Source: Hyphomicrobiales bacterium
GTDB lineage: Bacteria > Pseudomonadota > Alphaproteobacteria > Rhizobiales > Rhizobiaceae
DNA: 64,000 bases
Direction: 5' to 3'
Assembly: GCA_900473045.1 (NCBI GenBank)
Contig: UCKS01000012.1
Coordinates: forward strand, 1-64,000
Shown: positions 1-64,000 of the stretch, one piece after another
Layout: the number at the start of each line of letters is the position of its first letter
Position numbering within the stretch: the stretch's first letter is position 1
The notes under the pieces: model-generated
The model's database searches: none
What the model saw: only the letters and a program-made list of their open reading frames with translations
What the model was told of the DNA's origin: nothing
Made by a program: the position numbers and the translations under genes

Positions 1-196
1 CTCCCTCTTCTCCCCATCGGGGAGAAGGTGGCCCGCAGGGCCGGATGAGGGGGCCGAAGCCACCGTGAAGACGAAAACCGGGGAAACTGAAAAAGGAAAA
101 TTGAGAAATCACCACGATGAAAGGCCTCCCGCTCCATGCCGAACCGCCCCCTCATCCGCCCTTTGGGCACCTTCTCCCCGCTGGGGAGAAGAGGGA
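1..196. repeat. Inverted pair of an intergenic palindromic repeat
   Basis: The stretch at 1-54 recurs in inverted orientation at 146-196. Each copy contains its own small palindrome (CTTCTCCCC / GGGGAGAAG) followed by a GC-rich segment ending in CCCCTCATCC. Short mosaic elements of this kind are common between genes in rhizobia. The 90 bases between the copies show no convincing gene. The left copy may continue beyond the window edge. Confidence 0.7.
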
Positions 197-200
197 ATTC

Positions 201-334
201 CACCTCCCCCTTGAGGGGGAGGTCGCCGCAGCGCGGCGGGTGGGGGTGACAACCGCGAACTCTGCGACCTAAAGCATATGCCGCAGATCACCCCACCCCG
301 AAGAGCTTTGCTCCACCCCCTCTCAAGGGGAGGA
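201..334. repeat. Second inverted repeat pair downstream of guaD
   Basis: A CCTCCCCCTTGAGGGGGAGG palindrome at 202-221, extended by a GTGGGGGTGA-type tail, is repeated in inverted form at 287-334 (ACCCCACCC ... CCTCTCAAGGGGAGG). The two arms can form a large cruciform or RNA hairpin just beyond the guaD stop codon, which reads leftward into it. It could end transcription, but no T tract is evident. Confidence 0.6.
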
Positions 335-342
335 TAATCCCA

Positions 343-1677
343 TCACGCCGTCTCCAGCGCCCGTGCCGCAGCACCGGCCTTGCGCTTCTTCATCGCCTTG
401 CCCGCCACGTAGACTTCGGCGACACAACGATCGTCGCCCATCGTCTGGAGGATGAACAGTTCCTCGACCAGCGATTTCACCGTCCGCATCCGCAGCTCCA
501 TCGCCGATTTGCCGCTACTATCGAGAACGACGATATCGGCATCGGCGCCCATATGCAGCGAGCCGATGCGATCCTGAAGCCCCAGCGCCCGGGCATTGCC
601 GAGCGTCATGCGGTAGAAGGAATTGAGCGGCGACAGGCGCTGGCCCTGCAGGTGCAGCACCTTGTAGGCCTCGTCCATCGTCTCCAGCATCGAAAAACTG
701 GTGCCCGCGCCGACATCGGTTGCCACCGACCAGCGGGCGCCGAGCCTGTCGAAGCGGTCGCGGTCGAACAGGCCGGAGCCGAGAAAGAGATTGGAGGTCG
801 GGCAGAACACGCCGACGGCACCGGTCTCGGCCAGCACCGAAATCTCCCGGTCGCTCAGATAGATACAATGCCCGAGCAGCGTCCTTTCGGTCAAAAGATC
901 GTAGCGGGCATAGATGTCGGTATAATCCTTGGCATCCGGATAGAGCGAGGTGGCAAAGGCGATCTCGTCCTTGTTTTCCGACAGATGCGTCTGGACATAA
1001 CAATCGCGATGCTCGGCGACCAGCGCTTGGGCCATCTCCATCTGTTCCGGCGTCGAGGTGATGGCAAAGCGCGGGCTGATGGCATACTGCGCCCGGCCCC
1101 GGCCATGCCACTTGTTAATCAGCCGCTTGGTTTCTTCATAACCCTTTTGCGGCGTGTCGCGCAGCGCCTCCGGCGCATTGCGGTCCATCATCACCTTGCC
1201 GCCGACCATCAGCATGCCGCGCTGTTCGGCCGCGGTGAAATAGGCATCGACGCTCTGCGGATGCACCGAACAATAGGCAACCGCCGTCGTCGTGCCGTTC
1301 GACAAGAGCTCGTCCATGAAACGCCCGGCGATGAAGGCCGCATGTTCGGCTTGCGCGAATTTCTGCTCCTCGACGAAGATGTAGGTGTTCAGCCATTCCA
1401 TCAGCTGCGCGCCATAGGACGCAATCGCCTGCGTCTGCGGAAAATGCAGATGCGTATCAATCAAGCCAGGCATGATCAGGTGCGGCCGGTGATCGGCCAC
1501 CGCGACGCCTGCACCGGCAGTCTTGCTGATCTCGGCATAATCGCCGATGGCGGCGATCTTGCCGTCACGTACGAGAACCGCACCATCGTCCACGGTCAGA
1601 TAGGATGCGGTATCATCAATGCCCTTGGGCTCATCGATAAAGGTCAGCACACGTCCACGGATCAGGAGTTCGCTCAT
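343..1677 (-). CDS. guaD: Guanine deaminase
   Basis: Hydrolyses guanine to xanthine and ammonia, feeding the xanthine dehydrogenase encoded nearby. The 444-residue protein is a metal-dependent amidohydrolase: an HLHF metal motif near residue 76, then the guanine-deaminase-type segments SPRFAITST, QTHLSEN, LGHCIYLS, CPTSNLFLGSG and ATDVGAGTSFSM. Length is usual for the family. I chose the ATG at 1675-1677 because it overlaps the stop of the urate oxidase gene as ATGA; the frame stays open upstream but has no family similarity there. Second gene of a two-gene minus-strand operon. Confidence 0.93.
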   Translation of the reverse strand: MSELLIRGRVLTFIDEPKGIDDTASYLTVDDGAVLVRDGKIAAIGDYAEISKTAGAGVAVADHRPHLIMPGLIDTHLHFPQTQAIASYGAQLMEWLNTYIFVEEQKFAQAEHAAFIAGRFMDELLSNGTTTAVAYCSVHPQSVDAYFTAAEQRGMLMVGGKVMMDRNAPEALRDTPQKGYEETKRLINKWHGRGRAQYAISPRFAITSTPEQMEMAQALVAEHRDCYVQTHLSENKDEIAFATSLYPDAKDYTDIYARYDLLTERTLLGHCIYLSDREISVLAETGAVGVFCPTSNLFLGSGLFDRDRFDRLGARWSVATDVGAGTSFSMLETMDEAYKVLHLQGQRLSPLNSFYRMTLGNARALGLQDRIGSLHMGADADIVVLDSSGKSAMELRMRTVKSLVEELFILQTMGDDRCVAEVYVAGKAMKKRKAGAAARALETA

Positions 1678-2909
1678 TGGGTTTTTCCTCCGTTCACAAC
1701 TGTCTCGTACCAGGCGACCAGAAGCTTGCGCTCGTCCTCGGTCACGGCCGTCACATTGGCCGGCGGCATCGCATGCGAACGCCCGGCCTGCAGGTAGATT
1801 TCCCGCGCATGGGCAGCAATCTGGGCATCGCTCTCCAGCATCACGCCCTTCGGCGGCTTGATCATGCCTTCCCAGCCAGGCTCCTGCGCATGGCACATGG
1901 CACAGCGGCCAAGGATGGTGTCGCGCACCTTCGGAAAGGCGTCCGCGGTGACGAAAGGCTGCTGGGCGGCCGAAACCTGTTCCGGCTCGCCGGTGAGGAT
2001 TTTCGGCACGGTCGAAAGCCACATGATGACGATGAACAACAGCACGGTGGCCAGCCAGGTCCAGGTCGGATTGCCAGCATTGGCGTGGCGGGTGTTGAAA
2101 TAGTGCCGGATGGTGACGCCCATCAGGAACACCAGCGAGGCGATGATCCAGTTGAACTGGGTGCCGAAGGCCAGCGGATAATGGTTCGACAGCATCAGGA
2201 ACAGCACCGGCAGCGTCAAATAGTTGTTGTGCGTCGAGCGCTGCTTGGCAATGCGTCCGTATTTCGCATCCGGCGTGCGCCCGGCAATCAGGTCGGCGAC
2301 GACGATGCGCTGGTTCGGCATGATGATGAAGAAGACGTTGGCCGACATGATGGTCGCCGTGAAGGCGCCCAGATGCAGGAAGGCGGCGCGGCCGGTAAAC
2401 AGCTGCGTATACCCCCAGGCCACCGCCACCAGGATGAAGTAGAGCGCCACCATCAGCCGCGTGTTGTCATTGCCGAAGGGCGACTTGCAGAGCAGGTCGT
2501 AGATGATCCAGCCGAAGGCAAGCGAGGCCAGCGAGATGCCGATGGCCACCGGCTTGGAGACATCCAGCACGTTGGGATCGATCAGATAGAGATCGGCACC
2601 GGCATAATAGACCAGACACAGCATGCCGAAACCCGAAAGCCAGGTGACGTAGCTTTCCCATTTGAACCAGATCAGGTGTTCCGGCATGTTGGACGGCGCC
2701 ACGAGGTATTTCTGGATGTGGTAGAAGCCGCCGCCATGCACCTGCCATTCCTCGCCGTAAGCACCGGCCGGAAGATCCGGACGCTTGCGCAGGCCAAGGT
2801 CGAGCGCGACGAAATAGAACGACGAACCGATCCAGGCGATGGCGGTGATGACGTGGAGCCAGCGGACGGCGAAGGTCAGCCAGTCCCAGGCAATGGCGTA
2901 TTCATACAT
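1674..2909 (-). CDS. puuD: Membrane urate oxidase with C-terminal cytochrome c (PuuD)
   Basis: Oxidises urate to 5-hydroxyisourate at the membrane, passing electrons to a fused cytochrome c instead of making peroxide. The 411-residue protein has about eight hydrophobic segments over residues 1-300 and a c-type heme site CAMCH at 336-340, with a likely axial Met in the HAMPP segment near 381. This is the domain order described for the PuuD family of Agrobacterium and relatives. The start at 2909 is preceded by GGGAGG; it precedes guaD with a 4-base overlap and is divergent from the LysR gene. Confidence 0.93.
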   Translation of the reverse strand: MYEYAIAWDWLTFAVRWLHVITAIAWIGSSFYFVALDLGLRKRPDLPAGAYGEEWQVHGGGFYHIQKYLVAPSNMPEHLIWFKWESYVTWLSGFGMLCLVYYAGADLYLIDPNVLDVSKPVAIGISLASLAFGWIIYDLLCKSPFGNDNTRLMVALYFILVAVAWGYTQLFTGRAAFLHLGAFTATIMSANVFFIIMPNQRIVVADLIAGRTPDAKYGRIAKQRSTHNNYLTLPVLFLMLSNHYPLAFGTQFNWIIASLVFLMGVTIRHYFNTRHANAGNPTWTWLATVLLFIVIMWLSTVPKILTGEPEQVSAAQQPFVTADAFPKVRDTILGRCAMCHAQEPGWEGMIKPPKGVMLESDAQIAAHAREIYLQAGRSHAMPPANVTAVTEDERKLLVAWYETVVNGGKTQ

Positions 2910-2978
2910 AAAGGCCTCCCTCTTTGGGAGACTTCTGCCACTGGACGATTCCAACCGAAATGCCGGTTAATCCCCAAC

Positions 2979-2994
2979 ACTTTCAAAAAAATCT
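2979..2994. promoter_or_regulatory. ACTTTCAAA motif in the puuD/LysR promoter region
   Basis: The 135-base divergent intergenic region contains ACTTTCAAAAAAATCT. The ACTTTCAAA core recurs at 9847 (uraH/puuE divergent region) and at 16504 (upstream of the purine-type permease). A regulator site serving the purine genes is inferred, with the adjacent LysR protein as the first candidate to bind it. Confidence 0.45.
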
Positions 2995-3044
2995 ATAAGA
3001 TCACCCCCGCTGTGGTCGGTTCCTGCCTGTGGTAGAAGGGTGTC

Positions 3045-3959
3045 ATGTCCTATCTCGATAATATCCGCGTCTTCGTCCGCGTCGTTGAACTCGGCACCCT
3101 TTCGTCGGCCGGCCGCGACCAGCGGGTGACGCCCGCCGTCGCCAGCAACCGCATCAAGGAACTGGAGCGGCACCTTGGCGTGCGCCTGTTCAACCGCACC
3201 ACGCGAAAACTGTCGCCGACCGAACATGGCCGGGTTTTCTACCTCGGTGCTGTCAAGATCATCGAGGCCGTCAACGAGGCGGAAAGCGCCATCGCCGACC
3301 TCTCGCACAATCCGAAGGGATCGCTGCGCATCACAGCCCCGCTCGGCATCGGCCGGCGCCTGATCGCCTCTGGCATCCCGGAATTCCACGATAAATATCC
3401 GGATATCGAGGTGCGCGTGCGCCTCTCCGACCACAATGTCGATATCCTGAGCGAGGGCGTCGATGTCGCCTTCAAGCTCGGCGTGCTGGAAGATTCCAAC
3501 CTGCGCATGCGCGGCATCCTCAACTGCCAGCGCGTCGTCTGCGCCGCACCCGCCTATCTGGCAAAGCGCGGCACGCCGGAAACGCCGGACGCCCTGATCG
3601 ACGACAAGCACGACTGCCTGCTTCTGCGCTATCCGGGCTCGAAGGAATATTACTGGACGCTGCAGACCCCGGACGGCATCCGCAAGCTGGAAATCGGCGG
3701 CCCCTACGACAGCGACGATGGCGATGTGCTGACCCAATGGGCACTGGAAGGCCGGGGCATCATCAACAAGCCGCTGTTCGAAGTGAAAGCACACCTCAAT
3801 GACGGCACGCTGGTGGAAATCCTCAAAGACACCCCGCCCGCCAGCGTCCAGCTCGCGGCGATCTACCCGCACAAGCGCTTCCAGGACCCCAAAGTCCGGC
3901 TGATGATCGATTTCATGGCCGAACGCTGTCAGCGGATGATCGGCAAGATGCTGGAGTGA
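3045..3959 (+). CDS. LysR-family transcriptional regulator, likely of purine catabolism
   Basis: A 304-residue LysR protein: winged helix-turn-helix over residues 4-60 (the AVASNRIKELERHLG recognition region and FNRTTRKLSPTEHG) and a periplasmic-binding-type effector domain from about 90 to 300. A GAAGGG ribosome site precedes the ATG at 3045. It is divergent from puuD-guaD and close to xdh, so control by a purine intermediate such as urate or xanthine is the natural inference; the effector itself cannot be read from sequence. Confidence 0.85.
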   Translation: MSYLDNIRVFVRVVELGTLSSAGRDQRVTPAVASNRIKELERHLGVRLFNRTTRKLSPTEHGRVFYLGAVKIIEAVNEAESAIADLSHNPKGSLRITAPLGIGRRLIASGIPEFHDKYPDIEVRVRLSDHNVDILSEGVDVAFKLGVLEDSNLRMRGILNCQRVVCAAPAYLAKRGTPETPDALIDDKHDCLLLRYPGSKEYYWTLQTPDGIRKLEIGGPYDSDDGDVLTQWALEGRGIINKPLFEVKAHLNDGTLVEILKDTPPASVQLAAIYPHKRFQDPKVRLMIDFMAERCQRMIGKMLE

Positions 3960-3999
3960 GAACGATCGAAAACTGTTCAGATTGAATTCGCCGCAGAAA

Positions 4000-4026
4000 G
4001 TAGTATATTTGCCGGAAATATAGTAC
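4000..4026. promoter_or_regulatory. Palindromic operator of the toxin-antitoxin operon
   Basis: GTAGTATATTT (4000-4010) and AAATATAGTAC (4016-4026) form an inverted repeat matching at 10 of 11 positions around a GCCGG spacer, directly before the antitoxin gene. The AT-rich dyad fits autorepression by the Phd-type antitoxin or the antitoxin-toxin complex. Confidence 0.65.
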
Positions 4027-4038
4027 ATGGAGATGTCG

Positions 4039-4293
4039 ATGACATATGCTCTCATGACCAGTGCCGACTTCAACCAGAACCCCAGCAAGGCAAAGAAAGC
4101 CGCAAACGAAGGCCCGCTCGTCATCACCGAGCATGGCGAAGCGAGCTACGTGCTCGTCCGATATAGCGATTTCGAAAATAACTGGAAAAAGTCCAAAAGC
4201 CTGTATGACGCCCTATGTCACAAGGGCTCCCGGTTCGATGATGATTTCACTCCCGAACGGGTAAGTTTCGAGGGGCGGGACGTCGAATTCTGA
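4039..4293 (+). CDS. Phd/YefM-family antitoxin
   Basis: An 84-residue antitoxin. The N-terminal part (TSADFNQNPSKAKKAANEGPLVIT, then a HGEASYVLV strand) is the Phd/YefM DNA-binding fold; the C-terminal third, rich in acidic and aromatic residues, would wrap the toxin. GGAG at 4029-4032 sits 6 bases before the ATG at 4039, so I prefer that start to the in-frame ATGs at 4027 and 4033. The stop shares one base with the toxin start (TGATG), implying coupled translation. Confidence 0.82.
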   Translation: MTYALMTSADFNQNPSKAKKAANEGPLVITEHGEASYVLVRYSDFENNWKKSKSLYDALCHKGSRFDDDFTPERVSFEGRDVEF

Positions 4294-4712
4294 TGACATT
4301 CCTGCTTGATACGGATGCGCTGTCTGCGTCTCGCAGACCTCACCTTCAAGCCATCGAGTACCAGGATTTTCTCCGGGCATTCGATATAGGTACGGCATAC
4401 ATTTCAACGGTTTCAATCATGGAAATCGAGTTCGGCATAGAACGCGAACGAGGTCGTAATCGTGATTTCGCGGATGATCTGACCCTCTGGTTGACGACGG
4501 TGGTTATCCCGCAATTCACTGACAGGATTTTGTCTTTCGACAGGCGCGCAGCTTCGATTGCCGGCCGGTTACCGACACCGCATAAAAAGCCAAATGCTGA
4601 TGCTATGATCGCGGCGGCGGCGCTTGCCAATGATTTGGTCATCGTTACGCGCAATCTCTCGGACTTTCAGCCACTGGGCGTGACGTGCCTCAACCCTTGG
4701 CACGGCCTGTGA
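4293..4712 (+). CDS. vapC: VapC-type PIN-domain ribonuclease toxin
   Basis: A 139-residue PIN protein. The acidic metal site is intact: D6 in LLDTD, E44 in the SIMEIEFG helix, D103 in NADAMIAA, and D124 near the end. Such toxins cut RNA, often tRNA or rRNA, when the antitoxin is lost. It is translationally coupled to the antitoxin and sits between the LysR gene and the xdhC end, where it looks like an inserted cassette of lower GC than its neighbours. Confidence 0.85.
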   Translation: MTFLLDTDALSASRRPHLQAIEYQDFLRAFDIGTAYISTVSIMEIEFGIERERGRNRDFADDLTLWLTTVVIPQFTDRILSFDRRAASIAGRLPTPHKKPNADAMIAAAALANDLVIVTRNLSDFQPLGVTCLNPWHGL

Positions 4713-4727
4713 GCAGATAGAGATGGA

Positions 4728-5573
4728 TCAGGCTTTGGCAGCAAACGCTGGCTGCCTCTTTTGCACTCCTGCCAAAGCCGCCGTCATGATCTCCGCCGCG
4801 GCCAGAGCCGCAATCACCGCAGGCCGCTTGTCCTTCACCGCCGTACCGCCGATCGGGCAGATGAGGCGCTCGAACAATTCGGGGCGGCCGACCTCGCGGG
4901 AGAGCCAGTTCTTGAAGGTCGCCCGCTTCGTCTTTGAACCGATCATGCCGACATAGGCGGCATCGTCGCGGCGGAGAGCCTCTGCGGCAATGAGGAAATC
5001 GAGCGCATGGTCATGGGTGAGAATGACGAAGGAACTGCCGGTGGGGGCGTCGCGGACCAAGGCCTCCGGCATCGCGGTCAGGCAGGTTTCGATACCCGGC
5101 ACGTTGGATGCGGACAGCTCATCCTCTCGGGTATCGACAAGGATGATGCGCAGCGGCACCAGCGAAAGCGCCATGGCCAGCGCATCGCCAACATGACCGG
5201 CTCCAAAAACGTAGACATGCGGACGCGAGGCCATTTCGCGATCGCTGCGGGCGATGAGAAATAGGGCCAGTTCGGTATCCATGTTGGTGAACGAAAGTCC
5301 GACCCGGCCGCCGCAGCACTGGCCGATCTCAGGCCCGAGGGGAACAGTCATGGCTTCTGCCGGACGCGACTGGCGCAAAGCCCGGCGGGCGTGGCCGATC
5401 GCCATGTATTCCAGCTGACCGCCGCCAATGGTGCCCAACAGGCCTTCGGCCGCCACCAGCATCCAGGCATCGGTATCGCGCGGCGTCGAACCGGCGGCAC
5501 CCGTCACCTCGACGAACACGCAATCCGGTTCGCGGCGCAGGAATTCCCTGATGTCTTCGCGTTTGGCAGCCAT
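4728..5573 (-). CDS. xdhC: Xanthine dehydrogenase maturation protein XdhC
   Basis: Binds molybdenum cofactor, supports its sulfuration and delivers it to xanthine dehydrogenase. The 281-residue protein shows GTIGGGQLE and QCCGGR segments (the latter in the N-terminal XdhC/CoxI domain) and a C-terminal Rossmann-like domain with FGAGHVGDALA and MIGSKTKRA. The chosen ATG at 5573 lies 6 bases after the xdhB stop; a GTG at 5582 overlapping that stop would add three residues. Last gene of the uraH-xdhA-xdhB-xdhC operon. Confidence 0.9.
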   Translation of the reverse strand: MAAKREDIREFLRREPDCVFVEVTGAAGSTPRDTDAWMLVAAEGLLGTIGGGQLEYMAIGHARRALRQSRPAEAMTVPLGPEIGQCCGGRVGLSFTNMDTELALFLIARSDREMASRPHVYVFGAGHVGDALAMALSLVPLRIILVDTREDELSASNVPGIETCLTAMPEALVRDAPTGSSFVILTHDHALDFLIAAEALRRDDAAYVGMIGSKTKRATFKNWLSREVGRPELFERLICPIGGTAVKDKRPAVIAALAAAEIMTAALAGVQKRQPAFAAKA

Positions 5574-5578
5574 GCCAT

Positions 5579-7915
5579 TCACCCGTTCTTTGCCGCGCCG
5601 CGCAGCCGCTCGATGGCGAGCAGCACCCGTTCCGGCGTTGCCGGCGCATCGATGCGCGGTGCGATACGATACTCCGCAACGCTCGCCGCCGCCATCGAGA
5701 TCGCTTCCAAAACCGAGATCGGCAGCATGAAGGGCGGTTCGCCGACGGCCTTGGAACGGCGGATAGTCTCCTCGCGGTTGACCGACCATTCCGCCAGCTT
5801 GACGTTGAAGATTCGCGGCCGATCCGATGCAAGGGGAATCTTGTAGGTCGACGGCGCATGGGTGCGCAGCCGCCCCTTGGCATCCCACCACAGCTCCTCC
5901 GTCGTCAACCAGCCCATGCCCTGGACGAAAGCGCCCTCAACCTGGCCGATGTCCAGCGCCGGGTTCAGCGACTTGCCGACATCGTGCAGCACATCGGTAC
6001 GATCGACCTGATACTCGCCGGTCAACGTATCGACGCTGACCTCGGAACAGGAGGCACCATAGGCATAGTAGAAGAACGGACGGCCCCGGCCTTCGGAGCG
6101 GTTCCAATGGATTTTTGGCGTCTTGTAGAAACCGGCCGCCGACAGCTGGATGCGGGATCCATAGGCGATCTTGATGAAGTCCGAAAAGGCGATGCGCTGA
6201 GTGCCGATGCGGATCGTATTCGGCTCGAAGGCGACATCCTTCTCGCTGACGCTCCAGCGCTCGGCAGCGAACGTCACCAGCCGCGCCTTGATCTGCTGGG
6301 CGGCATTGGCGGCGGCCATGCCGTTGAGGTCAGTGCCGGAGGACGCAGCAGTCGCCGAGGTGTTCGGCACCTTGCCGGTCGTCGTCGCCGTCACCTTGAT
6401 CCGGTTGAGATCCACCTGGAACTCCTCGGCCACAACCTGGGCAACTTTGGTATAGAGCCCCTGCCCCATCTCCGTACCGCCGTGGTTCAGGTGGATCGAC
6501 CCATCGGCATAGACATGCACCAGCGCGCCGGCCTGATTATATTCCGTCTTGGTGAAGGAAATGCCGAATTTCACCGGCGTCAATGCGATGCCGCGCTTGA
6601 TGATGTGGCTCTTGCGATTGAAGGCCAGAACCTCCTCACGCCGCGCAGAATAATCGCAGGAGGTTTCCAGCTCCTCGATGATCCGGCCGATGATGTTGTC
6701 TTCGACAGTCTGGTGATAGGGCGTCAGGTTGCGCCCCTCGCCGCCGTAGAAATTCAGCTTGCGGATTTCGAGCGGGTCCTTGCCGAGCGCATAGGCGATA
6801 TCCTCGATCATTCGCTCGCCACCGACCATGCCCTGCGGGCCGCCGAAACCACGGAAAGCGGTGTTGGAAACGGTGTTGGTCTTTAGCGGCCGCGACCGCA
6901 ACCGGACATGCGGATAGAAATAGCAATTGTCGGCATGGAAGAGCGCGCGGTCGGTGACCGGGCCGGAAAGATCGGCCGAAAAGCCGCAGCGGGCCGAGAA
7001 GGTCGCGTCCACAGCCTCGATCCGGCCGTCGTCGTCGAAACCGACCTTGTAGCCGACGTGGAAATCATGACGCTTGCCGGTGGCCGTCATGTCATCGTCG
7101 CGGTCCGGCCGGATTTTCACTGCACAGCGGTATTTCTTGGCTGCGAGTGCTGCGACGGCGGCAAACAGGTTGGCCTGCGTTTCCTTGCCGCCGAAGGCGC
7201 CGCCCATGCGGCGCACGTTGATGGTCACGGCATTGGAGGCGACGCCGAGCACCTGGCCGACCATGTGCTGGGTCTCGCTCGGGTGCTGTGTCGAGGAATA
7301 GAGCATGATTTCGTCGTCCTCGCCGGGAATGGCAAAGGAGATATGGCCCTCCAGATAGAAATGATCCTGCCCGCCGATGCGCATCTCGCCTTCGAGGATA
7401 TTCTTTGCCTTGGCAAATCCGGCAGCAATATCGCCGCGCTCCAGCTTCAGGGGATCGATGACCAGCGGATAGTTGGCGGCGGCGGCCTCCAGAACGTCGG
7501 TGACGTGCGGAAGGTCGCGATACTCGATCTTGACCCTGGCGGCGGCGCGGCGAGCCTCATCGCGGGTTTCGGCGATGACGGCGAAGATCGGCTGGCCGTG
7601 GAACTCGACCTTGTCAGTTGCAAAAACCGGGTCGTCATGCTTGTGCGCCGGGCTGACATCGTTCTCGCCAGTAATATCGTCGGCGGTGAGGACGCCGATG
7701 ACGCCGGGTGCGGATTTCACCGCCTCGAAATCGATCGACAGAATCTGCGCATGGGCGCGCTGAGAAAGGCCGAGATAGGCGTGCAGCGTCCCAGCGGGTT
7801 CCGGAATGTCGTCGATATATTCGGCGGTCCCGGTCACATGCTTGTGGCCGGATTCGTGGCGCTCGTTTTCGTGGACGCCGCCGCGGATGCGGTCGATGGG
7901 CTGCATGACGTTCAT
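5579..7915 (-). CDS. xdhB: Xanthine dehydrogenase, molybdopterin-binding (large) subunit
   Basis: The molybdenum subunit that hydroxylates hypoxanthine and xanthine to urate. At 778 residues it has the usual length; it shows the molybdopterin segments GGAFGGKETQ and FRGFGGPQG, the late QVEGAFVQG motif, and KAVGEPPFM, whose Glu is the expected catalytic base. The ATG at 7915 follows GAGGAGAAG. It sits 10 bases after xdhA and 5 bases before the preferred xdhC start, so the three genes form one transcription unit. Confidence 0.95.
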   Translation of the reverse strand: MNVMQPIDRIRGGVHENERHESGHKHVTGTAEYIDDIPEPAGTLHAYLGLSQRAHAQILSIDFEAVKSAPGVIGVLTADDITGENDVSPAHKHDDPVFATDKVEFHGQPIFAVIAETRDEARRAAARVKIEYRDLPHVTDVLEAAAANYPLVIDPLKLERGDIAAGFAKAKNILEGEMRIGGQDHFYLEGHISFAIPGEDDEIMLYSSTQHPSETQHMVGQVLGVASNAVTINVRRMGGAFGGKETQANLFAAVAALAAKKYRCAVKIRPDRDDDMTATGKRHDFHVGYKVGFDDDGRIEAVDATFSARCGFSADLSGPVTDRALFHADNCYFYPHVRLRSRPLKTNTVSNTAFRGFGGPQGMVGGERMIEDIAYALGKDPLEIRKLNFYGGEGRNLTPYHQTVEDNIIGRIIEELETSCDYSARREEVLAFNRKSHIIKRGIALTPVKFGISFTKTEYNQAGALVHVYADGSIHLNHGGTEMGQGLYTKVAQVVAEEFQVDLNRIKVTATTTGKVPNTSATAASSGTDLNGMAAANAAQQIKARLVTFAAERWSVSEKDVAFEPNTIRIGTQRIAFSDFIKIAYGSRIQLSAAGFYKTPKIHWNRSEGRGRPFFYYAYGASCSEVSVDTLTGEYQVDRTDVLHDVGKSLNPALDIGQVEGAFVQGMGWLTTEELWWDAKGRLRTHAPSTYKIPLASDRPRIFNVKLAEWSVNREETIRRSKAVGEPPFMLPISVLEAISMAAASVAEYRIAPRIDAPATPERVLLAIERLRGAAKNG

Positions 7916-7925
7916 GATCTTCTCC

Positions 7926-9401
7926 TCACACAGCCTGCTTGCGGTCAAGCCGCACCGGCTCGTCACCCTGCGTTTCCAGATAGAACCGGCGCAGCAGGTT
8001 CTTGGCGACCAGCAATCGGTAATCGGCGGATGCGCGCCAGTCGGTCAGCGGCGTATAGTCCTTGCCGAGCGCGTCCATGGCGGTCTCGATCGTCGCTTCG
8101 CTCCAGTCGGCACCGATCAACGCTGCCTCGGCATTATCAGCTCGCTTCGGCGTTCCGGCCATGCCGCCGAAAGCGATCACGGCATCGGAGACTTTACCAT
8201 TCGCATCGAAGGTCAGGCGGAAGGCACCGCAGACGGCGGAGATGTCTTCGTCCAGCCGCTTGGTGATCTTGTAGGCCGCATAGCGCGCGTTCTCATCGAG
8301 GAACGGGATGCGCACGGTCTCGACGAACTCGCCGGGCTGGCGGTCCTGCTTGCCATATTCAATGAAGAAGCTCTCGAGCGGCACCGTGCGGCTGACCTTG
8401 CCCTTGCGCAGCACAACGGAAGCGCCGAGTGCGATCAGGGCGGGTGGCGTATCGCCGATCGGCGAACCGTTGGCGATGTTGCCACCGATCGTACCCATGT
8501 TGCGGACCTGCTGACCGCCGATGCGGTTCCACAATTCGATGAGCTGCGGAAAATGTTTCGAAATCAACGGAAAGGAGTCGGTGTAGCTGACGCCGGCACC
8601 GAAGGTGATACCCGTTTCATCAACGATGATACGGCGCAGCTCGTCGAGATGGCTGAGATGCACGACCGGCGCGATATCGCGCATGAACTTCGTCACCCAC
8701 AGGCCGACATCGGTGGAACCCGCAACGATGCGGGCCTTCGGCTCTGCCTCATAGATCTCGGCGAGATCGTCGACCGTGGCCGGCAGCAGGAAGCGCTCGG
8801 AACCCTCGCCGATCTCGACACGCTTGCCGTCCTTCAGCCCCTCAAGCTTCCCGATGATCGTGACGCGCTCCGCCACCAGCGGATCCCGGTCGAGATCGCC
8901 GATCACCGACACGGCTTCGGCGGCGCGGATGATGGCGGCGTAGCCGGTGCAGCGACAGAGATTGCCCTGCAGCGCCTTCTCGATGTCGGTCACGGAGGGC
9001 TTAGGATTTTCCATCCAGAGACCGTAGAGCGACATGACGAAGCCGGGTGTGCAGAAGCCGCATTGCGAGGCATGGGTATCGACCATCGCCTGCTGCACCG
9101 GATGCAGCGGGCCGCCGGGCGAAGCCAGCGAATCCACCGTGACGATATGGCAGCCGTCGAGCGAGCCGACAAACCGGATGCAGGCGTTGACGCTTTCATA
9201 TTTCAGCCGCCCGTCCAAGAGGCGCCCGACCAGTACGGTACAGGCACCGCAATCGCCTTCGGCGCAACCTTCCTTGGTGCCGCGCAGATTGCGGTCAAGC
9301 CGCAGGAAATCCAGCAATGTCTGGACAGCCGAAACGGCCGAAAGCTCGACCAGGCGGTGATTGAGCAGGAAGCGGATGGAGCTACGGATCTGGACGGTCA
9401 T
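7926..9401 (-). CDS. xdhA: Xanthine dehydrogenase, iron-sulfur/FAD (small) subunit
   Basis: Carries electrons from the molybdenum subunit to NAD+. The 491-residue protein has a plant-type [2Fe-2S] site (EGCAEGDCGACTVL, residues 44-57), a second [2Fe-2S] site (QCGFCTPGF and LCRCTGY near 110-155), then a PCMH-type FAD domain with IVAGSTDVG and NMGTIGGNIANGSPIGD. The fusion of iron-sulfur and FAD parts in XdhA is the bacterial arrangement. It starts 3 bases after the uraH stop. Confidence 0.95.
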   Translation of the reverse strand: MTVQIRSSIRFLLNHRLVELSAVSAVQTLLDFLRLDRNLRGTKEGCAEGDCGACTVLVGRLLDGRLKYESVNACIRFVGSLDGCHIVTVDSLASPGGPLHPVQQAMVDTHASQCGFCTPGFVMSLYGLWMENPKPSVTDIEKALQGNLCRCTGYAAIIRAAEAVSVIGDLDRDPLVAERVTIIGKLEGLKDGKRVEIGEGSERFLLPATVDDLAEIYEAEPKARIVAGSTDVGLWVTKFMRDIAPVVHLSHLDELRRIIVDETGITFGAGVSYTDSFPLISKHFPQLIELWNRIGGQQVRNMGTIGGNIANGSPIGDTPPALIALGASVVLRKGKVSRTVPLESFFIEYGKQDRQPGEFVETVRIPFLDENARYAAYKITKRLDEDISAVCGAFRLTFDANGKVSDAVIAFGGMAGTPKRADNAEAALIGADWSEATIETAMDALGKDYTPLTDWRASADYRLLVAKNLLRRFYLETQGDEPVRLDRKQAV

Positions 9402-9404
9402 GGC

Positions 9405-9764
9405 TCAGCTCCCGCGATAGGTCGAATAGCTGTAAGGCGAAAGCAGCAGCGGCACATGATAGTGCGCCGAGACGTCTGCGATGCCGAAGCGGATAGGGAT
9501 GATATCGAGGAACGGCACCTCGTCGGCGTTTTGGCCGAGATAGTCGCCGGCGTGGAAGCGCAGCTCGTAGGTGCCGGATGTCATCGCCTCGCCGCTCAAC
9601 AGCGGCGCATCGCAGCGGCCATCGTCATTGGTGCGGGTCGAGCTGATCTGTTCGGCACGTTCGCCGTCGATGCGGAAGAGATCGATGCGCAGGTTCCCGG
9701 CGGGCTTTCCGAGCGCCGTGTCGAGCACGTGGGTCGTCAGCCGGCCGGCTGTTCCAGATTGCAT
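9405..9764 (-). CDS. uraH: 5-hydroxyisourate hydrolase (transthyretin-like)
   Basis: Opens 5-hydroxyisourate, the unstable product of urate oxidase, to OHCU. The 119-residue transthyretin-related protein shows the N-terminal [13 protein letters not shown] signature, an internal RFHAGDY segment and the diagnostic C-terminal YRGS. GGGAGG lies 8 bases before the ATG at 9762-9764, which I prefer to an in-frame GTG at 9773. First gene of the minus-strand xdh operon, divergent from the puuE-uraD fusion that takes the next steps. Confidence 0.92.
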
Positions 9765-9846
9765 GCGTTTCACCTCCCGAAGACTGCATTCACTCAGCCA
9801 CTATCCGCCACTCGACTTCCCTGCGGTAGCGGGCGGATCGTTCGAG

Positions 9847-9867
9847 ACTTTCAAAATTTTGGAGGGG
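9847..9867. promoter_or_regulatory. ACTTTCAAAATTTTGG motif between uraH and puuE
   Basis: The 165-base divergent region holds ACTTTCAAAATTTTGGAGGGG, centred on the perfect palindrome CAAAATTTTG. It closely matches the site upstream of the NCS2 permease at 16504-16522 (ACTTTCAAATTTTTGGGGG) and shares its ACTTTCAAA core with 2979. This suggests a common operator for the purine genes; it lies about 65 bases from the puuE start. Confidence 0.55.
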
Positions 9868-9929
9868 AATGGCGCGCGCGTTTTGCGGCTAGAAATCGGC
9901 CAATCGAACGTTTTGGGAGGAATGATTTC

Positions 9930-11348
9930 ATGAGATATCCGCGCGATCTGCAAGGCTATGGCGCCACCGCACCGAACGCCGTCTGGCCCAACGACGCCCG
10001 CATCGCCGTACAATTCGTCGTCAACTACGAGGAGGGCGGCGAAAACTGCGTGCTGCATGGTGACATCGCATCGGAAGCTTTCCTGTCGGAGATCGTCGGT
10101 GCCAGCGCCTGGGCGGGCCAGCGCCACTGGAACATGGAATCGATCTATGAATATGGCGCCCGCGCCGGCTTCTGGCGGCTGCACCGGTTGCTGAGCGAAC
10201 GCGACATTCCAGTCACCGTCTATGGCGTCGCAACCGCCCTGAAACGCTCCCCGGAACAGGTGGCGGCGATGCAGAGTGCAGGATGGGAAATTGCCTCGCA
10301 CGGGCTGAAATGGGTCGAGCACAAGGACATGGACCCGACGGAAGAGCGCAAGCAGATCGCGGAAGCGATCCGGCTGCACACGCTCGTCACCGGCGAGCGG
10401 CCGCGTGGCTGGTATACCGGCCGCTGTTCGGAAAACACCGTCGATCTCGTCACCGAAGAAGGCGGCTTCTCCTATGTCTCCGACAGCTATGCCGACGACC
10501 TGCCCTACTGGCACGAGCACGGCGGCAAGCACCAGCTGGTCATTCCTTACACGCTCGATACCAACGACATGCGCTTTGCCACGCCCCAAGGTTTCAACAG
10601 CGGTGACCAGTTTTTCAGCTACCTGAAGGACACGTTCGACGTGCTCTATGCCGAAGGGACAGAAGGCACGCCGAAAATGATGAATATCGGCCTGCATTGC
10701 CGCTTGGTGGGACGGCCGGGACGCGCCGCAGCGCTTGCGCGGTTCATCGATTACGTGAAGAGCCATGACAAGGTCTGGATCGCCCGCCGTATCGATATTG
10801 CCGATCACTGGGCCAAAACCTTCCCCTTCAAGCCGAATGACAGCCGCCCGTCGCGCCTTTCGGAAGAGACGTTTGTTGCCCGTTTCGGCGGCGTCTTCGA
10901 ACATTCGGACTGGATCGCCCGGCGCGCCTTTGCCGGCGAACTGGGCGCAGCCAACGATACGGCCATCGGCCTGCATGCGGCGCTGGCGGTGGTCTTTCGC
11001 GGGGCAAGCGAAACGGAGCGGCTGGCCGTTCTCAACGCCCACCCGGACCTCGCCGGAAAGCTTGCGCAGGCCAAGCGCCTGACCGAAAGCTCCACCAGCG
11101 AGCAGGCCTCCGCCGGGCTCGACGCCTTGACGGACGAAGAACGCGAGCAGTTCAACATCCTCAATGGCCGCTATGTCAAAACCTTCGGCTTCCCCTTCAT
11201 CATCGCCGTGCGCGGTCTCGGCAAGGCCGATATCCTGGCTGCGTTTCAACGGCGCATCGGCAATGACTGGCAGACGGAATTCCAAACCGCCTGCCGCCAG
11301 GTCGAGCGGATCGCACTGCTGCGCCTGACCGACATGCTGCCGAACTGA
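9930..11348 (+). CDS. puuE: Allantoinase (PuuE) fused to OHCU decarboxylase (UraD)
   Basis: One 472-residue chain covers two steps. Residues 1 to about 300 are a polysaccharide-deacetylase-fold allantoinase (FVVNYEEGGE, WEIASHGLKW, GWYTGR, MNIGLHCRLVG) that hydrolyses allantoin to allantoate. Residues 308-472 are the decarboxylase giving S-allantoin: FGGVFEHSDWIA, the catalytic HPDL at 371-374, and FPFIIAVRG at 421. The domains are in reverse pathway order. GGGAGG precedes the ATG at 9930. It is followed 7 bases later by the ureidoglycolate lyase gene. Confidence 0.93.
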   Translation: MRYPRDLQGYGATAPNAVWPNDARIAVQFVVNYEEGGENCVLHGDIASEAFLSEIVGASAWAGQRHWNMESIYEYGARAGFWRLHRLLSERDIPVTVYGVATALKRSPEQVAAMQSAGWEIASHGLKWVEHKDMDPTEERKQIAEAIRLHTLVTGERPRGWYTGRCSENTVDLVTEEGGFSYVSDSYADDLPYWHEHGGKHQLVIPYTLDTNDMRFATPQGFNSGDQFFSYLKDTFDVLYAEGTEGTPKMMNIGLHCRLVGRPGRAAALARFIDYVKSHDKVWIARRIDIADHWAKTFPFKPNDSRPSRLSEETFVARFGGVFEHSDWIARRAFAGELGAANDTAIGLHAALAVVFRGASETERLAVLNAHPDLAGKLAQAKRLTESSTSEQASAGLDALTDEEREQFNILNGRYVKTFGFPFIIAVRGLGKADILAAFQRRIGNDWQTEFQTACRQVERIALLRLTDMLPN

Positions 11349-11355
11349 GGGGGCG

Positions 11356-11844
11356 ATGATGAAGACGATCAATATTCGGCCATTGACCCGCGAGGCTTTC
11401 GCCCGTTTCGGCGAGGTATTGGAGACCGACGGCGCCCATCACTTTCCGATCAACGCCGGCAAATGCGTGCGCTATCATGATCTCGCCAAGATCGAGACGA
11501 CCGGCGAAAAGGCCCGGCCGATGATCAGCCTGTTGCGTGGCGAGCCCTATCCGCTGCCGCTGGAACTCGGCATGGTCGAGCGTCACCCCTTCGGCAGCCA
11601 GGCGTTCATTCCGCTCAGCGAGCATCCGTTTCTGGTGGTTGTTGCCGAAGAAACGCCGAATGGTCCGGGCGAGCCGATCGCCTTCAAGACCTCCCCCGGG
11701 CAGGGCGTCAATATCGGCCGCAATGTCTGGCACGGCATCCTGACGCCGCTCGACGGCATCTCCGACTTCGCCGTCGTCGACCGCGCCGGCGAAGGTGTCA
11801 ATCTGGAAGAGCATTTTTACGAGACGCCGTTTTTGATCCGCTAA
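11356..11844 (+). CDS. allA: Ureidoglycolate lyase
   Basis: Cleaves ureidoglycolate to glyoxylate and urea at the end of the allantoin route. The 162-residue protein is a typical AllA cupin: PLTREAFARFGEVLE at the start, VERHPFGSQAFIPL in the centre, and NIGRNVWHGILTPL toward the end with the conserved His. ATG at 11356 (or 11359) is preceded by GAGGGGG. Co-transcribed with the PuuE-UraD fusion. Confidence 0.92.
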   Translation: MMKTINIRPLTREAFARFGEVLETDGAHHFPINAGKCVRYHDLAKIETTGEKARPMISLLRGEPYPLPLELGMVERHPFGSQAFIPLSEHPFLVVVAEETPNGPGEPIAFKTSPGQGVNIGRNVWHGILTPLDGISDFAVVDRAGEGVNLEEHFYETPFLIR

Positions 11845-11987
11845 GCGTTCCCGGCACCGTTAAAAGCGGCCCGTGACGACTATTTTCAACCGGCAAGAAA
11901 TTTTGCTGGATGATGTCGACTTCCGGAAAGCCCGTTCGTCGTTAGAATGACCGGTCATTGAGGCCGGCTCTAACAAGGAGATAGACG

Positions 11988-12356
11988 ATGCGTGTGATGG
12001 TGCTCGTGAAAGCAACCGAAGACAGCGAAAAGGGCTTTGTCCCGACGGCCGAGACCAACGCGATGATGGAAGCGATGGGCAAATTCAACGACGAGCTTCG
12101 CGCTGCCGGCATCCTGCGCGATGCCGACGGCCTCAAACCCTCCTCGGCGGGCAAGCGCGTTGCCTTCGATGGCCCTCGCCGCACGGTTATCGACGGGCCG
12201 TTCACGGAAGCCCGCGAACTGGTCGCCGGCTTCTGGCTCTGGGAGGTCAAGGACATGGACGAGGCCGTCGCTTGGGTAAAGCGTTGCCCCAATCCGATGC
12301 CAGGCCCAAGCGAGATCGAAATCCGGCCACTCTACGAGATGGCCGACTGGCAATGA
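11988..12356 (+). CDS. YCII-related (DGPF-type) protein
   Basis: A 122-residue ferredoxin-like-fold protein of the YCII/DGPF family: MVLVKATEDSE at the start, the signature DGPFTEARELVAGFW near residues 66-80, and EIEIRPLYEM at the end. The biochemical role of the family is poorly known, and members are often next to ECF sigma genes, which is not the case here. AAGGAG at 11975-11980 gives a clear start. It follows ureidoglycolate lyase but after 143 bases and a small dyad (11955-11969), so it is probably separately transcribed. Confidence 0.8.
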   Translation: MRVMVLVKATEDSEKGFVPTAETNAMMEAMGKFNDELRAAGILRDADGLKPSSAGKRVAFDGPRRTVIDGPFTEARELVAGFWLWEVKDMDEAVAWVKRCPNPMPGPSEIEIRPLYEMADWQ

Positions 12357-12474
12357 GCGGCGCGAAGCACGGCGGCGGATGAGAACCGTCGCCGGGTCTC
12401 TGGAGTTCGCCTGTGGCTTTGGCGGGTATTGCGGAAGACTGAAGGCGGCAAAGAGCGCCCCATTTCGGGTTACA

Positions 12475-12894
12475 CTAATGCACGACGCGATACGCCATGC
12501 CGAGAGACCGTGGGGCCGTTTCCTTGAAACCGAACTTTTCATAGAGCGTATTTGCGGGCACATCCGCGATCAGACTGACATAGGCTGACGCGGGAAGTTC
12601 GCTTTCTATATGCCCCATAATGGCCTTCATGATCATCTTTCCGAGGCCGCGTCCCTGATGTTCAGGATGAACAGCAATGTCCACGACCTGAAAGAAGCAA
12701 CCTCCATCCCCGATCAGTCGTCCCATTCCCACTGCGGAGCCTTCGCACAGAACCAATGCGGAAAAAACGGTCCCCGGCAACCCCTTACTCGCGGCCTCTT
12801 CCGAGAATGGGCTCAGCCCCGCCATTGCACGAAGGTGCAGATATTCTTCCGTAGAGGGGGTTCGAAGCACGACTGAATAAACAAGCTGGTCCAT
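12475..12894 (-). CDS. GNAT-family N-acetyltransferase
   Basis: A 139-residue acetyltransferase with the acetyl-CoA binding motif VHPEHQGRGLGKMIM around residues 79-93 and a C-terminal ANTLYEKFGFKET segment typical of the fold. The substrate is not evident. AGGAG lies 7 bases before the ATG at 12894; a longer upstream frame exists but lacks family similarity. Convergent with the YCII gene and divergent from the MarR gene. Confidence 0.85.
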   Translation of the reverse strand: MDQLVYSVVLRTPSTEEYLHLRAMAGLSPFSEEAASKGLPGTVFSALVLCEGSAVGMGRLIGDGGCFFQVVDIAVHPEHQGRGLGKMIMKAIMGHIESELPASAYVSLIADVPANTLYEKFGFKETAPRSLGMAYRVVH

Positions 12895-13030
12895 CCGATA
12901 TCTCCTGATCGTCTTACCCTTGCGACGTCCTCTATCATCGTGTCCACCATGAATCACGGCTGTCCGGGACCGGCTTGGCATTGTCCACAGCCCGACTGAA
13001 CCGTTCAAGAATGGCAAGAGATTTGCGTTT

Positions 13031-13056
13031 CATGATCGAAATTCGAGTTGATCATG
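13031..13056. promoter_or_regulatory. Dyad in the GNAT/MarR divergent region
   Basis: CATGATC at 13031-13037 and GATCATG at 13050-13056 form a 7-base inverted repeat with a 12-base spacer. It is about 90 bases upstream of the MarR gene and may be its operator; no other support. The rest of the 250-base gap shows no gene. Confidence 0.3.
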
Positions 13057-13120
13057 GAGTTCCCACCGCGCCGCCAGCGGAGGGCTGAACTTGCCATATG
13101 AACATGGGTAGCGCAGCGCG

Positions 13121-13150
13121 TTGACATTTGATTAGGCGCCATACTATGTA
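13121..13150 (+). promoter_or_regulatory. Possible promoter overlapping the MarR start
   Basis: A perfect TTGACA at 13121-13126 is followed after 18 bases by TATGTA (13145-13150). If used, transcription would start near 13157, almost on the in-frame ATG at 13158, which would make a leaderless message. The -10 match is weak. Confidence 0.3.
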
Positions 13151-13688
13151 CCGCCACATGATATCTCTTGAACAAAAGTACGATTCGCTCCTGCAAGAAG
13201 CCGAGCGCCGCTCGCAGCCCGGTATTGCCAACCTCAGGCTCTGTTTCGAGCTTCTTGCCCTCACCGCCGCGATTGATCGTGATTGTGCGGTACGCCTTGC
13301 CCCGTACAATCTGTCTGAAGGAAAGTTCGTCGTGCTTTTTCTGCTGCACGGGCAGCCACAAGGTCTTTCACCGCACGAGCTCGCAGATCGCGCCGGTGTC
13401 ACAAGGCCGACGATTACGGGCCTCCTCGACGGGTTGGAACGCGGTGGGTTTCTTGCGCGGCATAGCGGTCTGCAAGATCGCCGCAAGGTGTCCATCCGCC
13501 TTAGCGAAAAGGGAGACGCAACGGCACGAAGCCTCTTTGCTGAACATACGCGGTGGATCGGCAGCCTCTTCGAAGGTTTCAGCGCTGAGGAACGCAGCCA
13601 GTTCAGCGCTCTTTTGCAGCGGGTGTGGCGCAGTACCGATGCCGGAAAAATGGAAAGCCCTGCAATTGCGGGCGAACCAGCGCCGTGA
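13146..13688 (+). CDS. MarR-family transcriptional regulator
   Basis: A winged-helix regulator of about 180 residues. The MarR core is clear: FVVLFLLHGQPQGLSPHELADRAG, then TRPTITGLLDGLERGGFLAR and the wing DRRKVSIRLSEKG. The ligand is unknown. The start is uncertain: ATGs at 13146 and 13158 and a TTG at 13128 are in frame, and none has a good ribosome site. Its end overlaps the next gene by 4 bases (GTGA), so the two are co-expressed. Confidence 0.85.
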   Translation: MYRHMISLEQKYDSLLQEAERRSQPGIANLRLCFELLALTAAIDRDCAVRLAPYNLSEGKFVVLFLLHGQPQGLSPHELADRAGVTRPTITGLLDGLERGGFLARHSGLQDRRKVSIRLSEKGDATARSLFAEHTRWIGSLFEGFSAEERSQFSALLQRVWRSTDAGKMESPAIAGEPAP

Positions 13689-14461
13689 CTGCAAAAATGA
13701 CGGTCAGACGGGTCGAGGATATCGAACCTGCGCGGCTCTCCCTGCTGAACGCCGGCCTGGTCGAGGCATCGAATTTGACCGAGTGTCTGGCTGTGGATTT
13801 CGGACCGTTGATGCGGGCCAGCATGCCCGGCATCGAAGACAAGGCCTTGACCCTGATGGATTCGGTAGCCGGGACAGGAATTTCCCGCCGCATGGCCTTG
13901 GCGGGCCGCATTATCCTGGAACGTTGCGGCCTTGGCGCATTGGACCGTCTCCACACGCACCCATCTGATACGGTAAGGGGCTGGGCCTGTTTCGTGATCG
14001 GCAGCGCTGAGAACATGCCTCTTTCCGATCGTTTGGACTTGATCCGCCCGCTGGCGGACGATCTTCATTTCGGCGTGCGGGAATGGGCGTGGATGGCAAT
14101 CCGGCCGCACCTTGCCGGCGATCTATCCCGTGCTATCGCGCTTCTTGCCGAGCTTACGGGTGAGCGTTCGGAACGGCTGCGGCGCTTTGCCTGCGAGGCA
14201 ACACGGCCACGCGGAGTCTGGTGTTCCCATATCGGTGAGCTGAAGAGCGAGCCCGAACGGGCGCTGCCGATCCTAGAGCCGCTTCGAGATGACAAGGCCC
14301 GCTACGTGCAGGACTCTGTCGGTAACTGGCTGAACGATGCTTCGAAAACGCAACCCGATTGGGTGCGCGAAACCTGCGCCCGCTGGCTGGATCAAAGCCC
14401 TCGCCCAGAAACGGCCAAGATCGTCAAACGGGCACTCCGATCCATCGGCAGCAATCCGTAA
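13685..14461 (+). CDS. HEAT-repeat protein of the DNA alkylation repair (AlkC/AlkD-like) type
   Basis: A protein of about 258 residues made of helical HEAT-like repeats: VRGWACFVIG, DLHFGVREWAWMAI, ERLRRFACEATRPRGVWC, ARYVQDSVGNWLNDAS. The RPRGVWC turn and the repeat pattern resemble bacterial DNA alkylation repair glycosylases, which flip out alkylated purines, but catalytic residues could not be placed with confidence. The GTG at 13685 overlaps the MarR stop; ATG at 13697 is an alternative. Co-transcribed with the MarR gene. Confidence 0.65.
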   Translation: MTAKMTVRRVEDIEPARLSLLNAGLVEASNLTECLAVDFGPLMRASMPGIEDKALTLMDSVAGTGISRRMALAGRIILERCGLGALDRLHTHPSDTVRGWACFVIGSAENMPLSDRLDLIRPLADDLHFGVREWAWMAIRPHLAGDLSRAIALLAELTGERSERLRRFACEATRPRGVWCSHIGELKSEPERALPILEPLRDDKARYVQDSVGNWLNDASKTQPDWVRETCARWLDQSPRPETAKIVKRALRSIGSNP

Positions 14462-14480
14462 TCGGTAAAAAGGACAATTC

Positions 14481-14825
14481 ATGACCCGATACCTGGCTGA
14501 ACTCTACACTCCAAAACTCGCCTGGTTTGCATTTGACCACCAAAGGCGGGTCGCCTTCTTCGAGGACATTGGCGCGGGCATGGCGCAACTTTCGGCTCTG
14601 GGCGTTGAAGCGATTGCCTTTGGCCAAACGGACGCGGCCAAAATCCACGCTGCACCCCAGCAGTTCTTCGCAATCTGGCGCTTCGCCGATGAGGCGGCCC
14701 TTAATGCCCTTCTGGATGGTATAGCCGCTTCAGGATGGCACGACTATTTCGATACATTGAATGCGGCCGGCGCAGGTGTCGATTTTACAGGCCATGTCGC
14801 ACAGCTCGTTGACGCGCAGAATTAG
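14481..14825 (+). CDS. DUF6616-like small protein
   Basis: A 114-residue soluble protein with no signal or membrane segment (starts MTRYLAELYTPKLAWFAF). Composition and pattern (aromatic LAWF, a FFAIWRF strand, a GWHDYFDTLNAAG turn) suggest a ferredoxin-like, dimeric alpha-beta barrel fold resembling DUF6616. No function can be given. AAGGA at 14470-14474 supports the ATG at 14481; it follows the HEAT-repeat gene by 19 bases and is probably in the same operon. Confidence 0.6.
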   Translation: MTRYLAELYTPKLAWFAFDHQRRVAFFEDIGAGMAQLSALGVEAIAFGQTDAAKIHAAPQQFFAIWRFADEAALNALLDGIAASGWHDYFDTLNAAGAGVDFTGHVAQLVDAQN

Positions 14826-14892
14826 CGGTGCGGAATTGACGACTGGAAAGTCCGCTGCAGGCCGGCGGCAGAACACGGACTTGCCGTAAAAG

Positions 14893-14915
14893 CGGGCCGC
14901 AATGACTGCGGCCCG
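14893..14915 (-). terminator. Terminator hairpin of the NCS2 permease gene
   Basis: CGGGCCGCA (14893-14901) and TGCGGCCCG (14907-14915) form a perfect 9-base stem with a 5-base loop. Read on the minus strand the stem is followed by CTTTTA, suiting rho-independent termination of the permease transcript; it lies between convergent genes. Confidence 0.65.
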
Positions 14916-14970
14916 GTTATGGACAAGAACCTGAAACGAGGCGGCGACTTGCCACCTCGCCGGCCTCACT

Positions 14971-16263
14971 TCACTCCGCGAAGAACGCGAAGCGGATGAC
15001 GAACAGGACGGCGACGATCAGGGTGGCCGGGTGGATGGTGCGCCATTTGCCGGTGAACGCTTTCAAGACGACATAGCTGATGAAGCCGAACGCAAGGCCG
15101 TTGGCGATCGAGTAGGTGAAGGGCATGGCGAGCGCTGTCAGCGCTGCCGGTGCGGCCTCGGTCAGGTCATCCCAATCGACTTCGGTCAGTTCGCGCATCA
15201 TCAGGCCTGCGACATAAAGCAGAGCCGGAGCCGTCGCATAGGTCGGCACGGAAGCCGCCAGCGGCGAGATGAACAGCGAGGCGAGGAAGAGGAGCGCGAT
15301 GACTAGGGCGGTGAGGCCCGTGCGGCCGCCAGCCTGGACGCCGGAGGCGCTTTCGACATAGGCCGTGGTGCTGCTGGTACCCATCAGCGAGCCGGCGACG
15401 ATGGCCGTGCTATCGGCCAGAAGCGCGCGGCCGAGACGGCTCGGCTTGCCTTCCTGGATCAGGTTGGCGCGCTTGGCGACGCCGATCAGGGTGCCCGTCG
15501 CGTCAAACACTTCGACCAGAACGAAGACGAGGATGACGTGGACCAAACCACCATGCAGGGCACCGACGATGTCGAGCTGCAGGAAGGTCGGTGCCATGCT
15601 CGGCGGCATCGAGACGATGCCATGGAATTCGCTGGCGCCGGTCATCCAGGACAACACGGTGACGGCCAGAATTCCGATCAGGATCGCTCCCTTGACCCTC
15701 AGCGCATCGAGCACCGCGATGACGAAAAAGCCGAAGATCGCCAGCAGCGGTCCGGTTGCCTTCAGGCTGCCCAGCCCCACCAGCGTATCCGGATTGGCGA
15801 CGACGATGCCGGCATTTTTCAGGGCGATGATGCCGAGGAAAAGGCCGATACCGGTGGCAATGGCGCTGCGCAGCGATTGCGGAATGCCCTGGATCAGCCA
15901 GCTGCGGATCCCCGTCACTGTCAGGAAGAGGAAGATCAGGCCCGAGATGAAGACTGCGCCGAGCGCCTGCTGCCAGGTGAAGCCGAGGGCCGCGACGACG
16001 GTGAAGGCGAAGAAGGCGTTGAGGCCCATGCCCGGCGCCATGCCGATCGGCCAGTTGGCGACCAGCGCCATGACGATCGAGCCGAGGGCGGCGGCAAGAC
16101 AGGTGGCGACGAAGATGGCGTCGCGATCCATGCCGGTGGTCGACAGAATGTCCGGGTTGACGAAGATGATGTACGACATCGTGAGAAATGTCGTGACGCC
16201 CGCCACCAGTTCGGTGCGGATCGTGGTATTGTGCTCACTCAGCTTGAAGAGCCGTTCAAACAT
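14971..16263 (-). CDS. NCS2/AzgA-type purine permease
   Basis: A 430-residue inner-membrane proton symporter of the AzgA branch (adenine, guanine and hypoxanthine carriers). It shows TELVAGVTTFLTMSYIIFVNP at the start, GMAPGMGLNAFFAF, ATGIGLFLGIIALKNAG, the FVLVEVFDATGTLIG segment and the SLMGTSSTTAYVESASGV motif, with about 13 hydrophobic segments. Substrate choice within the purines is not readable. ATG at 16263 follows GGGAGGAAAT. A long leader of nearly 400 bases carries the motif shared with the purine genes. Confidence 0.88.
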   Translation of the reverse strand: MFERLFKLSEHNTTIRTELVAGVTTFLTMSYIIFVNPDILSTTGMDRDAIFVATCLAAALGSIVMALVANWPIGMAPGMGLNAFFAFTVVAALGFTWQQALGAVFISGLIFLFLTVTGIRSWLIQGIPQSLRSAIATGIGLFLGIIALKNAGIVVANPDTLVGLGSLKATGPLLAIFGFFVIAVLDALRVKGAILIGILAVTVLSWMTGASEFHGIVSMPPSMAPTFLQLDIVGALHGGLVHVILVFVLVEVFDATGTLIGVAKRANLIQEGKPSRLGRALLADSTAIVAGSLMGTSSTTAYVESASGVQAGGRTGLTALVIALLFLASLFISPLAASVPTYATAPALLYVAGLMMRELTEVDWDDLTEAAPAALTALAMPFTYSIANGLAFGFISYVVLKAFTGKWRTIHPATLIVAVLFVIRFAFFAE

Positions 16264-16660
16264 ATTTCCTCCCTTGGCCGGAAAAATCCATTCCCGGCGC
16301 ATGCCACTGGCTGGATCGCCTTCTCCTCCGGCGAACCAACCATAACTGTACCGATCTTCAAGCCATTACGGCTTGTCAGGGCCCCTGCCCGATCAGTCTC
16401 CGGCTGCCATTGCGGCAGGCCAGATGTCTCATTCACGGTTTTATGATTGTGCGTTTTCGCGCCGCAGATCGCTAGCCGTCCATTTCGACGCGGCGAGCGA
16501 AAGACTTTCAAATTTTTGGGGGAACAGTGTTGGGCGGGAAGGGCCTCACCCGGCAGGAAGCGCCACTTCCTTTTCGTCAAATTCGCCGTGCAACTGGTGC
16601 AAACCCTGCAATTCGCCTGCAAAACATTTTGTGAGCATTTGCAGCAAAGTCAAGAACGGC
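16264..16660. promoter_or_regulatory. Leader/promoter region of the permease gene with the shared purine motif
   Basis: ACTTTCAAATTTTTGGGGG at 16504-16522 nearly copies the site at 9847. Between it and the permease start (minus strand) there are small hairpins such as AAGCCGTAATGGCTT (16360-16374). I looked for a purine, xanthine (NMT1-type) or guanidine riboswitch and could not recognise one by eye, although a leader this long before a purine carrier makes one plausible. No protein gene is seen. Confidence 0.4.
16589..16622. promoter_or_regulatory. Phased TGCAA repeats downstream of the Lrp gene
   Basis: TGCAA occurs at 16589, 16598, 16607 and 16618, spaced 9, 9 and 11 bases, about one helical turn. 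The first two are in GTGCAA context like those upstream of the same regulator gene at 17153-17197. They may be binding sites for the Lrp-type protein. Confidence 0.4.
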
Positions 16661-17095
16661 TCAGCTGCGTTCGATGTCGCGGCGCAGCACGATCGATGTC
16701 GTCAGGTCGTCGACATTCTCCATCGTCGCCACCTCGTTTCTCAGTTCGTTGAGCGCATTGATCGATCCGACCTCGACCTCGACGACGAGATCGAGCTGGC
16801 CGCTGACCGACGACACCTTGCGGACGGAGGAGAAGCCCGCGAGCCGGTCGAGCACGCCGATCGATGGTGTCTTCTTTAGCGTCAAAAGCAGGAAGGCATG
16901 CACCTGGCCTTCGTCGAGCTGGCCGATATCGGCCCGATAACCGCGAATGATCCCGGCCTTTTCCAGCCGGGTGACGCGCTCTGTCGTGGCACTTCTGGAC
17001 AGGCCGATGCGCCCGGCGAGCGACTTCATCGGGATGCGTGCTTCGCGTGACAGGATGCTCAGGATCGTGCGGTCGATCGCGTCTGTGTCCTGCAT
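16661..17095 (-). CDS. Lrp/AsnC-family transcriptional regulator
   Basis: A 144-residue feast/famine regulator: helix-turn-helix over residues 4-55 (DRTILSILSREARIPMKSLAGRIG and SATTERVTRLEKAGIIRGYRA) and a RAM ligand domain thereafter with VSSVSGQLDLVVEVEV. Such proteins respond to an amino acid and usually regulate a neighbouring transport or catabolic gene. It is divergent from the kinase-peptidase-aminotransferase fusion, 127 bases away, and probably controls it. Confidence 0.88.
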   Translation of the reverse strand: MQDTDAIDRTILSILSREARIPMKSLAGRIGLSRSATTERVTRLEKAGIIRGYRADIGQLDEGQVHAFLLLTLKKTPSIGVLDRLAGFSSVRKVSSVSGQLDLVVEVEVGSINALNELRNEVATMENVDDLTTSIVLRRDIERS

Positions 17096-17150
17096 GATTT
17101 TGCGCCTTTCCGGGAACCGACAAGATGACGGTTATTATAAACATAATGCC

Positions 17151-17198
17151 GGTGCAACCGGCATATTGCCGGGTGCAAGGTTTTGCGGCCCGTGCAAC
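17151..17198. promoter_or_regulatory. GTGCAA direct repeats in the Lrp/fusion divergent promoter
   Basis: Three copies of a CSSGTGCAAS element occur (TGCAA at 17153, 17174 and 17193), 21 and 19 bases apart, i.e. about two helical turns. The first is part of the dyad TGCCGGT-GCA-ACCGGCA (17148-17164). Regular spacing fits the multimeric binding of Lrp/AsnC proteins. Confidence 0.45.
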
Positions 17199-17222
17199 TC
17201 TGACAGCAGACGAGGACCCATC

Positions 17223-20200
17223 ATGACCGATATGCTGAAGACCACACCGGATTTTTCCATCGACGACGCCAGGCGTCTGCTGGCCGAGCACTACGGCCTC
17301 GACGGTTCGCTGTCGCCGCTTGACAGCGAACGCGACCAGAACTTCAAGGTGACGGCCAGCACCGGCGGGATCTATATCCTCAAGATCGTCAACGCCGCCG
17401 AACCGTCGGTCGAAAGCGACTTCCAGACGGCACTTCTCAGCCATGTCGGCGAACATGCGCCCGACCTGCCGGTTCCGCATATCCGCCCGACGATATCAGG
17501 CGCAAGCCTTGGCGAAACGACCAGCGCGCATGGTGTGCGCCACCTGCTGCGTCTCGTCGGCTGGGTGCCGGGCACGCCGCTGGCGCAGTCCGCCCGCAGC
17601 CCGGAGGCACTGACGTCGCTGGGCGGCCTGCTCGGCCGGTTCGATGCTGCGCTGAAAGGCTTCATGCATCCCGGCGCGCTGCGCGATCTCGACTGGAACA
17701 TCCGCAATGCCAGCCGCTCCGCTGACCGGTTGCACCATATTACCAGTGTGGACGACCGCGCACTTCTCCAGCGCTTACTCACCCGGTTCGAAACAGTGGT
17801 CGCGCCGAAACTGCCGAAACTACGCTCGGCCGTCATCCACAACGACGCCAATGACTGGAACGTGCTGGTCGCCGACGACGATCACGACCGGATCGCCGGC
17901 CTGATCGATCTCGGCGACGCGCTCTACGCGCCCGTCATCGCCGAAGTCGCCATCGCTGCCGCCTATGCCGGGCTCGACCATGCCGATCCGATCGGCGCTG
18001 CGGCTGACATCGCGCGGGGTTTCCATGCCGAGTATCCGCTGCTGGAAGAAGAGGTCGATCTTCTTTTTGACCTGATCGCCATGCGGCTCGTCATCTCCGT
18101 GACGATCTCGGCCTCGCGCCATGCCCATACCGGCGGTAATCCTTACCTCGCCATCAGCGAAAAGCCGGCCTGGACGCTGTTGCGCAAGCTCGATGCGATG
18201 AACCCGCGTTTTGCCACCGCGATCCTGCGACATGCCTGCGGTTTCGAGGCAACGCCGGGCACAAGCGCCGTCACCGCCTGGATCGATGCCAACCGGAAGA
18301 CGCTTCACCCGCTACTCGACCGCCCGGCCGCCACATATCCGGCAGCGCTGGTGCCCTATGCCGATCCGCAGCATCCGATGACCGTCAAATCGGCCGGCGA
18401 ACAGCCGGACGAGGCACAGGCGATCTGGGAGGCTTACTGCGCAGACCATGGCGTCGATCTAGGCATCGGTCCATGGGGCGAGGCACGCACGGTCTATTCC
18501 GGCGAGATGTTCGTATCGCGGCTGGTCGAAAACACCCGCCGCATCCGCCATCTCGGCCTCGACCTGTTCATGGCTGCGGGCACAAGGCTCTATACGCCGA
18601 CCGCTGCCACGGTCGTCAGTGTCGAGGTCGAGCCCGATCCGCTCGGCTACGGCTGCCTGATTGCCCTACGCCATGAACCCGAGGGCTGCCCGGCCTTTAT
18701 CAGCCTCTGGGGCCATCTTGCTCACGAAGCGCTCGGCAGGTTGAAGGCGGGCGACCGCCTGGATGCCGGTGCGCTGGTCGGCGAAATGGGCGCGCCTAAG
18801 GAAAACGGAGGCTGGGCGCCGCATCTGCATCTGCAGCTTTCCATTGATACCCGGCTTTCCGCGACGGAAATCCTCGGCGTCGGCGAGGAACGCTATCTCG
18901 ACGTCTGGGCCGAGCTTTTCCCCAATGCCAATGCGTTTGCCGGCATCGCCCCGGAATTCTACGAAAAAACCGGTCGGTCGCATGAAGAGATCGTCACGCT
19001 GCGCAATGAACTGCTGGTTCCCAACCTGTCGATTTCCTACGACAAGCCGATCAAGTTCGTGCGCGGCGATGGCGTCTGGCTGATCGACGACAGCGGCCGG
19101 GCCTATCTCGATTGCTTCAACAATGTCTGCCATATCGGCCATGCGCATCCGGCAGTCGTCGAAGCGATGGCAAGGCAGGCAGCGACGCTCAACACCAACA
19201 CCCGCTACCTGCACGACAATATCGTCGCCTATGCCGAGCGGCTGACCGCGACGCTGCCTAAGGAGCTGACCGTTGCCGGTTTCGTCAACAGCGGCTCGGA
19301 GGCCAACAGCCTGGCACTGCGGATGATGCGCGCCCATACCGGCCGCGAAAATGCCGTCGTGCTCGACTGGGCCTATCACGGCACGACCCAGGAACTGATC
19401 GACATCAGCCCGTACAAGTTCCGCCGCAAGGGCGGCAAGGAAAAGAAGCCGCATGTGCATGTGGCGCTGGTTCCCGACAGCTATCGCGCCCCTGCCGATT
19501 GGCCGGCCGAAGAGCATGGCAAGCGTTATGCCGAAAGCGTCGCCGAACTGATCGCGCAGATGCAGGTGAAGGGCGAAGGTCCGGGCTTTTTCATTGCCGA
19601 ATCGATCCCGAGCGTTGCCGGTCAGGTGTTCCTGCCGGAAGGCTATCTCAGGGAAGTTTACCGGATGATCCGCGCAGCGGGCGGTATCTGCATCGCCGAC
19701 GAGGTCCAGGTCGGCTTTGGCCGGGTGGGCAGCCATTGGTGGGCGTTCGAAGAACAGGGCGTCGTTCCCGATATCGTCACCATGGGCAAGCCGATCGGCG
19801 ACGGCCATCCGTTGGCGGCAGTCGTCACGACCCGCGAGATCGCCGACAGCTTCGACAACGGCATGGAATATTTCAACACCTTCGGCGGCAACCCGGTCTC
19901 CTGCGCCGTCGGTCTTGCCGTGCTCGATGTCATTGAGGGGCAGGACCTGCGCGGCAATGCGCGTGCAATCGGCAATTATCTGATGGCCGGTTTCCGGGCG
20001 ATGCAGGAGCGTTATGAGGTGATCGGCGACGTGCGCGGCATGGGGCTTTTCCTCGGCATCGAACTCGTCACCGACCGCAAGACCAAGGCGCCGGCGACGG
20101 ATTTCTCCCGCGCCGTATCGAACGGCGCGCGTCAGCGCGGCGTGCTGATGGGCACCGAGGGGCCGCATGACAACGTACTGAAAATGCGGCCGCCGATGAT

Positions 20201-20276
20201 CTTCTCGAAGCGGGACGCGGACCATCTGCTTTCCGTGCTTGAGGACACATTCGAGGCGGTCACGGCCCGGGGCTGA
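17223..20276 (+). CDS. Triple fusion: APH-type kinase, M23 peptidase-like domain, class-III aminotransferase/phospholyase
   Basis: A 1017-residue protein. Residues 1-340: aminoglycoside-phosphotransferase-type kinase with [10 protein letters not shown] near 206 and GLIDLGD near 227. Residues 430-560: M23-like domain with zinc-type ligands present (HLGLD at 443, WGHLAH, HLHLQ at 534). Residues 590-1017: fold-type I PLP enzyme with [16 protein letters not shown] and the PLP lysine near 856 (GKPIGDGHP). In known relatives a hydroxylysine-kinase-like enzyme and an ammoniophospholyase act in sequence, so phosphorylation then elimination on a hydroxylated amine is a reasonable inference. Controlled by the divergent Lrp-type gene; the binding protein follows. 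Confidence 0.85.
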
Positions 20277-20315
20277 CGCCCCGGCGAACAACAAAGAAGA
20301 AACAGGAAAGAGCTT

Positions 20316-20334
20316 GGCAGCGCTTGGCGCTGCC
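20316..20334 (+). other. Intercistronic hairpin between the fusion gene and the binding-protein gene
   Basis: GGCAGCGC (20316-20323) and GCGCTGCC (20327-20334) form a perfect 8-base stem with a TTG loop and no T tract. It may stabilise the downstream binding-protein message, which is usually needed in excess. Confidence 0.4.
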
Positions 20335-20381
20335 CGGACGGAACACGTGTGACTTAAAAAAACCCGGAGGAGAACGAAACC

Positions 20382-21392
20382 ATGAAATCAGTCATTTTTG
20401 GACTATTGGCCGCAGCAACGCTGACTGGAACTGCGGCACAGGCGGGCACGCTGGATATTGCCCGCGAACGCGGCGCGCTGCGCTGCGGCGTCAGCCAGGG
20501 CGTGCTCGGCTTCTCGAGCCCCAACGACAAGGGCGAATGGGCCGGCTTCGACGTCGATTTCTGCCGCGCAGTCGCTGCGGCGGTGCTCGGCGATTCCAGC
20601 AAGGTGCAATATGTGCCGCTCTCCACCAAGGAGCGTTTCGCTGCCCTGCAATCGGGCGAAGTCGACCTTCTGTCGCGCCAGACCACCTGGACCCTGTCGC
20701 GCGATACCGATCTCGGCATGAGCTTCGTCGGTGCCAACTACTATGATGGCCAGGCCTTCATGATCCGCAAGGATCTGGGCGTCAAGAGCGCCAGGGAACT
20801 GTCGGGCGCTTCGGTCTGCACCGAAACCGGCACCACCACCGAACAGAACATGGCCGACTATTTCAGCGCCAACGGCATCCAGTACAACGTGATTGCCTTT
20901 GAAAAGCCCGACCAGACCGTTCAGGCCTTCGGCACCGGCCGCTGCGACGTCTACTCGACGGATGCTTCGGCGCTTTACGCCCAGCGGCTGACACTGACCG
21001 ATCCGGACAACTACATGGTTCTGCCCGAGGTCATCTCCAAGGAACCGCTCGGACCGGCCGTACGCCAGGGCGACGAGCAATGGTTCAAGATCGTTCGCTG
21101 GACCCTGTTTGCGATGATCGAGGCGGAAGAACTCGGCATCACCAGGGAAAATGCGGCGAAGACGGCCGAAGACGGCACCGTGGCACAGAAGCGCTTCCTC
21201 GGCGCAGACGGTGCGATTTCGAAGAATTTTGGTCTCGATCCGAAATGGGCTTTCCAGGCCATTTCCGCCGTCGGCAACTATGGCGAAGTCTTTGAGCGCC
21301 ATCTCGGCAAGGACAGCCCGTTGAAGATCGAACGCGGGCTGAACAACCTCTGGAACAACGGCGGCCTCGTCTACGCACCGCCGCTTCGCTGA
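20382..21392 (+). CDS. Amino-acid ABC transporter substrate-binding protein (AapJ-like)
   Basis: A 336-residue periplasmic binding protein with a signal peptide (cleavage near TAAQA-GTLD, residue 21). SBP_bac_3 features: LRCGVSQGVLGFS, GEWAGFDVDFCRAVAAAVLGD, FAALQSGEVDLLSRQTTWT, TGTTTEQNMADYF. The closest family known to me is the general amino acid binding protein AapJ/BztA. GGAGGAGAA precedes the ATG. No permease or ATPase is adjacent, so it must use a partner elsewhere or act as a sensor; its link to the upstream fusion enzyme suggests it brings in that enzyme's substrate. Confidence 0.88.
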   Translation: MKSVIFGLLAAATLTGTAAQAGTLDIARERGALRCGVSQGVLGFSSPNDKGEWAGFDVDFCRAVAAAVLGDSSKVQYVPLSTKERFAALQSGEVDLLSRQTTWTLSRDTDLGMSFVGANYYDGQAFMIRKDLGVKSARELSGASVCTETGTTTEQNMADYFSANGIQYNVIAFEKPDQTVQAFGTGRCDVYSTDASALYAQRLTLTDPDNYMVLPEVISKEPLGPAVRQGDEQWFKIVRWTLFAMIEAEELGITRENAAKTAEDGTVAQKRFLGADGAISKNFGLDPKWAFQAISAVGNYGEVFERHLGKDSPLKIERGLNNLWNNGGLVYAPPLR

Positions 21393-21414
21393 TCGAAACG
21401 CATAAACAGCTCAA

Positions 21415-21449
21415 GCCGTCGCGAGGCCATGCTTCGCGGCGGTTTTTTT
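21415..21449 (+). terminator. Rho-independent terminator after the binding-protein gene
   Basis: A GC stem (GCCGTCGCGA with TTCGCGGCGG) followed by seven T residues at 21443-21449, 23 bases past the stop codon. Confidence 0.8.
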
Positions 21450-21488
21450 ATGTCTGCACGGAAGACGACGTTAAAGGGTCCCAGAATC

Positions 21489-21646
21489 GAAAAAGCCTGC
21501 CGCGGGAGGAGGTGCGGCAGGCTTTCGAATAGAACCGAACGGCAACTGGGAGGAGGAGTGTTGCCATTCCGCAAGTGCCCTCTGGGAGGAGGAGTGAGGC
21601 CACTTACATATCGAAGCTCTGCGGGAGGAGGTGCATCACTTCGATG
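21489..21646 (-). ncRNA. Cuckoo/alpha-r14-like small RNA with four CCUCCUCCC hairpin loops
   Basis: Four consecutive hairpins (21610-21645, 21573-21605, 21537-21569, 21492-21525) each present CCTCCTCCC in the loop on the minus strand (motif starts on the plus strand at 21623, 21584, 21548 and 21504). The last has a perfect 12-base stem followed by TTTTT, a rho-independent end, which fixes the strand. CCUCCUCCC loops are the mark of cuckoo RNAs (CcsR in Rhodobacter) and of the rhizobial alpha-r14 family; they resemble the ribosomal anti-Shine-Dalgarno sequence. The 5' end and promoter are uncertain. Confidence 0.85.
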
Positions 21647-21783
21647 ACTTCAATATACATTGATTCAGCTTAAATCGTAGGCAGAATTTTGCAGAGCAGC
21701 CATGCGCCATGCGCGTAGCAGATAGCTCGTCCTGCCATAAACCGTTTTAATACGAAAGTCTTATGCCCGATCTGCATTGCAGC

Positions 21784-21812
21784 GTGACGGCACCTTTGGC
21801 GGGTGCCGTCAC
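21784..21812 (-). terminator. Hairpin downstream of the RND pump gene
   Basis: GTGACGGCACC (21784-21794) pairs perfectly with GGTGCCGTCAC (21802-21812) just after the pump stop codon. There is no T run on either side, so it may act as a weak terminator or a 3' stabiliser. The remaining bases to the small RNA (21647-21783) show no gene. Confidence 0.5.
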
Positions 21813-21824
21813 AGACCGCGCGGA

Positions 21825-24800
21825 TTACTCCGCGGCGATCGCGGCGGGATAATGGACAGCCCCCTGCGCCTCATCGCTTGGGGCCTGCGGCTCTTCAACC
21901 TTGTGCTTCGGCTCCTTGCCAAAGAACAGCGCATAACCGGCCGGAAGCACGAGAATGGTCAGCACGGTGGCCACCAGGATACCGCCCATCATCGCATAGG
22001 CGAGCGGACCCCAGAAGACGCCGCGCGAGATCGGAATCAGTGCCAGGACCGCCGTCATCGCCGTCAGCACGATCGGCCGGAAACGGCGGACGGCCGAGCC
22101 GACGATCGCCTCTGTCCGCTCCATGCCGGCCGCGATGTCCTGGTCGATCTGGTCGACGAGGATGATCGAGTTGCGCATGATGATGCCGAGCAGCGCGATG
22201 ACGCCAAGGATAGCGACGAAGCCGAACGGCGCACCGCTGATCAACAGGGCTGCAGCAGCACCGATGATGCCGAGCGGCCCGGTTGCCAGAACCAGCATCG
22301 CCTTGCCGAAATGCTGCAACTGGATCATCAGCAGCACGACGATGACGGCGAGCATGACCGGTGCCTTGTCGGCGATCGATTGCTGGCTTTCGGCCGCATC
22401 CTCCGCGCCGCCCTGGATCTCGACCGCGTAACCGGGGGCAAGACTGTCGCGCAGCGGTTTCATGTCGGCATACATCTTCATCGCCACGTCGTTCGGCTGC
22501 ACGCCATCGGGCAGCGTGCCGCGCACCGTGATCGTCGGCAGTCGGTTGCGGCGCCATTCGACGCCCTGTTCGAGAACGGGCACGACCTTGGCCACCTGCG
22601 ACAGCGGCACATAGCTGCCGAAATCGGTCGGGACATAGATCGAATGTACGGCCGACAGCAGGTGACGGTTGGCGTCCGGCTCGCGGGCAACGATAGCAAC
22701 CGTTTCCTCGCCATCGCGGAAATCGTCGAGCGGCGCACCACTCATCGTCGCCTGCAGCATCTGGCGGATGCGTTGCGACGAGACCCCGAGCGCGCGGGCA
22801 CGATCCTGGTCGATCACAAGCTTCATCGCCGGTACCGGCTCAAGCCAATCATCGTGGATGGCGCCAAGCTCCGGATTCTCGGCGAACTTCGCCTTCACCT
22901 GATCGGCGATGCGGCGGACTTCGGCGCGGTCCTGCCCGGTGACGCGCATCTGCACCGGCCAGCCGGTCGGCGGACCGAGGAACAGGCGGTCGACCTTGCC
23001 CCTGATCGACGGGAAGTCCTCGGCAAGAATGGTCCGCAGCTTGACGATCAGCCGTTCGCGGGCCGGTTCATCATTGGCCATGACGAGGAGCTGGGCGAAA
23101 TTCGGATTGCGCAGCTGCTGGTCTAGCGGCAGGAAGAAGCGCGGTGCGCCCTCGCCGATATAGGTGGCGATGAACTTCTTGTCCTTGTCGTCGAGTATCT
23201 TCGCTTCCAGCGCCTTGGCCTGGGTCTCGACTTCCTTGATGCTGGTGCCTTCCGGCAGCCAGAGATCGACGAGGATTTCAGGCCGCGACGACTGCGGGAA
23301 GAAGTTCTTCGGGATGAACTGGAATGCCCAGAGGCTGGTAACGAAAGTCAGGAGCGTCAGCGACAGCACGATGACGCGGTGGCGCACCGCCCAGCCGACG
23401 GTGGTGCGCAGGCGGCGGTAGAATCGTGTGTCGAAGACGTCGTGATGGCTTCCGGCATGGGCGCGCTGCTTCAGGATCATGTAGCCGAGCCAGGGCGTGA
23501 AATAGACCGCCACGAACCAGGAAACGACCAGCGCGATGCCGACGACATAGAACAGCGAGCGCACATACTCACCGGCGGTCGAGGCCGCAAAGCCGACCGG
23601 GATGAAGCCGGCCGTGGTGATCAACGTGCCGGTCAGCATCGGGAATGCCGTCGAGGAATAGGCGAAGCTGGCGGCATCGAGCTTGTCCAGCCCTTCCTCC
23701 AGTTTGCGCTCCATCAATTCGACGACGATCATGGCGTCGTCGACCAGAAGCCCGAGCGCGATAATCAGCGCGCCCAGCGAAATGCGCTGCAGGTCGATGC
23801 CGAGTTCATACATGATGGCGAAGGTGGCGGCCAGCACCAGCGGGATGGCAATGGCGATGACCAGGCCCGAGCGCCAGCCGATCGACACGAAGGAAACAAT
23901 CAGCACGATCACCAGCGCTTCGCCGAGCGCCTTCATGAATTCGCCGACGGCCTCGGTGACCACTTCCGGCTGATCGGCGATCTGGGCGACGGTGACGCCA
24001 TAGGGCAATGCGGATTCGAAACGCTGGTAGGTTGCCTCGATCGCGGCGCCGACATCGGTGACCTTGTAGCCCTTGGCCATGACCACGCCGATCTGCACGC
24101 TGTCCTCACCATTGAAGCGGTACTTGTGCTGATAGGGGTCTTCAAGGCCGGAAGAGACAGTGGCGATATCGCCAAGACGCGTCACTTCGTTGCCGGAGCG
24201 CAGCCGCAGTTCTCGGATATCGGCCTCACTGGTCAGCCCGCCTTCGACGGATACGCGCACGGAACGGGTGCCGGTATCGACCGAGCCGGCCGGATCGACA
24301 TTGTTCTGTCCCTTGATGGCATTCTGCACGTCGGCAAGCGTCAGGCCGCGCGACGCCAATACGGCGGAGGAAATGTCGATATAGATCTTTTCCGGCTGGT
24401 CGCCGATGATCACGGCTTTTTCGACGCCCGGCGTCGTCAGCAGCATGTCGCGGGCCTGGATGGCGAATGTCTTCAGTTCCGGATAGCTGTAGCCCTCGCC
24501 GCTCAGCGAATGCAGGGTAACGAACGTGTCGCCGAATTCGTCGTTGAAATAGGGGCCGAGCAGGCCCTGCGGCAGCTCATTGGCGATATCGCCGACCTTC
24601 TTGCGCACCTGATAGAAGGCGTCGGCCACCTGCGCCGCATTGGTATCGCCCTTGACCTGCAGCGTGATGATAGCGCTGCCGGCGCGGGTATAGGAGCGGA
24701 CGAAATCGAGATGCGGTGTTTCCTGCAGCTTACGCTCGATCTTGTTGACGACCTGATCTTGCATGTCCTGGATCGACGCCCCCGGCCAGACCGCCTGCAC

Positions 24801-24968
24801 GACCATGACGCGGAAGGTGAAATCGGGATCTTCCTTCTGGCCCATGCGCATCAGGCCGAGCACGCCGGTAATCAGGATCAGGCCGAACAGGAAGCGCGCG
24901 ATGCTCGGATGCCCGATGGCCCAGCGCGACAGGTTGAAGGATTGCTTTTGGTCGGTGGAGGAGGTCAT
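21825..24968 (-). CDS. RND-family efflux transporter, inner-membrane pump
   Basis: A 1047-residue AcrB/MexB-type proton-driven pump of the HAE-like group. Visible: first membrane helix after FLFGLILITGVLGLM, the periplasmic PN1/PN2 subdomains, the transmembrane block ALGEALVIVLIVSFVSIGWRSGLVIAIAIPLVLA, the LGLLVDDAMIVVELMERKL helix with paired Asp of the proton relay, and a second repeat from about residue 520. It is preceded by its membrane-fusion partner 31 bases upstream. No outer-membrane channel gene is adjacent. Drug range unknown. Confidence 0.93.
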   Translation of the reverse strand: MTSSTDQKQSFNLSRWAIGHPSIARFLFGLILITGVLGLMRMGQKEDPDFTFRVMVVQAVWPGASIQDMQDQVVNKIERKLQETPHLDFVRSYTRAGSAIITLQVKGDTNAAQVADAFYQVRKKVGDIANELPQGLLGPYFNDEFGDTFVTLHSLSGEGYSYPELKTFAIQARDMLLTTPGVEKAVIIGDQPEKIYIDISSAVLASRGLTLADVQNAIKGQNNVDPAGSVDTGTRSVRVSVEGGLTSEADIRELRLRSGNEVTRLGDIATVSSGLEDPYQHKYRFNGEDSVQIGVVMAKGYKVTDVGAAIEATYQRFESALPYGVTVAQIADQPEVVTEAVGEFMKALGEALVIVLIVSFVSIGWRSGLVIAIAIPLVLAATFAIMYELGIDLQRISLGALIIALGLLVDDAMIVVELMERKLEEGLDKLDAASFAYSSTAFPMLTGTLITTAGFIPVGFAASTAGEYVRSLFYVVGIALVVSWFVAVYFTPWLGYMILKQRAHAGSHHDVFDTRFYRRLRTTVGWAVRHRVIVLSLTLLTFVTSLWAFQFIPKNFFPQSSRPEILVDLWLPEGTSIKEVETQAKALEAKILDDKDKKFIATYIGEGAPRFFLPLDQQLRNPNFAQLLVMANDEPARERLIVKLRTILAEDFPSIRGKVDRLFLGPPTGWPVQMRVTGQDRAEVRRIADQVKAKFAENPELGAIHDDWLEPVPAMKLVIDQDRARALGVSSQRIRQMLQATMSGAPLDDFRDGEETVAIVAREPDANRHLLSAVHSIYVPTDFGSYVPLSQVAKVVPVLEQGVEWRRNRLPTITVRGTLPDGVQPNDVAMKMYADMKPLRDSLAPGYAVEIQGGAEDAAESQQSIADKAPVMLAVIVVLLMIQLQHFGKAMLVLATGPLGIIGAAAALLISGAPFGFVAILGVIALLGIIMRNSIILVDQIDQDIAAGMERTEAIVGSAVRRFRPIVLTAMTAVLALIPISRGVFWGPLAYAMMGGILVATVLTILVLPAGYALFFGKEPKHKVEEPQAPSDEAQGAVHYPAAIAAE

Positions 24969-24999
24969 CGGCGTTATTCCGCTTTCGATGGATCTGGGG

Positions 25000-26139
25000 T
25001 CATCGCACGCGCTTTGTATTTTCGGCGGCGGCGGATTGCTGTGCGGCGTCACCGCCGAGCTTCACCTTCATGCCCTCGGTCATGAACTGCGTCCCGGCGG
25101 TCACCACGACATCCCCAGGCTTCAATCCTTCGGCGATCCGCACGCCGTCATTGGTGAAGTCGGCGACCGTGACAGGGCGGGAATGCACGGTCTCGGCGCT
25201 GCGATCGACGGTCCAGACGATCGGCTGGTCGTCCTTCTTGGCAAGCGCGCTCAAGGGGATGGAGACCAGTTGCTGGGTATCGGCAGCAGCGGCGAGAATG
25301 CCGGCGGTCATGCCGAGAAGCACATTCGGATCATTCGGCAGGCTGATGCGGACGGCGAATGTACGCGACTGCGGCTCGGCGCTACCGGCGACTTCCCGCA
25401 CCTTGCCCTGCAGCATCAAGGCGGCATCCGACCAGAACCCGACGGTGACCACCTTGCCGGGCTTGAATTGGGCAATATCCGTTTCGGGAATGGCGACAAG
25501 CACTTCTTTTTCGCCATCGACGGCGACGCTGACAACCGGCGTTCCCGAGCCGACGACCTGGCCGATATCGGCGTTGATCGCGGTGACGATGCCGTTCTGG
25601 TCGGACTTCAGATTGGTATAGCTGACCTGGTTCTTCGCCTGATCGAGCGCCGATCGCGCCGAGTCACGCGTGGCAACGGCCTGATTGTAGCCGAGCGTTG
25701 CCTGTTCGAGCTGCGATTTCGGCGAAACGTTCTTGGCAAACAGCTGTTCGGCACGGATGCGTGCCAGTTCCGTCGTTTCGACCTGCCGCTCAGTGGCATC
25801 GAGGCTTGCCTTGGCGCTGGTCAATGCGAGTTCGTAGTCGGACGGATCAATCCGGGCGAGCAGATCGCCGGATTTGACGCGCTGGCCGATATCGACGAGG
25901 CGTTCGGTGATCTTGCCGTTGACGCGGAAACCGAGATTCATCTCGGTACGGGCGCGGACCGTGCCGGAATAGCTGAGCGTGCGCGACGTATCGATGGCGG
26001 CAATCTCGACCACATTTACCGGCCGCACGATTGCCTTGGTCTCGGCCTTTTCTTCAGAGCAGCCGGAGAGAGCCAAAACAGCGGCAGACAGGATGGAAAC
26101 GGCGGACAAACGAATATAGTTATGGCTTGGCGAAAGCAT
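25000..26139 (-). CDS. RND efflux membrane-fusion (periplasmic adaptor) lipoprotein
   Basis: A 379-residue adaptor. It has a lipoprotein signal with lipobox LSGC near residue 26, a biotinyl-lipoyl half (LGFRVNGKITERLVDIGQRVKSGDLLARID), a coiled-coil hairpin of about residues 90-160, and beta-barrel and membrane-proximal parts. AGGAG lies 7 bases before the ATG at 26139. It is the first gene of the two-gene pump operon; the tetR gene ends 55 bases upstream on the same strand, so read-through is possible. Confidence 0.92.
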   Translation of the reverse strand: MLSPSHNYIRLSAVSILSAAVLALSGCSEEKAETKAIVRPVNVVEIAAIDTSRTLSYSGTVRARTEMNLGFRVNGKITERLVDIGQRVKSGDLLARIDPSDYELALTSAKASLDATERQVETTELARIRAEQLFAKNVSPKSQLEQATLGYNQAVATRDSARSALDQAKNQVSYTNLKSDQNGIVTAINADIGQVVGSGTPVVSVAVDGEKEVLVAIPETDIAQFKPGKVVTVGFWSDAALMLQGKVREVAGSAEPQSRTFAVRISLPNDPNVLLGMTAGILAAAADTQQLVSIPLSALAKKDDQPIVWTVDRSAETVHSRPVTVADFTNDGVRIAEGLKPGDVVVTAGTQFMTEGMKVKLGGDAAQQSAAAENTKRVR

Positions 26140-26194
26140 GTTCGCACTCCTGATCAAAAATGAAGTCGGGAAAGCAGGCCGCTAACGGCCGCGT

Positions 26195-26797
26195 TCATCT
26201 CAAAGCATTGATGGCAAATTCGGTAATTTCATCGGGCGTCGCCCGGTTCGGCTTGGAAAGACATTGAGACACCAGTTGCGGGTGGCACATGACCACGGTC
26301 GCTGCCCCAAAGGATCGGGCTGCGACCGCCGGGTCCTGCTCGGCAAACTCACCGGCGGCGATACCCTGGCGGATGATCTCCTCCAGCAGTTCATGCATGT
26401 GGTCGATATGCTTCTCGATAACATGCCAGTCACGCTCGATCGCGACGATGACCATCTCGTGGACCTTTTCATGATCGAGCATGGCGGTCACGATCAACTG
26501 ATATTCCGCCTGCAGATAGCGGCGCAGGCGATCGGCAGCGCTGATCGGTAGACGCGAGATTTCATAGGCCTGCTGGTAACTGCCGCCGAGCATGCGGCCG
26601 CAGATCGCCTGATGGATTTCGGTCTTGGAGGCAAAGAAACGGTAGATGTTGGCCGGCGACATGCCGAGATCGCGCGCGATGTCGGCAACATTGGTCTTGG
26701 CATAGCCATAGTGCCGGAACAGCCGTTCGGCTGCTTCCAGAATTCGCGTGATGTTTTCCTGCCGCGCGATATCAGGGATATCCGTGCTGCCGTCCAT
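26195..26797 (-). CDS. TetR-family regulator of the efflux pump
   Basis: A 200-residue TetR repressor with an N-terminal helix-turn-helix (ILEAAERLFRHYGYAKTNVADIARDLGMSPANIYRFFASK) and a C-terminal ligand domain of the TetR_C type. Start at the ATG 26797 (MDGSTDIPD), with AAGG nine bases before it. Position directly upstream of the adaptor and pump genes, and the large inverted repeat in front, point to local autoregulation and pump control. Confidence 0.88.
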   Translation of the reverse strand: MDGSTDIPDIARQENITRILEAAERLFRHYGYAKTNVADIARDLGMSPANIYRFFASKTEIHQAICGRMLGGSYQQAYEISRLPISAADRLRRYLQAEYQLIVTAMLDHEKVHEMVIVAIERDWHVIEKHIDHMHELLEEIIRQGIAAGEFAEQDPAVAARSFGAATVVMCHPQLVSQCLSKPNRATPDEITEFAINALR

Positions 26798-26808
26798 ATT
26801 GTTAAACC

Positions 26809-26856
26809 TTCGAATTACGACTGACGAATTTTGAATTTCGTCAGTCGTAATTCGAA
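26809..26856. promoter_or_regulatory. Perfect 20-base inverted repeat upstream of tetR
   Basis: TTCGAATTACGACTGACGAA (26809-26828) is exactly repeated in inverse orientation at 26837-26856 around an 8-base spacer. It lies 12 bases before the tetR start codon, so it most likely contains the operator of the repressor; as RNA it would also form a strong hairpin after the LysR gene, but without a T tract. Confidence 0.7.
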
Positions 26857-26882
26857 ATGTCCTCTCTGTCAACTGGGGCGCT

Positions 26883-27803
26883 TTAAGCGGCGGTCAGTGA
26901 CGTTGCCGCCTGCAGGTTCCGGTCGGCGCGCAGTTCAGCCACCAGGAAATCGACGAAAGCCCGGGTTTTGGCGGATATATGGCGGCCCTCGGCATGCATC
27001 ACGTGGATCGGAATGGGCGGCTCCTCATAGTCGGAAAGCACGATATCGAGCCTTCCGGAGCTCACCGCAGATGCCACCTGATAGGACAGCGCGCTGGTCA
27101 GGCCCCAGCCGTTGAGCGCTGCGGAGATCGAGGCATCGACGGTGTTACAGAACAACCGCGGGCGCAGCGTGACATGGCTGTTCTCCCCGCCCACGAAGCG
27201 CCAATCCTGTGGCGCGGATGAACCGGTATTGGCAATGATGGTATGCGCGGCAAGATCGGCCGGAACCTGCGGTACCGGATATTTCTCAAAATAGGATGGC
27301 GCACCACAGATCACCCGCCGCACGCTTCCGACCTTGATGGCGTGGTATCCGGAATCCGGCAGTTGCCCGATGCGCAAGGCAACATCGATGCCCTCTTCCA
27401 GCAGGTTGACGACACGGTCGAGCAAAAGGGCGCGTCCATTGACGGCTGGATGCAGCGTCAGAAAGGATGTCAGCGCCGGCATGACGTAAATCTGGCCAAA
27501 CAGGACGGGCGCCGTCACCGTGAGCAGCCCGGAGGGTGTCGCATGAGAGCCGCCGGCCGAGGCTTCGGCCTCATCGATATCGGCAAGGATGCGGCGGCAA
27601 TCCTCGACATAGCGGCTGCCGGCCGCCGTCAGCTTCACCGATCGGGTCGACCGCAGGAAAAGCCGGGCGCCCGTCAGGTCCTCCAGATACGCAATGGCAC
27701 GGGTGACCGCCGGAGGGCTCATGTTGAGGACGCGCGCCGCCTGCGCAAAGCTGCCCGTATCCGCAGCCTTTACCAGAACCCGCATGGATTGAAGCCTGTC
27801 CAC
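26883..27803 (-). CDS. LysR-family transcriptional regulator
   Basis: A 306-residue LysR protein: DNA-binding helices (DRLQSMRVLVKAADTGSFAQAARVL, PPAVTRAIAYLEDLTG, FLRSTRSVKLTAAG) and an effector domain. I chose the GTG at 27803 because GGAAGGG stands just before it and the frame then begins at the usual LysR position; the upstream ATG at 27830 falls inside the operator dyad. Divergent from a glutathione S-transferase gene, which it probably regulates. Confidence 0.87.
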   Translation of the reverse strand: MDRLQSMRVLVKAADTGSFAQAARVLNMSPPAVTRAIAYLEDLTGARLFLRSTRSVKLTAAGSRYVEDCRRILADIDEAEASAGGSHATPSGLLTVTAPVLFGQIYVMPALTSFLTLHPAVNGRALLLDRVVNLLEEGIDVALRIGQLPDSGYHAIKVGSVRRVICGAPSYFEKYPVPQVPADLAAHTIIANTGSSAPQDWRFVGGENSHVTLRPRLFCNTVDASISAALNGWGLTSALSYQVASAVSSGRLDIVLSDYEEPPIPIHVMHAEGRHISAKTRAFVDFLVAELRADRNLQAATSLTAA

Positions 27804-27820
27804 CTTGGCCCTTCCACCTG

Positions 27821-27843
27821 ATTGTTCCATTGAATGGAATAAT
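27821..27843. promoter_or_regulatory. LysR operator dyad between regulator and GST
   Basis: ATTGTTCCATT (27821-27831) and AATGGAATAAT (27833-27843) are inverted repeats matching at 10 of 11 positions around one central base, about 85 bases before the GST gene. Typical in position and size for a LysR regulatory site. Confidence 0.6.
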
Positions 27844-27927
27844 ATCTTGTCTCTTATCGTACTTCTGTTTCCATGAAGAAAGAAACACTTTCTCCCAAGG
27901 ACAATCAACGTCCCAAGGAGACCGTCG

Positions 27928-28545
27928 ATGAAACTTTACTATCACCCGCTGTCCGGCCACGCGCACCGCGCCCGGCTGTTCCTCTCGCTGCTGGGGATCG
28001 AGACGGAACTGGTCGAAGTCGATCTTGCTGCCCGCGCCCACAAGAGCCCGGAATTCCTCAAGCTCAATCCTTTCGGCCAGGTTCCGGTGCTCGACGATGA
28101 TGGCACGATCATTGCTGATTCCAATGCCATCCTCGTCTATCTCGCCAAGAAAACGGCGGCGAAGGACTGGCTGCCGGAGGATCCGAAGGGGGCGGCGGCC
28201 GTACAGCGCTGGCTTTCAATCGCCGCCGGCGAAATTGCCTATGGCCCCTGTGCTGCACGGCTTGTCACCGTCTTTGGCGCGGGCTTCAATGCCGACGAAG
28301 TCATCGCCCGCGCTTATCTCATCCTGCAGCACATCGAGACAGCTCTTGACGGCCGCCCATGGATTGCCGCCGACCAGCCGACCATCGCCGATGTTGCGCT
28401 CTACAGCTACATCGCCCGAGCGCCGGAGGGCAATGTCGATCGCGGCGCCTATGCCAATATCAGTGCCTGGCTGAAGCGTGTCGAAGCCCTTCCCGGTTTC
28501 GTCGCCTTCCAGAAGACCGAGATCGGCATTCCGGAGGCTGCCTGA
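27928..28545 (+). CDS. Glutathione S-transferase family protein
   Basis: A 205-residue GST: thioredoxin-fold N-terminus ([20 protein letters not shown]) with a Ser in the catalytic loop, [13 protein letters not shown] with the cis-Pro, the glutathione-contact turn [12 protein letters not shown], and an all-helical C-terminal half containing [10 protein letters not shown]. Substrate unknown. AAGGAG lies 7 bases before the start. It precedes a flavin-binding protein by 56 bases and both are probably driven by the divergent LysR protein. Confidence 0.9.
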
Positions 28546-28601
28546 ACAACCCTTCGGGCTACACGCAGCGCCTTGCCAACGGTTCATCAAAGGATCAAAA
28601 A

Positions 28602-29603
28602 ATGTCGACTCTCAACACGACAGATCGGGCATCGCCGTGGCATGCGGGTGAGCAAGTGCTGCAGCATCGGGCCGGAGTGGCCGAGCGCATGGAAGAGCTT
28701 GGCCGCCGGGTGCTGCGCGATCACCTGATCGATCAGCATCGCGCCTTCTATCCGCAACTTCCGTTTATCGTACTGGGCACCATCGACGGCAGAGGGGACG
28801 CATGGGCGACGATACGGGCGGCCAATCCGGGTTTTCTGCAAAGCCCGGATCCGCACACCCTGAATGTTCGCCTGAGCCGGGAGCGCGACGACCCGGCGGA
28901 TGGCGGAATGGCCGATGGTGCGGCGATCGGCATGCTCGGCATCGAACTGCACACGCGACGGCGCAATCGCCTGAACGGAACCATCCGCAGGTCTGGGCGT
29001 GAGGGTTTCGACGTCGATGTCGGCCAGTCCTACGGCAATTGTCCGAAGTATATCCAGCTGCGCGATTTCCACTTTGTCCGCGCTCCTTCGGCAGGCCCGG
29101 TCACCGGGCCAATGACATTGGGAACGCTCGATGCAGGGGCTCGGCAGATGATCGCCGCAGCCGACACATTTTTCGTCGCGACGTATTCGGAGTTCGAGAA
29201 TGGACAGCGGCAGGCGGATGTCTCGCACCGGGGTGGCAAACCCGGTTTTGTCAGGGTCGGCAACGACGGCGTGCTGACGATTCCGGACTTCGCCGGCAAC
29301 CTGTTCTTCAACACGCTCGGCAATATCCTCGCCAACGGCAAGGCCGGTCTGGTGTTCGCCGATTTCGACACCGGCGACCTGCTGCAGCTTTCCGGCGATG
29401 CGTGCGTTGTTTTAGATTCGCCCGAAATCGAGGCGTTCGAGGGGGCCGAACGTCTCTGGCGCTTCACGCCACGCCGTATCATCCGGCGGCCGGATGCGCT
29501 GCCGCTGCGCTGGGCGTCTCCTGTTGACAGTCAATCGCCGAGCCTGCGTATGACCGGAAGTTGGGACGAGGCGGAAAGCCGGTTGAGCGCATCGACGGCC
29601 TGA
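28602..29603 (+). CDS. Pyridoxamine 5'-phosphate oxidase-family FMN-binding protein
   Basis: A 333-residue protein with a split-barrel flavin domain. Family features: MEELGRRVLRDHLIDQHRAFYPQLPFIVLGTIDGRG in the N-terminal half and, later, FFVATYSEF and VSHRGGKPGFVRV ... DFAGNLFFNTLGNILANGKAGLVFADF. Members bind FMN and act on small redox or phosphate-bearing substrates, but no specific reaction can be assigned. AAAGGA precedes the ATG at 28602. Likely co-transcribed with the GST gene. Confidence 0.82.
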   Translation: MSTLNTTDRASPWHAGEQVLQHRAGVAERMEELGRRVLRDHLIDQHRAFYPQLPFIVLGTIDGRGDAWATIRAANPGFLQSPDPHTLNVRLSRERDDPADGGMADGAAIGMLGIELHTRRRNRLNGTIRRSGREGFDVDVGQSYGNCPKYIQLRDFHFVRAPSAGPVTGPMTLGTLDAGARQMIAAADTFFVATYSEFENGQRQADVSHRGGKPGFVRVGNDGVLTIPDFAGNLFFNTLGNILANGKAGLVFADFDTGDLLQLSGDACVVLDSPEIEAFEGAERLWRFTPRRIIRRPDALPLRWASPVDSQSPSLRMTGSWDEAESRLSASTA

Positions 29604-29715
29604 TACCCGGCGTGAAGGGGTGATTCTGCCGATATCTTCATGCGGACTGGTCCCGGCAGGAACTTCCATTGCCGCCGGGACTTTAAGACGTGGCGCGACC
29701 CGTTGGAGGAATGCC

Positions 29716-30150
29716 ATGTCCGAAAAACCCAGTCTCTTTTCAAGATTTTCCGGTGGGGTCGCGCAGCTGACCGGCAAACCTGCGACATTCGTGATTGCCG
29801 TCGCCGGTATTCTGATCTGGGCCCTTACCGGCCCGCTCTTCGGGTTTTCCGAAACGTGGCAGTTGGTCGTCAACACCGGAACGACGATCATCACCTTCCT
29901 CATGGTCTTCGTGCTGCAGAATTCCCAGAACCGGGATGGCAAGGCCGTTCAGGCAAAGCTCGACGAACTGATCCTGACCAGCGAAGCCGAGAATCGTTTC
30001 ATGGGCATTGAGCATCTCGACGAGACAGAGCTCAAACGGCTGACCGAGCTTTTGCGGGAGGCTGCCGAAAGCGAGCCGGATCATGCCCTTGCCGGAAAGG
30101 TCGATCACCTCATCCGCGACCGGCGCACAAAGCTGAAAAAGAAGGTGTAA
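29716..30150 (+). CDS. Low-affinity iron permease-family membrane protein
   Basis: A 144-residue protein with two membrane segments (FVIAVAGILIWALTGPLFGF and the stretch around TIITFLMVFVLQ) joined by SETWQLVVNTGT, then NSQNRDGKAVQAKLDELI, which is the signature of the low-affinity iron/copper permease family. The C-terminal half is a charged helical cytoplasmic tail. True transport by these small bacterial members is not well proven. GGAGG lies 6 bases before the ATG at 29716. Confidence 0.82.
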   Translation: MSEKPSLFSRFSGGVAQLTGKPATFVIAVAGILIWALTGPLFGFSETWQLVVNTGTTIITFLMVFVLQNSQNRDGKAVQAKLDELILTSEAENRFMGIEHLDETELKRLTELLREAAESEPDHALAGKVDHLIRDRRTKLKKKV

Positions 30151-30239
30151 TCACCGGATTATCAATTCCTCATACAATATATGTCGGGCCTCAAATGAAC
30201 CCGAAAGCGTGCTATGCGTTGGTATGAGAGGAGAAACCG

Positions 30240-30713
30240 ATGAGCCGCGCATTCACCAAGGAAATCGACGACGCCCCGCCTCCGCCCGTTCCCGAGCGGC
30301 CGATCAGCACCGCCAGAAATCTCGTCACGCCCAACGGTGCCCGGCAGATCGAGCAGATGTTTGCTGTGCTCACCCAGCAGACTGCCGCGACCAGCGACAG
30401 CGAGGTGCTTGCTGCTCTGAAGCGCGATCTACGCTATTGGGAAGCGCGGCGCGCTAGCATGGAGATCCTGGAACCCGGCGAGGAACCTGCCTTGGTGCGG
30501 TTCGGAACGCACGTCTCGATCGAGCGTGGCGGCGCGGTCCGGGATATCCGCATCGTCGGAGAAGACGAGGCTGATCCTTCGACCGGATCAATCGCCTGGA
30601 CATCGCCGCTTGCCCGCGCGCTCGAAGGTGCCGCCCCCGGCGACACGGTCGAGTTCGAAGTGGCTGGCCGTGAAGAGGATATCGTTGTGCTGTCCATCGG
30701 CGGAACGGGTTAA
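30240..30713 (+). CDS. GreA/GreB-family transcription elongation factor-like protein
   Basis: A 157-residue protein. The C-terminal FKBP-like domain is clear (VRFGTHVSI, RIVGEDEADPSTGSIAWTSPLARALEGAAPGDTVEFEV) and binds RNA polymerase in the family. The N-terminal part should be the coiled coil that enters the secondary channel, but it lacks the GDLKENAEY-type tip of classic GreA, so transcript-cleavage activity is doubtful and an alternative regulatory role is possible. GAGGAGAAACCG precedes the ATG. Confidence 0.78.
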   Translation: MSRAFTKEIDDAPPPPVPERPISTARNLVTPNGARQIEQMFAVLTQQTAATSDSEVLAALKRDLRYWEARRASMEILEPGEEPALVRFGTHVSIERGGAVRDIRIVGEDEADPSTGSIAWTSPLARALEGAAPGDTVEFEVAGREEDIVVLSIGGTG

Positions 30714-30808
30714 GTCCCGGCTCGGCCAACCCTGCAAAAACCATCCTTTCATTGATCTCATCGGCAAATCACGGCAAGACCGTGCAGACGACGATGTGAG
30801 GACATGAT

Positions 30809-31495
30809 TTGGAGACCACGCTTTATCTGCCGATCAAAGGTTTTCTCGAAGCCGCCGGCTACACCGTCAAGGGTGAGATCGCCGGTTGCGATATGGTCGG
30901 CCTTAGCCCCGACGAGCCGCCGGTCGTGGTCATCTGCGAACTTAAGCTCAGTTTCAATCTCGAACTCATCCTTCAGGCTGTCGACAGGGCCGCAGCGAGT
31001 GACGAAGTGTGGATCGCAGCCCGCGTTTCGGCCAAGGGAAAGGGCCGCGAAAGCGATCGCCGCTACCGCAATCTCTGCCGGCGGCTCGGTTTCGGCATGC
31101 TGAGTGTCTCCGACAACGGTACCGTCGATGTTCTTGTCAGCCCGGATGCGCTGATGCCGCGCAAAAACCCGCGCAAGCGGTCGCGGCTGGTCAATGAGCA
31201 CAAGAAGCGCAAGGGCGACCCGGCCATGGGCGGCAGCACGCGCTCGCCGATCATGACCGCCTACCGGCAGCAGGCGCTGGCCTGCGCTGCGGCACTTCAG
31301 GGCGGACCTTTACGTCCAAAGGATCTGAAGACGATCACGCCATCGGCCGCAACCATCCTGCGCGGCAATGTCTATGGCTGGTTCGAGCGCATCGACCGTG
31401 GCATTTATGGTCTGACGGCCTCCGGCGCGGAAGCCCTGATCCGGTGGCCCGTTGCCGCCACCGATGTTGACGGCGCAATGACCGCGGCCGTTTGA
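30809..31495 (+). CDS. DUF2161 (PD-(D/E)XK nuclease-like) protein
   Basis: A 228-residue protein of the DUF2161/COG5482 type. The N-terminal half looks like a restriction-endonuclease-like fold: IAGCDMVGL, then VVICELKLSFNLELILQAVDR with the E-x-K pair. A basic linker (KNPRKRSRLVNEHKKRKGD) leads to a C-terminal helical region resembling a winged helix. No substrate is known. I read the start as TTG at 30809, preceded by GAGGA; there is no in-frame ATG nearby. Ends 2 bases from the converging hydrolase gene. Confidence 0.72.
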   Translation: METTLYLPIKGFLEAAGYTVKGEIAGCDMVGLSPDEPPVVVICELKLSFNLELILQAVDRAAASDEVWIAARVSAKGKGRESDRRYRNLCRRLGFGMLSVSDNGTVDVLVSPDALMPRKNPRKRSRLVNEHKKRKGDPAMGGSTRSPIMTAYRQQALACAAALQGGPLRPKDLKTITPSAATILRGNVYGWFERIDRGIYGLTASGAEALIRWPVAATDVDGAMTAAV

Positions 31496-31497
31496 AC

Positions 31498-32643
31498 TCA
31501 GACCGCGGCGCTGGACACTTTGCGCAGCATGGAAACGATGGCCTGATCCAGTTCAGCATCGACCGGCAACGTCTGCGACGACAGCTTGACGATGACGGTT
31601 GAGGTTGCCGGATCGACCCAGATCCATTGGCCGTGAATGCCGATGGCGGCAAGCTCACCCTCGCCGGTCTCGTACCAGTAGTTGCGATAGCTGCCCGATG
31701 GAAACAGGCTCGTCTGATCGCCATTCTTCCATGCCTCGCGGCTGCCACCGGTCCACAGATCGGCAATGAACGCCTCGACGTTCAGGCCGGAACCTTTCGT
31801 GCGGATGATTTCGCCGATCAGGGCCAGATCGCGCGCTGTCGCCGACATGCCGCCTGCGGCACGCGCGGTGCCGATGCGATCGACGGTGATCATCGCATCT
31901 GCGCGGGCGCCCATCGGTTGCCAGAGGTGCTCGCTCAGCAAACTCGGCAATCGCCCACCTGCGGCACGCTCCACAACGATGCCGGCGAGATCGGTATTCG
32001 GGGAGCGGTAAGCATGCTTTTCACCGTGTTTCCAGCCGCCTTTTCCGATACTGCAGATGAAACTCTTCAAATCCGGTGCAGGGCTGTCCGGCCTGTCGGG
32101 ATTCCAGCCGGTCGCCCGGCGATAGCGGTCGAAACCGCCGGATGTATCGAGATAGTCCTCGACAAAATCGACGCTGATTTCCATGTCGAACAGTTGTTGC
32201 ACTGTCGCGTCCGCGTAAGCCGAGCCTGCGGCCTCCGGCACATAATCGATCACCACCTTGTCGAAGGAGAGCACCCCCTTGCCCGCGAGAATTCCGGCAA
32301 GCAAAGCCGTCAGCGATTTCGACACGGAAAAGATGATATGCGGCTGGCCGGGGTTGGAATGATCCGCCGACCATTCGGCAACGATACGCCCATCGCGCAT
32401 CACCACGAGTTCGTCTGTCTCGCTTGCCGTCAGAAATTCTTCCAGCGATTGCCCCGTGCCATCGATGCCCGGAACCCGCAGGTTTTCAAGCCCAGCGAGA
32501 TCGCGGGATGGCGCCTGGCCCTGGCCTTTGGCCTTGATGACGGCGGAGGGCACGACCTCGCTGACATTCTGGAAGGCCCATTGCGAAAAGGGCGCCGTTC
32601 GCCAATTGGCCAGCGTCACGTCCGAGCGTTTGAAATCCGTCAT
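31498..32643 (-). CDS. Beta-lactamase-fold serine hydrolase (NylB/6-aminohexanoate-dimer hydrolase-like)
   Basis: A 381-residue serine hydrolase. The nucleophile motif S-x-x-K is in IFSVSKSLTALL, and HAYRSPNTDLAGIVVE matches the YRSxNTD block typical of 6-aminohexanoate-dimer hydrolase-like amidases rather than true beta-lactamases. There is no signal peptide, so it is cytoplasmic. An amide-hydrolysing role on linear amino-amides fits its place at the end of the amine gene block; it overlaps the preceding amidase gene by 4 bases. Confidence 0.82.
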   Translation of the reverse strand: MTDFKRSDVTLANWRTAPFSQWAFQNVSEVVPSAVIKAKGQGQAPSRDLAGLENLRVPGIDGTGQSLEEFLTASETDELVVMRDGRIVAEWSADHSNPGQPHIIFSVSKSLTALLAGILAGKGVLSFDKVVIDYVPEAAGSAYADATVQQLFDMEISVDFVEDYLDTSGGFDRYRRATGWNPDRPDSPAPDLKSFICSIGKGGWKHGEKHAYRSPNTDLAGIVVERAAGGRLPSLLSEHLWQPMGARADAMITVDRIGTARAAGGMSATARDLALIGEIIRTKGSGLNVEAFIADLWTGGSREAWKNGDQTSLFPSGSYRNYWYETGEGELAAIGIHGQWIWVDPATSTVIVKLSSQTLPVDAELDQAIVSMLRKVSSAAV

Positions 32644-33524
32644 GTCCTGTCTCCTCCATCCGCCGTCGCCAGCACACCGTACAATTCCGGGCGACGATCG
32701 CGGAACATGCCCCAGGCGGCCCGGTTATCGGCAAGGTCTTGCCGGTCGAAACTTGCGATGAGAACGGCCTCGCCTTCGCGGGGCGCACTTGCGACAAGCT
32801 CTCCGGCGGGTCCAGAGACAAAGGATGAGCCGTAATAGGATTGCGACTGGCCGCCGATGGTTTCCGAGCCGATGCGGTTGGCGGCGGCAACGGGCATCAT
32901 GTTGGCAGCGGCATGGCCGCGCATGACCATGCGCCAGTGTTCCATCGTATCGAGATCTGGTCGTGCCGGTTCCGAGCCGATGGCGGTCGGGTAGAGGATC
33001 ACTTCGGCGCCCATCAGCGCCATGGCGCGGGCGGCTTCCGGAAACCACTGGTCCCAGCAGATACCGACACCGATCGTGCCGAAGCGGGTCGGCCAAACCT
33101 TGAAGCCGGTATCGCCCGGCCGGAAATAGAATTTCTCGCTATAACCCGGACCATCGGGAATATGGGATTTGCGATAGACGCCGAGGATGTCTCCGGTGGC
33201 GTCGATCATCGCCACGCTATTGTAGAAGGCCTGGTTCTTTTTCTCGAAGAAGGAAACCGGCAGGACGATACCGAGTTCGCGCGCCAAAGCTTGCATCGGT
33301 GCGATGACCGGATGATCGGCAAGCGCATGCGCTCTGGCGAAATGGACGGGTTTCTGCGTCTGGCAAAAATACAGGCTCTCGAAGAGCTCCTGCACCAGCA
33401 CGATATTGGCGCCCTCCCCGGCGGCCTGCCGGATCAGGCGGGAGGCGGTGGCGAGGTTTTCCGCAAGATCGTCCGTGCAGGCGAACTGGACGACGCCCAA
33501 GGTCATCACAGAGCCGGAAGTCAT
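32640..33524 (-). CDS. aguB: Nitrilase-superfamily amidase, N-carbamoylputrescine amidase-like
   Basis: A 294-residue carbon-nitrogen hydrolase with the catalytic triad in place: Glu in LVQELFES, Lys in YRKSHIPDGPGYSEKFYF, and Cys in GVGICWDQWFPEAARAM. The IPDGPGYSEKFYFRPGD and CWDQWFPE segments are characteristic of N-carbamoylputrescine amidase (AguB), which gives putrescine, carbon dioxide and ammonia. It lies 2 bases after the acetylpolyamine amidohydrolase gene, which supports a polyamine role; a beta-ureidopropionase-like function cannot be excluded. Confidence 0.82.
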   Translation of the reverse strand: MTSGSVMTLGVVQFACTDDLAENLATASRLIRQAAGEGANIVLVQELFESLYFCQTQKPVHFARAHALADHPVIAPMQALARELGIVLPVSFFEKKNQAFYNSVAMIDATGDILGVYRKSHIPDGPGYSEKFYFRPGDTGFKVWPTRFGTIGVGICWDQWFPEAARAMALMGAEVILYPTAIGSEPARPDLDTMEHWRMVMRGHAAANMMPVAAANRIGSETIGGQSQSYYGSSFVSGPAGELVASAPREGEAVLIASFDRQDLADNRAAWGMFRDRRPELYGVLATADGGDRT

Positions 33525-33526
33525 GG

Positions 33527-34558
33527 TCAGTTGCCCTCGAAGCCGGTCAGCACGCTGACGGCATTGACGCCGATCTCGGCGACGGCATAGCCGCCTTCCA
33601 TGACAAACAAAGTCGGGAGATTGAGACGGGCGATGCGCTCGCCGATCTTGGCGAAATCCTCGGTCTTCAGCTTGAACTTGCTGATCGGATCCTTCTCGAA
33701 GGTATCAACGCCGAGCGATATCACCACCACATCCGGGTTGTAGGCCACCAGCTTGCCGCAGGCATCTTCCAGCGCCTGGCTCCAGCACTCCCAATCCGTG
33801 CCGAAGCGCATGGGGTAGTTGAGATTGTAGCCTTCGCCCTCGCCCGCGCCGCGCTCGTCGGCATGGCCGAGGAAATAGGGATATTCCTGCATCGGATCGG
33901 CATGCAGGTTGAGCACCTGCACATCGGCGCGTGAATAGAAGATTTCCTGCGTGCCGTTGCCATGGTGATAATCGACGTCGAGGATCGAGACGCGCTTGGC
34001 GCCGTTGTCGCGGAACCATTGCGCCGCGACCGCAGCATTGTTGATGTAGCAATAGCCGCCCATGAAGCCGGCACCCGCATGATGGCCGGGCGGTCGGCAC
34101 AGGGCAAAGGCGGAGCGCTCGCCATCCTGGACGAGGCCGGCCGCTGTCAGCGCCACGTTATGCGAGGATTTGATTGCGTCCCACGAGCCTTCGACGATGC
34201 CGCAACCGGCGTCGAAAGAGTAATAACCCAAAAGCCCGTCGATGAATTCCGGCGGCACATCACCGCGCAGGCCACGGGTCGGCCAGGTGAACGGCAGCGC
34301 CGTTCCGGTGCGTCCCTCGGCCGTCCAGCGGTCCCAGATCGTTGGCAGGAAATCGAGATAATCCTTGCGATGGATGCGCGCCGCCGTCCCCAGATCATGC
34401 TCCTGTGGTGGCAGGATCGGCCCGAGCCCGACCGTCTTGATCCGTGCAGAGACATATTCGGCGCGCGAGGTCAGCTCAAAGCCGGGAACGATGGCGCCAG
34501 CGACCAGTTCAAGCTGGTTGGCATGACCGAGATGGCGGGGCGAGAAGACGGTTTTCAT
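33527..34558 (-). CDS. aphA: Acetylpolyamine amidohydrolase (histone deacetylase family)
   Basis: A 343-residue zinc deacetylase of the size of AphA enzymes. Active-site elements: CRPPGHHAG with the catalytic His pair, DVDYHHGNGTQEIFY supplying Asp and His zinc ligands, and SLGVDTFEKDP with the third Asp. This group removes acetyl groups from acetylputrescine, acetylcadaverine or acetylspermidine in the cytoplasm. ATG at 34558 begins MKTVFSPRH, the normal family start; an upstream in-frame extension is not conserved. Directly downstream of the importer genes. Confidence 0.9.
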   Translation of the reverse strand: MKTVFSPRHLGHANQLELVAGAIVPGFELTSRAEYVSARIKTVGLGPILPPQEHDLGTAARIHRKDYLDFLPTIWDRWTAEGRTGTALPFTWPTRGLRGDVPPEFIDGLLGYYSFDAGCGIVEGSWDAIKSSHNVALTAAGLVQDGERSAFALCRPPGHHAGAGFMGGYCYINNAAVAAQWFRDNGAKRVSILDVDYHHGNGTQEIFYSRADVQVLNLHADPMQEYPYFLGHADERGAGEGEGYNLNYPMRFGTDWECWSQALEDACGKLVAYNPDVVVISLGVDTFEKDPISKFKLKTEDFAKIGERIARLNLPTLFVMEGGYAVAEIGVNAVSVLTGFEGN

Positions 34559-34626
34559 AGGGATATCCAGCGGCGGGAAACGAAAACGCACCCCGCCGTG
34601 ACGGACGGAGTGCGATTGAAGCAGGC

Positions 34627-35661
34627 TTACTTCTGAAGCTCGGTCCAGATCTTGGTGTAGAGCTCCTGAACCTCCGGCGGGCAGGTCTGCGAGGGAACGC
34701 CGACCGAAGCGAACTCGGCCGGGATATCGATTTCCGGAGCCCCCTTCATATCAGCCGGCATGAATTCGCCGGAACCTGCAATACCGTTGGCGTAACGGTG
34801 GAAACCGGAATTCATGCCGGCATTGGCCGGATCCATCATGAAATTCTGAAAGAGCTTGGCGTTCTCGACGTTCTTCGCGTCCCTCAGAACAGCAAGATTG
34901 TCGCTCCAGTTGACGTAACCTTCCTTCGGATAGCCGAATTTGATGGCAGGATTGGCCAGGCGCTGGCGGAAGGCAGAGCCGTTCCAGTCGCTGGAGGCGG
35001 CAAAATCGCCCGATCCCATCTTCTGGATGGTGCCGTATTCCATGGCCACCCAGTTCGGCTTGGCCTTGACCAGCGTATCACGCACCTTCTTGAGGATGGC
35101 GAGGTCGCCGGTGCATTTCTTGCCGCCATTATAGAGAACGGCAGCATCGATGACGTCTGTCATCTCCGGAACAACGTTGACCTTGCCTTTCAGCTCATCC
35201 GGCGTGTCGAAGACGATACCCCAGGTGTTGATGTCACCCTTGTAGACATCCGTATTGACGACAACGCCAACGATGCCCATTGCCCACGGAACGGTATATT
35301 TGCGGCCCGGGTCGAACTCGGGATTCTGCCATTCCTTGGCAACGTGGCTGAAATTCCCCATCTTGCCCGGATCGGTCTCGAGGAAGAGGCCTTCCGAAAT
35401 CCAGATCGGAATATAGTTCTGCGATGGCACGACCATGTCGAAACCCGAACCGCCCTGGCGGACCTTGGCGAGTGCCGTATCGTTGGAATCGTAGTCGGTG
35501 ATCGTCACCTTGACCTTGTACTGGTCCTCGAATTTCTTGATCATCTCGGGGCTGGTATAGTTGCCCCAGTTGTAGATGTTGAGTTCGCCTTCCGCCCGGG
35601 CAAGGCCGGTGGAGGCGAGAAGTGCGGCCGTGACGGCCAAGATCCCTGTCATCCGTTTCAT
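34627..35661 (-). CDS. Polyamine-type ABC transporter substrate-binding protein (PotD/PotF-like)
   Basis: A 344-residue periplasmic binding protein with a signal peptide cleaved after about residue 22 (GLARA-EG). PotD-type features are ELNIYNWGNYTSPEMIKKFEDQ, then DYDSNDTALAKVRQGGSGFDMVVPSQNYI and PWAMGIVGVVVNTD. With the deacetylase next door the ligand may be an acetylated polyamine or another amine. AAGGGA precedes the ATG. Fourth gene of a potABCD-type operon. Confidence 0.88.
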   Translation of the reverse strand: MKRMTGILAVTAALLASTGLARAEGELNIYNWGNYTSPEMIKKFEDQYKVKVTITDYDSNDTALAKVRQGGSGFDMVVPSQNYIPIWISEGLFLETDPGKMGNFSHVAKEWQNPEFDPGRKYTVPWAMGIVGVVVNTDVYKGDINTWGIVFDTPDELKGKVNVVPEMTDVIDAAVLYNGGKKCTGDLAILKKVRDTLVKAKPNWVAMEYGTIQKMGSGDFAASSDWNGSAFRQRLANPAIKFGYPKEGYVNWSDNLAVLRDAKNVENAKLFQNFMMDPANAGMNSGFHRYANGIAGSGEFMPADMKGAPEIDIPAEFASVGVPSQTCPPEVQELYTKIWTELQK

Positions 35662-35683
35662 GATGCTGTTCCCTTTTCTTTCG

Positions 35684-36484
35684 TTAGACACGTTTTCTGT
35701 TGACGATGAAGAAGACGGTGACGACACAGACCGACAGAAGCAGAAACAGCGTCGAGATCGCGTTCATTTCCGGTGTAATCGAGCGGCGGATCTGGCCGAG
35801 CATGTAGGTCGGCAGGGTGTCCTGGCCGGCCGATTTGACGAATTCGGTGATGACCACATCGTCCAGCGAAATCACGAAGGCCAGCATGAAGCCGGCGAGA
35901 ATACCGGGCCAGAGCAGCGGCAGGGTGACATAGCGGAAGGTGTTCCAGGGGGTTGCGTAGAGATCGGCAGCAGCCTTCTCCAGCGTCAGGTCCATATTCT
36001 CCAGCCGCGCCCGGATCGGCAGATAGGCAAACGGGATGCAGAACGCCGTATGGGCGGCGATCAGATAGCCAAGGCCGGAATAACCGGTCCAGATCTTGAC
36101 GCGGGCAAAGAAGATCAAAAGCGCGACGGCGGTGACGATTTCGGGGATCATCAAGGGCTGGTTGATGAAGGCATATTTCAGCGTCAGGCCGCGATAGGGC
36201 TCGGTCCGGGTCGTCGCCAGCGCCGCCATGGTGGCTGCAATGGTGGCGACGACAGCGGCAAACGAGGCGATCTGCAGCGAACGGATCGACGCGTCGATCA
36301 CCTGCTGATTCTGAAAGGCCTTGGTGAACCAGCGCAGCGAAATCCCGTCAAAGGACGCCAGCGATTCTCCCGCATTGAACGAGTAGAACACCAGCACCGC
36401 GATCGGCAGGTAAAGCGCAAAGAAGCACGCCATCGCGATGGTGGTAAAGCCGCGCTGGCGCCGGATGGAGAATGTCTTAGCCAT
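35684..36484 (-). CDS. potC: ABC transporter permease (PotC-like)
   Basis: A 266-residue inner-membrane permease with six predicted helices and the EAA loop LEKAAADLYATPWNTFRYVTLPLLWPGI. It pairs with the PotB-like permease, whose gene it overlaps by 8 bases, and shows SFNAGESLASFDGISLRWF near the start as in PotC/PotI. AAGGGAG lies 5 bases before the ATG. Confidence 0.88.
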   Translation of the reverse strand: MAKTFSIRRQRGFTTIAMACFFALYLPIAVLVFYSFNAGESLASFDGISLRWFTKAFQNQQVIDASIRSLQIASFAAVVATIAATMAALATTRTEPYRGLTLKYAFINQPLMIPEIVTAVALLIFFARVKIWTGYSGLGYLIAAHTAFCIPFAYLPIRARLENMDLTLEKAAADLYATPWNTFRYVTLPLLWPGILAGFMLAFVISLDDVVITEFVKSAGQDTLPTYMLGQIRRSITPEMNAISTLFLLLSVCVVTVFFIVNRKRV

Positions 36485-37397
36485 GCCGGCTCCCTTGAGA
36501 TCCCGCATTGCGAACATAGACAAGCAGCGCCGCCATGACGATCAGCATCAGCGTGATGGACAGTGCCGCCCCGAGCGGCCAGTTCCGGCCCTGGCCGAAC
36601 TGCAGTTCGATCAGGTTTCCGAGCATCATATTCTTGCCGCCGCCGAGAATGCTTGGCGTGACATAGGCGCCGAGCGCCGGAATGAAGACGAGGATCGAGC
36701 CGGCAATGACGCCGGGCTTGACCAGCGGAAAGATGATCTTGCGCAGCACCCTGAAGGGCGTGGCATAGAGATCATAGGCCGCTTCCACCAGCCGGAAATC
36801 CAGCTTTTCCATGCTGGCATAGAGCGGCAGCACCATCAGCGGCAGATAGACATAGACCATGCCCGTGAGGATCGCGCCGTCGGTGAAAAGCATCTGGACG
36901 GGCTTTGAAATCAGACCGAATTTCAGCATCAGACCATTGATCAGCCCTTCGTTGCGGATGATCTCCAGGATGGCGAAGGTGCGGATAAGAAGGTTGGTCC
37001 AGAACGGAATGGTGATCAGGAACAGCCAGAGTTCCCGGGTTTTTTCCGGCCGAGTGGCAATGAAATAGGCTGTGGGGAAGCCAACCAGCAAGGTCAGAAC
37101 CGTCGTTGCCAGCGACAGCATGACAGAGCGCATGAAGATCGACACATGCGCATCGGCAAGTGAGAAGGTGCCGTCGAAGATATCCTTCTCCATGACGACG
37201 CCGATCCAGCCCTCAAGCGAAGGCAGCCATTGCACGTCGCCATAGGGACCGGGCGTCAGGAAGGAATAGACGAGAACGATCAGCAGCGGGCCGGTCGATG
37301 CGAGAAGGATGATCAGCAGGGCGGGAAGCGAGAGCAGCCACCGTTTCCGGATATCCCTGCTCTTTTCCGCTTCGATCGTCCCCGGCATGTCCGTCAT
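36477..37397 (-). CDS. potB: ABC transporter permease (PotB-like)
   Basis: A 306-residue inner-membrane permease. It has a long first helix (LLSLPALLIILLASTGPLLIVLVYSF), five further helices and the EAA loop LVEAAYDLYATPFRVLRKIIFPLVKPG. PotB/PotH-type members move putrescine or spermidine together with PotC-type partners. Starts 1 base after the potA stop, so translation is coupled. Confidence 0.88.
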   Translation of the reverse strand: MTDMPGTIEAEKSRDIRKRWLLSLPALLIILLASTGPLLIVLVYSFLTPGPYGDVQWLPSLEGWIGVVMEKDIFDGTFSLADAHVSIFMRSVMLSLATTVLTLLVGFPTAYFIATRPEKTRELWLFLITIPFWTNLLIRTFAILEIIRNEGLINGLMLKFGLISKPVQMLFTDGAILTGMVYVYLPLMVLPLYASMEKLDFRLVEAAYDLYATPFRVLRKIIFPLVKPGVIAGSILVFIPALGAYVTPSILGGGKNMMLGNLIELQFGQGRNWPLGAALSITLMLIVMAALLVYVRNAGSQGSRHG

Positions 37398-37398
37398 C

Positions 37399-38499
37399 TC
37401 AGTTCCTCAACACCCGGGCGGCATTGGCTTCGAGCGCGATGCCAACCGTGTCGCCCTGGTTGAACCGTGCGCTCTGCAGCGGTTTGTTCTGCTCTCGCAG
37501 GGTGAACAGCGTCTCGCCGTCGGAAAGCCGGACGTGATAGTGCGTGTCCGTACCGAAATAGACGACGTTTTCGAGCGTACCGGTCATCTGGTTGGCGACG
37601 GCACGGTCCGGTGGGCAGAGCGTTGCATGCTCCGGCCGCAGAACCACCGTCACCTCGCCCTCTGCGTGGAAATCCTGTGGCATCGTTGCCGAAATGCGGC
37701 CGGCGACCGGTGTATCGACATCGGCGATACCGCCCGTCACCGAACTGATCCGGCCTTTCAGGAAATTGGTTTCGCCAATAAAATCGGCGACGAAACGATC
37801 CGCCGGCGCATCATAAATCTCTCTGGGGTTACCGACCTGCAGGATCTTGCCAGACGACATCACGGCGATGCGGTCCGACATGGTCAGCGCTTCTTCCTGG
37901 TCATGGGTGACGAAGATGAAGGTGATGCCGGTCTCGGCCTGCAGGCGCTTCAACTCGATCTGCATGTCCTTGCGCAGCTTGTAGTCCAGCGCGGACAACG
38001 GCTCGTCGAGCAGCAGAACTTTTGGTTGGGGCGCAAGGGCGCGGGCGAGCGCGACACGCTGCTGCTGGCCGCCGGAAATCTGGCTGGTGCGCCGGCCGGC
38101 GAGCGCTTCCATGCGCACCAGCTTGAGCATGTCATCGACGCGGTCCTTGATCTCCTGCTTCGGCTTGCCGAGCATGGTGAGACCAAAGCCGATATTTTCG
38201 GCCACCGTCATATGCGGAAACAGCGCGTAGCTCTGGAAAACAGTATTGATCGGCCGCTTGAAAGGAGGCATGGCGGCGATGTTCTCGCCGTTCAGCATGA
38301 TCTCGCCGGATGTCGGATACTCGAACCCGGCGATCAGCCGCAACAGGGTTGTCTTGCCACATCCGGAAGGCCCCAGAAGCGTAAAGAACTCGTTCTGCCG
38401 GATCGATACCGATGTGTTGTCGACGGCGGCGAATGCAAACTCGCCAAAACCGAATATCTTAGAAACCTGGCGGATTTCGACCGCGTTCAATTCCGCCAT
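37399..38499 (-). CDS. potA: ABC transporter ATP-binding protein (PotA-like)
   Basis: A 366-residue ATPase: Walker [10 protein letters not shown], signature ISGGQQQR, Walker B LLLDEP, switch His in VTHDQ, and a C-terminal TOBE domain as in PotA/PotG. It powers the PotB/PotC permeases. ATG at 38499 is preferred to a GTG at 38508. First gene of the importer operon, downstream of a 20-base palindrome that may control it. Confidence 0.9.
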
Positions 38500-38595
38500 A
38501 TACGGCACACTACCCGTTGCATGAAGCTACTGTTCCCGCCTTTTCGGCTTTGCGCTAGGTGACCACAGCGGCTCCGCCTTGACAACAGGATTCTC

Positions 38596-38615
38596 AATAT
38601 TTTGATCAAAATATT
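38596..38615. promoter_or_regulatory. Perfect 20-base palindrome before the potABCD operon
   Basis: AATATTTTGATCAAAATATT is an exact palindrome of 20 bases in an otherwise GC-rich context. It overlaps the stop of the amidohydrolase gene and lies 97 bases before potA, in the only non-coding gap in front of the importer. A dimeric repressor or activator site is the simplest reading. The identity of the protein is unknown; no regulator is encoded alongside. Confidence 0.6.
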
Positions 38616-40287
38616 ACCGCGAGGAGAAACTGATGCGCCCGCCGCAAATTGTGGTGGTGGGTTGGATTCTCTGCAACTCGTTTGCAGCCGTTGCCTCGAT
38701 GTCACCGCTCAAAATGACGATATCCGCCAGGTAACCTGCCCGGATCATTCCCTTGCGGTCTTCCTTGAATTCCGCGTAGGCGCCTTCGACACAATAGGCT
38801 GAAAGAGCCTCCATCAGGGAAAAGGACTGGTCGGGATCGCCGTCCGCCCAGGGTTTGCGTGTCACAGCTGCCTCGATGCCGATGATCGGGTCGATCGGCG
38901 ACACCGGCCAATCGGAGGCAAAGCAGATATGTGCGCCGGCGTCCTTGAGCGTGCGCCAGGCATAGCTGACCGGCCAGCGATCCCGGCCGATGCGCGATAC
39001 GGTCGGCTCCAACGGTACGCCAGCGCAACCCGGCGGATGTGGCGGCTGCATCGAGGCAATGACGCCGAGTTCGGCAAAGCGGGCAATGTCACCCGGATGC
39101 ACAACCTCGATATGCTCGATGCGATGGCGGCTATCGCGGACGCCGTTTTGCGCGCGCGCAGCTTCATATCCGTCGAGCACGGCCCGCACCGCACCGTCAC
39201 CGATCGCATGAACCGCGATCTGCAGCCCGCGCCGGTCGGCCTCGACCGCAACATCGCGAAACGTTTCAGGCGTAAAGAGGCCCTCGCCGCAATCGCCTGG
39301 CCTGTCGGCGTAAGGCTCCACCATGTCAGCCGTCCAGCTGTCGAGCACGCCATCGTAGAACATCTTGACGACGCCGGACGATAGCCAGTCGCTGTCGAAG
39401 CGGCGGGCAAGCTCGGAGGCCTTTTCCAGCATGTCGATCGACATGAAATTCTTGAAGTGGAAGGGAATGATCACCCGGCACGGCAGGCTGCCGTCCTCTT
39501 TCTCGATCGCGGCCAGCAACTCCAACTGATAGAGATTGCCATCCATGTTCTGAATGGTGGTGATGCCGTGGCGGGAGCAATAGTCGAGGCCACGCCGCAT
39601 CACGGCAATGTCCTGCGCCCATTCGGCTTCGTTCGGATAGGGATCGGGCTCTCCGCCGGTCGATAGGCCGAGCCGGTAGCGATCGAACCCGCCGGCCGCC
39701 TGCAGCGGGCTGAACGCCTCCATTTCCCGCAGCTCCCCGGTCGCCAGGCCATCCGCACCCACCACGACCTCATTGCCGGGTCCAAGTTCGGCGCCCTGCA
39801 GTATGCCGACAAGCTCGAGCGCCTTGGTGTTGGCCCAGGCGGTGTGATGATCGGGTGCGAAGAGAACCAACGGTTGATGGGCGAGGATCGCATCGAGATG
39901 ATGGCGTGTCAGGCGTTCGCTGTCGCCGAGGATCGTGTAATCGGCGCCCTGCGCAAAGAGCACCTTTTCGGCGGCCCGGCCTTCGGCATAGGATCGCACG
40001 GCATCGGTCAGTGCTGCAAGTCCGCTCACGCCTGCAAGCTGGAGATGATCGAGTTCGGCAGCGCCCGAAAACAGGTGCATGTGGTTTTCGGAAAAACCCG
40101 GAAGCACCGTGCCTCCCGCAGCATCGATCACCTGCGTGCCTGCCCCGCGAAAGGGCTCCATCTGCGCGGTCGTGCCGACCGCCAGGATGTGACCGGCAGC
40201 CATTGCCACCGCCTCGGCGCGGGGCCGATCCTCATCCAGTGTCAGAACACGGGCATTGAGAATGATGATATCGGCGGTCTGCGTCAT
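38614..40287 (-). CDS. Amidohydrolase family 3 (YtcJ-like) metal-dependent hydrolase
   Basis: A 557-residue amidohydrolase. Metal-site motifs: FSENHMHLF near residue 67, the carbamylated-lysine region around VVKMFYDGVLDSWTADM, HAIGDGAVRAVLDGYE, HRIEHIEVVHP, and FASDWPVSPIDP. The YtcJ group acts on varied N-acyl or formyl amino compounds; the substrate here is not known, but its place between the second kinase-lyase fusion and the amine importer suggests an amide of an amine or amino acid. Confidence 0.85.
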   Translation of the reverse strand: MTQTADIIILNARVLTLDEDRPRAEAVAMAAGHILAVGTTAQMEPFRGAGTQVIDAAGGTVLPGFSENHMHLFSGAAELDHLQLAGVSGLAALTDAVRSYAEGRAAEKVLFAQGADYTILGDSERLTRHHLDAILAHQPLVLFAPDHHTAWANTKALELVGILQGAELGPGNEVVVGADGLATGELREMEAFSPLQAAGGFDRYRLGLSTGGEPDPYPNEAEWAQDIAVMRRGLDYCSRHGITTIQNMDGNLYQLELLAAIEKEDGSLPCRVIIPFHFKNFMSIDMLEKASELARRFDSDWLSSGVVKMFYDGVLDSWTADMVEPYADRPGDCGEGLFTPETFRDVAVEADRRGLQIAVHAIGDGAVRAVLDGYEAARAQNGVRDSRHRIEHIEVVHPGDIARFAELGVIASMQPPHPPGCAGVPLEPTVSRIGRDRWPVSYAWRTLKDAGAHICFASDWPVSPIDPIIGIEAAVTRKPWADGDPDQSFSLMEALSAYCVEGAYAEFKEDRKGMIRAGYLADIVILSGDIEATAANELQRIQPTTTICGGRISFSSR

Positions 40288-40372
40288 GATGCTACTCGCT
40301 GCTTGCCCTGAAGAATGTGGTGCGAGCTAAGCCGATCCGGCCGCGCAATTCAACCGGGGACCGAACGTTTCT

Positions 40373-43342
40373 TCACCATCCTTCCGAAAGCACACGCTCC
40401 AGCATGTCGGCGAAGAAATCGGCGCTCGTGCGCGACAGGCAAAGAGGCGGCTTGATCTTCAGCACGTTCAGATAATCACCGGTCGGCTGCATGATGACCC
40501 CGAGTTGCAGCAGCCGGTCACAGATCGCTGCCGTTTCAGCGGTTGCCGGCGCCAAGGTTTCACGGTCACGGACGAACTCCAGCCCCAAATAGAGGCCCAT
40601 GCCGTGCACGGCGCCGACGATAGGGAACCGCTGGCCCAACGCCTGCAAACGGCGCTTCAGGTGATCACCGACAGCGCGGGCGTTCTCCTGCAGCTTCTCG
40701 TCGCGCATGATATCGAGAACCGTCATTCCGACGACGGAGCTGACCGGACTGCCGCCGGCACTGGAGAAGAAATAACCTTCCTTCTCCAGTGCATCGGCGA
40801 TCGCCTTTGTGGTGATGACGGCGCCGAGCGGATGGCCGTTGCCCATGCCCTTGGCGATGGTGATGATATCGGGGACCACGCCCTGCTCTTCAAAGCCCCA
40901 GAAATGATGCCCGAGACGGCCGTAGCCGACCTGCACTTCATCAGCAATGCAAACGCCACCGCGTGCCCGCACCATCGCGTAGATATCTTTCAGATAATCC
41001 GGCGGCAGCGGAATGCCGCCGGCATTGCCATAGACGCATTCGCAGATGAAACCGGCCAGGCCCTTGCCATCGCGATCCAGCTTTTCCAGCGTCGGCATGA
41101 CGGCTTGGACATAGGCGGCAGTCGAGCCCGGCCCGCGAAACGGTCCGCGATAGGTGTTGGGCGACATCACCGGGTGAACCCAGTCGGGCCTGGTCGTCAG
41201 CGCCTGCGGATTATCGGCAATCGAGGTTGAGACCGCGTCGCTGGCAACGGACCAGCCATGATAACCTTCAAGCAGACACAGCATGTTGCGCTTGCCGCTC
41301 GCTGCCCAGGCGAGCCTGAGCGCGAGATCGTTGGCCTCCGAGCCGCTATTGACCAGAAACACCGTATCAAGGCCCTCCGGCGCAAGATCGGCCAGCCGCT
41401 CGGAAAATTCCGCGACGGAAGCATAGTGAAACCGGGAATTGGTGTTCAGCCGCTGCCATTGCCGGTGCACCGCATCGGCGAGACGCGGATGGCCGTGACC
41501 AAGGATGGTGACGTTGTTGACCATGTCGAGATAGGCGCGGCCTTCGACATCGACCATATGCTCGCGCAAACCCCGCTCGATCTGCGGTGGCGTCTCGTAA
41601 TAATTTTTCTGCGGTTTGGCAAAATGGCTCTGGCGGCGCGAGAGAAGCAGCGCGCTCTGTGGCACCGGCGCATCGCAATCAAGGCCGAGCAGCTTTGCCG
41701 GTGATGGGCACAGAACCTTCCATGCCGCAACATGACCGGGCGAGACGAACGGTGGCGGCACGAGGTCCTTGTCGCGGCAGAGCTGGACGCGCAACACGCC
41801 ATGGTCACCGGCCGAGCCAGTGACCATGCCAAGCGGCTGCCCGGGATGGATGAAATCATCCGCGCCGGGCAAGGCGTCGAGACCGGACAGATGCAGCGCC
41901 GCATCCCGCCCCAGCAGGATCAAGCCACCATCGGTGAGTTTCAAGATGCCGCCGAAAGGCGCAGACACGCTGGTGCCCGCCGGTATTAGCAGATCGACAC
42001 CAAGAGCGCATGTCGCCGCCGGCTGTGATGAAAGCAGTGCCGTCCGGGTCAACCGGTATTCGCCGTATCGCGTCGAGACGGCGCCGTTTTCGCGCCATGC
42101 AGCCCTTAGCAGCTGGTCTTCGAGGCCGGGCTGGGGCCATGCAACGCCGTCGAACAGGTCACTTTGCGCGTCCAGGGCGATCACTGCGATCCCCGACGCT
42201 TCGATTTCCGGCAGCAGACGCTCTCCGGTGATTTCAGCACCCTGATCGCCCAATTGGCCGACCGCCTGGAGGATGGCGATTTCCATTACGGCTGACGGCA
42301 CCGAAACAGCGACGTCAAAAATCAACCGTTCGTGGTCGATATTGCCGCTGACATAGCTGTTGTCCGGATCAAGCGCGATCTGCTGTTCGCTGCTTGCCAC
42401 CAGGACGGCAGCGCGCGCCACGATCAGCGGCCAGAGAGCGCGCAGTTCCGACTCGTTGAGCGGGAAAACGTCGTGAAATGCCTTGATCGCGGGCAGGATT
42501 ATGGTCGGATCGCCATCGGCGTGATGCAGCAGCGAGGCGCAGGTGACGGCGAGATCGGCAACCAGCCAGCCATGGATGACATCGCCAAAATCGATCACGC
42601 CATCCGGTATCAGCTGGCCGCTGTCATTCGGCAGGCTGACGACATTGTCGTCGGTGATGTCGTGGTGGATAGCCTGTTGACGAAGCTCCGGCTTCAGCCC
42701 GTCGAGCCGGCGCATGGCTGCATCCATCGCCTGGCTGATGCGTTGCTTGCGATCTGCATCCTTCACCGCCGACAGGAGATGGCTGACGACCGGTCCGGCG
42801 TTTCGCAGATCCCATTGCAGGTCGCGCGACAGGCCGGGATGGGTAAAATCCGCCAGCGCAAGGGCCAGTTTGCCGCCCAGCGCACCGAGCGCGGCGACCG
42901 TCACCACCGGCAAGTGTTTGCGCAGGGTCAGCGGTTGGCCCTCGATATAGTCGAGCAGGCGGATCTGATAATCCACGCCGCGCACCGTCACGAACAGGAT
43001 GTCTGCGCTATTGTCAGCGGCAATCACTTTCGGCACGCGGGGCGTATTGGCCTTGCCAGCGATATGGCGCAGTGCGCCGTTTTGCGCTTCAAGCTCGACC
43101 GTCGCATAGTCGGCGCGGCATATTTTCAGGACGAAGCGGCCGCTTGCCGCGTCGATGCGATAATTGCGGTCCTGTTGGCTGCCGAGTTCGGCGATCGGAC
43201 CCGACAGAGCGTAGTGATCGGCAAAAAGGCGCGTGGCATCTTCGGCATTCACATCAGGCCGCGACAATGCCGCCCGCCGCAGAAAAGCATGTTCCAATGT
43301 CTCGCCCCCCGGAATCAGTCGGCTGCAGATTGGCACATGCAT
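40373..43342 (-). CDS. Second triple fusion: APH-type kinase, degenerate M23 domain, class-III aminotransferase/phospholyase
   Basis: A protein of about 975-989 residues with the same domain order as the one at 17223. Kinase motifs HHDITDDNVV (near 228) and GVIDFGDVI; middle domain recognisable (CALGVDLLIPAGTSVSAPFGG) but with the M23 metal ligands lost (Cys for the first His, LRVQL in place of HxH); PLP domain with NSGSEANDL, DEVQVGYGR and Lys831 (IAKGMGNGHP). Likely phosphorylates an amino compound then removes phosphate and ammonia, as inferred for such fusions. Start uncertain: a TTG at 43297 follows a GGGGGG stretch. Leads the amine block. Confidence 0.83.
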   Translation of the reverse strand: MHVPICSRLIPGGETLEHAFLRRAALSRPDVNAEDATRLFADHYALSGPIAELGSQQDRNYRIDAASGRFVLKICRADYATVELEAQNGALRHIAGKANTPRVPKVIAADNSADILFVTVRGVDYQIRLLDYIEGQPLTLRKHLPVVTVAALGALGGKLALALADFTHPGLSRDLQWDLRNAGPVVSHLLSAVKDADRKQRISQAMDAAMRRLDGLKPELRQQAIHHDITDDNVVSLPNDSGQLIPDGVIDFGDVIHGWLVADLAVTCASLLHHADGDPTIILPAIKAFHDVFPLNESELRALWPLIVARAAVLVASSEQQIALDPDNSYVSGNIDHERLIFDVAVSVPSAVMEIAILQAVGQLGDQGAEITGERLLPEIEASGIAVIALDAQSDLFDGVAWPQPGLEDQLLRAAWRENGAVSTRYGEYRLTRTALLSSQPAATCALGVDLLIPAGTSVSAPFGGILKLTDGGLILLGRDAALHLSGLDALPGADDFIHPGQPLGMVTGSAGDHGVLRVQLCRDKDLVPPPFVSPGHVAAWKVLCPSPAKLLGLDCDAPVPQSALLLSRRQSHFAKPQKNYYETPPQIERGLREHMVDVEGRAYLDMVNNVTILGHGHPRLADAVHRQWQRLNTNSRFHYASVAEFSERLADLAPEGLDTVFLVNSGSEANDLALRLAWAASGKRNMLCLLEGYHGWSVASDAVSTSIADNPQALTTRPDWVHPVMSPNTYRGPFRGPGSTAAYVQAVMPTLEKLDRDGKGLAGFICECVYGNAGGIPLPPDYLKDIYAMVRARGGVCIADEVQVGYGRLGHHFWGFEEQGVVPDIITIAKGMGNGHPLGAVITTKAIADALEKEGYFFSSAGGSPVSSVVGMTVLDIMRDEKLQENARAVGDHLKRRLQALGQRFPIVGAVHGMGLYLGLEFVRDRETLAPATAETAAICDRLLQLGVIMQPTGDYLNVLKIKPPLCLSRTSADFFADMLERVLSEGW

Positions 43343-43436
43343 GTGGGAACAAGAATGACAAATTGGAGCACGTTATCCCGAAAATTCTCGCGGGCGCTGG
43401 TGCACTATCCTTCGTCCATGGCGCCAAACACAGAAA

Positions 43437-43459
43437 CGCCCGCTGCGAGGCAACGGGCG
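43437..43459 (-). terminator. Terminator of the DUF1127 gene
   Basis: CGCCCGCTG (43437-43445) pairs with CAACGGGCG (43451-43459) with one mismatch; on the minus strand the stem is followed by TTTCTGTGTTT, giving a fair rho-independent terminator 40 bases past the stop. Confidence 0.6.
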
Positions 43460-43497
43460 CTTCAGGAAACTTCGCTGGAGGCGGTGTTTTTAAGCAA

Positions 43498-43644
43498 TTA
43501 GCGAGCGACAGATGCGCGGGCGATGCTCTGGATGTCGGCGCGGTCGATGCCGAGGTCGCGCAGTTCGCGCGAGGTCATGCGGCCAAGTTCGGTGACCGTC
43601 TGACGGTACTTGCGCCAATTGTTGAAAGAGCGTGCTACGTTCAT
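43498..43644 (-). CDS. DUF1127 small protein
   Basis: A 48-residue, arginine-rich protein beginning MNVARSFNNWRKYRQ and containing LGRMTSRELRDLGIDRADI, the exact DUF1127 (YjiS-like) signature. Small rhizobial and Rhodobacter members bind RNA or influence phosphate and stress responses; in Rhodobacter a DUF1127 gene is transcribed with the cuckoo RNAs. Here it is a separate unit with its own ribosome site (AAAGGGG) and terminator. Confidence 0.9.
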   Translation of the reverse strand: MNVARSFNNWRKYRQTVTELGRMTSRELRDLGIDRADIQSIARASVAR

Positions 43645-43957
43645 GATAATCCCCTTTCTAGGGCTTTCCGGGCCCGGCAGCCAGTTGGTGGCGCCGTTGT
43701 CGTTCTGATGAGATGTATATAAGCCTCCCGATTTAGGAGTAACAGCGCCAATAGTTCAGGCCACCCATGCATCGGTTGCATGGTCAGCTTCCAGTGCGCC
43801 ACTCCCGCTGTCAAACTGCGGTCTTATACTTGGATCGCAACGCCGGTCGTCACCTACGCCATGACATCGCAGGACGCCTGATACGATTCTTTCAATCTCA
43901 GCGGAACCTTTTCCATCTCGCCGCGTTCGAGGGATGAGATAAACAGGAGTTACTAAT
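43645..43957. other. Intergenic region between DUF1127 and a small membrane peptide
   Basis: About 310 bases without a recognisable gene. On the minus strand, TATATA at 43716-43721 lies upstream of the DUF1127 gene and may be its -10 region. I see no repeats or stable hairpins here. Confidence 0.3.
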
Positions 43958-44113
43958 ATGCTCGCGAAGTTTTCCTATCTCGCATTCGGCTTTGTTGTCG
44001 GCGCCGGCCTGCTCATGGCTTTGAGCATGGCAGGTCATTCCACGCTTGCGAAAACGAGCCGTCTAAACGGCACCATCGCACCGGCGAGTTTTGAAATGGA
44101 ACGGTTTGGCTGA
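43958..44113 (+). CDS. Small single-pass membrane or exported peptide
   Basis: A 51-residue reading frame beginning MLAKFSYLAFGFVVGAGLLM, followed by a short polar tail ending in MERFG. The first 25 residues form one hydrophobic helix, compatible with an inner-membrane anchor or a signal peptide (possible cleavage near HSTLA-KT). AGGAG stands 8 bases before the ATG, a near-ideal ribosome site, which is the main reason to accept it. No family is recognised; the next gene converges on it. Confidence 0.55.
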   Translation: MLAKFSYLAFGFVVGAGLLMALSMAGHSTLAKTSRLNGTIAPASFEMERFG

Positions 44114-44194
44114 ACGCCCGACAAGCCAGTTTGCACCCGGTCGCGCCGGATACCCAGCGCGGGTCTTATCGTTGCGCTCAATCGTCCGGCCGTG

Positions 44195-44704
44195 TCATGA
44201 TAGCATTGCCCGCTGCATCGACAGGAAAATCCCCTTCAGCTCCGGCTCGCGAACACGCCGGGCCGCCTCGACGCAGGAGACCCACTCGCTGAGGCGTTGA
44301 CCTTTCTCCCGAAAGACGTCGCAGCTTTCCTTCACGTCAAGCAAATGGACCTGAACGCAGCAAGGCGCACGCTGGCCGTTGTCGAGCATTTTGAGATAGG
44401 TGAAATATCCGAGCGGCTTTTTTCGTGCTTTTCCGCGTACGCCGGCTTCCTCGAAAGCCTCGATCGCCGCGACCTCATGCGGCTTTTTGCCCGCCATCGG
44501 CCAACCCTTGGGGATAATCCAGCGGCCACTGTCACGGCTCGTCACCAACAGCACTTCGAATATGCTGCCTTCAGCGCGGACGCGATAGCACAGCGCTGCG
44601 AATTGCTCGCGCATTCGCTCCTTGAACAAGGTGCCGGTAAAAGGCGCCAGTTCGGATAGAAAGGCCGCTGGCTTTTTCCATGATTTTTTCAGCGCGCCGC
44701 ACAT
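44195..44704 (-). CDS. NUDIX hydrolase
   Basis: A 169-residue protein with a Nudix box, GWPMAGKKPHEVAAIEAFEEAGV, in which the usual RE pair is replaced by IE but the EEAG metal-binding core is kept. LVTSRDSGRWIIPKGWP before it and GYFTYLKML after it resemble the DIPP/MutT-like group that hydrolyses diphosphoinositol or dinucleotide polyphosphates. The ATG at 44704 lies 6 bases after the lacI stop; an ATG at 44737 overlapping lacI is possible. Probably co-transcribed with the LacI regulator. Confidence 0.83.
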   Translation of the reverse strand: MCGALKKSWKKPAAFLSELAPFTGTLFKERMREQFAALCYRVRAEGSIFEVLLVTSRDSGRWIIPKGWPMAGKKPHEVAAIEAFEEAGVRGKARKKPLGYFTYLKMLDNGQRAPCCVQVHLLDVKESCDVFREKGQRLSEWVSCVEAARRVREPELKGIFLSMQRAMLS

Positions 44705-44709
44705 TGGGC

Positions 44710-45726
44710 TCACCCGCCCCTGATCGAGGTTCGCCATACCAAATCGGCATGCAGGCGGATGGTATGGTTCTCAGGCTCCGCATCCTCCGATACCAGCCAG
44801 GACACGGCCTCGCGGGCAATCGTATCCACGGGCTGTGCGAATGTGGTCAGCCCGTAGGATGACCAGGATGCCTGTTCGATGTCGTCGAAACCGGCCACGC
44901 AAATCTGATCCGGGACAGAGATCGAAAACTGATGGCGGGCCGCATCCATGAAGCCGCAGGCGAGGAGATCGGTGGCACAGAAGACCGCGTCCGGGCGCTC
45001 CTTGCGGGTCAGAAGTTGCTGGGCAACGACGCGGCCGCTTTCATATCCGGTATGGCCAAACCGTTCGACGATCACATCCAGGCCCAATGCCTTGGCAGCG
45101 GCAACGAAGCCGTGCTCGCGTGCCATCAGGCTGGGGGTGCCGGCCTGGGAATTGGCAAAGGCGAGCTTGCGGCAGCCGGCCCGAACGAACGCCGTGGCAA
45201 TACGTGCTGCAGCATCCGCGTCATCCAGGTTGATCTTGAGCGGCCCTTCCCTGTCATCATCCCGGTTGATCAGCACCAGCCGCTGGCCGTTCTTCAGACA
45301 GAGATCGGTGATCGACTTGTCCGGCAGGCCGGAAAGGATGACCGAGGCATCGGCCCGGTAGCGGATCGCCTGCCGGAGCGCCAGATCGACGCTGCCATCC
45401 GACCGGTCGGTGTTGATCAACATCGCGACCTTACCGGAATTCTGCAACTGCTGCGTCAAGGCGCGCAACAGTGCCGAGCGATAGGGCGTGCCGATCTCCG
45501 AAACGATCAGGCAGACGATACCGCTTTCGTTGCGCATGAGGCCACGGGCCAGGTGATTGACGTGGTAGCCAAGCGCCTCTGCGGCATCGAGTACCTTCTG
45601 CCGTGTTTTCGGAGAAACGCTGGCACCGGAGGTAAACGTACGGGAAACCGCAGAGCGTGAAACCCCTGCCTTTTCCGCCACTTCCTGGGCACTGACGAAT
45701 AGTTTTTGTGACACGGCGCAGTCCAT
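44710..45726 (-). CDS. LacI-family transcriptional regulator
   Basis: A 338-residue LacI repressor: helix-turn-helix with SAQEVAEKAGVSRSAVSRTF, hinge helix region KVLDAAEALGYHVNHLARGL, then a periplasmic-binding-type ligand domain with VAGFDDIEQASW near the end. LacI proteins mostly sense sugars or sugar derivatives. It is divergent from the Afu-type importer and two TTGCA-N6-TGCAA dyads occupy the gap. Start taken at the ATG 45726. Confidence 0.88.
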   Translation of the reverse strand: MDCAVSQKLFVSAQEVAEKAGVSRSAVSRTFTSGASVSPKTRQKVLDAAEALGYHVNHLARGLMRNESGIVCLIVSEIGTPYRSALLRALTQQLQNSGKVAMLINTDRSDGSVDLALRQAIRYRADASVILSGLPDKSITDLCLKNGQRLVLINRDDDREGPLKINLDDADAAARIATAFVRAGCRKLAFANSQAGTPSLMAREHGFVAAAKALGLDVIVERFGHTGYESGRVVAQQLLTRKERPDAVFCATDLLACGFMDAARHQFSISVPDQICVAGFDDIEQASWSSYGLTTFAQPVDTIAREAVSWLVSEDAEPENHTIRLHADLVWRTSIRGG

Positions 45727-45751
45727 CCTCTTGCGTGCAATCTGCACAATT

Positions 45752-45767
45752 TTGCAATTGCGTGCAA
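45752..45767. promoter_or_regulatory. LacI-type operator A
   Basis: TTGCA-ATTGCG-TGCAA, an inverted repeat with a 6-base spacer, 26 bases before the lacI start codon. The same architecture recurs at 45840, so both are probably bound by the LacI protein (autoregulation and importer control). Confidence 0.55.
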
Positions 45768-45810
45768 GCGTTCGATCGGTCGAAATGCGACAGTTTTGTG
45801 AAGATTTAGT

Positions 45811-45826
45811 TTGACAGCGGTTTTCA
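45811..45826 (+). promoter_or_regulatory. -35 element / weak iron-box-like sequence before the Afu operon
   Basis: TTGACA at 45811-45816 is a consensus -35 box; a -10 box is poor (CAGCAT after 17 bases). The same bases also read TGA-N9-TCA (45812-45826), the form of a RirA iron box, but without the extra symmetry of those at 57382 and 63883, so this match may be chance. Confidence 0.3.
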
Positions 45827-45839
45827 TCTCATGCAGCAT

Positions 45840-45855
45840 TTGCACACGCTTGCAA
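45840..45855. promoter_or_regulatory. LacI-type operator B
   Basis: TTGCA-CACGCT-TGCAA, sharing the TTGCA-N6-TGCAA form with 45752. It lies just downstream of the predicted importer promoter, 45 bases before the binding-protein start, where a bound repressor would block transcription. Confidence 0.55.
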
Positions 45856-45899
45856 AAAGCGATCGGCGTGGAGGCGCTGCTTCAACAGGAGGAAATTTC

Positions 45900-46931
45900 A
45901 TGGGTTCACGATATATTGCCATTGCGGCATTGGCCGCCGGAACGACATTGTCAGCTTTTTCGGCCCAGGCCGCCGGCGATCTCAACCTGATCTGCTCGGC
46001 CGATGTGGTCATCTGCGAGCAGATGAAGGGCGACTTCGAAAAGGCGCATAGCGACATCAAGGTCAACATGGTGCGCCTGTCGTCCGGCGAGACCTATGCC
46101 AAGATCCGGGCCGAAGCGCGCAACCCGAAGACCGATATCTGGTGGGCAGGAACCGGCGATCCGCATCTGCAGGCCGCATCTGAAAACCTGACCCTGGAAT
46201 ACAAGTCGCCGATGCTCGACCAGTTGCAGGATTGGGCCAAGAAGCAGGCGGAAAGCTCCGGCTACAAGACAGTCGGCGTCTACGCCGGCGCGCTCGGCTG
46301 GGGCTACAATACCGAGATTTTCAAGGCCAAGGGTTTCAAGGAGCCGAAGTGCTGGGCGGACCTTCTCGACCCGGCGTTCAAGGGTGAAATCCAGATCGCC
46401 AACCCCAATTCGTCCGGCACCGCCTATACAGCGCTTGCCTCGCTGGTCCAGATCATGGGCGAAGACCAGGCCTATGACTATCTGAAGAAGCTCAACGCCA
46501 ATATCTCGCAATATACCAAGTCCGGCTCTGCCCCGGTCAAGGCTGCTGCGCGCGGCGAAACGGCGATCGGCATCGTCTTCATGCATGATGCCGTTGCCCA
46601 GACGGCCGAAGGTTTCCCGGTCAAGTCGGTCGCACCGTGCGAAGGTACCGGTTACGAGATCGGCTCGATGTCGATCGTCAAGGGCGCGAAGAACCTCGCC
46701 AACGCCAAGACCTGGTACGACTGGGCACTGAAGCCGGACGTGCAGTCGCGCATGAAGGATGCGAAATCCTTCCAGCTGCCGTCCAACAAAACGGCTGAAA
46801 TCCCCAAGGAAGCACCGCGCTTCGAGGACATCAAGCTGATCGACTACGACTTCAAGACCTATGGCGACCCGGCCAAGCGCAAGGAACTGCTCGAGCGCTG
46901 GGATCGCGAAATCAGCGCCAACGCCAACTAA
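45900..46931 (+). CDS. afuA: ABC transporter substrate-binding protein, AfuA-like
   Basis: A 343-residue periplasmic protein with a signal peptide cleaved near residue 25 (AQAAG). It belongs to the ferric-binding-like group but lacks the Tyr-Tyr iron pair. Instead it has His229-Asp230 (VFMHDAVAQ) and Glu253 (GTGYEIG), with the same Asp-to-Glu spacing as the sugar-contacting residues I recall for the hexose-phosphate binder AfuA. With a LacI regulator and a sugar-phosphatase-like gene nearby, a phosphorylated sugar is the more likely ligand than iron. AGGAGG precedes the ATG. Confidence 0.8.
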   Translation: MGSRYIAIAALAAGTTLSAFSAQAAGDLNLICSADVVICEQMKGDFEKAHSDIKVNMVRLSSGETYAKIRAEARNPKTDIWWAGTGDPHLQAASENLTLEYKSPMLDQLQDWAKKQAESSGYKTVGVYAGALGWGYNTEIFKAKGFKEPKCWADLLDPAFKGEIQIANPNSSGTAYTALASLVQIMGEDQAYDYLKKLNANISQYTKSGSAPVKAAARGETAIGIVFMHDAVAQTAEGFPVKSVAPCEGTGYEIGSMSIVKGAKNLANAKTWYDWALKPDVQSRMKDAKSFQLPSNKTAEIPKEAPRFEDIKLIDYDFKTYGDPAKRKELLERWDREISANAN

Positions 46932-46943
46932 GAGAAACCGGTC

Positions 46944-46974
46944 GGGCCGGGGCTATTGTTGCCACGGCCTGCCC
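46944..46974 (+). other. Hairpin between the afuA- and afuB-like genes
   Basis: GGGCCG and CGGCCTGCCC can pair around a short AT loop, about 13 bases after the afuA stop, followed by a second GC palindrome (CCCCGGCCGGGG, 46984-46995). Without a T tract, it is more likely to protect the binding-protein message and lower permease expression than to stop transcription fully. Confidence 0.4.
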
Positions 46975-47081
46975 AAAGTTTCTCCCCGGCCGGGGATCGC
47001 GCAACCCTCCACAGATTGCGGCGCGGTCTCCGGCCACTCCTAATTCCATATTTTGCATCATGAAAAGGCGCGGGGATCGTC

Positions 47082-49313
47082 ATGGACCATCGCAACCGTA
47101 GGCTGGATATTGTCCTTGGAATAGGTATTGCCGCCTTCCTTTTGGTTCCGTGGTACCGGATCGAAGGCGGATTTCTCGGATTTGGCTGGTTTTCCGGCTT
47201 TCCGACCGAGGCCTCCGTCGCTCCCGGCATTCTGCAAATCCTCAGCTACGGCCGCTGGTGGCTGGCCTTTGCCGGCCTGATCATGGCCGCTGCAGTCGCC
47301 GCGCGCTTCATTCGCGATCCGATGCGGCGCGGAACATTGCTTGCCACGGCAGGCGCCGCCGGCGTGCTGTTTCTGACACTTCAGGGGCTGGCGATCGGTT
47401 TTTCCGGCTGGTCCTGGACGATCAGCGAAACACTGTTCGGCGCGCTGTCCGACGGCCAGCCATCCATGGGTGCAGGCGCGGTGCTTTCAGCATTCGCCTT
47501 CGTTCTGATCTTCTCCTTCGGTCTTGGCGAACGCGGCGTCATGAAGGGCGATGCCTTTGTCGTCTCCTCGATCGCCATCCTGGTCCTCCTCGTCGCGATC
47601 TTCGTATTCTATCCGGTCGGCAGCATGCTGGTTGGCGCCTTCCAGGATTTCGACGGCTCGTTCAATCCGGACGGTTTTACCCGCAACATCCAGGACAATT
47701 CGATCTGGAGCCTTGGCTGCGTTGTCGGCGGCGAACGCTGCGGCGTTGCCTGGCGCACGCTCTGGCTGGCCTTGATGACGGCCGGCGGCTCGACCATCAT
47801 GGGGTTGGCCTTCGCGCTGGTTGCCACCCGCACGCGCTTTCCCTTCAAGAAGGGCCTGCGGCTTTTGACGGTGCTGCCGATCATTACCCCGCCCTTCGTC
47901 ATCGGCCTTGCGCTCACCCTGCTGTTTGGCCGCGCCGGTGTCATTACCGAAAGTCTGTCCTACCTGTTCGGCATCGAGCCCGGCCGCTGGCTCTATGGCC
48001 TGACCGGCATCTGGATCGCCCAGGTACTGTCGTTCACGCCGATTTCCTTCCTCGTGCTGATCGGTGTCGTCGAAGGCGTCAGCCCCTCGATGGAGGAAGC
48101 GTCCCAGACATTGCGCGCCGACCGCTGGCGTACCTTCTGGCGTGTATCTCTACCCTTGATGAAACCGGGTATCGCCAACGCCTTCCTGATCGGCTTCATC
48201 GAAAGCATGGCCGACTTCGGCAATCCGCTGGTGCTCGGCGGCAGCCATGGCGTGCTTTCGACCGAAATCTTCTTTGCCGTGGTTGGTTCGCAGAACGATC
48301 CGTCCCGCGCCGCCGTGCTTGCCATCATCCTGCTCTGCTTCACGCTGACGGCGTTCCTTGCCCAGCGCTACTGGCTGTCGGGCAAGAATTTCGCCACCGT
48401 GACCGGCAAGGGTGACAGCGGCTCGCATATCGCGCTGCCCCGCTCGATCTCCATCGCCGTCCATGCCATGGTCATCCCGTGGATGATCTTCACGATCGTC
48501 ATCTATGGCATGATCCTGGTCGGCGGCTTCGTGAAGACCTGGGGACTGGACAATTCACTGACGCTTGATCACTACGCCCGCGCCTTCTCCGTCGAAATGC
48601 GCGATGGGGCACTGGCCTGGACCGGCGTTGCCTGGAATTCCTTCTGGACGACGATCGAGATCGCGCTGATCTCGGCGCCGCTGACGGCTGCCGTCGGTTT
48701 GCTGACGGCCTACCTGATCGTCCGGCAGAAATTCGCCGGCCGGAATGTGTTCGAATTCGCCCTGATGATGAGCTTTGCCATTCCCGGCACGGTCATCGGT
48801 ATCAGCTACATCATGGCCTTCAACCTGCCGCCGCTGGAAATGACCGGCACGGCACTGATCCTGATTGCCTGCTTCGTCTTCCGCAACATGCCGGTCGGCG
48901 TGCGCGGCGGCGTGGCGGCGATGAGCCAGCTCGACAAGAGCCTCGACGAGGCGTCGCTGACCCTGCGCGCCAACAGCTTCAGGACGATCCGCAAGGTCAT
49001 CCTGCCGCTATTGCGCCCGGCGATCACCGCGGCCTTGGTCTATTCCTTCGTGCGGGCCATCACCTCGATCAGCGCCGTCATCTTCCTCGTCAGCGCCGAA
49101 TACAACATGGCGACCTCCTATATCGTTGGTCTCGTCGAAAACGGCGAGTACGGCGTGGCCATCGCCTATTCCTCGATGCTGATCGTGGTGATGATTGTCG
49201 TTATCGCCGGCTTCCAGCTTCTCGTCGGAGAACGCCGGTTGCGGCGCGAAAATCGCGTTGCCGGCGTCACCACAGCCCCTTCCCTTTCGCTCGGTCAGGA
49301 GAAAACCGTATGA
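47082..49313 (+). CDS. afuB: ABC transporter permease, AfuB-like (double-domain)
   Basis: A 743-residue permease. It is longer than ferric FbpB proteins (about 550) because of about 190 extra N-terminal residues with several membrane helices; AfuB proteins share this extension. Two permease halves follow, each with an EAA loop (MEEASQTLRADRWRTFWRVSLPLMKPG and LDEASLTLRANSFRTIRKVILPLLRP). It pairs with the downstream ATPase, whose start overlaps its stop by 4 bases. Confidence 0.83.
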   Translation: MDHRNRRLDIVLGIGIAAFLLVPWYRIEGGFLGFGWFSGFPTEASVAPGILQILSYGRWWLAFAGLIMAAAVAARFIRDPMRRGTLLATAGAAGVLFLTLQGLAIGFSGWSWTISETLFGALSDGQPSMGAGAVLSAFAFVLIFSFGLGERGVMKGDAFVVSSIAILVLLVAIFVFYPVGSMLVGAFQDFDGSFNPDGFTRNIQDNSIWSLGCVVGGERCGVAWRTLWLALMTAGGSTIMGLAFALVATRTRFPFKKGLRLLTVLPIITPPFVIGLALTLLFGRAGVITESLSYLFGIEPGRWLYGLTGIWIAQVLSFTPISFLVLIGVVEGVSPSMEEASQTLRADRWRTFWRVSLPLMKPGIANAFLIGFIESMADFGNPLVLGGSHGVLSTEIFFAVVGSQNDPSRAAVLAIILLCFTLTAFLAQRYWLSGKNFATVTGKGDSGSHIALPRSISIAVHAMVIPWMIFTIVIYGMILVGGFVKTWGLDNSLTLDHYARAFSVEMRDGALAWTGVAWNSFWTTIEIALISAPLTAAVGLLTAYLIVRQKFAGRNVFEFALMMSFAIPGTVIGISYIMAFNLPPLEMTGTALILIACFVFRNMPVGVRGGVAAMSQLDKSLDEASLTLRANSFRTIRKVILPLLRPAITAALVYSFVRAITSISAVIFLVSAEYNMATSYIVGLVENGEYGVAIAYSSMLIVVMIVVIAGFQLLVGERRLRRENRVAGVTTAPSLSLGQEKTV

Positions 49314-50371
49314 TCACCTCTCGCTCCGGCTCGGTCGTCTTTCAGAACATCAAGAAACAGTTCGGTGCCTTCACCGCCATTCACGACCTGTCGCTGACCA
49401 TCGAGCCTGGCCAGCTGGTCACGTTGCTCGGGCCTTCCGGCTGTGGCAAGACCACGACACTGCGCATGCTGGCTGGCCTTGAACATCCAAGCTCCGGCAA
49501 GATCCTGATCGGCGGCAAGGACGTGACCATGCTGCCGGCCAACGAGCGCGACGTTTCGATGGTGTTCCAGTCCTATGCGCTGTTTCCGCATATGAGTTCG
49601 CTCGACAATGTCGCCTATGGCCTGGAATCCTCCGGCCTCAAGAAGAAGGAAGCGCGTGAAAAGGCGGAAGAGGGTCTGAAGCTGGTCGGTCTCGCCGGTA
49701 TGGGCGGGCGACTCCCTGCCGAGCTTTCCGGCGGCCAGCAGCAGCGCGTCGCCGTTGCCCGCGCTCTCGTGCTCGAACCGCAGGTGCTGTTGCTCGACGA
49801 GCCGCTATCCAACCTTGACGCCCGCCTGCGCCGCCAGGTGCGCACCGAAATCCGCGACCTGCAGCAGCGCCTCGGCTTTACTGCCGTCTATGTGACCCAT
49901 GACCAGGACGAGGCGCTGGCCGTCTCCGACCGGATCGTCATCATGAAGGACGGGGTGGTCGCGCAGGAAGGCTCACCCCGTGACCTCTACGAGGCGCCAG
50001 CCTCGGCCTTCATTGCCGACTTCATGGGCGAGGCCAATGTGGTTGCCTGCGACGTCATCAGCGTCGATGGCGCCGACGCCACCATCCGCATCGGCGGGCT
50101 CGAACACCGCGTACCCAGCCGCAATGCCAGGCCCGGACCGGCAAAGCTTGCGGTGCGGCCAAATTCGATCACGCTGGAGCCGGCATCGGGTGCTGCCTTT
50201 CCGGGACAGATCACCCATGCTGCCTATCTCGGCGACCATGTCGAATACGAGGTAGAGACAAGCACAGGCAGGCTTTTCGTCGTCGATCCGGCCGTCGAGC
50301 GGGCCTTGGCACCAGCAACCGAAGTCGCTATCGGCTTCAAGGGACGCGGCATCGCCATCATCAACGGCTGA
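49310..50371 (+). CDS. afuC: ABC transporter ATP-binding protein, AfuC-like
   Basis: A 353-residue ATPase of the ferric/polyamine/sugar CUT1-like group: Walker [11 protein letters not shown]-loop [11 protein letters not shown], signature LSGGQQQR, Walker [16 protein letters not shown], switch VTHDQDEAL, and a C-terminal TOBE domain from residue 240. Coupled by ATGA overlap to the permease gene; a GGAGAAAAC site precedes it. Confidence 0.88.
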   Translation: MITSRSGSVVFQNIKKQFGAFTAIHDLSLTIEPGQLVTLLGPSGCGKTTTLRMLAGLEHPSSGKILIGGKDVTMLPANERDVSMVFQSYALFPHMSSLDNVAYGLESSGLKKKEAREKAEEGLKLVGLAGMGGRLPAELSGGQQQRVAVARALVLEPQVLLLDEPLSNLDARLRRQVRTEIRDLQQRLGFTAVYVTHDQDEALAVSDRIVIMKDGVVAQEGSPRDLYEAPASAFIADFMGEANVVACDVISVDGADATIRIGGLEHRVPSRNARPGPAKLAVRPNSITLEPASGAAFPGQITHAAYLGDHVEYEVETSTGRLFVVDPAVERALAPATEVAIGFKGRGIAIING

Positions 50372-50400
50372 GCCATACAATATTATAGAAGGACCATTTC

Positions 50401-51198
50401 ATGACATTGCAGATCTCCGGGCTCGACGCGCGTTTCGCCCTGGCACAGGCTATCGCCAAGGAAGCCGGTGCCGTTGCACTCGACTATTACAACAGGCGCG
50501 AGACGCTGGTGATCGAAACCAAGCGCGACCTGCAGGACGTTGTCTCCATTGCCGACCGCGAGGTCGAGAACCTCATTCGTGCCCGCGTCGCCGAGGCTAA
50601 CCCGGGCGACGGGTTCCTGGGCGAGGAATATGGTCTTGCTCCCGGCGATACCGGCTATACCTGGGTGGTCGATCCGATCGACGGCACCAGCCCTTTCGTC
50701 AACGGCATGCCGAACTGGTGCGTCTCGATCGCCGTGCTGCACAACAACGAACCGGTGATCGGCGTCATCTGCGCGCCCTGCCACGACGAACTCTATGCCA
50801 GTGCAAGCGGCAAGGGCGCGACACTCAATGGCCGGGTGCTGACGCTTGACCCCTCCCGCACCATACGCAACGCAGTCACCGGCATCGGCGCCAACAACTA
50901 TGTGACGCCTGCCTTCGTCGGCAAAATGGTCGAGGAGCTTTTGGCAGCCGGCGGCAATTTCATCCGCAACGGCTCCGGGGCGCTAATGCTTGCCTATGTC
51001 GCAGCCGGACGTCTTGTCGGATATTACGAGCCTTACATGCACGCTTGGGATTGCCTCGCCGGCTATTGCCTCGTCAAGGAGGCGGGCGGCTGGTATCACC
51101 CCTTCCCCGTCGAGGGAGAGCAGCTGACCAAGGGTTCGCCGGTGCTGGCCACGGCTCCCGGCGCACGGGAAGACCTGATGAAAATCGCCGGTCTCTGA
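50401..51198 (+). CDS. Inositol-monophosphatase-family phosphatase
   Basis: A 265-residue magnesium-dependent phosphatase: GEEYG (residues 75-79), WVVDPIDGTSPFVNGMPNW supplying the metal-binding DPIDGT block, and HAWDCLAGYCLVKEAGG with the third Asp. Members act on inositol phosphate, histidinol phosphate, fructose bisphosphate or nucleotide substrates; which one is not readable. It closes the Afu-type operon 29 bases after the ATPase, so dephosphorylation of an imported sugar phosphate is an appealing inference. Confidence 0.85.
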   Translation: MTLQISGLDARFALAQAIAKEAGAVALDYYNRRETLVIETKRDLQDVVSIADREVENLIRARVAEANPGDGFLGEEYGLAPGDTGYTWVVDPIDGTSPFVNGMPNWCVSIAVLHNNEPVIGVICAPCHDELYASASGKGATLNGRVLTLDPSRTIRNAVTGIGANNYVTPAFVGKMVEELLAAGGNFIRNGSGALMLAYVAAGRLVGYYEPYMHAWDCLAGYCLVKEAGGWYHPFPVEGEQLTKGSPVLATAPGAREDLMKIAGL

Positions 51199-51207
51199 AA
51201 ACCACGT

Positions 51208-51238
51208 ATAGGGCAGACACTAACAGGTGCTGCCCTAT
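51208..51238. terminator. Hairpin between convergent genes
   Basis: ATAGGGCAG (51208-51216) pairs perfectly with CTGCCCTAT (51230-51238), with a further CAC/GTG pair inside the loop. No T run, but its position between two converging genes suits a bidirectional transcription stop. Confidence 0.5.
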
Positions 51239-51256
51239 CGAGGCCCGAGCGGCACC

Positions 51257-52414
51257 CTACGGTTTGGCGCGACTGTTTGGCAAAGCGCGTGCTGCCGCAC
51301 TCAAAAGGTCGGTCTGGGATATCAGACCAAGAATGCGATGCTCGCTATCGATGACGATCACGGCATGGGCGTGCCCGTCGGTCAGAACCGGCAACAGCGA
51401 GAATGCCGGATCGGTCTCCGAAGCGGTGGCGGCCTTCGACAGGATGTCGCCGACACGATCGGCATGCTTCGACAATTCCCGCAAACCGATCGTCCCGGCC
51501 AAATAACCGTTCTCATCCATGACCGGTAGCGTGCGAATGTTGTGCTTCAAAAGCAGCGCGCGTGCGTCGGCAGGATCGGCATCGGCGCCAATCGAGATGA
51601 CATCGCGGGACATGATGTCGGCGCAGCGGATATCGCCATGGGCGCGAATGGTTGCCTGAAGCTCGACCTGCTGCAGCAAACGGCTAAGATCCCCCCGGTC
51701 GATATCGAAGGTTTCGTCGAATGCGGCAAGGGCTGCGTCGAGATCTTCCTCGCGGAAGCCGACGCGCAGCGATGCCGGCAGATCTGCCGTCTGGTGTGTG
51801 TTGACCGCCGCTATGGCCGCGACATGCGGATAGTTGCGCCGGGCAAGCTTGTGAAATAGCAGGCCGAGCGCAACAAGAATGCAGGAATTGAGCCCTACCG
51901 GCACAAACGGAAACAACAGCCCCCAACCGGCAACGACCGGCCCGCCGAGCACGGCGGTCAACGCCGCCGCCCCGCCGGGCGGATGCAGGCAGCGCGCCAG
52001 CGACATTGCCGCGATGGCAAGCGCCACGCCGACGCCGGAGGCAATGACCGGATCGCGGATCAGAGAGGCGGTGATAATGCCCACCAGCGCCGAAATCGTA
52101 TTGCCGCCGATGATCGACCACGGCTGCGCCAGAGGACTGGCCGGTACCGCAAACAACAGCACGGCCGACGCGCCCATCGGCGCCACGATCAGAGGCAGAT
52201 GTGGCCCTTGCCCGAGCAGATAGCTGCTGATCAGGCCAGTCAGGCCGATGCCGATCAGCGCGCCAACACAGGCAATCAGCCGCTCGCGCAAAGTGGCGCC
52301 GGCCAGAATAGGTACGAACATTCGAAAACGGCCGTCCGGTTTGGGCTTTTGAGGATGGGGCATTGCGAAACCGGACACGCCTAGACGGGATCGGGACACC
52401 GGCGCGCGCGTCAT
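51257..52414 (-). CDS. HPP-family membrane protein with CBS domains
   Basis: A 385-residue protein. The first 180 residues form the HPP domain: four membrane segments, PMGASAVLLFAVPASPLAQPW and the LHPPGGAAALTAVLGG motif. Residues 245-375 hold two CBS domains (DIMSRDVISIGADAD; LLPVLTDGHAHAVIVID) that bind adenosine nucleotides. HPP proteins have been linked to nitrite transport in plastids, but a bacterial substrate is not established. The start at 52414 is favoured for length; an ATG at 52363 (MPHPQKPKP) is an alternative. Confidence 0.83.
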   Translation of the reverse strand: MTRAPVSRSRLGVSGFAMPHPQKPKPDGRFRMFVPILAGATLRERLIACVGALIGIGLTGLISSYLLGQGPHLPLIVAPMGASAVLLFAVPASPLAQPWSIIGGNTISALVGIITASLIRDPVIASGVGVALAIAAMSLARCLHPPGGAAALTAVLGGPVVAGWGLLFPFVPVGLNSCILVALGLLFHKLARRNYPHVAAIAAVNTHQTADLPASLRVGFREEDLDAALAAFDETFDIDRGDLSRLLQQVELQATIRAHGDIRCADIMSRDVISIGADADPADARALLLKHNIRTLPVMDENGYLAGTIGLRELSKHADRVGDILSKAATASETDPAFSLLPVLTDGHAHAVIVIDSEHRILGLISQTDLLSAAARALPNSRAKP

Positions 52415-52486
52415 CCCGTGTCCCGGCTATAGGAAAATCATGCACAAAGCGCAACGGCCAAACGCCAACGGGCCTGGCGGCAGGGG

Positions 52487-52514
52487 TTGGACGGCCGCTT
52501 TCCCGGCCGTCCAA
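52487..52514. terminator. Hairpin at the end of the ABC-F gene
   Basis: TTGGACGGCCG (52487-52497) and CGGCCGTCCAA (52504-52514) are exact complements around a 6-base loop, 7 bases past the ABC-F stop codon. No T tract follows on the minus strand. Confidence 0.5.
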
Positions 52515-52520
52515 GATCAC

Positions 52521-54047
52521 CTAGCTCTGTTTGGCGGCCTCGGCAAAGAAGCCTTCCGGACTGTCGACCTCGACCAGCTTCTTCTTCTCGATCAACCAGA
52601 ACCGGTTGGCGACCGCGCGGACGAAGCTTCGGTCATGGGAAACAAACAGGCAGCTCGCCTGCTGTGCCATTAATTCAGCTTCCAGTGCCTCCTGACCATC
52701 GATATCCAGATGGTTGGTCGGCTCATCGAGCAGGTAGAAGTTGGGGTTGGTCAGCCGCAGGATCAGCATGCCGAGCCTTGCCTTCTGGCCGCCCGACAGC
52801 TGGCCGACCGGACGCGCCTGCAGCTCGATGGACATTCCGGCCCCCGCCAGCAGCGCCCGCGCCCGCTGGTCGCCGATATCGAACCGGCGAATGATCGTTC
52901 CCATCGGCGTGTCGTCGTTACGAAGATCGGCCAGAGCCTGATCGCCATAGCCGAGAACCAGCGAAGGCGTCGCCTTGATACCCTCCTGTGCCATCTCCGG
53001 CTGCTCGATCGCCTTGCGCAGCATCGAGACAAGGCGGGTCTTTCCAGCACCATTGGCACCGAGCAGCACGATCCGGTCGCCCTGGCAGACGAACTGCTTG
53101 CCGGTCTTGAACAACAGGGTGCCATCCGGCGTCTGCATAGTGGCATCCTCCAGCGTCATCAACACCTTGGCATGGGTGCCGCGATTGGCGAGCCTGATGG
53201 CTCCGGCCGAGCGTTCCAGATGCGCCGGCTTTGCCGCATCCTCGAGCTTGTCTGCCCGCTGCTTCAACTGCTTGGTCTTGACGACCAAGAGATCGCTGCC
53301 GGAATTGATGCCGATATTGTTGAGCTTGGCCGCCTGCTTGCGCAATTGATCGGCGACCTTGATATCGCGCTGATAGCGGCGCTCGTCGGCAGCATCAGCC
53401 TCGTCCAGCGCCACCCGCGCCCGCTTGTACGGCAACGGAAAGATCTGCGATTGTTCAGCGCGCAGAAAGAGCGTGCGGTTGGTGACCGTGTCGAGGAAGG
53501 CCCGGTCGTGGCTGGCAATGATAACCGGCACATCGCGCGGCAAAGCATTCAGCCACGCCTCGAGCATGGCGATCTTACCGAGGTCGAGATGGTTGGTCGG
53601 CTCGTCGAGCATCAGCACATCAGGCTCGGTCACCCAGACGCGGGCAAGCATGGCAATGCGCTGCCAACCGCCGCTCAGCTGTTTCAGGGACCGCTGCCGC
53701 AGGGCCTCCGGCACATCGAGGTCCTCCAGCACGACATCGACACGCCAGCTCTCGCTTTCCTGCTGGTCGGCGGACAGTGCATCCAGCACGGCGGCATAGA
53801 AGGGCATGTCGAACAGGCGGGTGGGAACGTTCTGTTCGACATAGCCGATGGTCAGGCCGCGTGCCTTGGTGATCTCGCCTTCGTTCGCCTCAAGGGCGCC
53901 GGCAAGGCAGCGAAACAGCGTCGACTTTCCGCGGCCGTTGGCGGCCACGAGGCCTATACGATCGCCGGCATTGACGACGAGGTTGAGTTTGGAAAACAAC
54001 GGGCTGCCCAGCACGATGCCGAGATTGCGGATGTTGATAAGGGTCAT
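52521..54047 (-). CDS. ABC-F family ATP-binding protein (ribosome-associated)
   Basis: A 508-residue protein with two ABC domains and no membrane segment: Walker A VAANGRGKST and LLGANGAGKTR, signature LSGGWQR and LSGGQKAR, Walker B MLDEPTNHLDLG and LLDEPTNHLDID. A linker of about 70 residues rich in Lys and Arg (near residues 215-290) would be the P-site tRNA interaction motif. ABC-F proteins bind the ribosomal E site and free stalled or antibiotic-bound ribosomes. A leader peptide and alternative hairpins upstream suggest induction by a ribosome-stalling condition. Confidence 0.9.
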   Translation of the reverse strand: MTLINIRNLGIVLGSPLFSKLNLVVNAGDRIGLVAANGRGKSTLFRCLAGALEANEGEITKARGLTIGYVEQNVPTRLFDMPFYAAVLDALSADQQESESWRVDVVLEDLDVPEALRQRSLKQLSGGWQRIAMLARVWVTEPDVLMLDEPTNHLDLGKIAMLEAWLNALPRDVPVIIASHDRAFLDTVTNRTLFLRAEQSQIFPLPYKRARVALDEADAADERRYQRDIKVADQLRKQAAKLNNIGINSGSDLLVVKTKQLKQRADKLEDAAKPAHLERSAGAIRLANRGTHAKVLMTLEDATMQTPDGTLLFKTGKQFVCQGDRIVLLGANGAGKTRLVSMLRKAIEQPEMAQEGIKATPSLVLGYGDQALADLRNDDTPMGTIIRRFDIGDQRARALLAGAGMSIELQARPVGQLSGGQKARLGMLILRLTNPNFYLLDEPTNHLDIDGQEALEAELMAQQASCLFVSHDRSFVRAVANRFWLIEKKKLVEVDSPEGFFAEAAKQS

Positions 54048-54174
54048 GATCGGTCTCTGGTCTTGCCGCACAAACATCCATCGAGGGCTCTCAAGCCATC
54101 ATCGATGCGATGCGCGCGGCGGATAGAAAAATGCAGCAGCTCGAACCAACAGGATCAGCACTGCAGTGCCACGA

Positions 54175-54245
54175 AGGGCAGACCAGAAGACGGTTTTTTC
54201 AAGAGAAACGGACTTTGGTCAGCCCTGCAAACGCATTTGCAGGGC
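54175..54245 (-). promoter_or_regulatory. Candidate attenuator: mutually exclusive hairpins upstream of the ABC-F gene
   Basis: Structure 1: GCCCTGCAAA (54222-54231) pairs exactly with TTTGCAGGGC (54236-54245), inside the end of the leader peptide gene. Structure 2: the segment 54217-54226 pairs at 9 of 10 positions with 54175-54184. The two share bases 54222-54226, so only one can form. Ribosome position on the leader peptide would choose between them. Confidence 0.6.
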
Positions 54246-54290
54246 ATTGACGGGGCCACGCTGGCGATGGTGCCAGAAAAAAATGTTCAT
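54219..54290 (-). CDS. Leader peptide of the ABC-F gene
   Basis: A 23-residue frame beginning MNIFFWHHRQ and ending in ALQMRLQG. AAGGAGGG lies 7 bases before the ATG, a stronger ribosome site than that of the ABC-F gene itself. Its 3' end is built into a 10-base perfect hairpin, the arrangement seen in translation-dependent attenuators of resistance-type genes. The basic, aromatic sequence could stall a drug-bound ribosome. It starts about 240 bases upstream of the ABC-F start codon. Confidence 0.62.
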   Translation of the reverse strand: MNIFFWHHRQRGPVNALQMRLQG

Positions 54291-54384
54291 TGCGCAGCCC
54301 TCCTTTCTCGATTGAGATTTCTCATACCATCCGATTCCGGAATTCGCAATCGCCCCGGAATGTGGGCGTCGAAAATTGAATTTG

Positions 54385-55140
54385 TCAGAGGATGGAGTGA
54401 TCGACGATGACGACGGGCTTGCCGTGCGAACACATCTCGACCCGCGCCTCGACCCGATAGATATCGCGCAGCATCGAACCGGTAATGACCTCGCCGGTCG
54501 GGCCGCTCGCCACCATCGCGCCCTTGGCGATGACGATGGTATTGTCGCAATAACGCAGCGCGTGATTGAGGTCATGCAAGGCAATCAGCACCGACATGCC
54601 GGACTTTGCCGCCAGCGACCGCATGAAGCCCAACACTTCGATCTGGCGAAACAGGTCGAGCGCCGAGGTGGGCTCGTCCATCAGGAGGATTTCCGGTTTG
54701 CGGATCAGTGCCTGGGCAATCGACACCAGTTGCCGCTGGCCGCCGGACAGCTCGCCAAGGCCGCGAAACGCAAGATCGTCGATCCGCAGGGCCTGCAGGA
54801 TGTGATCGATCTCCAGAAGCTCGCTGTCGCGCACCTTCCAGCTCGAGCCCTGCTTGCTGGCGAGCAGCACGGATTCGTAGACCGTCAGGACGGCATTGGC
54901 GCCGGTATCCTGCGGCATGTAGCAGATGGCTTCCTGCCCCTTCAGCGTATCGGACAGGACAACAGTTCCCGGCCCCGAGGCGAGCCCGGCAATGCGTTTG
55001 AACAAGGTGGATTTGCCGGCTGCATTCGGACCGATGACGGCAGTCATGACGCCACCGTTGAGGACATCGGTATCGACATCCGACAGCACGACGTGTTTGC
55101 CGTATTTGGCCCCGACGCCCTTGAGTGCAAGACCTACCAT
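54385..55140 (-). CDS. Iron-siderophore ABC transporter ATP-binding protein (FecE-like)
   Basis: A 251-residue ATPase of the FecE/FepC family: Walker A GPNAAGKST, signature LSGGQRQ, Walker B LLMDEPTSALD, switch His in ALHDLNHAL. Its start overlaps the permease stop by 7 bases with GGAGGCGGG before the ATG at 55140. Third gene of the binding protein-permease-ATPase operon. Confidence 0.88.
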   Translation of the reverse strand: MVGLALKGVGAKYGKHVVLSDVDTDVLNGGVMTAVIGPNAAGKSTLFKRIAGLASGPGTVVLSDTLKGQEAICYMPQDTGANAVLTVYESVLLASKQGSSWKVRDSELLEIDHILQALRIDDLAFRGLGELSGGQRQLVSIAQALIRKPEILLMDEPTSALDLFRQIEVLGFMRSLAAKSGMSVLIALHDLNHALRYCDNTIVIAKGAMVASGPTGEVITGSMLRDIYRVEARVEMCSHGKPVVIVDHSIL

Positions 55141-56201
55141 GCCCGCCTCCGATTGGTGAAGATCAGGATGAAGAAGAACGGCACGCCGACCAGCGCGGTA
55201 ATCACCCCAATCGGCAGGATGGCGCCCGGGATGAGCGTTTTCGACACGACGGATGTGGCTGACAAAAGCAGTGCGCCGCAAAGCACAGAGGCGGGCAGGA
55301 AGAACCGCTGATCCTCGCCGACCAGCATGCGGGCGATATGCGGGCCGACCAGGCCGACAAACCCGATCGTCCCGACGAAGGAGACGGGAATGGCGGCAAG
55401 CAGGCTGACAGTCATCATCGTCTGCAGCCGCAACCCACGCACATTGATGCCAAGACTTGCCGCCTTGTCTTCACCCAGCCGCAACGCGGTCAGCGCCCAG
55501 GCCTGCCGGGCAAACAGCGGCAGGGCGAACAGAAGCACCGCGCCGGTGATCCAGACCTTCGGCCATGTCGCCTTGGTGAGACTGCCCATGGTCCAGAAGA
55601 CAACAGCAGCCAGCGCCTGTTCGGAGGCCAGATATTCGAGGAGCGACAGCAGCGCGTTGAAAGTGAAGACCAATGCGATGCCGAGCAGCACGATGGTTTC
55701 GACCGTGACGCCACGCATGGTGGAGGCGAAGTGGATGAACAAAGCCGCCGCCATCGCCATCAGAAAGGCATTGATCGGGATCATGAACTGCACAGCAGCC
55801 GGAAACAGCGCCACACCGCCGACAAGGCCGAGCGCTGCGCCAAATCCGGCAGCGGCAGAAATTCCCAGCGTGAAGGGGCTCGCCAGTGGATTGGCGAGAA
55901 TAGTCTGCATCTGCGCCCCGGCGACCGACAGCGACGCGCCGACGGTCACGGCCATCACCGCGATCGGCATGCGGATATCCCAGATGACGACGCGCAGCTG
56001 ATCACTGACCGAACCGGCATAAAACAAGGAGGTCAGCACCTCCTTCAAGGTATAATTGGCCGGCCCCAGCGCCATGTCGATGGAAACGCTGAGAAGCAGG
56101 GCCGCGACCATGCCGCAGATCAGCACGATCCGGCGAAAAGCCAGGGCGCGGTACTGGGTGCCCCCAGTTGTCGTTTCGCGCTGTTCGGCGGCAATGGCCA
56201 T
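55134..56201 (-). CDS. Iron-siderophore ABC transporter permease (FecCD family)
   Basis: A 355-residue inner-membrane permease with about ten helices. FecCD signatures: IWDIRMPIAVMAVTVGASLSVAGAQMQTILANPLASPFTLGISAAAGFGA near the N-terminus and FVGTIGFVGLVGPHIARMLVGEDQRFFLPAS near residue 285. A single permease gene implies a homodimer. Starts 3 bases after the binding-protein stop. Confidence 0.9.
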   Translation of the reverse strand: MAIAAEQRETTTGGTQYRALAFRRIVLICGMVAALLLSVSIDMALGPANYTLKEVLTSLFYAGSVSDQLRVVIWDIRMPIAVMAVTVGASLSVAGAQMQTILANPLASPFTLGISAAAGFGAALGLVGGVALFPAAVQFMIPINAFLMAMAAALFIHFASTMRGVTVETIVLLGIALVFTFNALLSLLEYLASEQALAAVVFWTMGSLTKATWPKVWITGAVLLFALPLFARQAWALTALRLGEDKAASLGINVRGLRLQTMMTVSLLAAIPVSFVGTIGFVGLVGPHIARMLVGEDQRFFLPASVLCGALLLSATSVVSKTLIPGAILPIGVITALVGVPFFFILIFTNRRRAW

Positions 56202-56204
56202 TGG

Positions 56205-57338
56205 TTATTCGCCCTTCAAGGAGACGAAGTAGCCGGGCTTGTAGTCCAGCGGCAGGAAGCGCGCATGCAGTTCCTTGAACGTCGCTTCCGGGTCGAGATC
56301 CTTGAACAGTTCCGGATGCAGCCATTTGGCAATCTCCTGGATCGCCACGAACTGATACGGGTTGTTGTAGAACTGGTGCCAAATGGCGTGGACATTGCCG
56401 TCCTTGACCGCCTTGACGCCGGTGAATGCCGGACGCTTGGTCAGGTTCTCAAGCTTGCGGTGCGCTTCGGTGAGATCGGCTCCATAGCCGACTCCGACCC
56501 AGTTTCCACCGGGAACATAACCCTGCCAGTTGCCGCCGGTGATGATGATCTGATCCGGATTGGAGGCGATGATCTGTTCCGGATTGACCGCACCGAACGT
56601 ACCCGGAATGATGTCCTTGGCCATGTTCGTGCCGCCGGCGATTTCGACCATCTTGCCGAAATTTTCGTTGCCGAACGACATGCAGCAATCATCGGAATAG
56701 CCGCCGGCGCGCTCGACGAAGACGACGGGTCGGACCATGTCGGTCTTGGCCAGCACGTCGGTCACCTTAGCGATGCTATCGGCGCGGAAATTGATGAAGT
56801 CATCCGCCTTGGTTTCCTGGCCAAGCAACTTGCCCATGATTCGCATGCTGGCTTCGGTGTTTTCCATCGGCTTTTCGCGGAAGTCGATATAGACGAGCGG
56901 AATGCCGACCTTGCTGAGCTTTTCGATATAGCCGGCCTCTTCGGTCGAGGTCTTTGCATCGAGGTTCATGATCACGACGTCGGGCTTCAGCGAAATGGCC
57001 TGTTCGATATCGAACGTGCCATCCTTCATGCCGCCGAATGTCGGCAGCTTTGCCATCTCCGGGTATTTGGCGAGATAGGCGGCATAGGTTTCCGGGTCGG
57101 CCTTTGACAGGTCGTCCCGCCAGCCGACGATACGCTTGAAAGGCGCATCCCGGTCCAGCGCGGCGACGAAATAGATCTGCCGGCCTTCCCCGAGAATGAC
57201 GTTTTCGACGGGGACGCTGACCTCGACGTCGCGACCGGTTATATCCTTGATGACGACCTTTTCACCGGCCAGCACTGTACTGGAAAAAAGCGCGCAGAGA
57301 CCCACGGCGACAAAGGCCGCCTTGCCGAACATACCCAT
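56205..57338 (-). CDS. Iron-siderophore ABC transporter substrate-binding protein (FecB/TroA-like)
   Basis: A 377-residue class III periplasmic binding protein with a signal peptide (cleavage near VLA-GEK, residue 25). It carries DITGRDVEVSVPVENVILGEG, ISLKPDVVIMNLDAK and IIPGTFGAVNPEQIIASNPDQIIITG, the two lobes of the family. Iron-chelate ligand inferred from the family and from the iron box upstream. GGAG lies 9 bases before the ATG at 57338, favouring it over the ATG at 57353. First gene of the operon. Confidence 0.87.
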   Translation of the reverse strand: MGMFGKAAFVAVGLCALFSSTVLAGEKVVIKDITGRDVEVSVPVENVILGEGRQIYFVAALDRDAPFKRIVGWRDDLSKADPETYAAYLAKYPEMAKLPTFGGMKDGTFDIEQAISLKPDVVIMNLDAKTSTEEAGYIEKLSKVGIPLVYIDFREKPMENTEASMRIMGKLLGQETKADDFINFRADSIAKVTDVLAKTDMVRPVVFVERAGGYSDDCCMSFGNENFGKMVEIAGGTNMAKDIIPGTFGAVNPEQIIASNPDQIIITGGNWQGYVPGGNWVGVGYGADLTEAHRKLENLTKRPAFTGVKAVKDGNVHAIWHQFYNNPYQFVAIQEIAKWLHPELFKDLDPEATFKELHARFLPLDYKPGYFVSLKGE

Positions 57339-57381
57339 CGTTTTCAACTCCATCGGGGAACTGGAGGCTTGGTAGATTTCA

Positions 57382-57396
57382 TGACATTGACAGTCA
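57382..57396. promoter_or_regulatory. RirA-type iron box (TGA-N9-TCA) before the siderophore importer
   Basis: TGACATTGACAGTCA has the TGA-N9-TCA palindromic form of the rhizobial iron-responsive operator. It is 44 bases upstream of the binding-protein start and also 65 bases before the divergent methyltransferase gene, so it may serve both. Confidence 0.6.
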
Positions 57397-57460
57397 AGAT
57401 TTATCTTTTAGAAGCTTTCCAGAAACCGACAGCTCACACTTCAATGCAAGGCAGCTTCTA

Positions 57461-58279
57461 ATGACCGACATGCCCCGTCTCTCGAATTATGACCTGCGCG
57501 ACGAGATCAAAGCCTATTGGTCGGCGCGTGCGGCAACCTTCGATCAATCGCCGGGACACGAGATTTTCTCTGAAGAAGAGCGCGCCGCCTGGCATCGGCT
57601 GATCGTCAAGCATCTTGGCGCGGGCAACGGCCGCTCGGCACTGGACCTGGCCAGCGGCACCGGCGTGATCTCGCATCTGATGGATGATCTCGGCTTCAAG
57701 GTGACGGGGCTCGACTGGGCCGAACCGATGCTGGAGCGCGCCCGCAACAAAGCGAAAATCCGTACCCGCAACATCACCTTCCGCATCGGCGACGCCGAAA
57801 ACACCATGGAGCCGGACGATCATTATGACGCGATCATCAACCGGCATCTGGTCTGGACGCTGGTGGATCCGGCCAGCGCCTTTACCGAATGGCTGCGGGT
57901 GCTGAAACCCGGCGGAACATTGCTGGTGATCGATGGCGATTTCGTCAACACGACAATGGTCGAGCGCGCGCTGATGAAAATCGCCGGCTGGGGTCAGCGC
58001 TGCGGTCTTTTGAAGAGCGATCCGCTGCATGCTCCGCCCGGCATGATGGACACCCACCGCAGCATCATTTCGAGGGTGTATTTTTCGCAAGGCGCCCGTG
58101 CCGAAGCCGTCGCCGGGCTATTGGCTGCGGCCGGGTTTGAAGACATCGTCATTGATACCGATCTTGGTGAAATCCACCGCACGCAGGCCAAGCACTGGAA
58201 TGTCCTCAAAGGGATGGCCCGCGCGACACAGCATCGCTATGTCATCCGGGCCATCAAGCCGACCCGAGAGTCAATGTAG
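57461..58279 (+). CDS. Class I SAM-dependent methyltransferase
   Basis: A 272-residue methyltransferase: SAM-binding motif I LDLASGTGVISHLM (residues 62-75), the acidic GLDWAEPMLERAR loop, and LRVLKPGGTLLVIDGD. The substrate is unknown. It is divergent from the siderophore importer and shares its iron box region, so a role in processing a metal chelator or in an iron-regulated step is possible. Confidence 0.82.
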   Translation: MTDMPRLSNYDLRDEIKAYWSARAATFDQSPGHEIFSEEERAAWHRLIVKHLGAGNGRSALDLASGTGVISHLMDDLGFKVTGLDWAEPMLERARNKAKIRTRNITFRIGDAENTMEPDDHYDAIINRHLVWTLVDPASAFTEWLRVLKPGGTLLVIDGDFVNTTMVERALMKIAGWGQRCGLLKSDPLHAPPGMMDTHRSIISRVYFSQGARAEAVAGLLAAAGFEDIVIDTDLGEIHRTQAKHWNVLKGMARATQHRYVIRAIKPTRESM

Positions 58280-58359
58280 ACAAATTTTCCAATATATACT
58301 TTATTGTCCACGATCTACATGCTAAAACGAGCTTCGCAGCCAACACGGAGACGCCAGTC

Positions 58360-59466
58360 ATGCAGATCGAGGAATTCACGCTCGAACGGGTTCAGTCGCT
58401 TTATGAAAACCTCGTGGAGTTCAATCTCTCCGACAGCGGCGTTCACCCCTACTCGCTGAAGGAGCTGTTGACGCCGGACCAGCTGCTCGGCCTGCATGAC
58501 GTCGAACTCGGTTATGGCTGGACCAATGGCGGTGTCGAGCTGCGCGACACCATCGCCCGGCTTTATCAAGGCCGCGACGGCGACAATGTCATGGTCACCA
58601 ATGGGTCGGCGGAAGCGAATTTCATTCTGGTCATGACCCTTTTGGAGCCCGGCGACGAGCTGGTTCTGTTCGTGCCGAACTATCTGCAGATTCGCGGCTG
58701 GGCAAAGGCGCTTGGCGTCACCGTCAAGGAGATCGTGCTGCGCGAGGAACTGGGATGGTTGCCCGATCTCGACGAGGTGCGCGCCGCCGTGACGCCTAAA
58801 ACCAGGATGATCAGCCTGTGCAATCCGAACAACCCGACCGGCAGTCTCTTGCCGCGCGAGACGATGGACGCGCTGGTCGATATTGCCCGCAAGCACGGCG
58901 TCTACCTGCATGCCGACGAAATCTACAAGGGTTCCGAACTGGACACCGAAGAGTCCATCAGCTTTGCCGACCTCTACGAAAAGGCCGTGGTGACGGCCGG
59001 GCTTTCCAAGGCGATGGCGCTTCCGGGCCTGCGGCTCGGCTGGCTGGTCGGCCCGGCCAAGGAAATCTACGGCACGTGGCAGCGCAAGGACTATACCTCG
59101 ATCACCACCGGGGCGCTGAGCGAGCATATCGCCAACATCGTGTTGCAGCCGGCCAAGCGCGCCGAAATCCTGGCACGCAGCCGCCACCTGCTGCGGGAAA
59201 ACCGGGCTTTGCTGACGTCGTGGATCGAAGCGCACAACACGCTGTTTTCCTACCTGCCGCCGCGCGCCGGCGGCATGGCGTTTGTCCGCTATGTCACAGA
59301 CATCAACTCCTCCGTTCTGGTCGATCGGGTACGCGAGCAAAAAAGTGTCATGCTGGTGCCGGGCGATGTCTACGGCCTTGATGGCTATGTCCGCATTGGC
59401 ATCGGGGCGCAGAAGCATCATTTGGAAGCCGGGTTGGAACGCCTTGCGGACTTCATGAGGGGTTGA
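58360..59466 (+). CDS. Class I/II PLP-dependent aminotransferase
   Basis: A 368-residue fold-type I PLP enzyme: TNGSAEANF, SLCNPNNPTGSLLP, HADEIYKGSEL and the PLP lysine in GLSKAMALPGLRLGW. Resembles transaminases acting on basic or branched amino acids and capreomycidine synthase-like proteins. The genes after it encode a YheO-like regulator and an ornithine cyclodeaminase-like enzyme, so a pathway for a basic amino acid is likely. Confidence 0.83.
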   Translation: MQIEEFTLERVQSLYENLVEFNLSDSGVHPYSLKELLTPDQLLGLHDVELGYGWTNGGVELRDTIARLYQGRDGDNVMVTNGSAEANFILVMTLLEPGDELVLFVPNYLQIRGWAKALGVTVKEIVLREELGWLPDLDEVRAAVTPKTRMISLCNPNNPTGSLLPRETMDALVDIARKHGVYLHADEIYKGSELDTEESISFADLYEKAVVTAGLSKAMALPGLRLGWLVGPAKEIYGTWQRKDYTSITTGALSEHIANIVLQPAKRAEILARSRHLLRENRALLTSWIEAHNTLFSYLPPRAGGMAFVRYVTDINSSVLVDRVREQKSVMLVPGDVYGLDGYVRIGIGAQKHHLEAGLERLADFMRG

Positions 59467-59476
59467 GAACCACAGG

Positions 59477-60094
59477 ATGAAGTCTGAACTCACCTCCTAT
59501 GCTACCGTTTGCGACGGCGTCGCCCAGCTGTTTCAGCCATTCGTCGAGGTCGTGCTACACGATCTCGAAACGGAGACGGCGGTGCATATTGCCGGGAATT
59601 TTTCGAAGCGCGAGATCGGCGAGCCATCGCTGTTGCACGAGATCGATTTCCGCCCGGCCGAACGGCTTCTCGGTCCTTATGAAAAGGTCAACTGGGACGG
59701 CCGCCGGATCAAGTCGATCAGCATCATCCTGCGCGATAGCAGCGAGCGGCCGATCGCCGTGATGTGCATCAATGCCGACGTCTCCCATTTTCATGCGGTG
59801 ATGCAGACATTGAGCGCCTTCGCCTCGATCCCCGTCGATCATGCCAAGCCGGCAAGCCTGTTCAAGGAAGACTGGCACGAGCGCATCAACGAATATATCC
59901 AAAACTGGACCGGTTCGCGCCGGTTGATCATCGCGGACCTGACCCGCGAACAGAAACAGCAGGTTGTCAAGGATCTTTCGGCCGATGGCGCATTCGGCGG
60001 CAAGAACTCTGCCGCCTACATCTCGCGCGTCCTCGGCTTGGGCCGCGCAACGGTCTACAAATATCTCAACCAGGATCGATCGGCGGACGAATGA
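59477..60094 (+). CDS. YheO/DauR-type transcriptional regulator
   Basis: A 205-residue regulator: YheO-like PAS domain over residues 5-115 (VCDGVAQLFQPFVEVVLHDL, AVMCINADVSHF) and a helix-turn-helix at the end (KNSAAYISRVLGLGRATVYKYLN). DauR, of the same family, controls D-arginine catabolism in Pseudomonas. It sits between the aminotransferase and cyclodeaminase genes, overlapping the latter by 4 bases, so it is likely the local activator or repressor. Confidence 0.82.
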   Translation: MKSELTSYATVCDGVAQLFQPFVEVVLHDLETETAVHIAGNFSKREIGEPSLLHEIDFRPAERLLGPYEKVNWDGRRIKSISIILRDSSERPIAVMCINADVSHFHAVMQTLSAFASIPVDHAKPASLFKEDWHERINEYIQNWTGSRRLIIADLTREQKQQVVKDLSADGAFGGKNSAAYISRVLGLGRATVYKYLNQDRSADE

Positions 60095-61056
60095 TCATCC
60101 TGTCGCGATCAGAAATTGAAGCCTTGATCGATCTCGACAGTGGGCTTTCGGCCCTCGAAGCGGCCTATATCGCCGCATCCGATGGCCGGGCGGTGATGCC
60201 ACCGGTGGGCTATCTCGCTTTTGCGGACAAGGACGGCGACTGCCATATCAAATACGGCCATATCGCCGGCGATCCGACATTCGTTGTCAAGATTGCGGCC
60301 GGATTCTACGGCAATCCTGCGATCGGGCTGCCGACATCAAACGGCGTGATGCTGGCATTTTCCGCGCAGACCGGCGTTCTCGAAGCGATCCTGCTCGATG
60401 AGGGATTTCTCACAGACCTGCGCACCGGCCTCGGCGGCGCCATCGCCACGCGGGCGCTTTGCCGTCCGGATGCACGGCGGGTGGCAATCGTCGGAGCCGG
60501 CATTCAGGCCCGCTGGCAGGTCCGTTGCCTGCAGCAGGCGATGCCGGAAACACAGCTTTCTTTCAGCGTCTGGGCGCGCTCGGAAGACAAAGCGCGGGAG
60601 ACGGTAAGCGTGCTTCATAGCGAAGGTATCGATGTAACCGTGTCTACCGACCTGGAGCGTCTCTGCCGGGACGCCGAGATCATCATCACAACCACCCCAT
60701 CACGCGAACCTTTGATCCGCGATGTCTGGATCCAGCCCGGCACCCACATTACCGCGATCGGCGCCGATGCACCGGGCAAGCAGGAGCTGGAAACAGCACT
60801 CGTTGTGCGTGCCGACCGCCGCATTTGCGACAGCCTGGAACAATCTCTGGATCACGGCGAATTTTCCACCGCGTTCCGGGCCAGGGAGATTTCCGCTGAA
60901 AACTGTATCGAGCTTGGAGCCGTGCTTGCTGGCAAGGGCGCAGGCCGGGTTCGTCCCGGCGAGATCACCATTGCCGATCTGACGGGCGTCGCGGTCCAAG
61001 ATATCGCCATCGCCAACTCGGTCCTAAATGCCGACAGACGTTTTCGCACCGTTTGA
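60091..61056 (+). CDS. Ornithine cyclodeaminase/mu-crystallin-family protein
   Basis: A 321-residue NAD(P)-dependent enzyme: substrate part with HIKYGHIAGDPTFVVKIAAGFYGNP and GVLEAILLDEGFLTDLRTG, then a Rossmann core VAIVGAGIQARWQVRCLQQ and ITAIGADAPGKQEL. Members make proline from ornithine, reduce ketimines or act in D-arginine or diaminopropionate metabolism. ATG at 60091 overlaps the regulator stop (ATGA). Last gene of the aminotransferase-regulator-cyclodeaminase operon; a reductive or cyclising step on its product is inferred. Confidence 0.87.
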   Translation: MIILSRSEIEALIDLDSGLSALEAAYIAASDGRAVMPPVGYLAFADKDGDCHIKYGHIAGDPTFVVKIAAGFYGNPAIGLPTSNGVMLAFSAQTGVLEAILLDEGFLTDLRTGLGGAIATRALCRPDARRVAIVGAGIQARWQVRCLQQAMPETQLSFSVWARSEDKARETVSVLHSEGIDVTVSTDLERLCRDAEIIITTTPSREPLIRDVWIQPGTHITAIGADAPGKQELETALVVRADRRICDSLEQSLDHGEFSTAFRAREISAENCIELGAVLAGKGAGRVRPGEITIADLTGVAVQDIAIANSVLNADRRFRTV

Positions 61057-61090
61057 GTTCGAGCTTTCCAGCCTCCATCGTAAGTCCCTA

Positions 61091-62749
61091 TTACTGGCGA
61101 CCCTGCCCCATCCGCGACAGCAGGATAACCGGGAGTATGCCGATGGCGACGATGGCCAGAGCCGCGATGGACGCCTCCTCATAGGTGCCCCTCGCGGCCT
61201 CGCCATAGAGATGCGTCGCGAATGTCTCGACATTCAGCGGCCGCAACAGCAGCGTGGCAGGCAGTTCCTTGACGCAGTCCACGAAAACCAGCAGACCCGC
61301 CGCCGTGATCGCCGCCTTCGACAGCGGCAGATGCACATGACGAAAGGTGCCTGCCGCCGATTGGCCAAGCACCCGCGAGGCATGATCAAAGGACACGGGG
61401 ATACGCGCCAGCCCTGCATCGATACCACCGGCAGAGATGGCCAGGAACCGGACGCTATAGGCGTAAAGCAGTGCGGCACCTGAGCCGATGAACAACAGAC
61501 CCGTCGATACGCCAAACCACGCCATCGCCGTGCGATCGATGAAACCGTCGAACGTCGCGAGCACGATCAGAACACCGATGGCAACGACCGTGCCGGGCGC
61601 CGCATAGCCGAGAGTCGAAAGCCGCTGCAGCCAAGCGGTCGCTGCGCCCGGCCGCAACCGGCTTGCATAGGCGACGAGCAGGCCGAACAGAACGGTGATG
61701 ATCGTCGCGGCGGAAGCCAGAACGATGGTGTTGAAGGCTTCGCTGAGGAAGCGCGGCGAAATCCCGGCAAATTCGATCCGCTTCCACGCTTCGTTGACAA
61801 GATAGATTGCCGGCGCACCAAAGCCGATGAGAATCGGCACGATCCCGGCACTCAACAGCACCAGTCCTTTTGCAGGCGATACCCGGCGCGGTTCGAAGGC
61901 CCGGCTGCGCTGCGCGCCGGTCGAGTAGCGCTGCTTGCCCCTTGCCCATTTTTCGAAAGCCACCAGCGCCACCACGACCATCAACAACGACAGCGCGATC
62001 TGGGAGGCGCCCGGCAGATCGGTGCGGGTGATCCAGGTGGTGTAGATGGAGACGGTCAGCGTCCGCACGCCGAGGAATTCGGACGCACCGATATCGTTGA
62101 GGGTTTCCATCAAGGCGAGGCTGACACCGACGGCGACGGCTGGGCGGGCCAGCGGCAGCGCGACATGCCAGAAGACGGCGCGGCGCGAAATGCCGAGCGT
62201 GCGCGACGCATCGATCAGATTGGCCGACTGCGTCAGGAACATCGCCCGCGTTGGAATATAGACATAAGGATAGAGCACGAAACCTAAGAGCAGGATGCAG
62301 CCCGTCATCGAGCGCACGTCCGGCAGGCGGAATTCCCTGGCGCTGGAATAGCCGAGCAGCCATCGGATCGCTCCCTGCACCGGGCCGATCGGGTGCAGGA
62401 TGTCGAGATAGGCGTAGGCGATGATGTAGGTGGGGACCGCGAGTGGCAGCAACAGGGCCCATTCGAGTAAACGGCGGCCGGGAAAGGCATAGGCCGTAAC
62501 CAGCCAAGCCGTCGACGTTCCAAGAATGGCAGTGATCAGACCGACACCAACGAGGAGAATGCCGGTATCCACCAGGGCGGTCGGCAATACCGTCGAAACA
62601 AGATGCGACCAGAGCCCGGCCGAACCCTGGATCGCCTGCAGGAACAGCGCAATGACCGGCAGCATCACCAGACAGGCGATGATGCCGGCGCCAAGCAACC
62701 AGCGGGTTCCGGCGCGGCCTTTGGGCCAGCTTCGCACGGCGCTGATCAT
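61091..62749 (-). CDS. fbpB: Ferric iron ABC transporter permease (FbpB-like, double-domain)
   Basis: A 552-residue permease of the FbpB/SfuB group with two permease halves of six helices; EAA-type loops LIDASRTLGISRRAVFWHVALPLARP and FDHASRVLGQSAAGTFRHVHLPLSKA. It follows the binding-protein gene but a strong hairpin separates them. No ATPase gene follows, as the next gene converges on it, so it must use an ATPase encoded elsewhere. Confidence 0.87.
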   Translation of the reverse strand: MISAVRSWPKGRAGTRWLLGAGIIACLVMLPVIALFLQAIQGSAGLWSHLVSTVLPTALVDTGILLVGVGLITAILGTSTAWLVTAYAFPGRRLLEWALLLPLAVPTYIIAYAYLDILHPIGPVQGAIRWLLGYSSAREFRLPDVRSMTGCILLLGFVLYPYVYIPTRAMFLTQSANLIDASRTLGISRRAVFWHVALPLARPAVAVGVSLALMETLNDIGASEFLGVRTLTVSIYTTWITRTDLPGASQIALSLLMVVVALVAFEKWARGKQRYSTGAQRSRAFEPRRVSPAKGLVLLSAGIVPILIGFGAPAIYLVNEAWKRIEFAGISPRFLSEAFNTIVLASAATIITVLFGLLVAYASRLRPGAATAWLQRLSTLGYAAPGTVVAIGVLIVLATFDGFIDRTAMAWFGVSTGLLFIGSGAALLYAYSVRFLAISAGGIDAGLARIPVSFDHASRVLGQSAAGTFRHVHLPLSKAAITAAGLLVFVDCVKELPATLLLRPLNVETFATHLYGEAARGTYEEASIAALAIVAIGILPVILLSRMGQGRQ

Positions 62750-62778
62750 CGGCGGAAATCCATCTCTGTGGCGGCAAG

Positions 62779-62811
62779 AAAAAGCGCCCGCGACAAAGCG
62801 GGCGCTTTTTT
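62779..62811 (-). terminator. Strong terminator between the FbpA- and FbpB-like genes
   Basis: AAAAAGCGCCCGC (62779-62791) and GCGGGCGCTTTTT (62798-62810) are exact complements around a 6-base loop. It lies 7 bases past the binding-protein stop and is followed by T residues on both strands. Inside an operon it would allow only part of the transcripts to reach the permease gene. Confidence 0.8.
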
Positions 62812-62817
62812 GGGCTT

Positions 62818-63840
62818 TTAGTTGTCGAAGCCGACCTTGTCGACCAACTCGCTTGCCTGCTTGCGATGGCTGACGATTTCCGTCAGCGGCTTGGAATCGA
62901 TCTTCAGTTCGCCGAACGAAGCGATGATCGGATCAACCGCAGCACCGGCCTTGACCGGATATTCGAAGTTGGCCTCCGCAAAGATCTTCTGGGCTTCGTC
63001 GGAGACGAGATATTCCAGAAGCTTGACGGCTTCGGCCTTGTTCGGTGCATTCTTGGCAACGGCAGCGCCGCTGATGTTGACCTGCGTACCACCGTCCTTG
63101 AACGTAGGCAGAATGACCTTGATGGCGTTGCTCCAGGTGACCTGCTCTTCGCCGCCCTTGCCCGAGCGCATCAGGCCGACATAGTAGGAATTGGCCACAG
63201 CGATGTCGCAGATACCACCGAGAATGTCCTTGGCGCCGTCACGGTCGCCACCGGCCGCCTTGCGGGCAAGATTGTCCTTGAGACCCGTCAGCCACTTTTC
63301 GGTTGTTTCAGCACCGTAATGGGCGATGTGGTCGGCAAACAGAGCCGTGTTGTAGGGATGCTGGCCGGAGCGAATGCAGATCTTGCCTTTCCATTTCGGA
63401 TCGGCCAGGTCTTCATAGTTGAAGGCCGTCAGGTCGAGGTCCTTGGCGGCATAGATGACGCGGGCGCGCATCGACAGCGCAAACCAGTGATTGTTGGCGT
63501 CACGCAGCTGCGCGGGGATCGACTCGGTCAGAACGGTGGATTCGACCGGCTGGGTGATGCCCTTTTCGACGAGATCGATCAGGTTTCCGGCATCGACGGT
63601 CATCAGGATGTCGGCCGGCGAGCTTTCGCCTTCGGTGGCGACGCGCTCAGCCAGACCGTCCTTCATGAACACCGTGTTGACCTTGGTGCCTGTCGCTGCA
63701 GTGAACGAATCGAGCAGCGGCTGGATGAGGCCCGGCTCGCGGGTCGTGTAGATATTGAGTTCGGCAGCCGAAACAGCGCTCGTGCTGAGGAGCAATGACG
63801 CCATAAACAGGGTGGATTTTGCGACGCTTGACGTGTTCAT
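62818..63840 (-). CDS. fbpA: Ferric iron ABC transporter substrate-binding protein (FbpA-like)
   Basis: A 340-residue periplasmic protein with a signal peptide cleaved after about residue 25 (SAVSA-AELNIY). FbpA/SfuA features: NIYTTREPGLIQPLLDSFTAATG, ADILMTVDAGNLIDLVEKG, and the iron-ligand Tyr pair in ANSYYVGLM near residue 218. GGAGAGAG precedes the ATG; a TGA-N9-TCA iron box is 43 bases upstream. Confidence 0.9.
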   Translation of the reverse strand: MNTSSVAKSTLFMASLLLSTSAVSAAELNIYTTREPGLIQPLLDSFTAATGTKVNTVFMKDGLAERVATEGESSPADILMTVDAGNLIDLVEKGITQPVESTVLTESIPAQLRDANNHWFALSMRARVIYAAKDLDLTAFNYEDLADPKWKGKICIRSGQHPYNTALFADHIAHYGAETTEKWLTGLKDNLARKAAGGDRDGAKDILGGICDIAVANSYYVGLMRSGKGGEEQVTWSNAIKVILPTFKDGGTQVNISGAAVAKNAPNKAEAVKLLEYLVSDEAQKIFAEANFEYPVKAGAAVDPIIASFGELKIDSKPLTEIVSHRKQASELVDKVGFDN

Positions 63841-63882
63841 AACTCTCTCCAGATGGACGATGCCAAGCTGTCGAGCATTAAT

Positions 63883-63897
63883 TGATGAAAGCAGTCA
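63883..63897. promoter_or_regulatory. RirA-type iron box (TGA-N9-TCA) before the ferric importer
   Basis: TGATGAAAGCAGTCA, extended to TTGA/TCAA, has the same form as the box at 57382. It is 43 bases upstream of the FbpA-like start and overlaps a TTGACT that may be the -35 box (minus strand). Binding by the iron-sulfur regulator RirA would repress the operon in iron-rich cells. The remaining bases to the window end show no gene. Confidence 0.6.
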
Positions 63898-64000
63898 AGT
63901 TTAAGCCATTGATTTTACCGTAAACAGCCTCGCCGATAGTGCGTGCCCGCCTACGCTGCCGGAAACACCAGCCAGCTATCTGGCAAAACCGAAAGGCCAA

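Follow-up and report, generated by a model that had tools for sequence, protein, structure and literature searches.

A four-hairpin small RNA array of the ar14/cuckoo type with repeated anti-Shine-Dalgarno-like loops in a Rhizobiaceae genome

Introduction

Four adjacent stems, each with the same motif in its loop, lie between the gene for a solute-binding protein and that for an efflux transporter in a Rhizobiaceae genome. The locus raises the question of whether the stems form an RNA gene of their own and what four copies of one anti-Shine-Dalgarno (anti-SD)-like loop would be good for. An earlier note on this DNA had proposed a minus-strand small RNA (sRNA) with four hairpins. Here, the array was analyzed in its window, i.e., the whole 64-kb stretch of DNA studied, and compared with its copies in the same genome and in relatives. 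It is a further member, in another genome, of the known four-hairpin ar14/cuckoo sRNAs.

Results

Anatomy of the array

The motif CCTCCTCCC occurred exactly four times in the 64-kb window, always on the minus strand and within 128 bases (start positions 21504, 21548, 21584, and 21623). The chance level in 100 dinucleotide shuffles was a mean of 0.67 copies per window, with four or more copies anywhere in 1 shuffle, and in 200 first-order Markov versions of the window not even two motif copies fell within 60 bases of each other; the clustering is not due to chance. The minus strand from 21480 to 21660 folded into four hairpins with −71.5 kcal/mol (z = −5.94), a value reached by none of 200 shuffles, and CCUCCUCCC was present in the loop of each of them, from approximately 21646 to 21490. 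When the motif was given random flanks, stems matching the stability of the four real ones arose in 13, 5, 7, and 0 of 1,000 trials. The motif count, the fold, and the shuffles bear out the four adjacent minus-strand hairpins with a common loop motif, and the coordinates first assigned to them were right to within a few bases. The loop had been described as an identical 9-base sequence; the 9-mer is indeed the core common to all four loops, but the unpaired loops are longer, with 10 nt in hairpins 1 and 4 and 13 nt in hairpins 2 and 3 (Table 1). The last stem had been called a textbook terminator. It is directly followed by the U run GCGGCAGGCUUUUUCG and looks terminator-like, but it was absent from the list of a simple terminator scan, which takes loops of 3 to 8 only.

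Table 1. Predicted sRNA, its parts, and its neighbors in the window
Feature	Position	Strand	Basis and remarks
Solute-binding protein family 3, convergent neighbor	20382..21392	+	PF00497, 60.2 bits
Predicted sRNA transcript, ~157 nt, four hairpins	21490..21646	-	Fold, Rfam ar14 match, -10-like box; both ends inferred
Hairpin 4 and U run, terminator-like, loop ACCUCCUCCC, motif 21504-21512	21490..21525	-	Sequence, fold
Hairpin 3, loop ACUCCUCCUCCCA, motif 21548-21556	21537..21569	-	Fold
Hairpin 2, loop ACUCCUCCUCCCA, motif 21584-21592	21571..21607	-	Fold
Hairpin 1, 5'-most, outside the Rfam ar14 model, loop ACCUCCUCCC, motif 21623-21631	21610..21645	-	Fold
-10-like box GTATAT	21653..21658	-	TATAT or TATAG there in 18/18 aligned upstream regions
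Conserved upstream element CGCGCATGGCGCATGGCTGCTCTGCAAAATTCTGCCTA	21678..21715	-	Aligned in 18 upstream regions; probably an activator site with the -35 region
AcrB-family efflux transporter, upstream neighbor	21825..25052	-	PF00873, 557.5 bits; start codon not settled

Among 26 genomes of the genus, 19 (own genome included) carried the array with at least 91% identity and were taken as orthologous relatives. A coding gene across the hairpins was rejected: three minus-strand open reading frames (ORFs) cross them, with start and length kept in 2, 3, and 1 of the 19 relatives (window included), and because of this poor preservation the array is read as non-coding.

Family assignment

The ar14 covariance model of Rfam (RF02344) matched with 103.6 bits, compared to a cut-off of 58.8, over positions 1 to 123 of 123 and window positions 21611 to 21488 of the minus strand, which confirmed the proposed alpha-r14 assignment. 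Hairpins 2, 3, and 4 fill the model, each with CCUCCUCCC in its loop, and hairpin 1 is added on the 5' side. The second family name put forward, cuckoo (CcsR), applies in its wide sense, which is described as comprising two to four hairpins with a common loop motif (PMC3927594, PMC4504443); adjacent hairpins, a common loop motif, variable stems, and several copies per genome, by which wide-sense cuckoo RNAs and RFMSmelA099 are recognized, were all found. Membership of CcsR1 proper was rejected, with 28.8 bits for the CcsR1 model (RF02791), below the Rfam gathering cut-off of 65.3. Matches to ar7 (23.1 of 60 bits) and mraW were also far under the cut-off, and the Rfam search listed no alpha-r15 or suhB match for the array stretch.

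The four-hairpin form has already been published as RFMSmelA099 (Reinkensmeier et al. 2011, PMC3927594), a type described there as having several members per genome, with members in Rhizobium leguminosarum and R. etli, and with A. tumefaciens L5 verified by sequencing and Northern blotting. Its founder, SmelA099 (smrA6) of S. meliloti, is given as 160 nt long (PMC2873474), compared to ~157 nt predicted for the window array, and both have four hairpins with CCUCCUCCC in each loop; no anatomical difference was found in this comparison with the published description. SmelA099 is listed with the nodule zones ZII, IZ, and ZIII (PMC7143759), and the three-hairpin SmelA075 is reported to occur also in shorter versions, from which one or two stem-loops would be missing (PMC2873474). 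The window array is well built but ordinary, the four-hairpin form having been known since 2011, and it opens no new class.

Conservation and covariation

All four motifs, that of hairpin 1 included, were exact in 19 of 19 relatives. Mean column identity among them was 1.00 in the loops and 0.957 in the stems, in agreement with the selection on the loop that had been postulated. The fourth (5') hairpin outside the ar14 model is kept in all 19 of these closest relatives.

Base pairing was assessed in 18 distinct relatives and in a broader alignment of 49 arrays (A2), which combined 38 paralog arrays having exactly four motif hits with 11 of the 19 close relatives. Six of the 36 loci from L082 to L117 (L095, L105, L107, L108, L109, and L112) did not have four hits and were left out of A2, as was L045; L048, with three hits, and L118 to L121 were outside its list. 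The near-perfect conservation of the loops in A2 is partly a product of this choice, because its rows were taken for their four hits, which is not so in the 19 relatives. A further alignment, A3, was made without L033, the array row of which is identical to L032 in alignment A1.

Paired cells amounted to 99.7% in the 18 distinct relatives and 93.9% in the 49 arrays, compared to 34 to 47% and 32 to 52%, respectively, in the control with slid partners. Two-sided changes that still paired were seen in 10 cells and 113 cells, so the stems do covary in relatives, as had been expected. Such changes affected 3 of 11 pairs of hairpin 2 in the 18 distinct relatives and 10 of 11 in the 49 arrays, and 2 of 10 and 6 of 10 pairs, respectively, of hairpin 3. 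In hairpins 1 and 4, the stems of which hardly vary, there were none in the close relatives. Hairpin 4 remained paired in 99.3% of cells across the 49 arrays. Hairpin 1 was paired in 99.5% of cells in the 19 close relatives and in 90.7% in the 49 arrays, where its outermost A-U pair was lost in 34 of 49 and the pair next to it in 6 of 37. Hairpin 1 is supported mainly by conservation and not by covariation, because its stem hardly varies and a single pair with two-sided changes occurred in the 49 arrays. Invariant loops go together with covarying stems in the two middle hairpins and with outer stems that are conserved in their own right; the idea that stems differ while loops stay identical held for the two middle hairpins, whereas the outer two hardly vary even across paralogs.

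Copies and changes in hairpin number

The proposed comparison of copy number revealed seven arrays above the Rfam cut-off in the own genome, namely, four with four hairpins (on C60, C67, which is the window array, C70, and C111) and three with three hairpins (two in tandem on C46 and one on C121). In the C121 copy (L007), the first loop was altered (CCTCCTTCC) and the last one contained two N; its contig is 4,461 bases long, and an assembly join or a masked stretch is possible. At least one pair of exact motifs 20 to 50 bases apart was present in all 26 genus genomes, compared to zero for the control pattern in all 26. Family-wide, ar14 matched in 97 of 101 genomes, above the cut-off in 91 of 101, and in none of 14 control genomes.

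The four-hairpin signature was found in at least 119 stretches of named genomes, with 118 distinct arrays among the matches listed. The best 80 of these at least 119 stretches belong to Rhizobiaceae genera or carry the labels Rhizobiales or Rhizobiaceae, three doubtful genera having been checked in the taxonomy. Among the matches listed, 113 of the 118 distinct arrays had four loops with stems, 3 had three, and 1 had five, and a fifth hit lacking a stem in 1 further array was read as spurious. The fourth loop was preceded by CA in 109 of the 113 four-loop arrays among the matches listed; only this loop is informative in them, because the search pattern fixes the first three loop types.

Several copies differed in hairpin number or loop sequence. 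L109 (G014:C7:92600-93400), the array of which is the same as L183 from Rhizobium sp. Root1334, carried five hairpins, beyond the two to four stated for the family; 63 bases that span hairpin 3 are directly duplicated in it. In L118 (G007:C18:195200-195800), the 5' arm of hairpin 2 was joined via one intact CCTCCTCCC to the 3' arm of hairpin 3, a loop-to-loop deletion that left one loop without a stem. The third loop was decayed (CTCCTCTTGAG and similar) and the other three kept in L045, L095, L105, L107, and L108, the last with one further change each in loops 2 and 4. Strict preservation of the loop is therefore not a rule for all paralogs. In L112 (G014:C10:58600-59400), hairpin 4, the terminator, was lost after its 5' arm.

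The five-hairpin copy and the loop-to-loop deletion suggest that the identical loops could serve as recombination joints as well as seeds. Slippage or recombination would then add, remove, or swap hairpins with the seed left intact, and seed number would be an evolvable dose setting, a tentative idea that we hold to be rather doubtful. The same two rearrangements, and the several copies per genome, could also be expected of a DNA-level repeat or recombination element devoid of RNA function. Yet the stems keep their pairs through two-sided changes while the loops are unchanged in 19 of 19 relatives, which favors a function as RNA, and relatives of the array are reported to be transcribed (PMC10746234, PMC2873474); a pure DNA element is most improbable.

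Genomic neighborhood and upstream region

The array starts ~180 bases downstream of the acrB stop codon on the same strand, and a HlyD-type fusion protein is encoded beyond acrB. Adjacency to the array was seen for acrB in 14 of 19 genomes and for the solute-binding protein gene in 11; either neighbor was present in 16 (window included) and neither in L031, L035, and L036, with L027 counted as having both although its matches come in pieces. Elsewhere in the window, a plus-strand ORF of 1,109 aa (16947-20276) combined phosphotransferase (APH), peptidase M23, and class-III aminotransferase domains in one chain.

The distance, the shared strand, and the frequent adjacency to acrB would be compatible with a 3'-untranslated region (UTR) element or a read-through product of the acrB operon. 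The array is kept without acrB beside it in 5 of the 19 relatives, however, and the upstream DNA, aligned for 18 relatives, was diverged until a block at approximately 21715 to 21678, ~70 bases before hairpin 1, and ended in the -10-like box, which is the pattern of a promoter. We find the 3'-UTR reading quite improbable; a free gene that has long occupied this position fits better.

By analogy with its relatives, the free gene may be under the control of a LysR-type activator such as LsrB. At the position ~70 bases upstream where NfeR1, the alpha-r14 sRNA, has its LsrB box, all 19 relatives carried CGCA-N4-GCAT in place of TGCA-N6-GCAT, the box of NfeR1, whose transcription LsrB is reported to activate (PMC10746234). 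The strict box was missing ~60 to 72 bases before the array start in the window; one at 21763 to 21776, ~117 bases or more upstream of the start, is probably due to chance, because none of the 18 other relatives shares it. Among the arrays listed, 18 of 45 had the strict box. The NtrC box TGC-N11-GCA, another difference from NfeR1, did not occur in window positions 21647 to 21900; among the 19 upstream regions, only that of L027 had it. A scan for the sigma-70 consensus found no site upstream of the array, as might be expected if the promoter depended on an activator or if there were none. A frame of 35 aa (21670-21777), with start and length kept in 7 of 19 relatives, overlaps the conserved promoter block.

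Discussion

Proposed function of the loops

Given the hairpin anatomy shown here, the match to the ar14 model, the conserved and covarying sequence, the upstream block kept in relatives, and the paralogs, we consider it highly probable that the array is a stand-alone trans-acting sRNA of the four-hairpin ar14/cuckoo type (RFMSmelA099) with its own promoter and redundant anti-SD loops that block several mRNAs. Transcription would run leftward from the promoter, starting at ~21646, and stop near 21490 at a predicted intrinsic terminator. Every loop would present an anti-SD seed, and any single one could pair with a purine-rich ribosome-binding site, so that one molecule with four redundant seeds would block the start of translation on several mRNAs, presumably for transport and metabolism.

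The closest model is NfeR1, whose three redundant anti-SD motifs are reported to act on the start regions of ntrB and of two ABC-transporter mRNAs and so to silence them (PMC10746234). Blocking of SD sequences is the best explanation for the window array as well, because its loops are the same as those of NfeR1. AbcR1 and AbcR2 (alpha-r15) are comparable, as their anti-SD motifs in unpaired regions are described to silence transport mRNAs, with LsrB activation on the AbcR side (PMC7143759, PMC10746234); in contrast to the window array, they have three stem-loops and two CU-rich motifs. Of the six NfeR1 copies of S. meliloti, Northern blotting is reported to detect just one (PMC7143759), so the window copy could be silent.

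Our own target tests were weak or negative. The best duplex of ntrB with the four loops had −18.5 kcal/mol, which was equaled or bettered by 21 of 75 start regions in the window (ATG frames of at least 200 aa on both strands, antisense included, and not curated genes). In contrast to NfeR1, ntrB was rejected as an outstanding target for lack of special complementarity; the test, for which ntrB was located via ntrC and its start chosen by eye, is weak evidence either way, because the score allows bulges and rewards any purine-rich stretch. Pairing of NfeR1 with ntrB reportedly requires only 8 bases. Genome-wide, GGGAGGAGG-N3-11-ATG occurred in 9 places, little above the 6 of the reversed-pattern control, and these 9 include the complementary strand of the C60 array and one C58 site counted twice. 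Long frames followed directly at L122 (387 aa) and L124/L125 (157 aa).

Repeated CU-rich loops could also act as a decoy titrating an RNA-binding protein, e.g., a DUF1127 protein such as CcaF1, with the sRNA serving mainly as a sponge. A sponge would need repeated identical single-stranded motifs on variable stems, as the array has, and such a protein in Rhodobacter sphaeroides is described to work with RNase E in RNA maturation (PMC10253847). The CcsR1-4 RNAs of that species resemble the array in the common loop motif on variable stems but are described as several two-stem-loop RNAs cut from a single transcript (PMC10253847, PMC3927594), whereas the array is under the RF02791 cut-off. No DUF1127 gene was found next to the array at the locus, where the gap up to acrB holds short frames of 20 to 41 aa only and the neighbors encode PF00873 and PF00497 proteins. 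Moreover, NfeR1 is reported to lower an ntrB reporter, an effect not seen once its three motifs had all been changed (PMC10746234); this argues for base pairing. A decoy is accordingly unlikely.

Sequestering of ribosomes had been suggested on the strength of the loops, which resemble the 16S anti-SD; CACCUCCU, present in hairpins 1 and 4, corresponds to the 16S 3' tail, the 16S gene itself not having been found in the draft assembly. Base pairing speaks against the suggestion, since an RNA of the same sense as the 16S tail cannot pair with it and would pair with the SD sequences of mRNAs. SD-like loops would arise on the complementary strand; the ar14 match, the U run, and the promoter-like block, however, all belong to the minus strand. 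A separate terminator-like site, at 21413 to 21445, serves the convergent gene on the plus strand. We give very little credence to a sequestrator.

Significance for the family

The four-seed form is a gene of some age that has been retained, since in 16 of 19 genomes at least one of the window neighbors adjoins the array, and one genome keeps four such four-hairpin arrays alongside three three-hairpin ones. The locus offers a test case of why a cell keeps several near-redundant anti-SD RNAs and of whether seed number sets regulatory strength.
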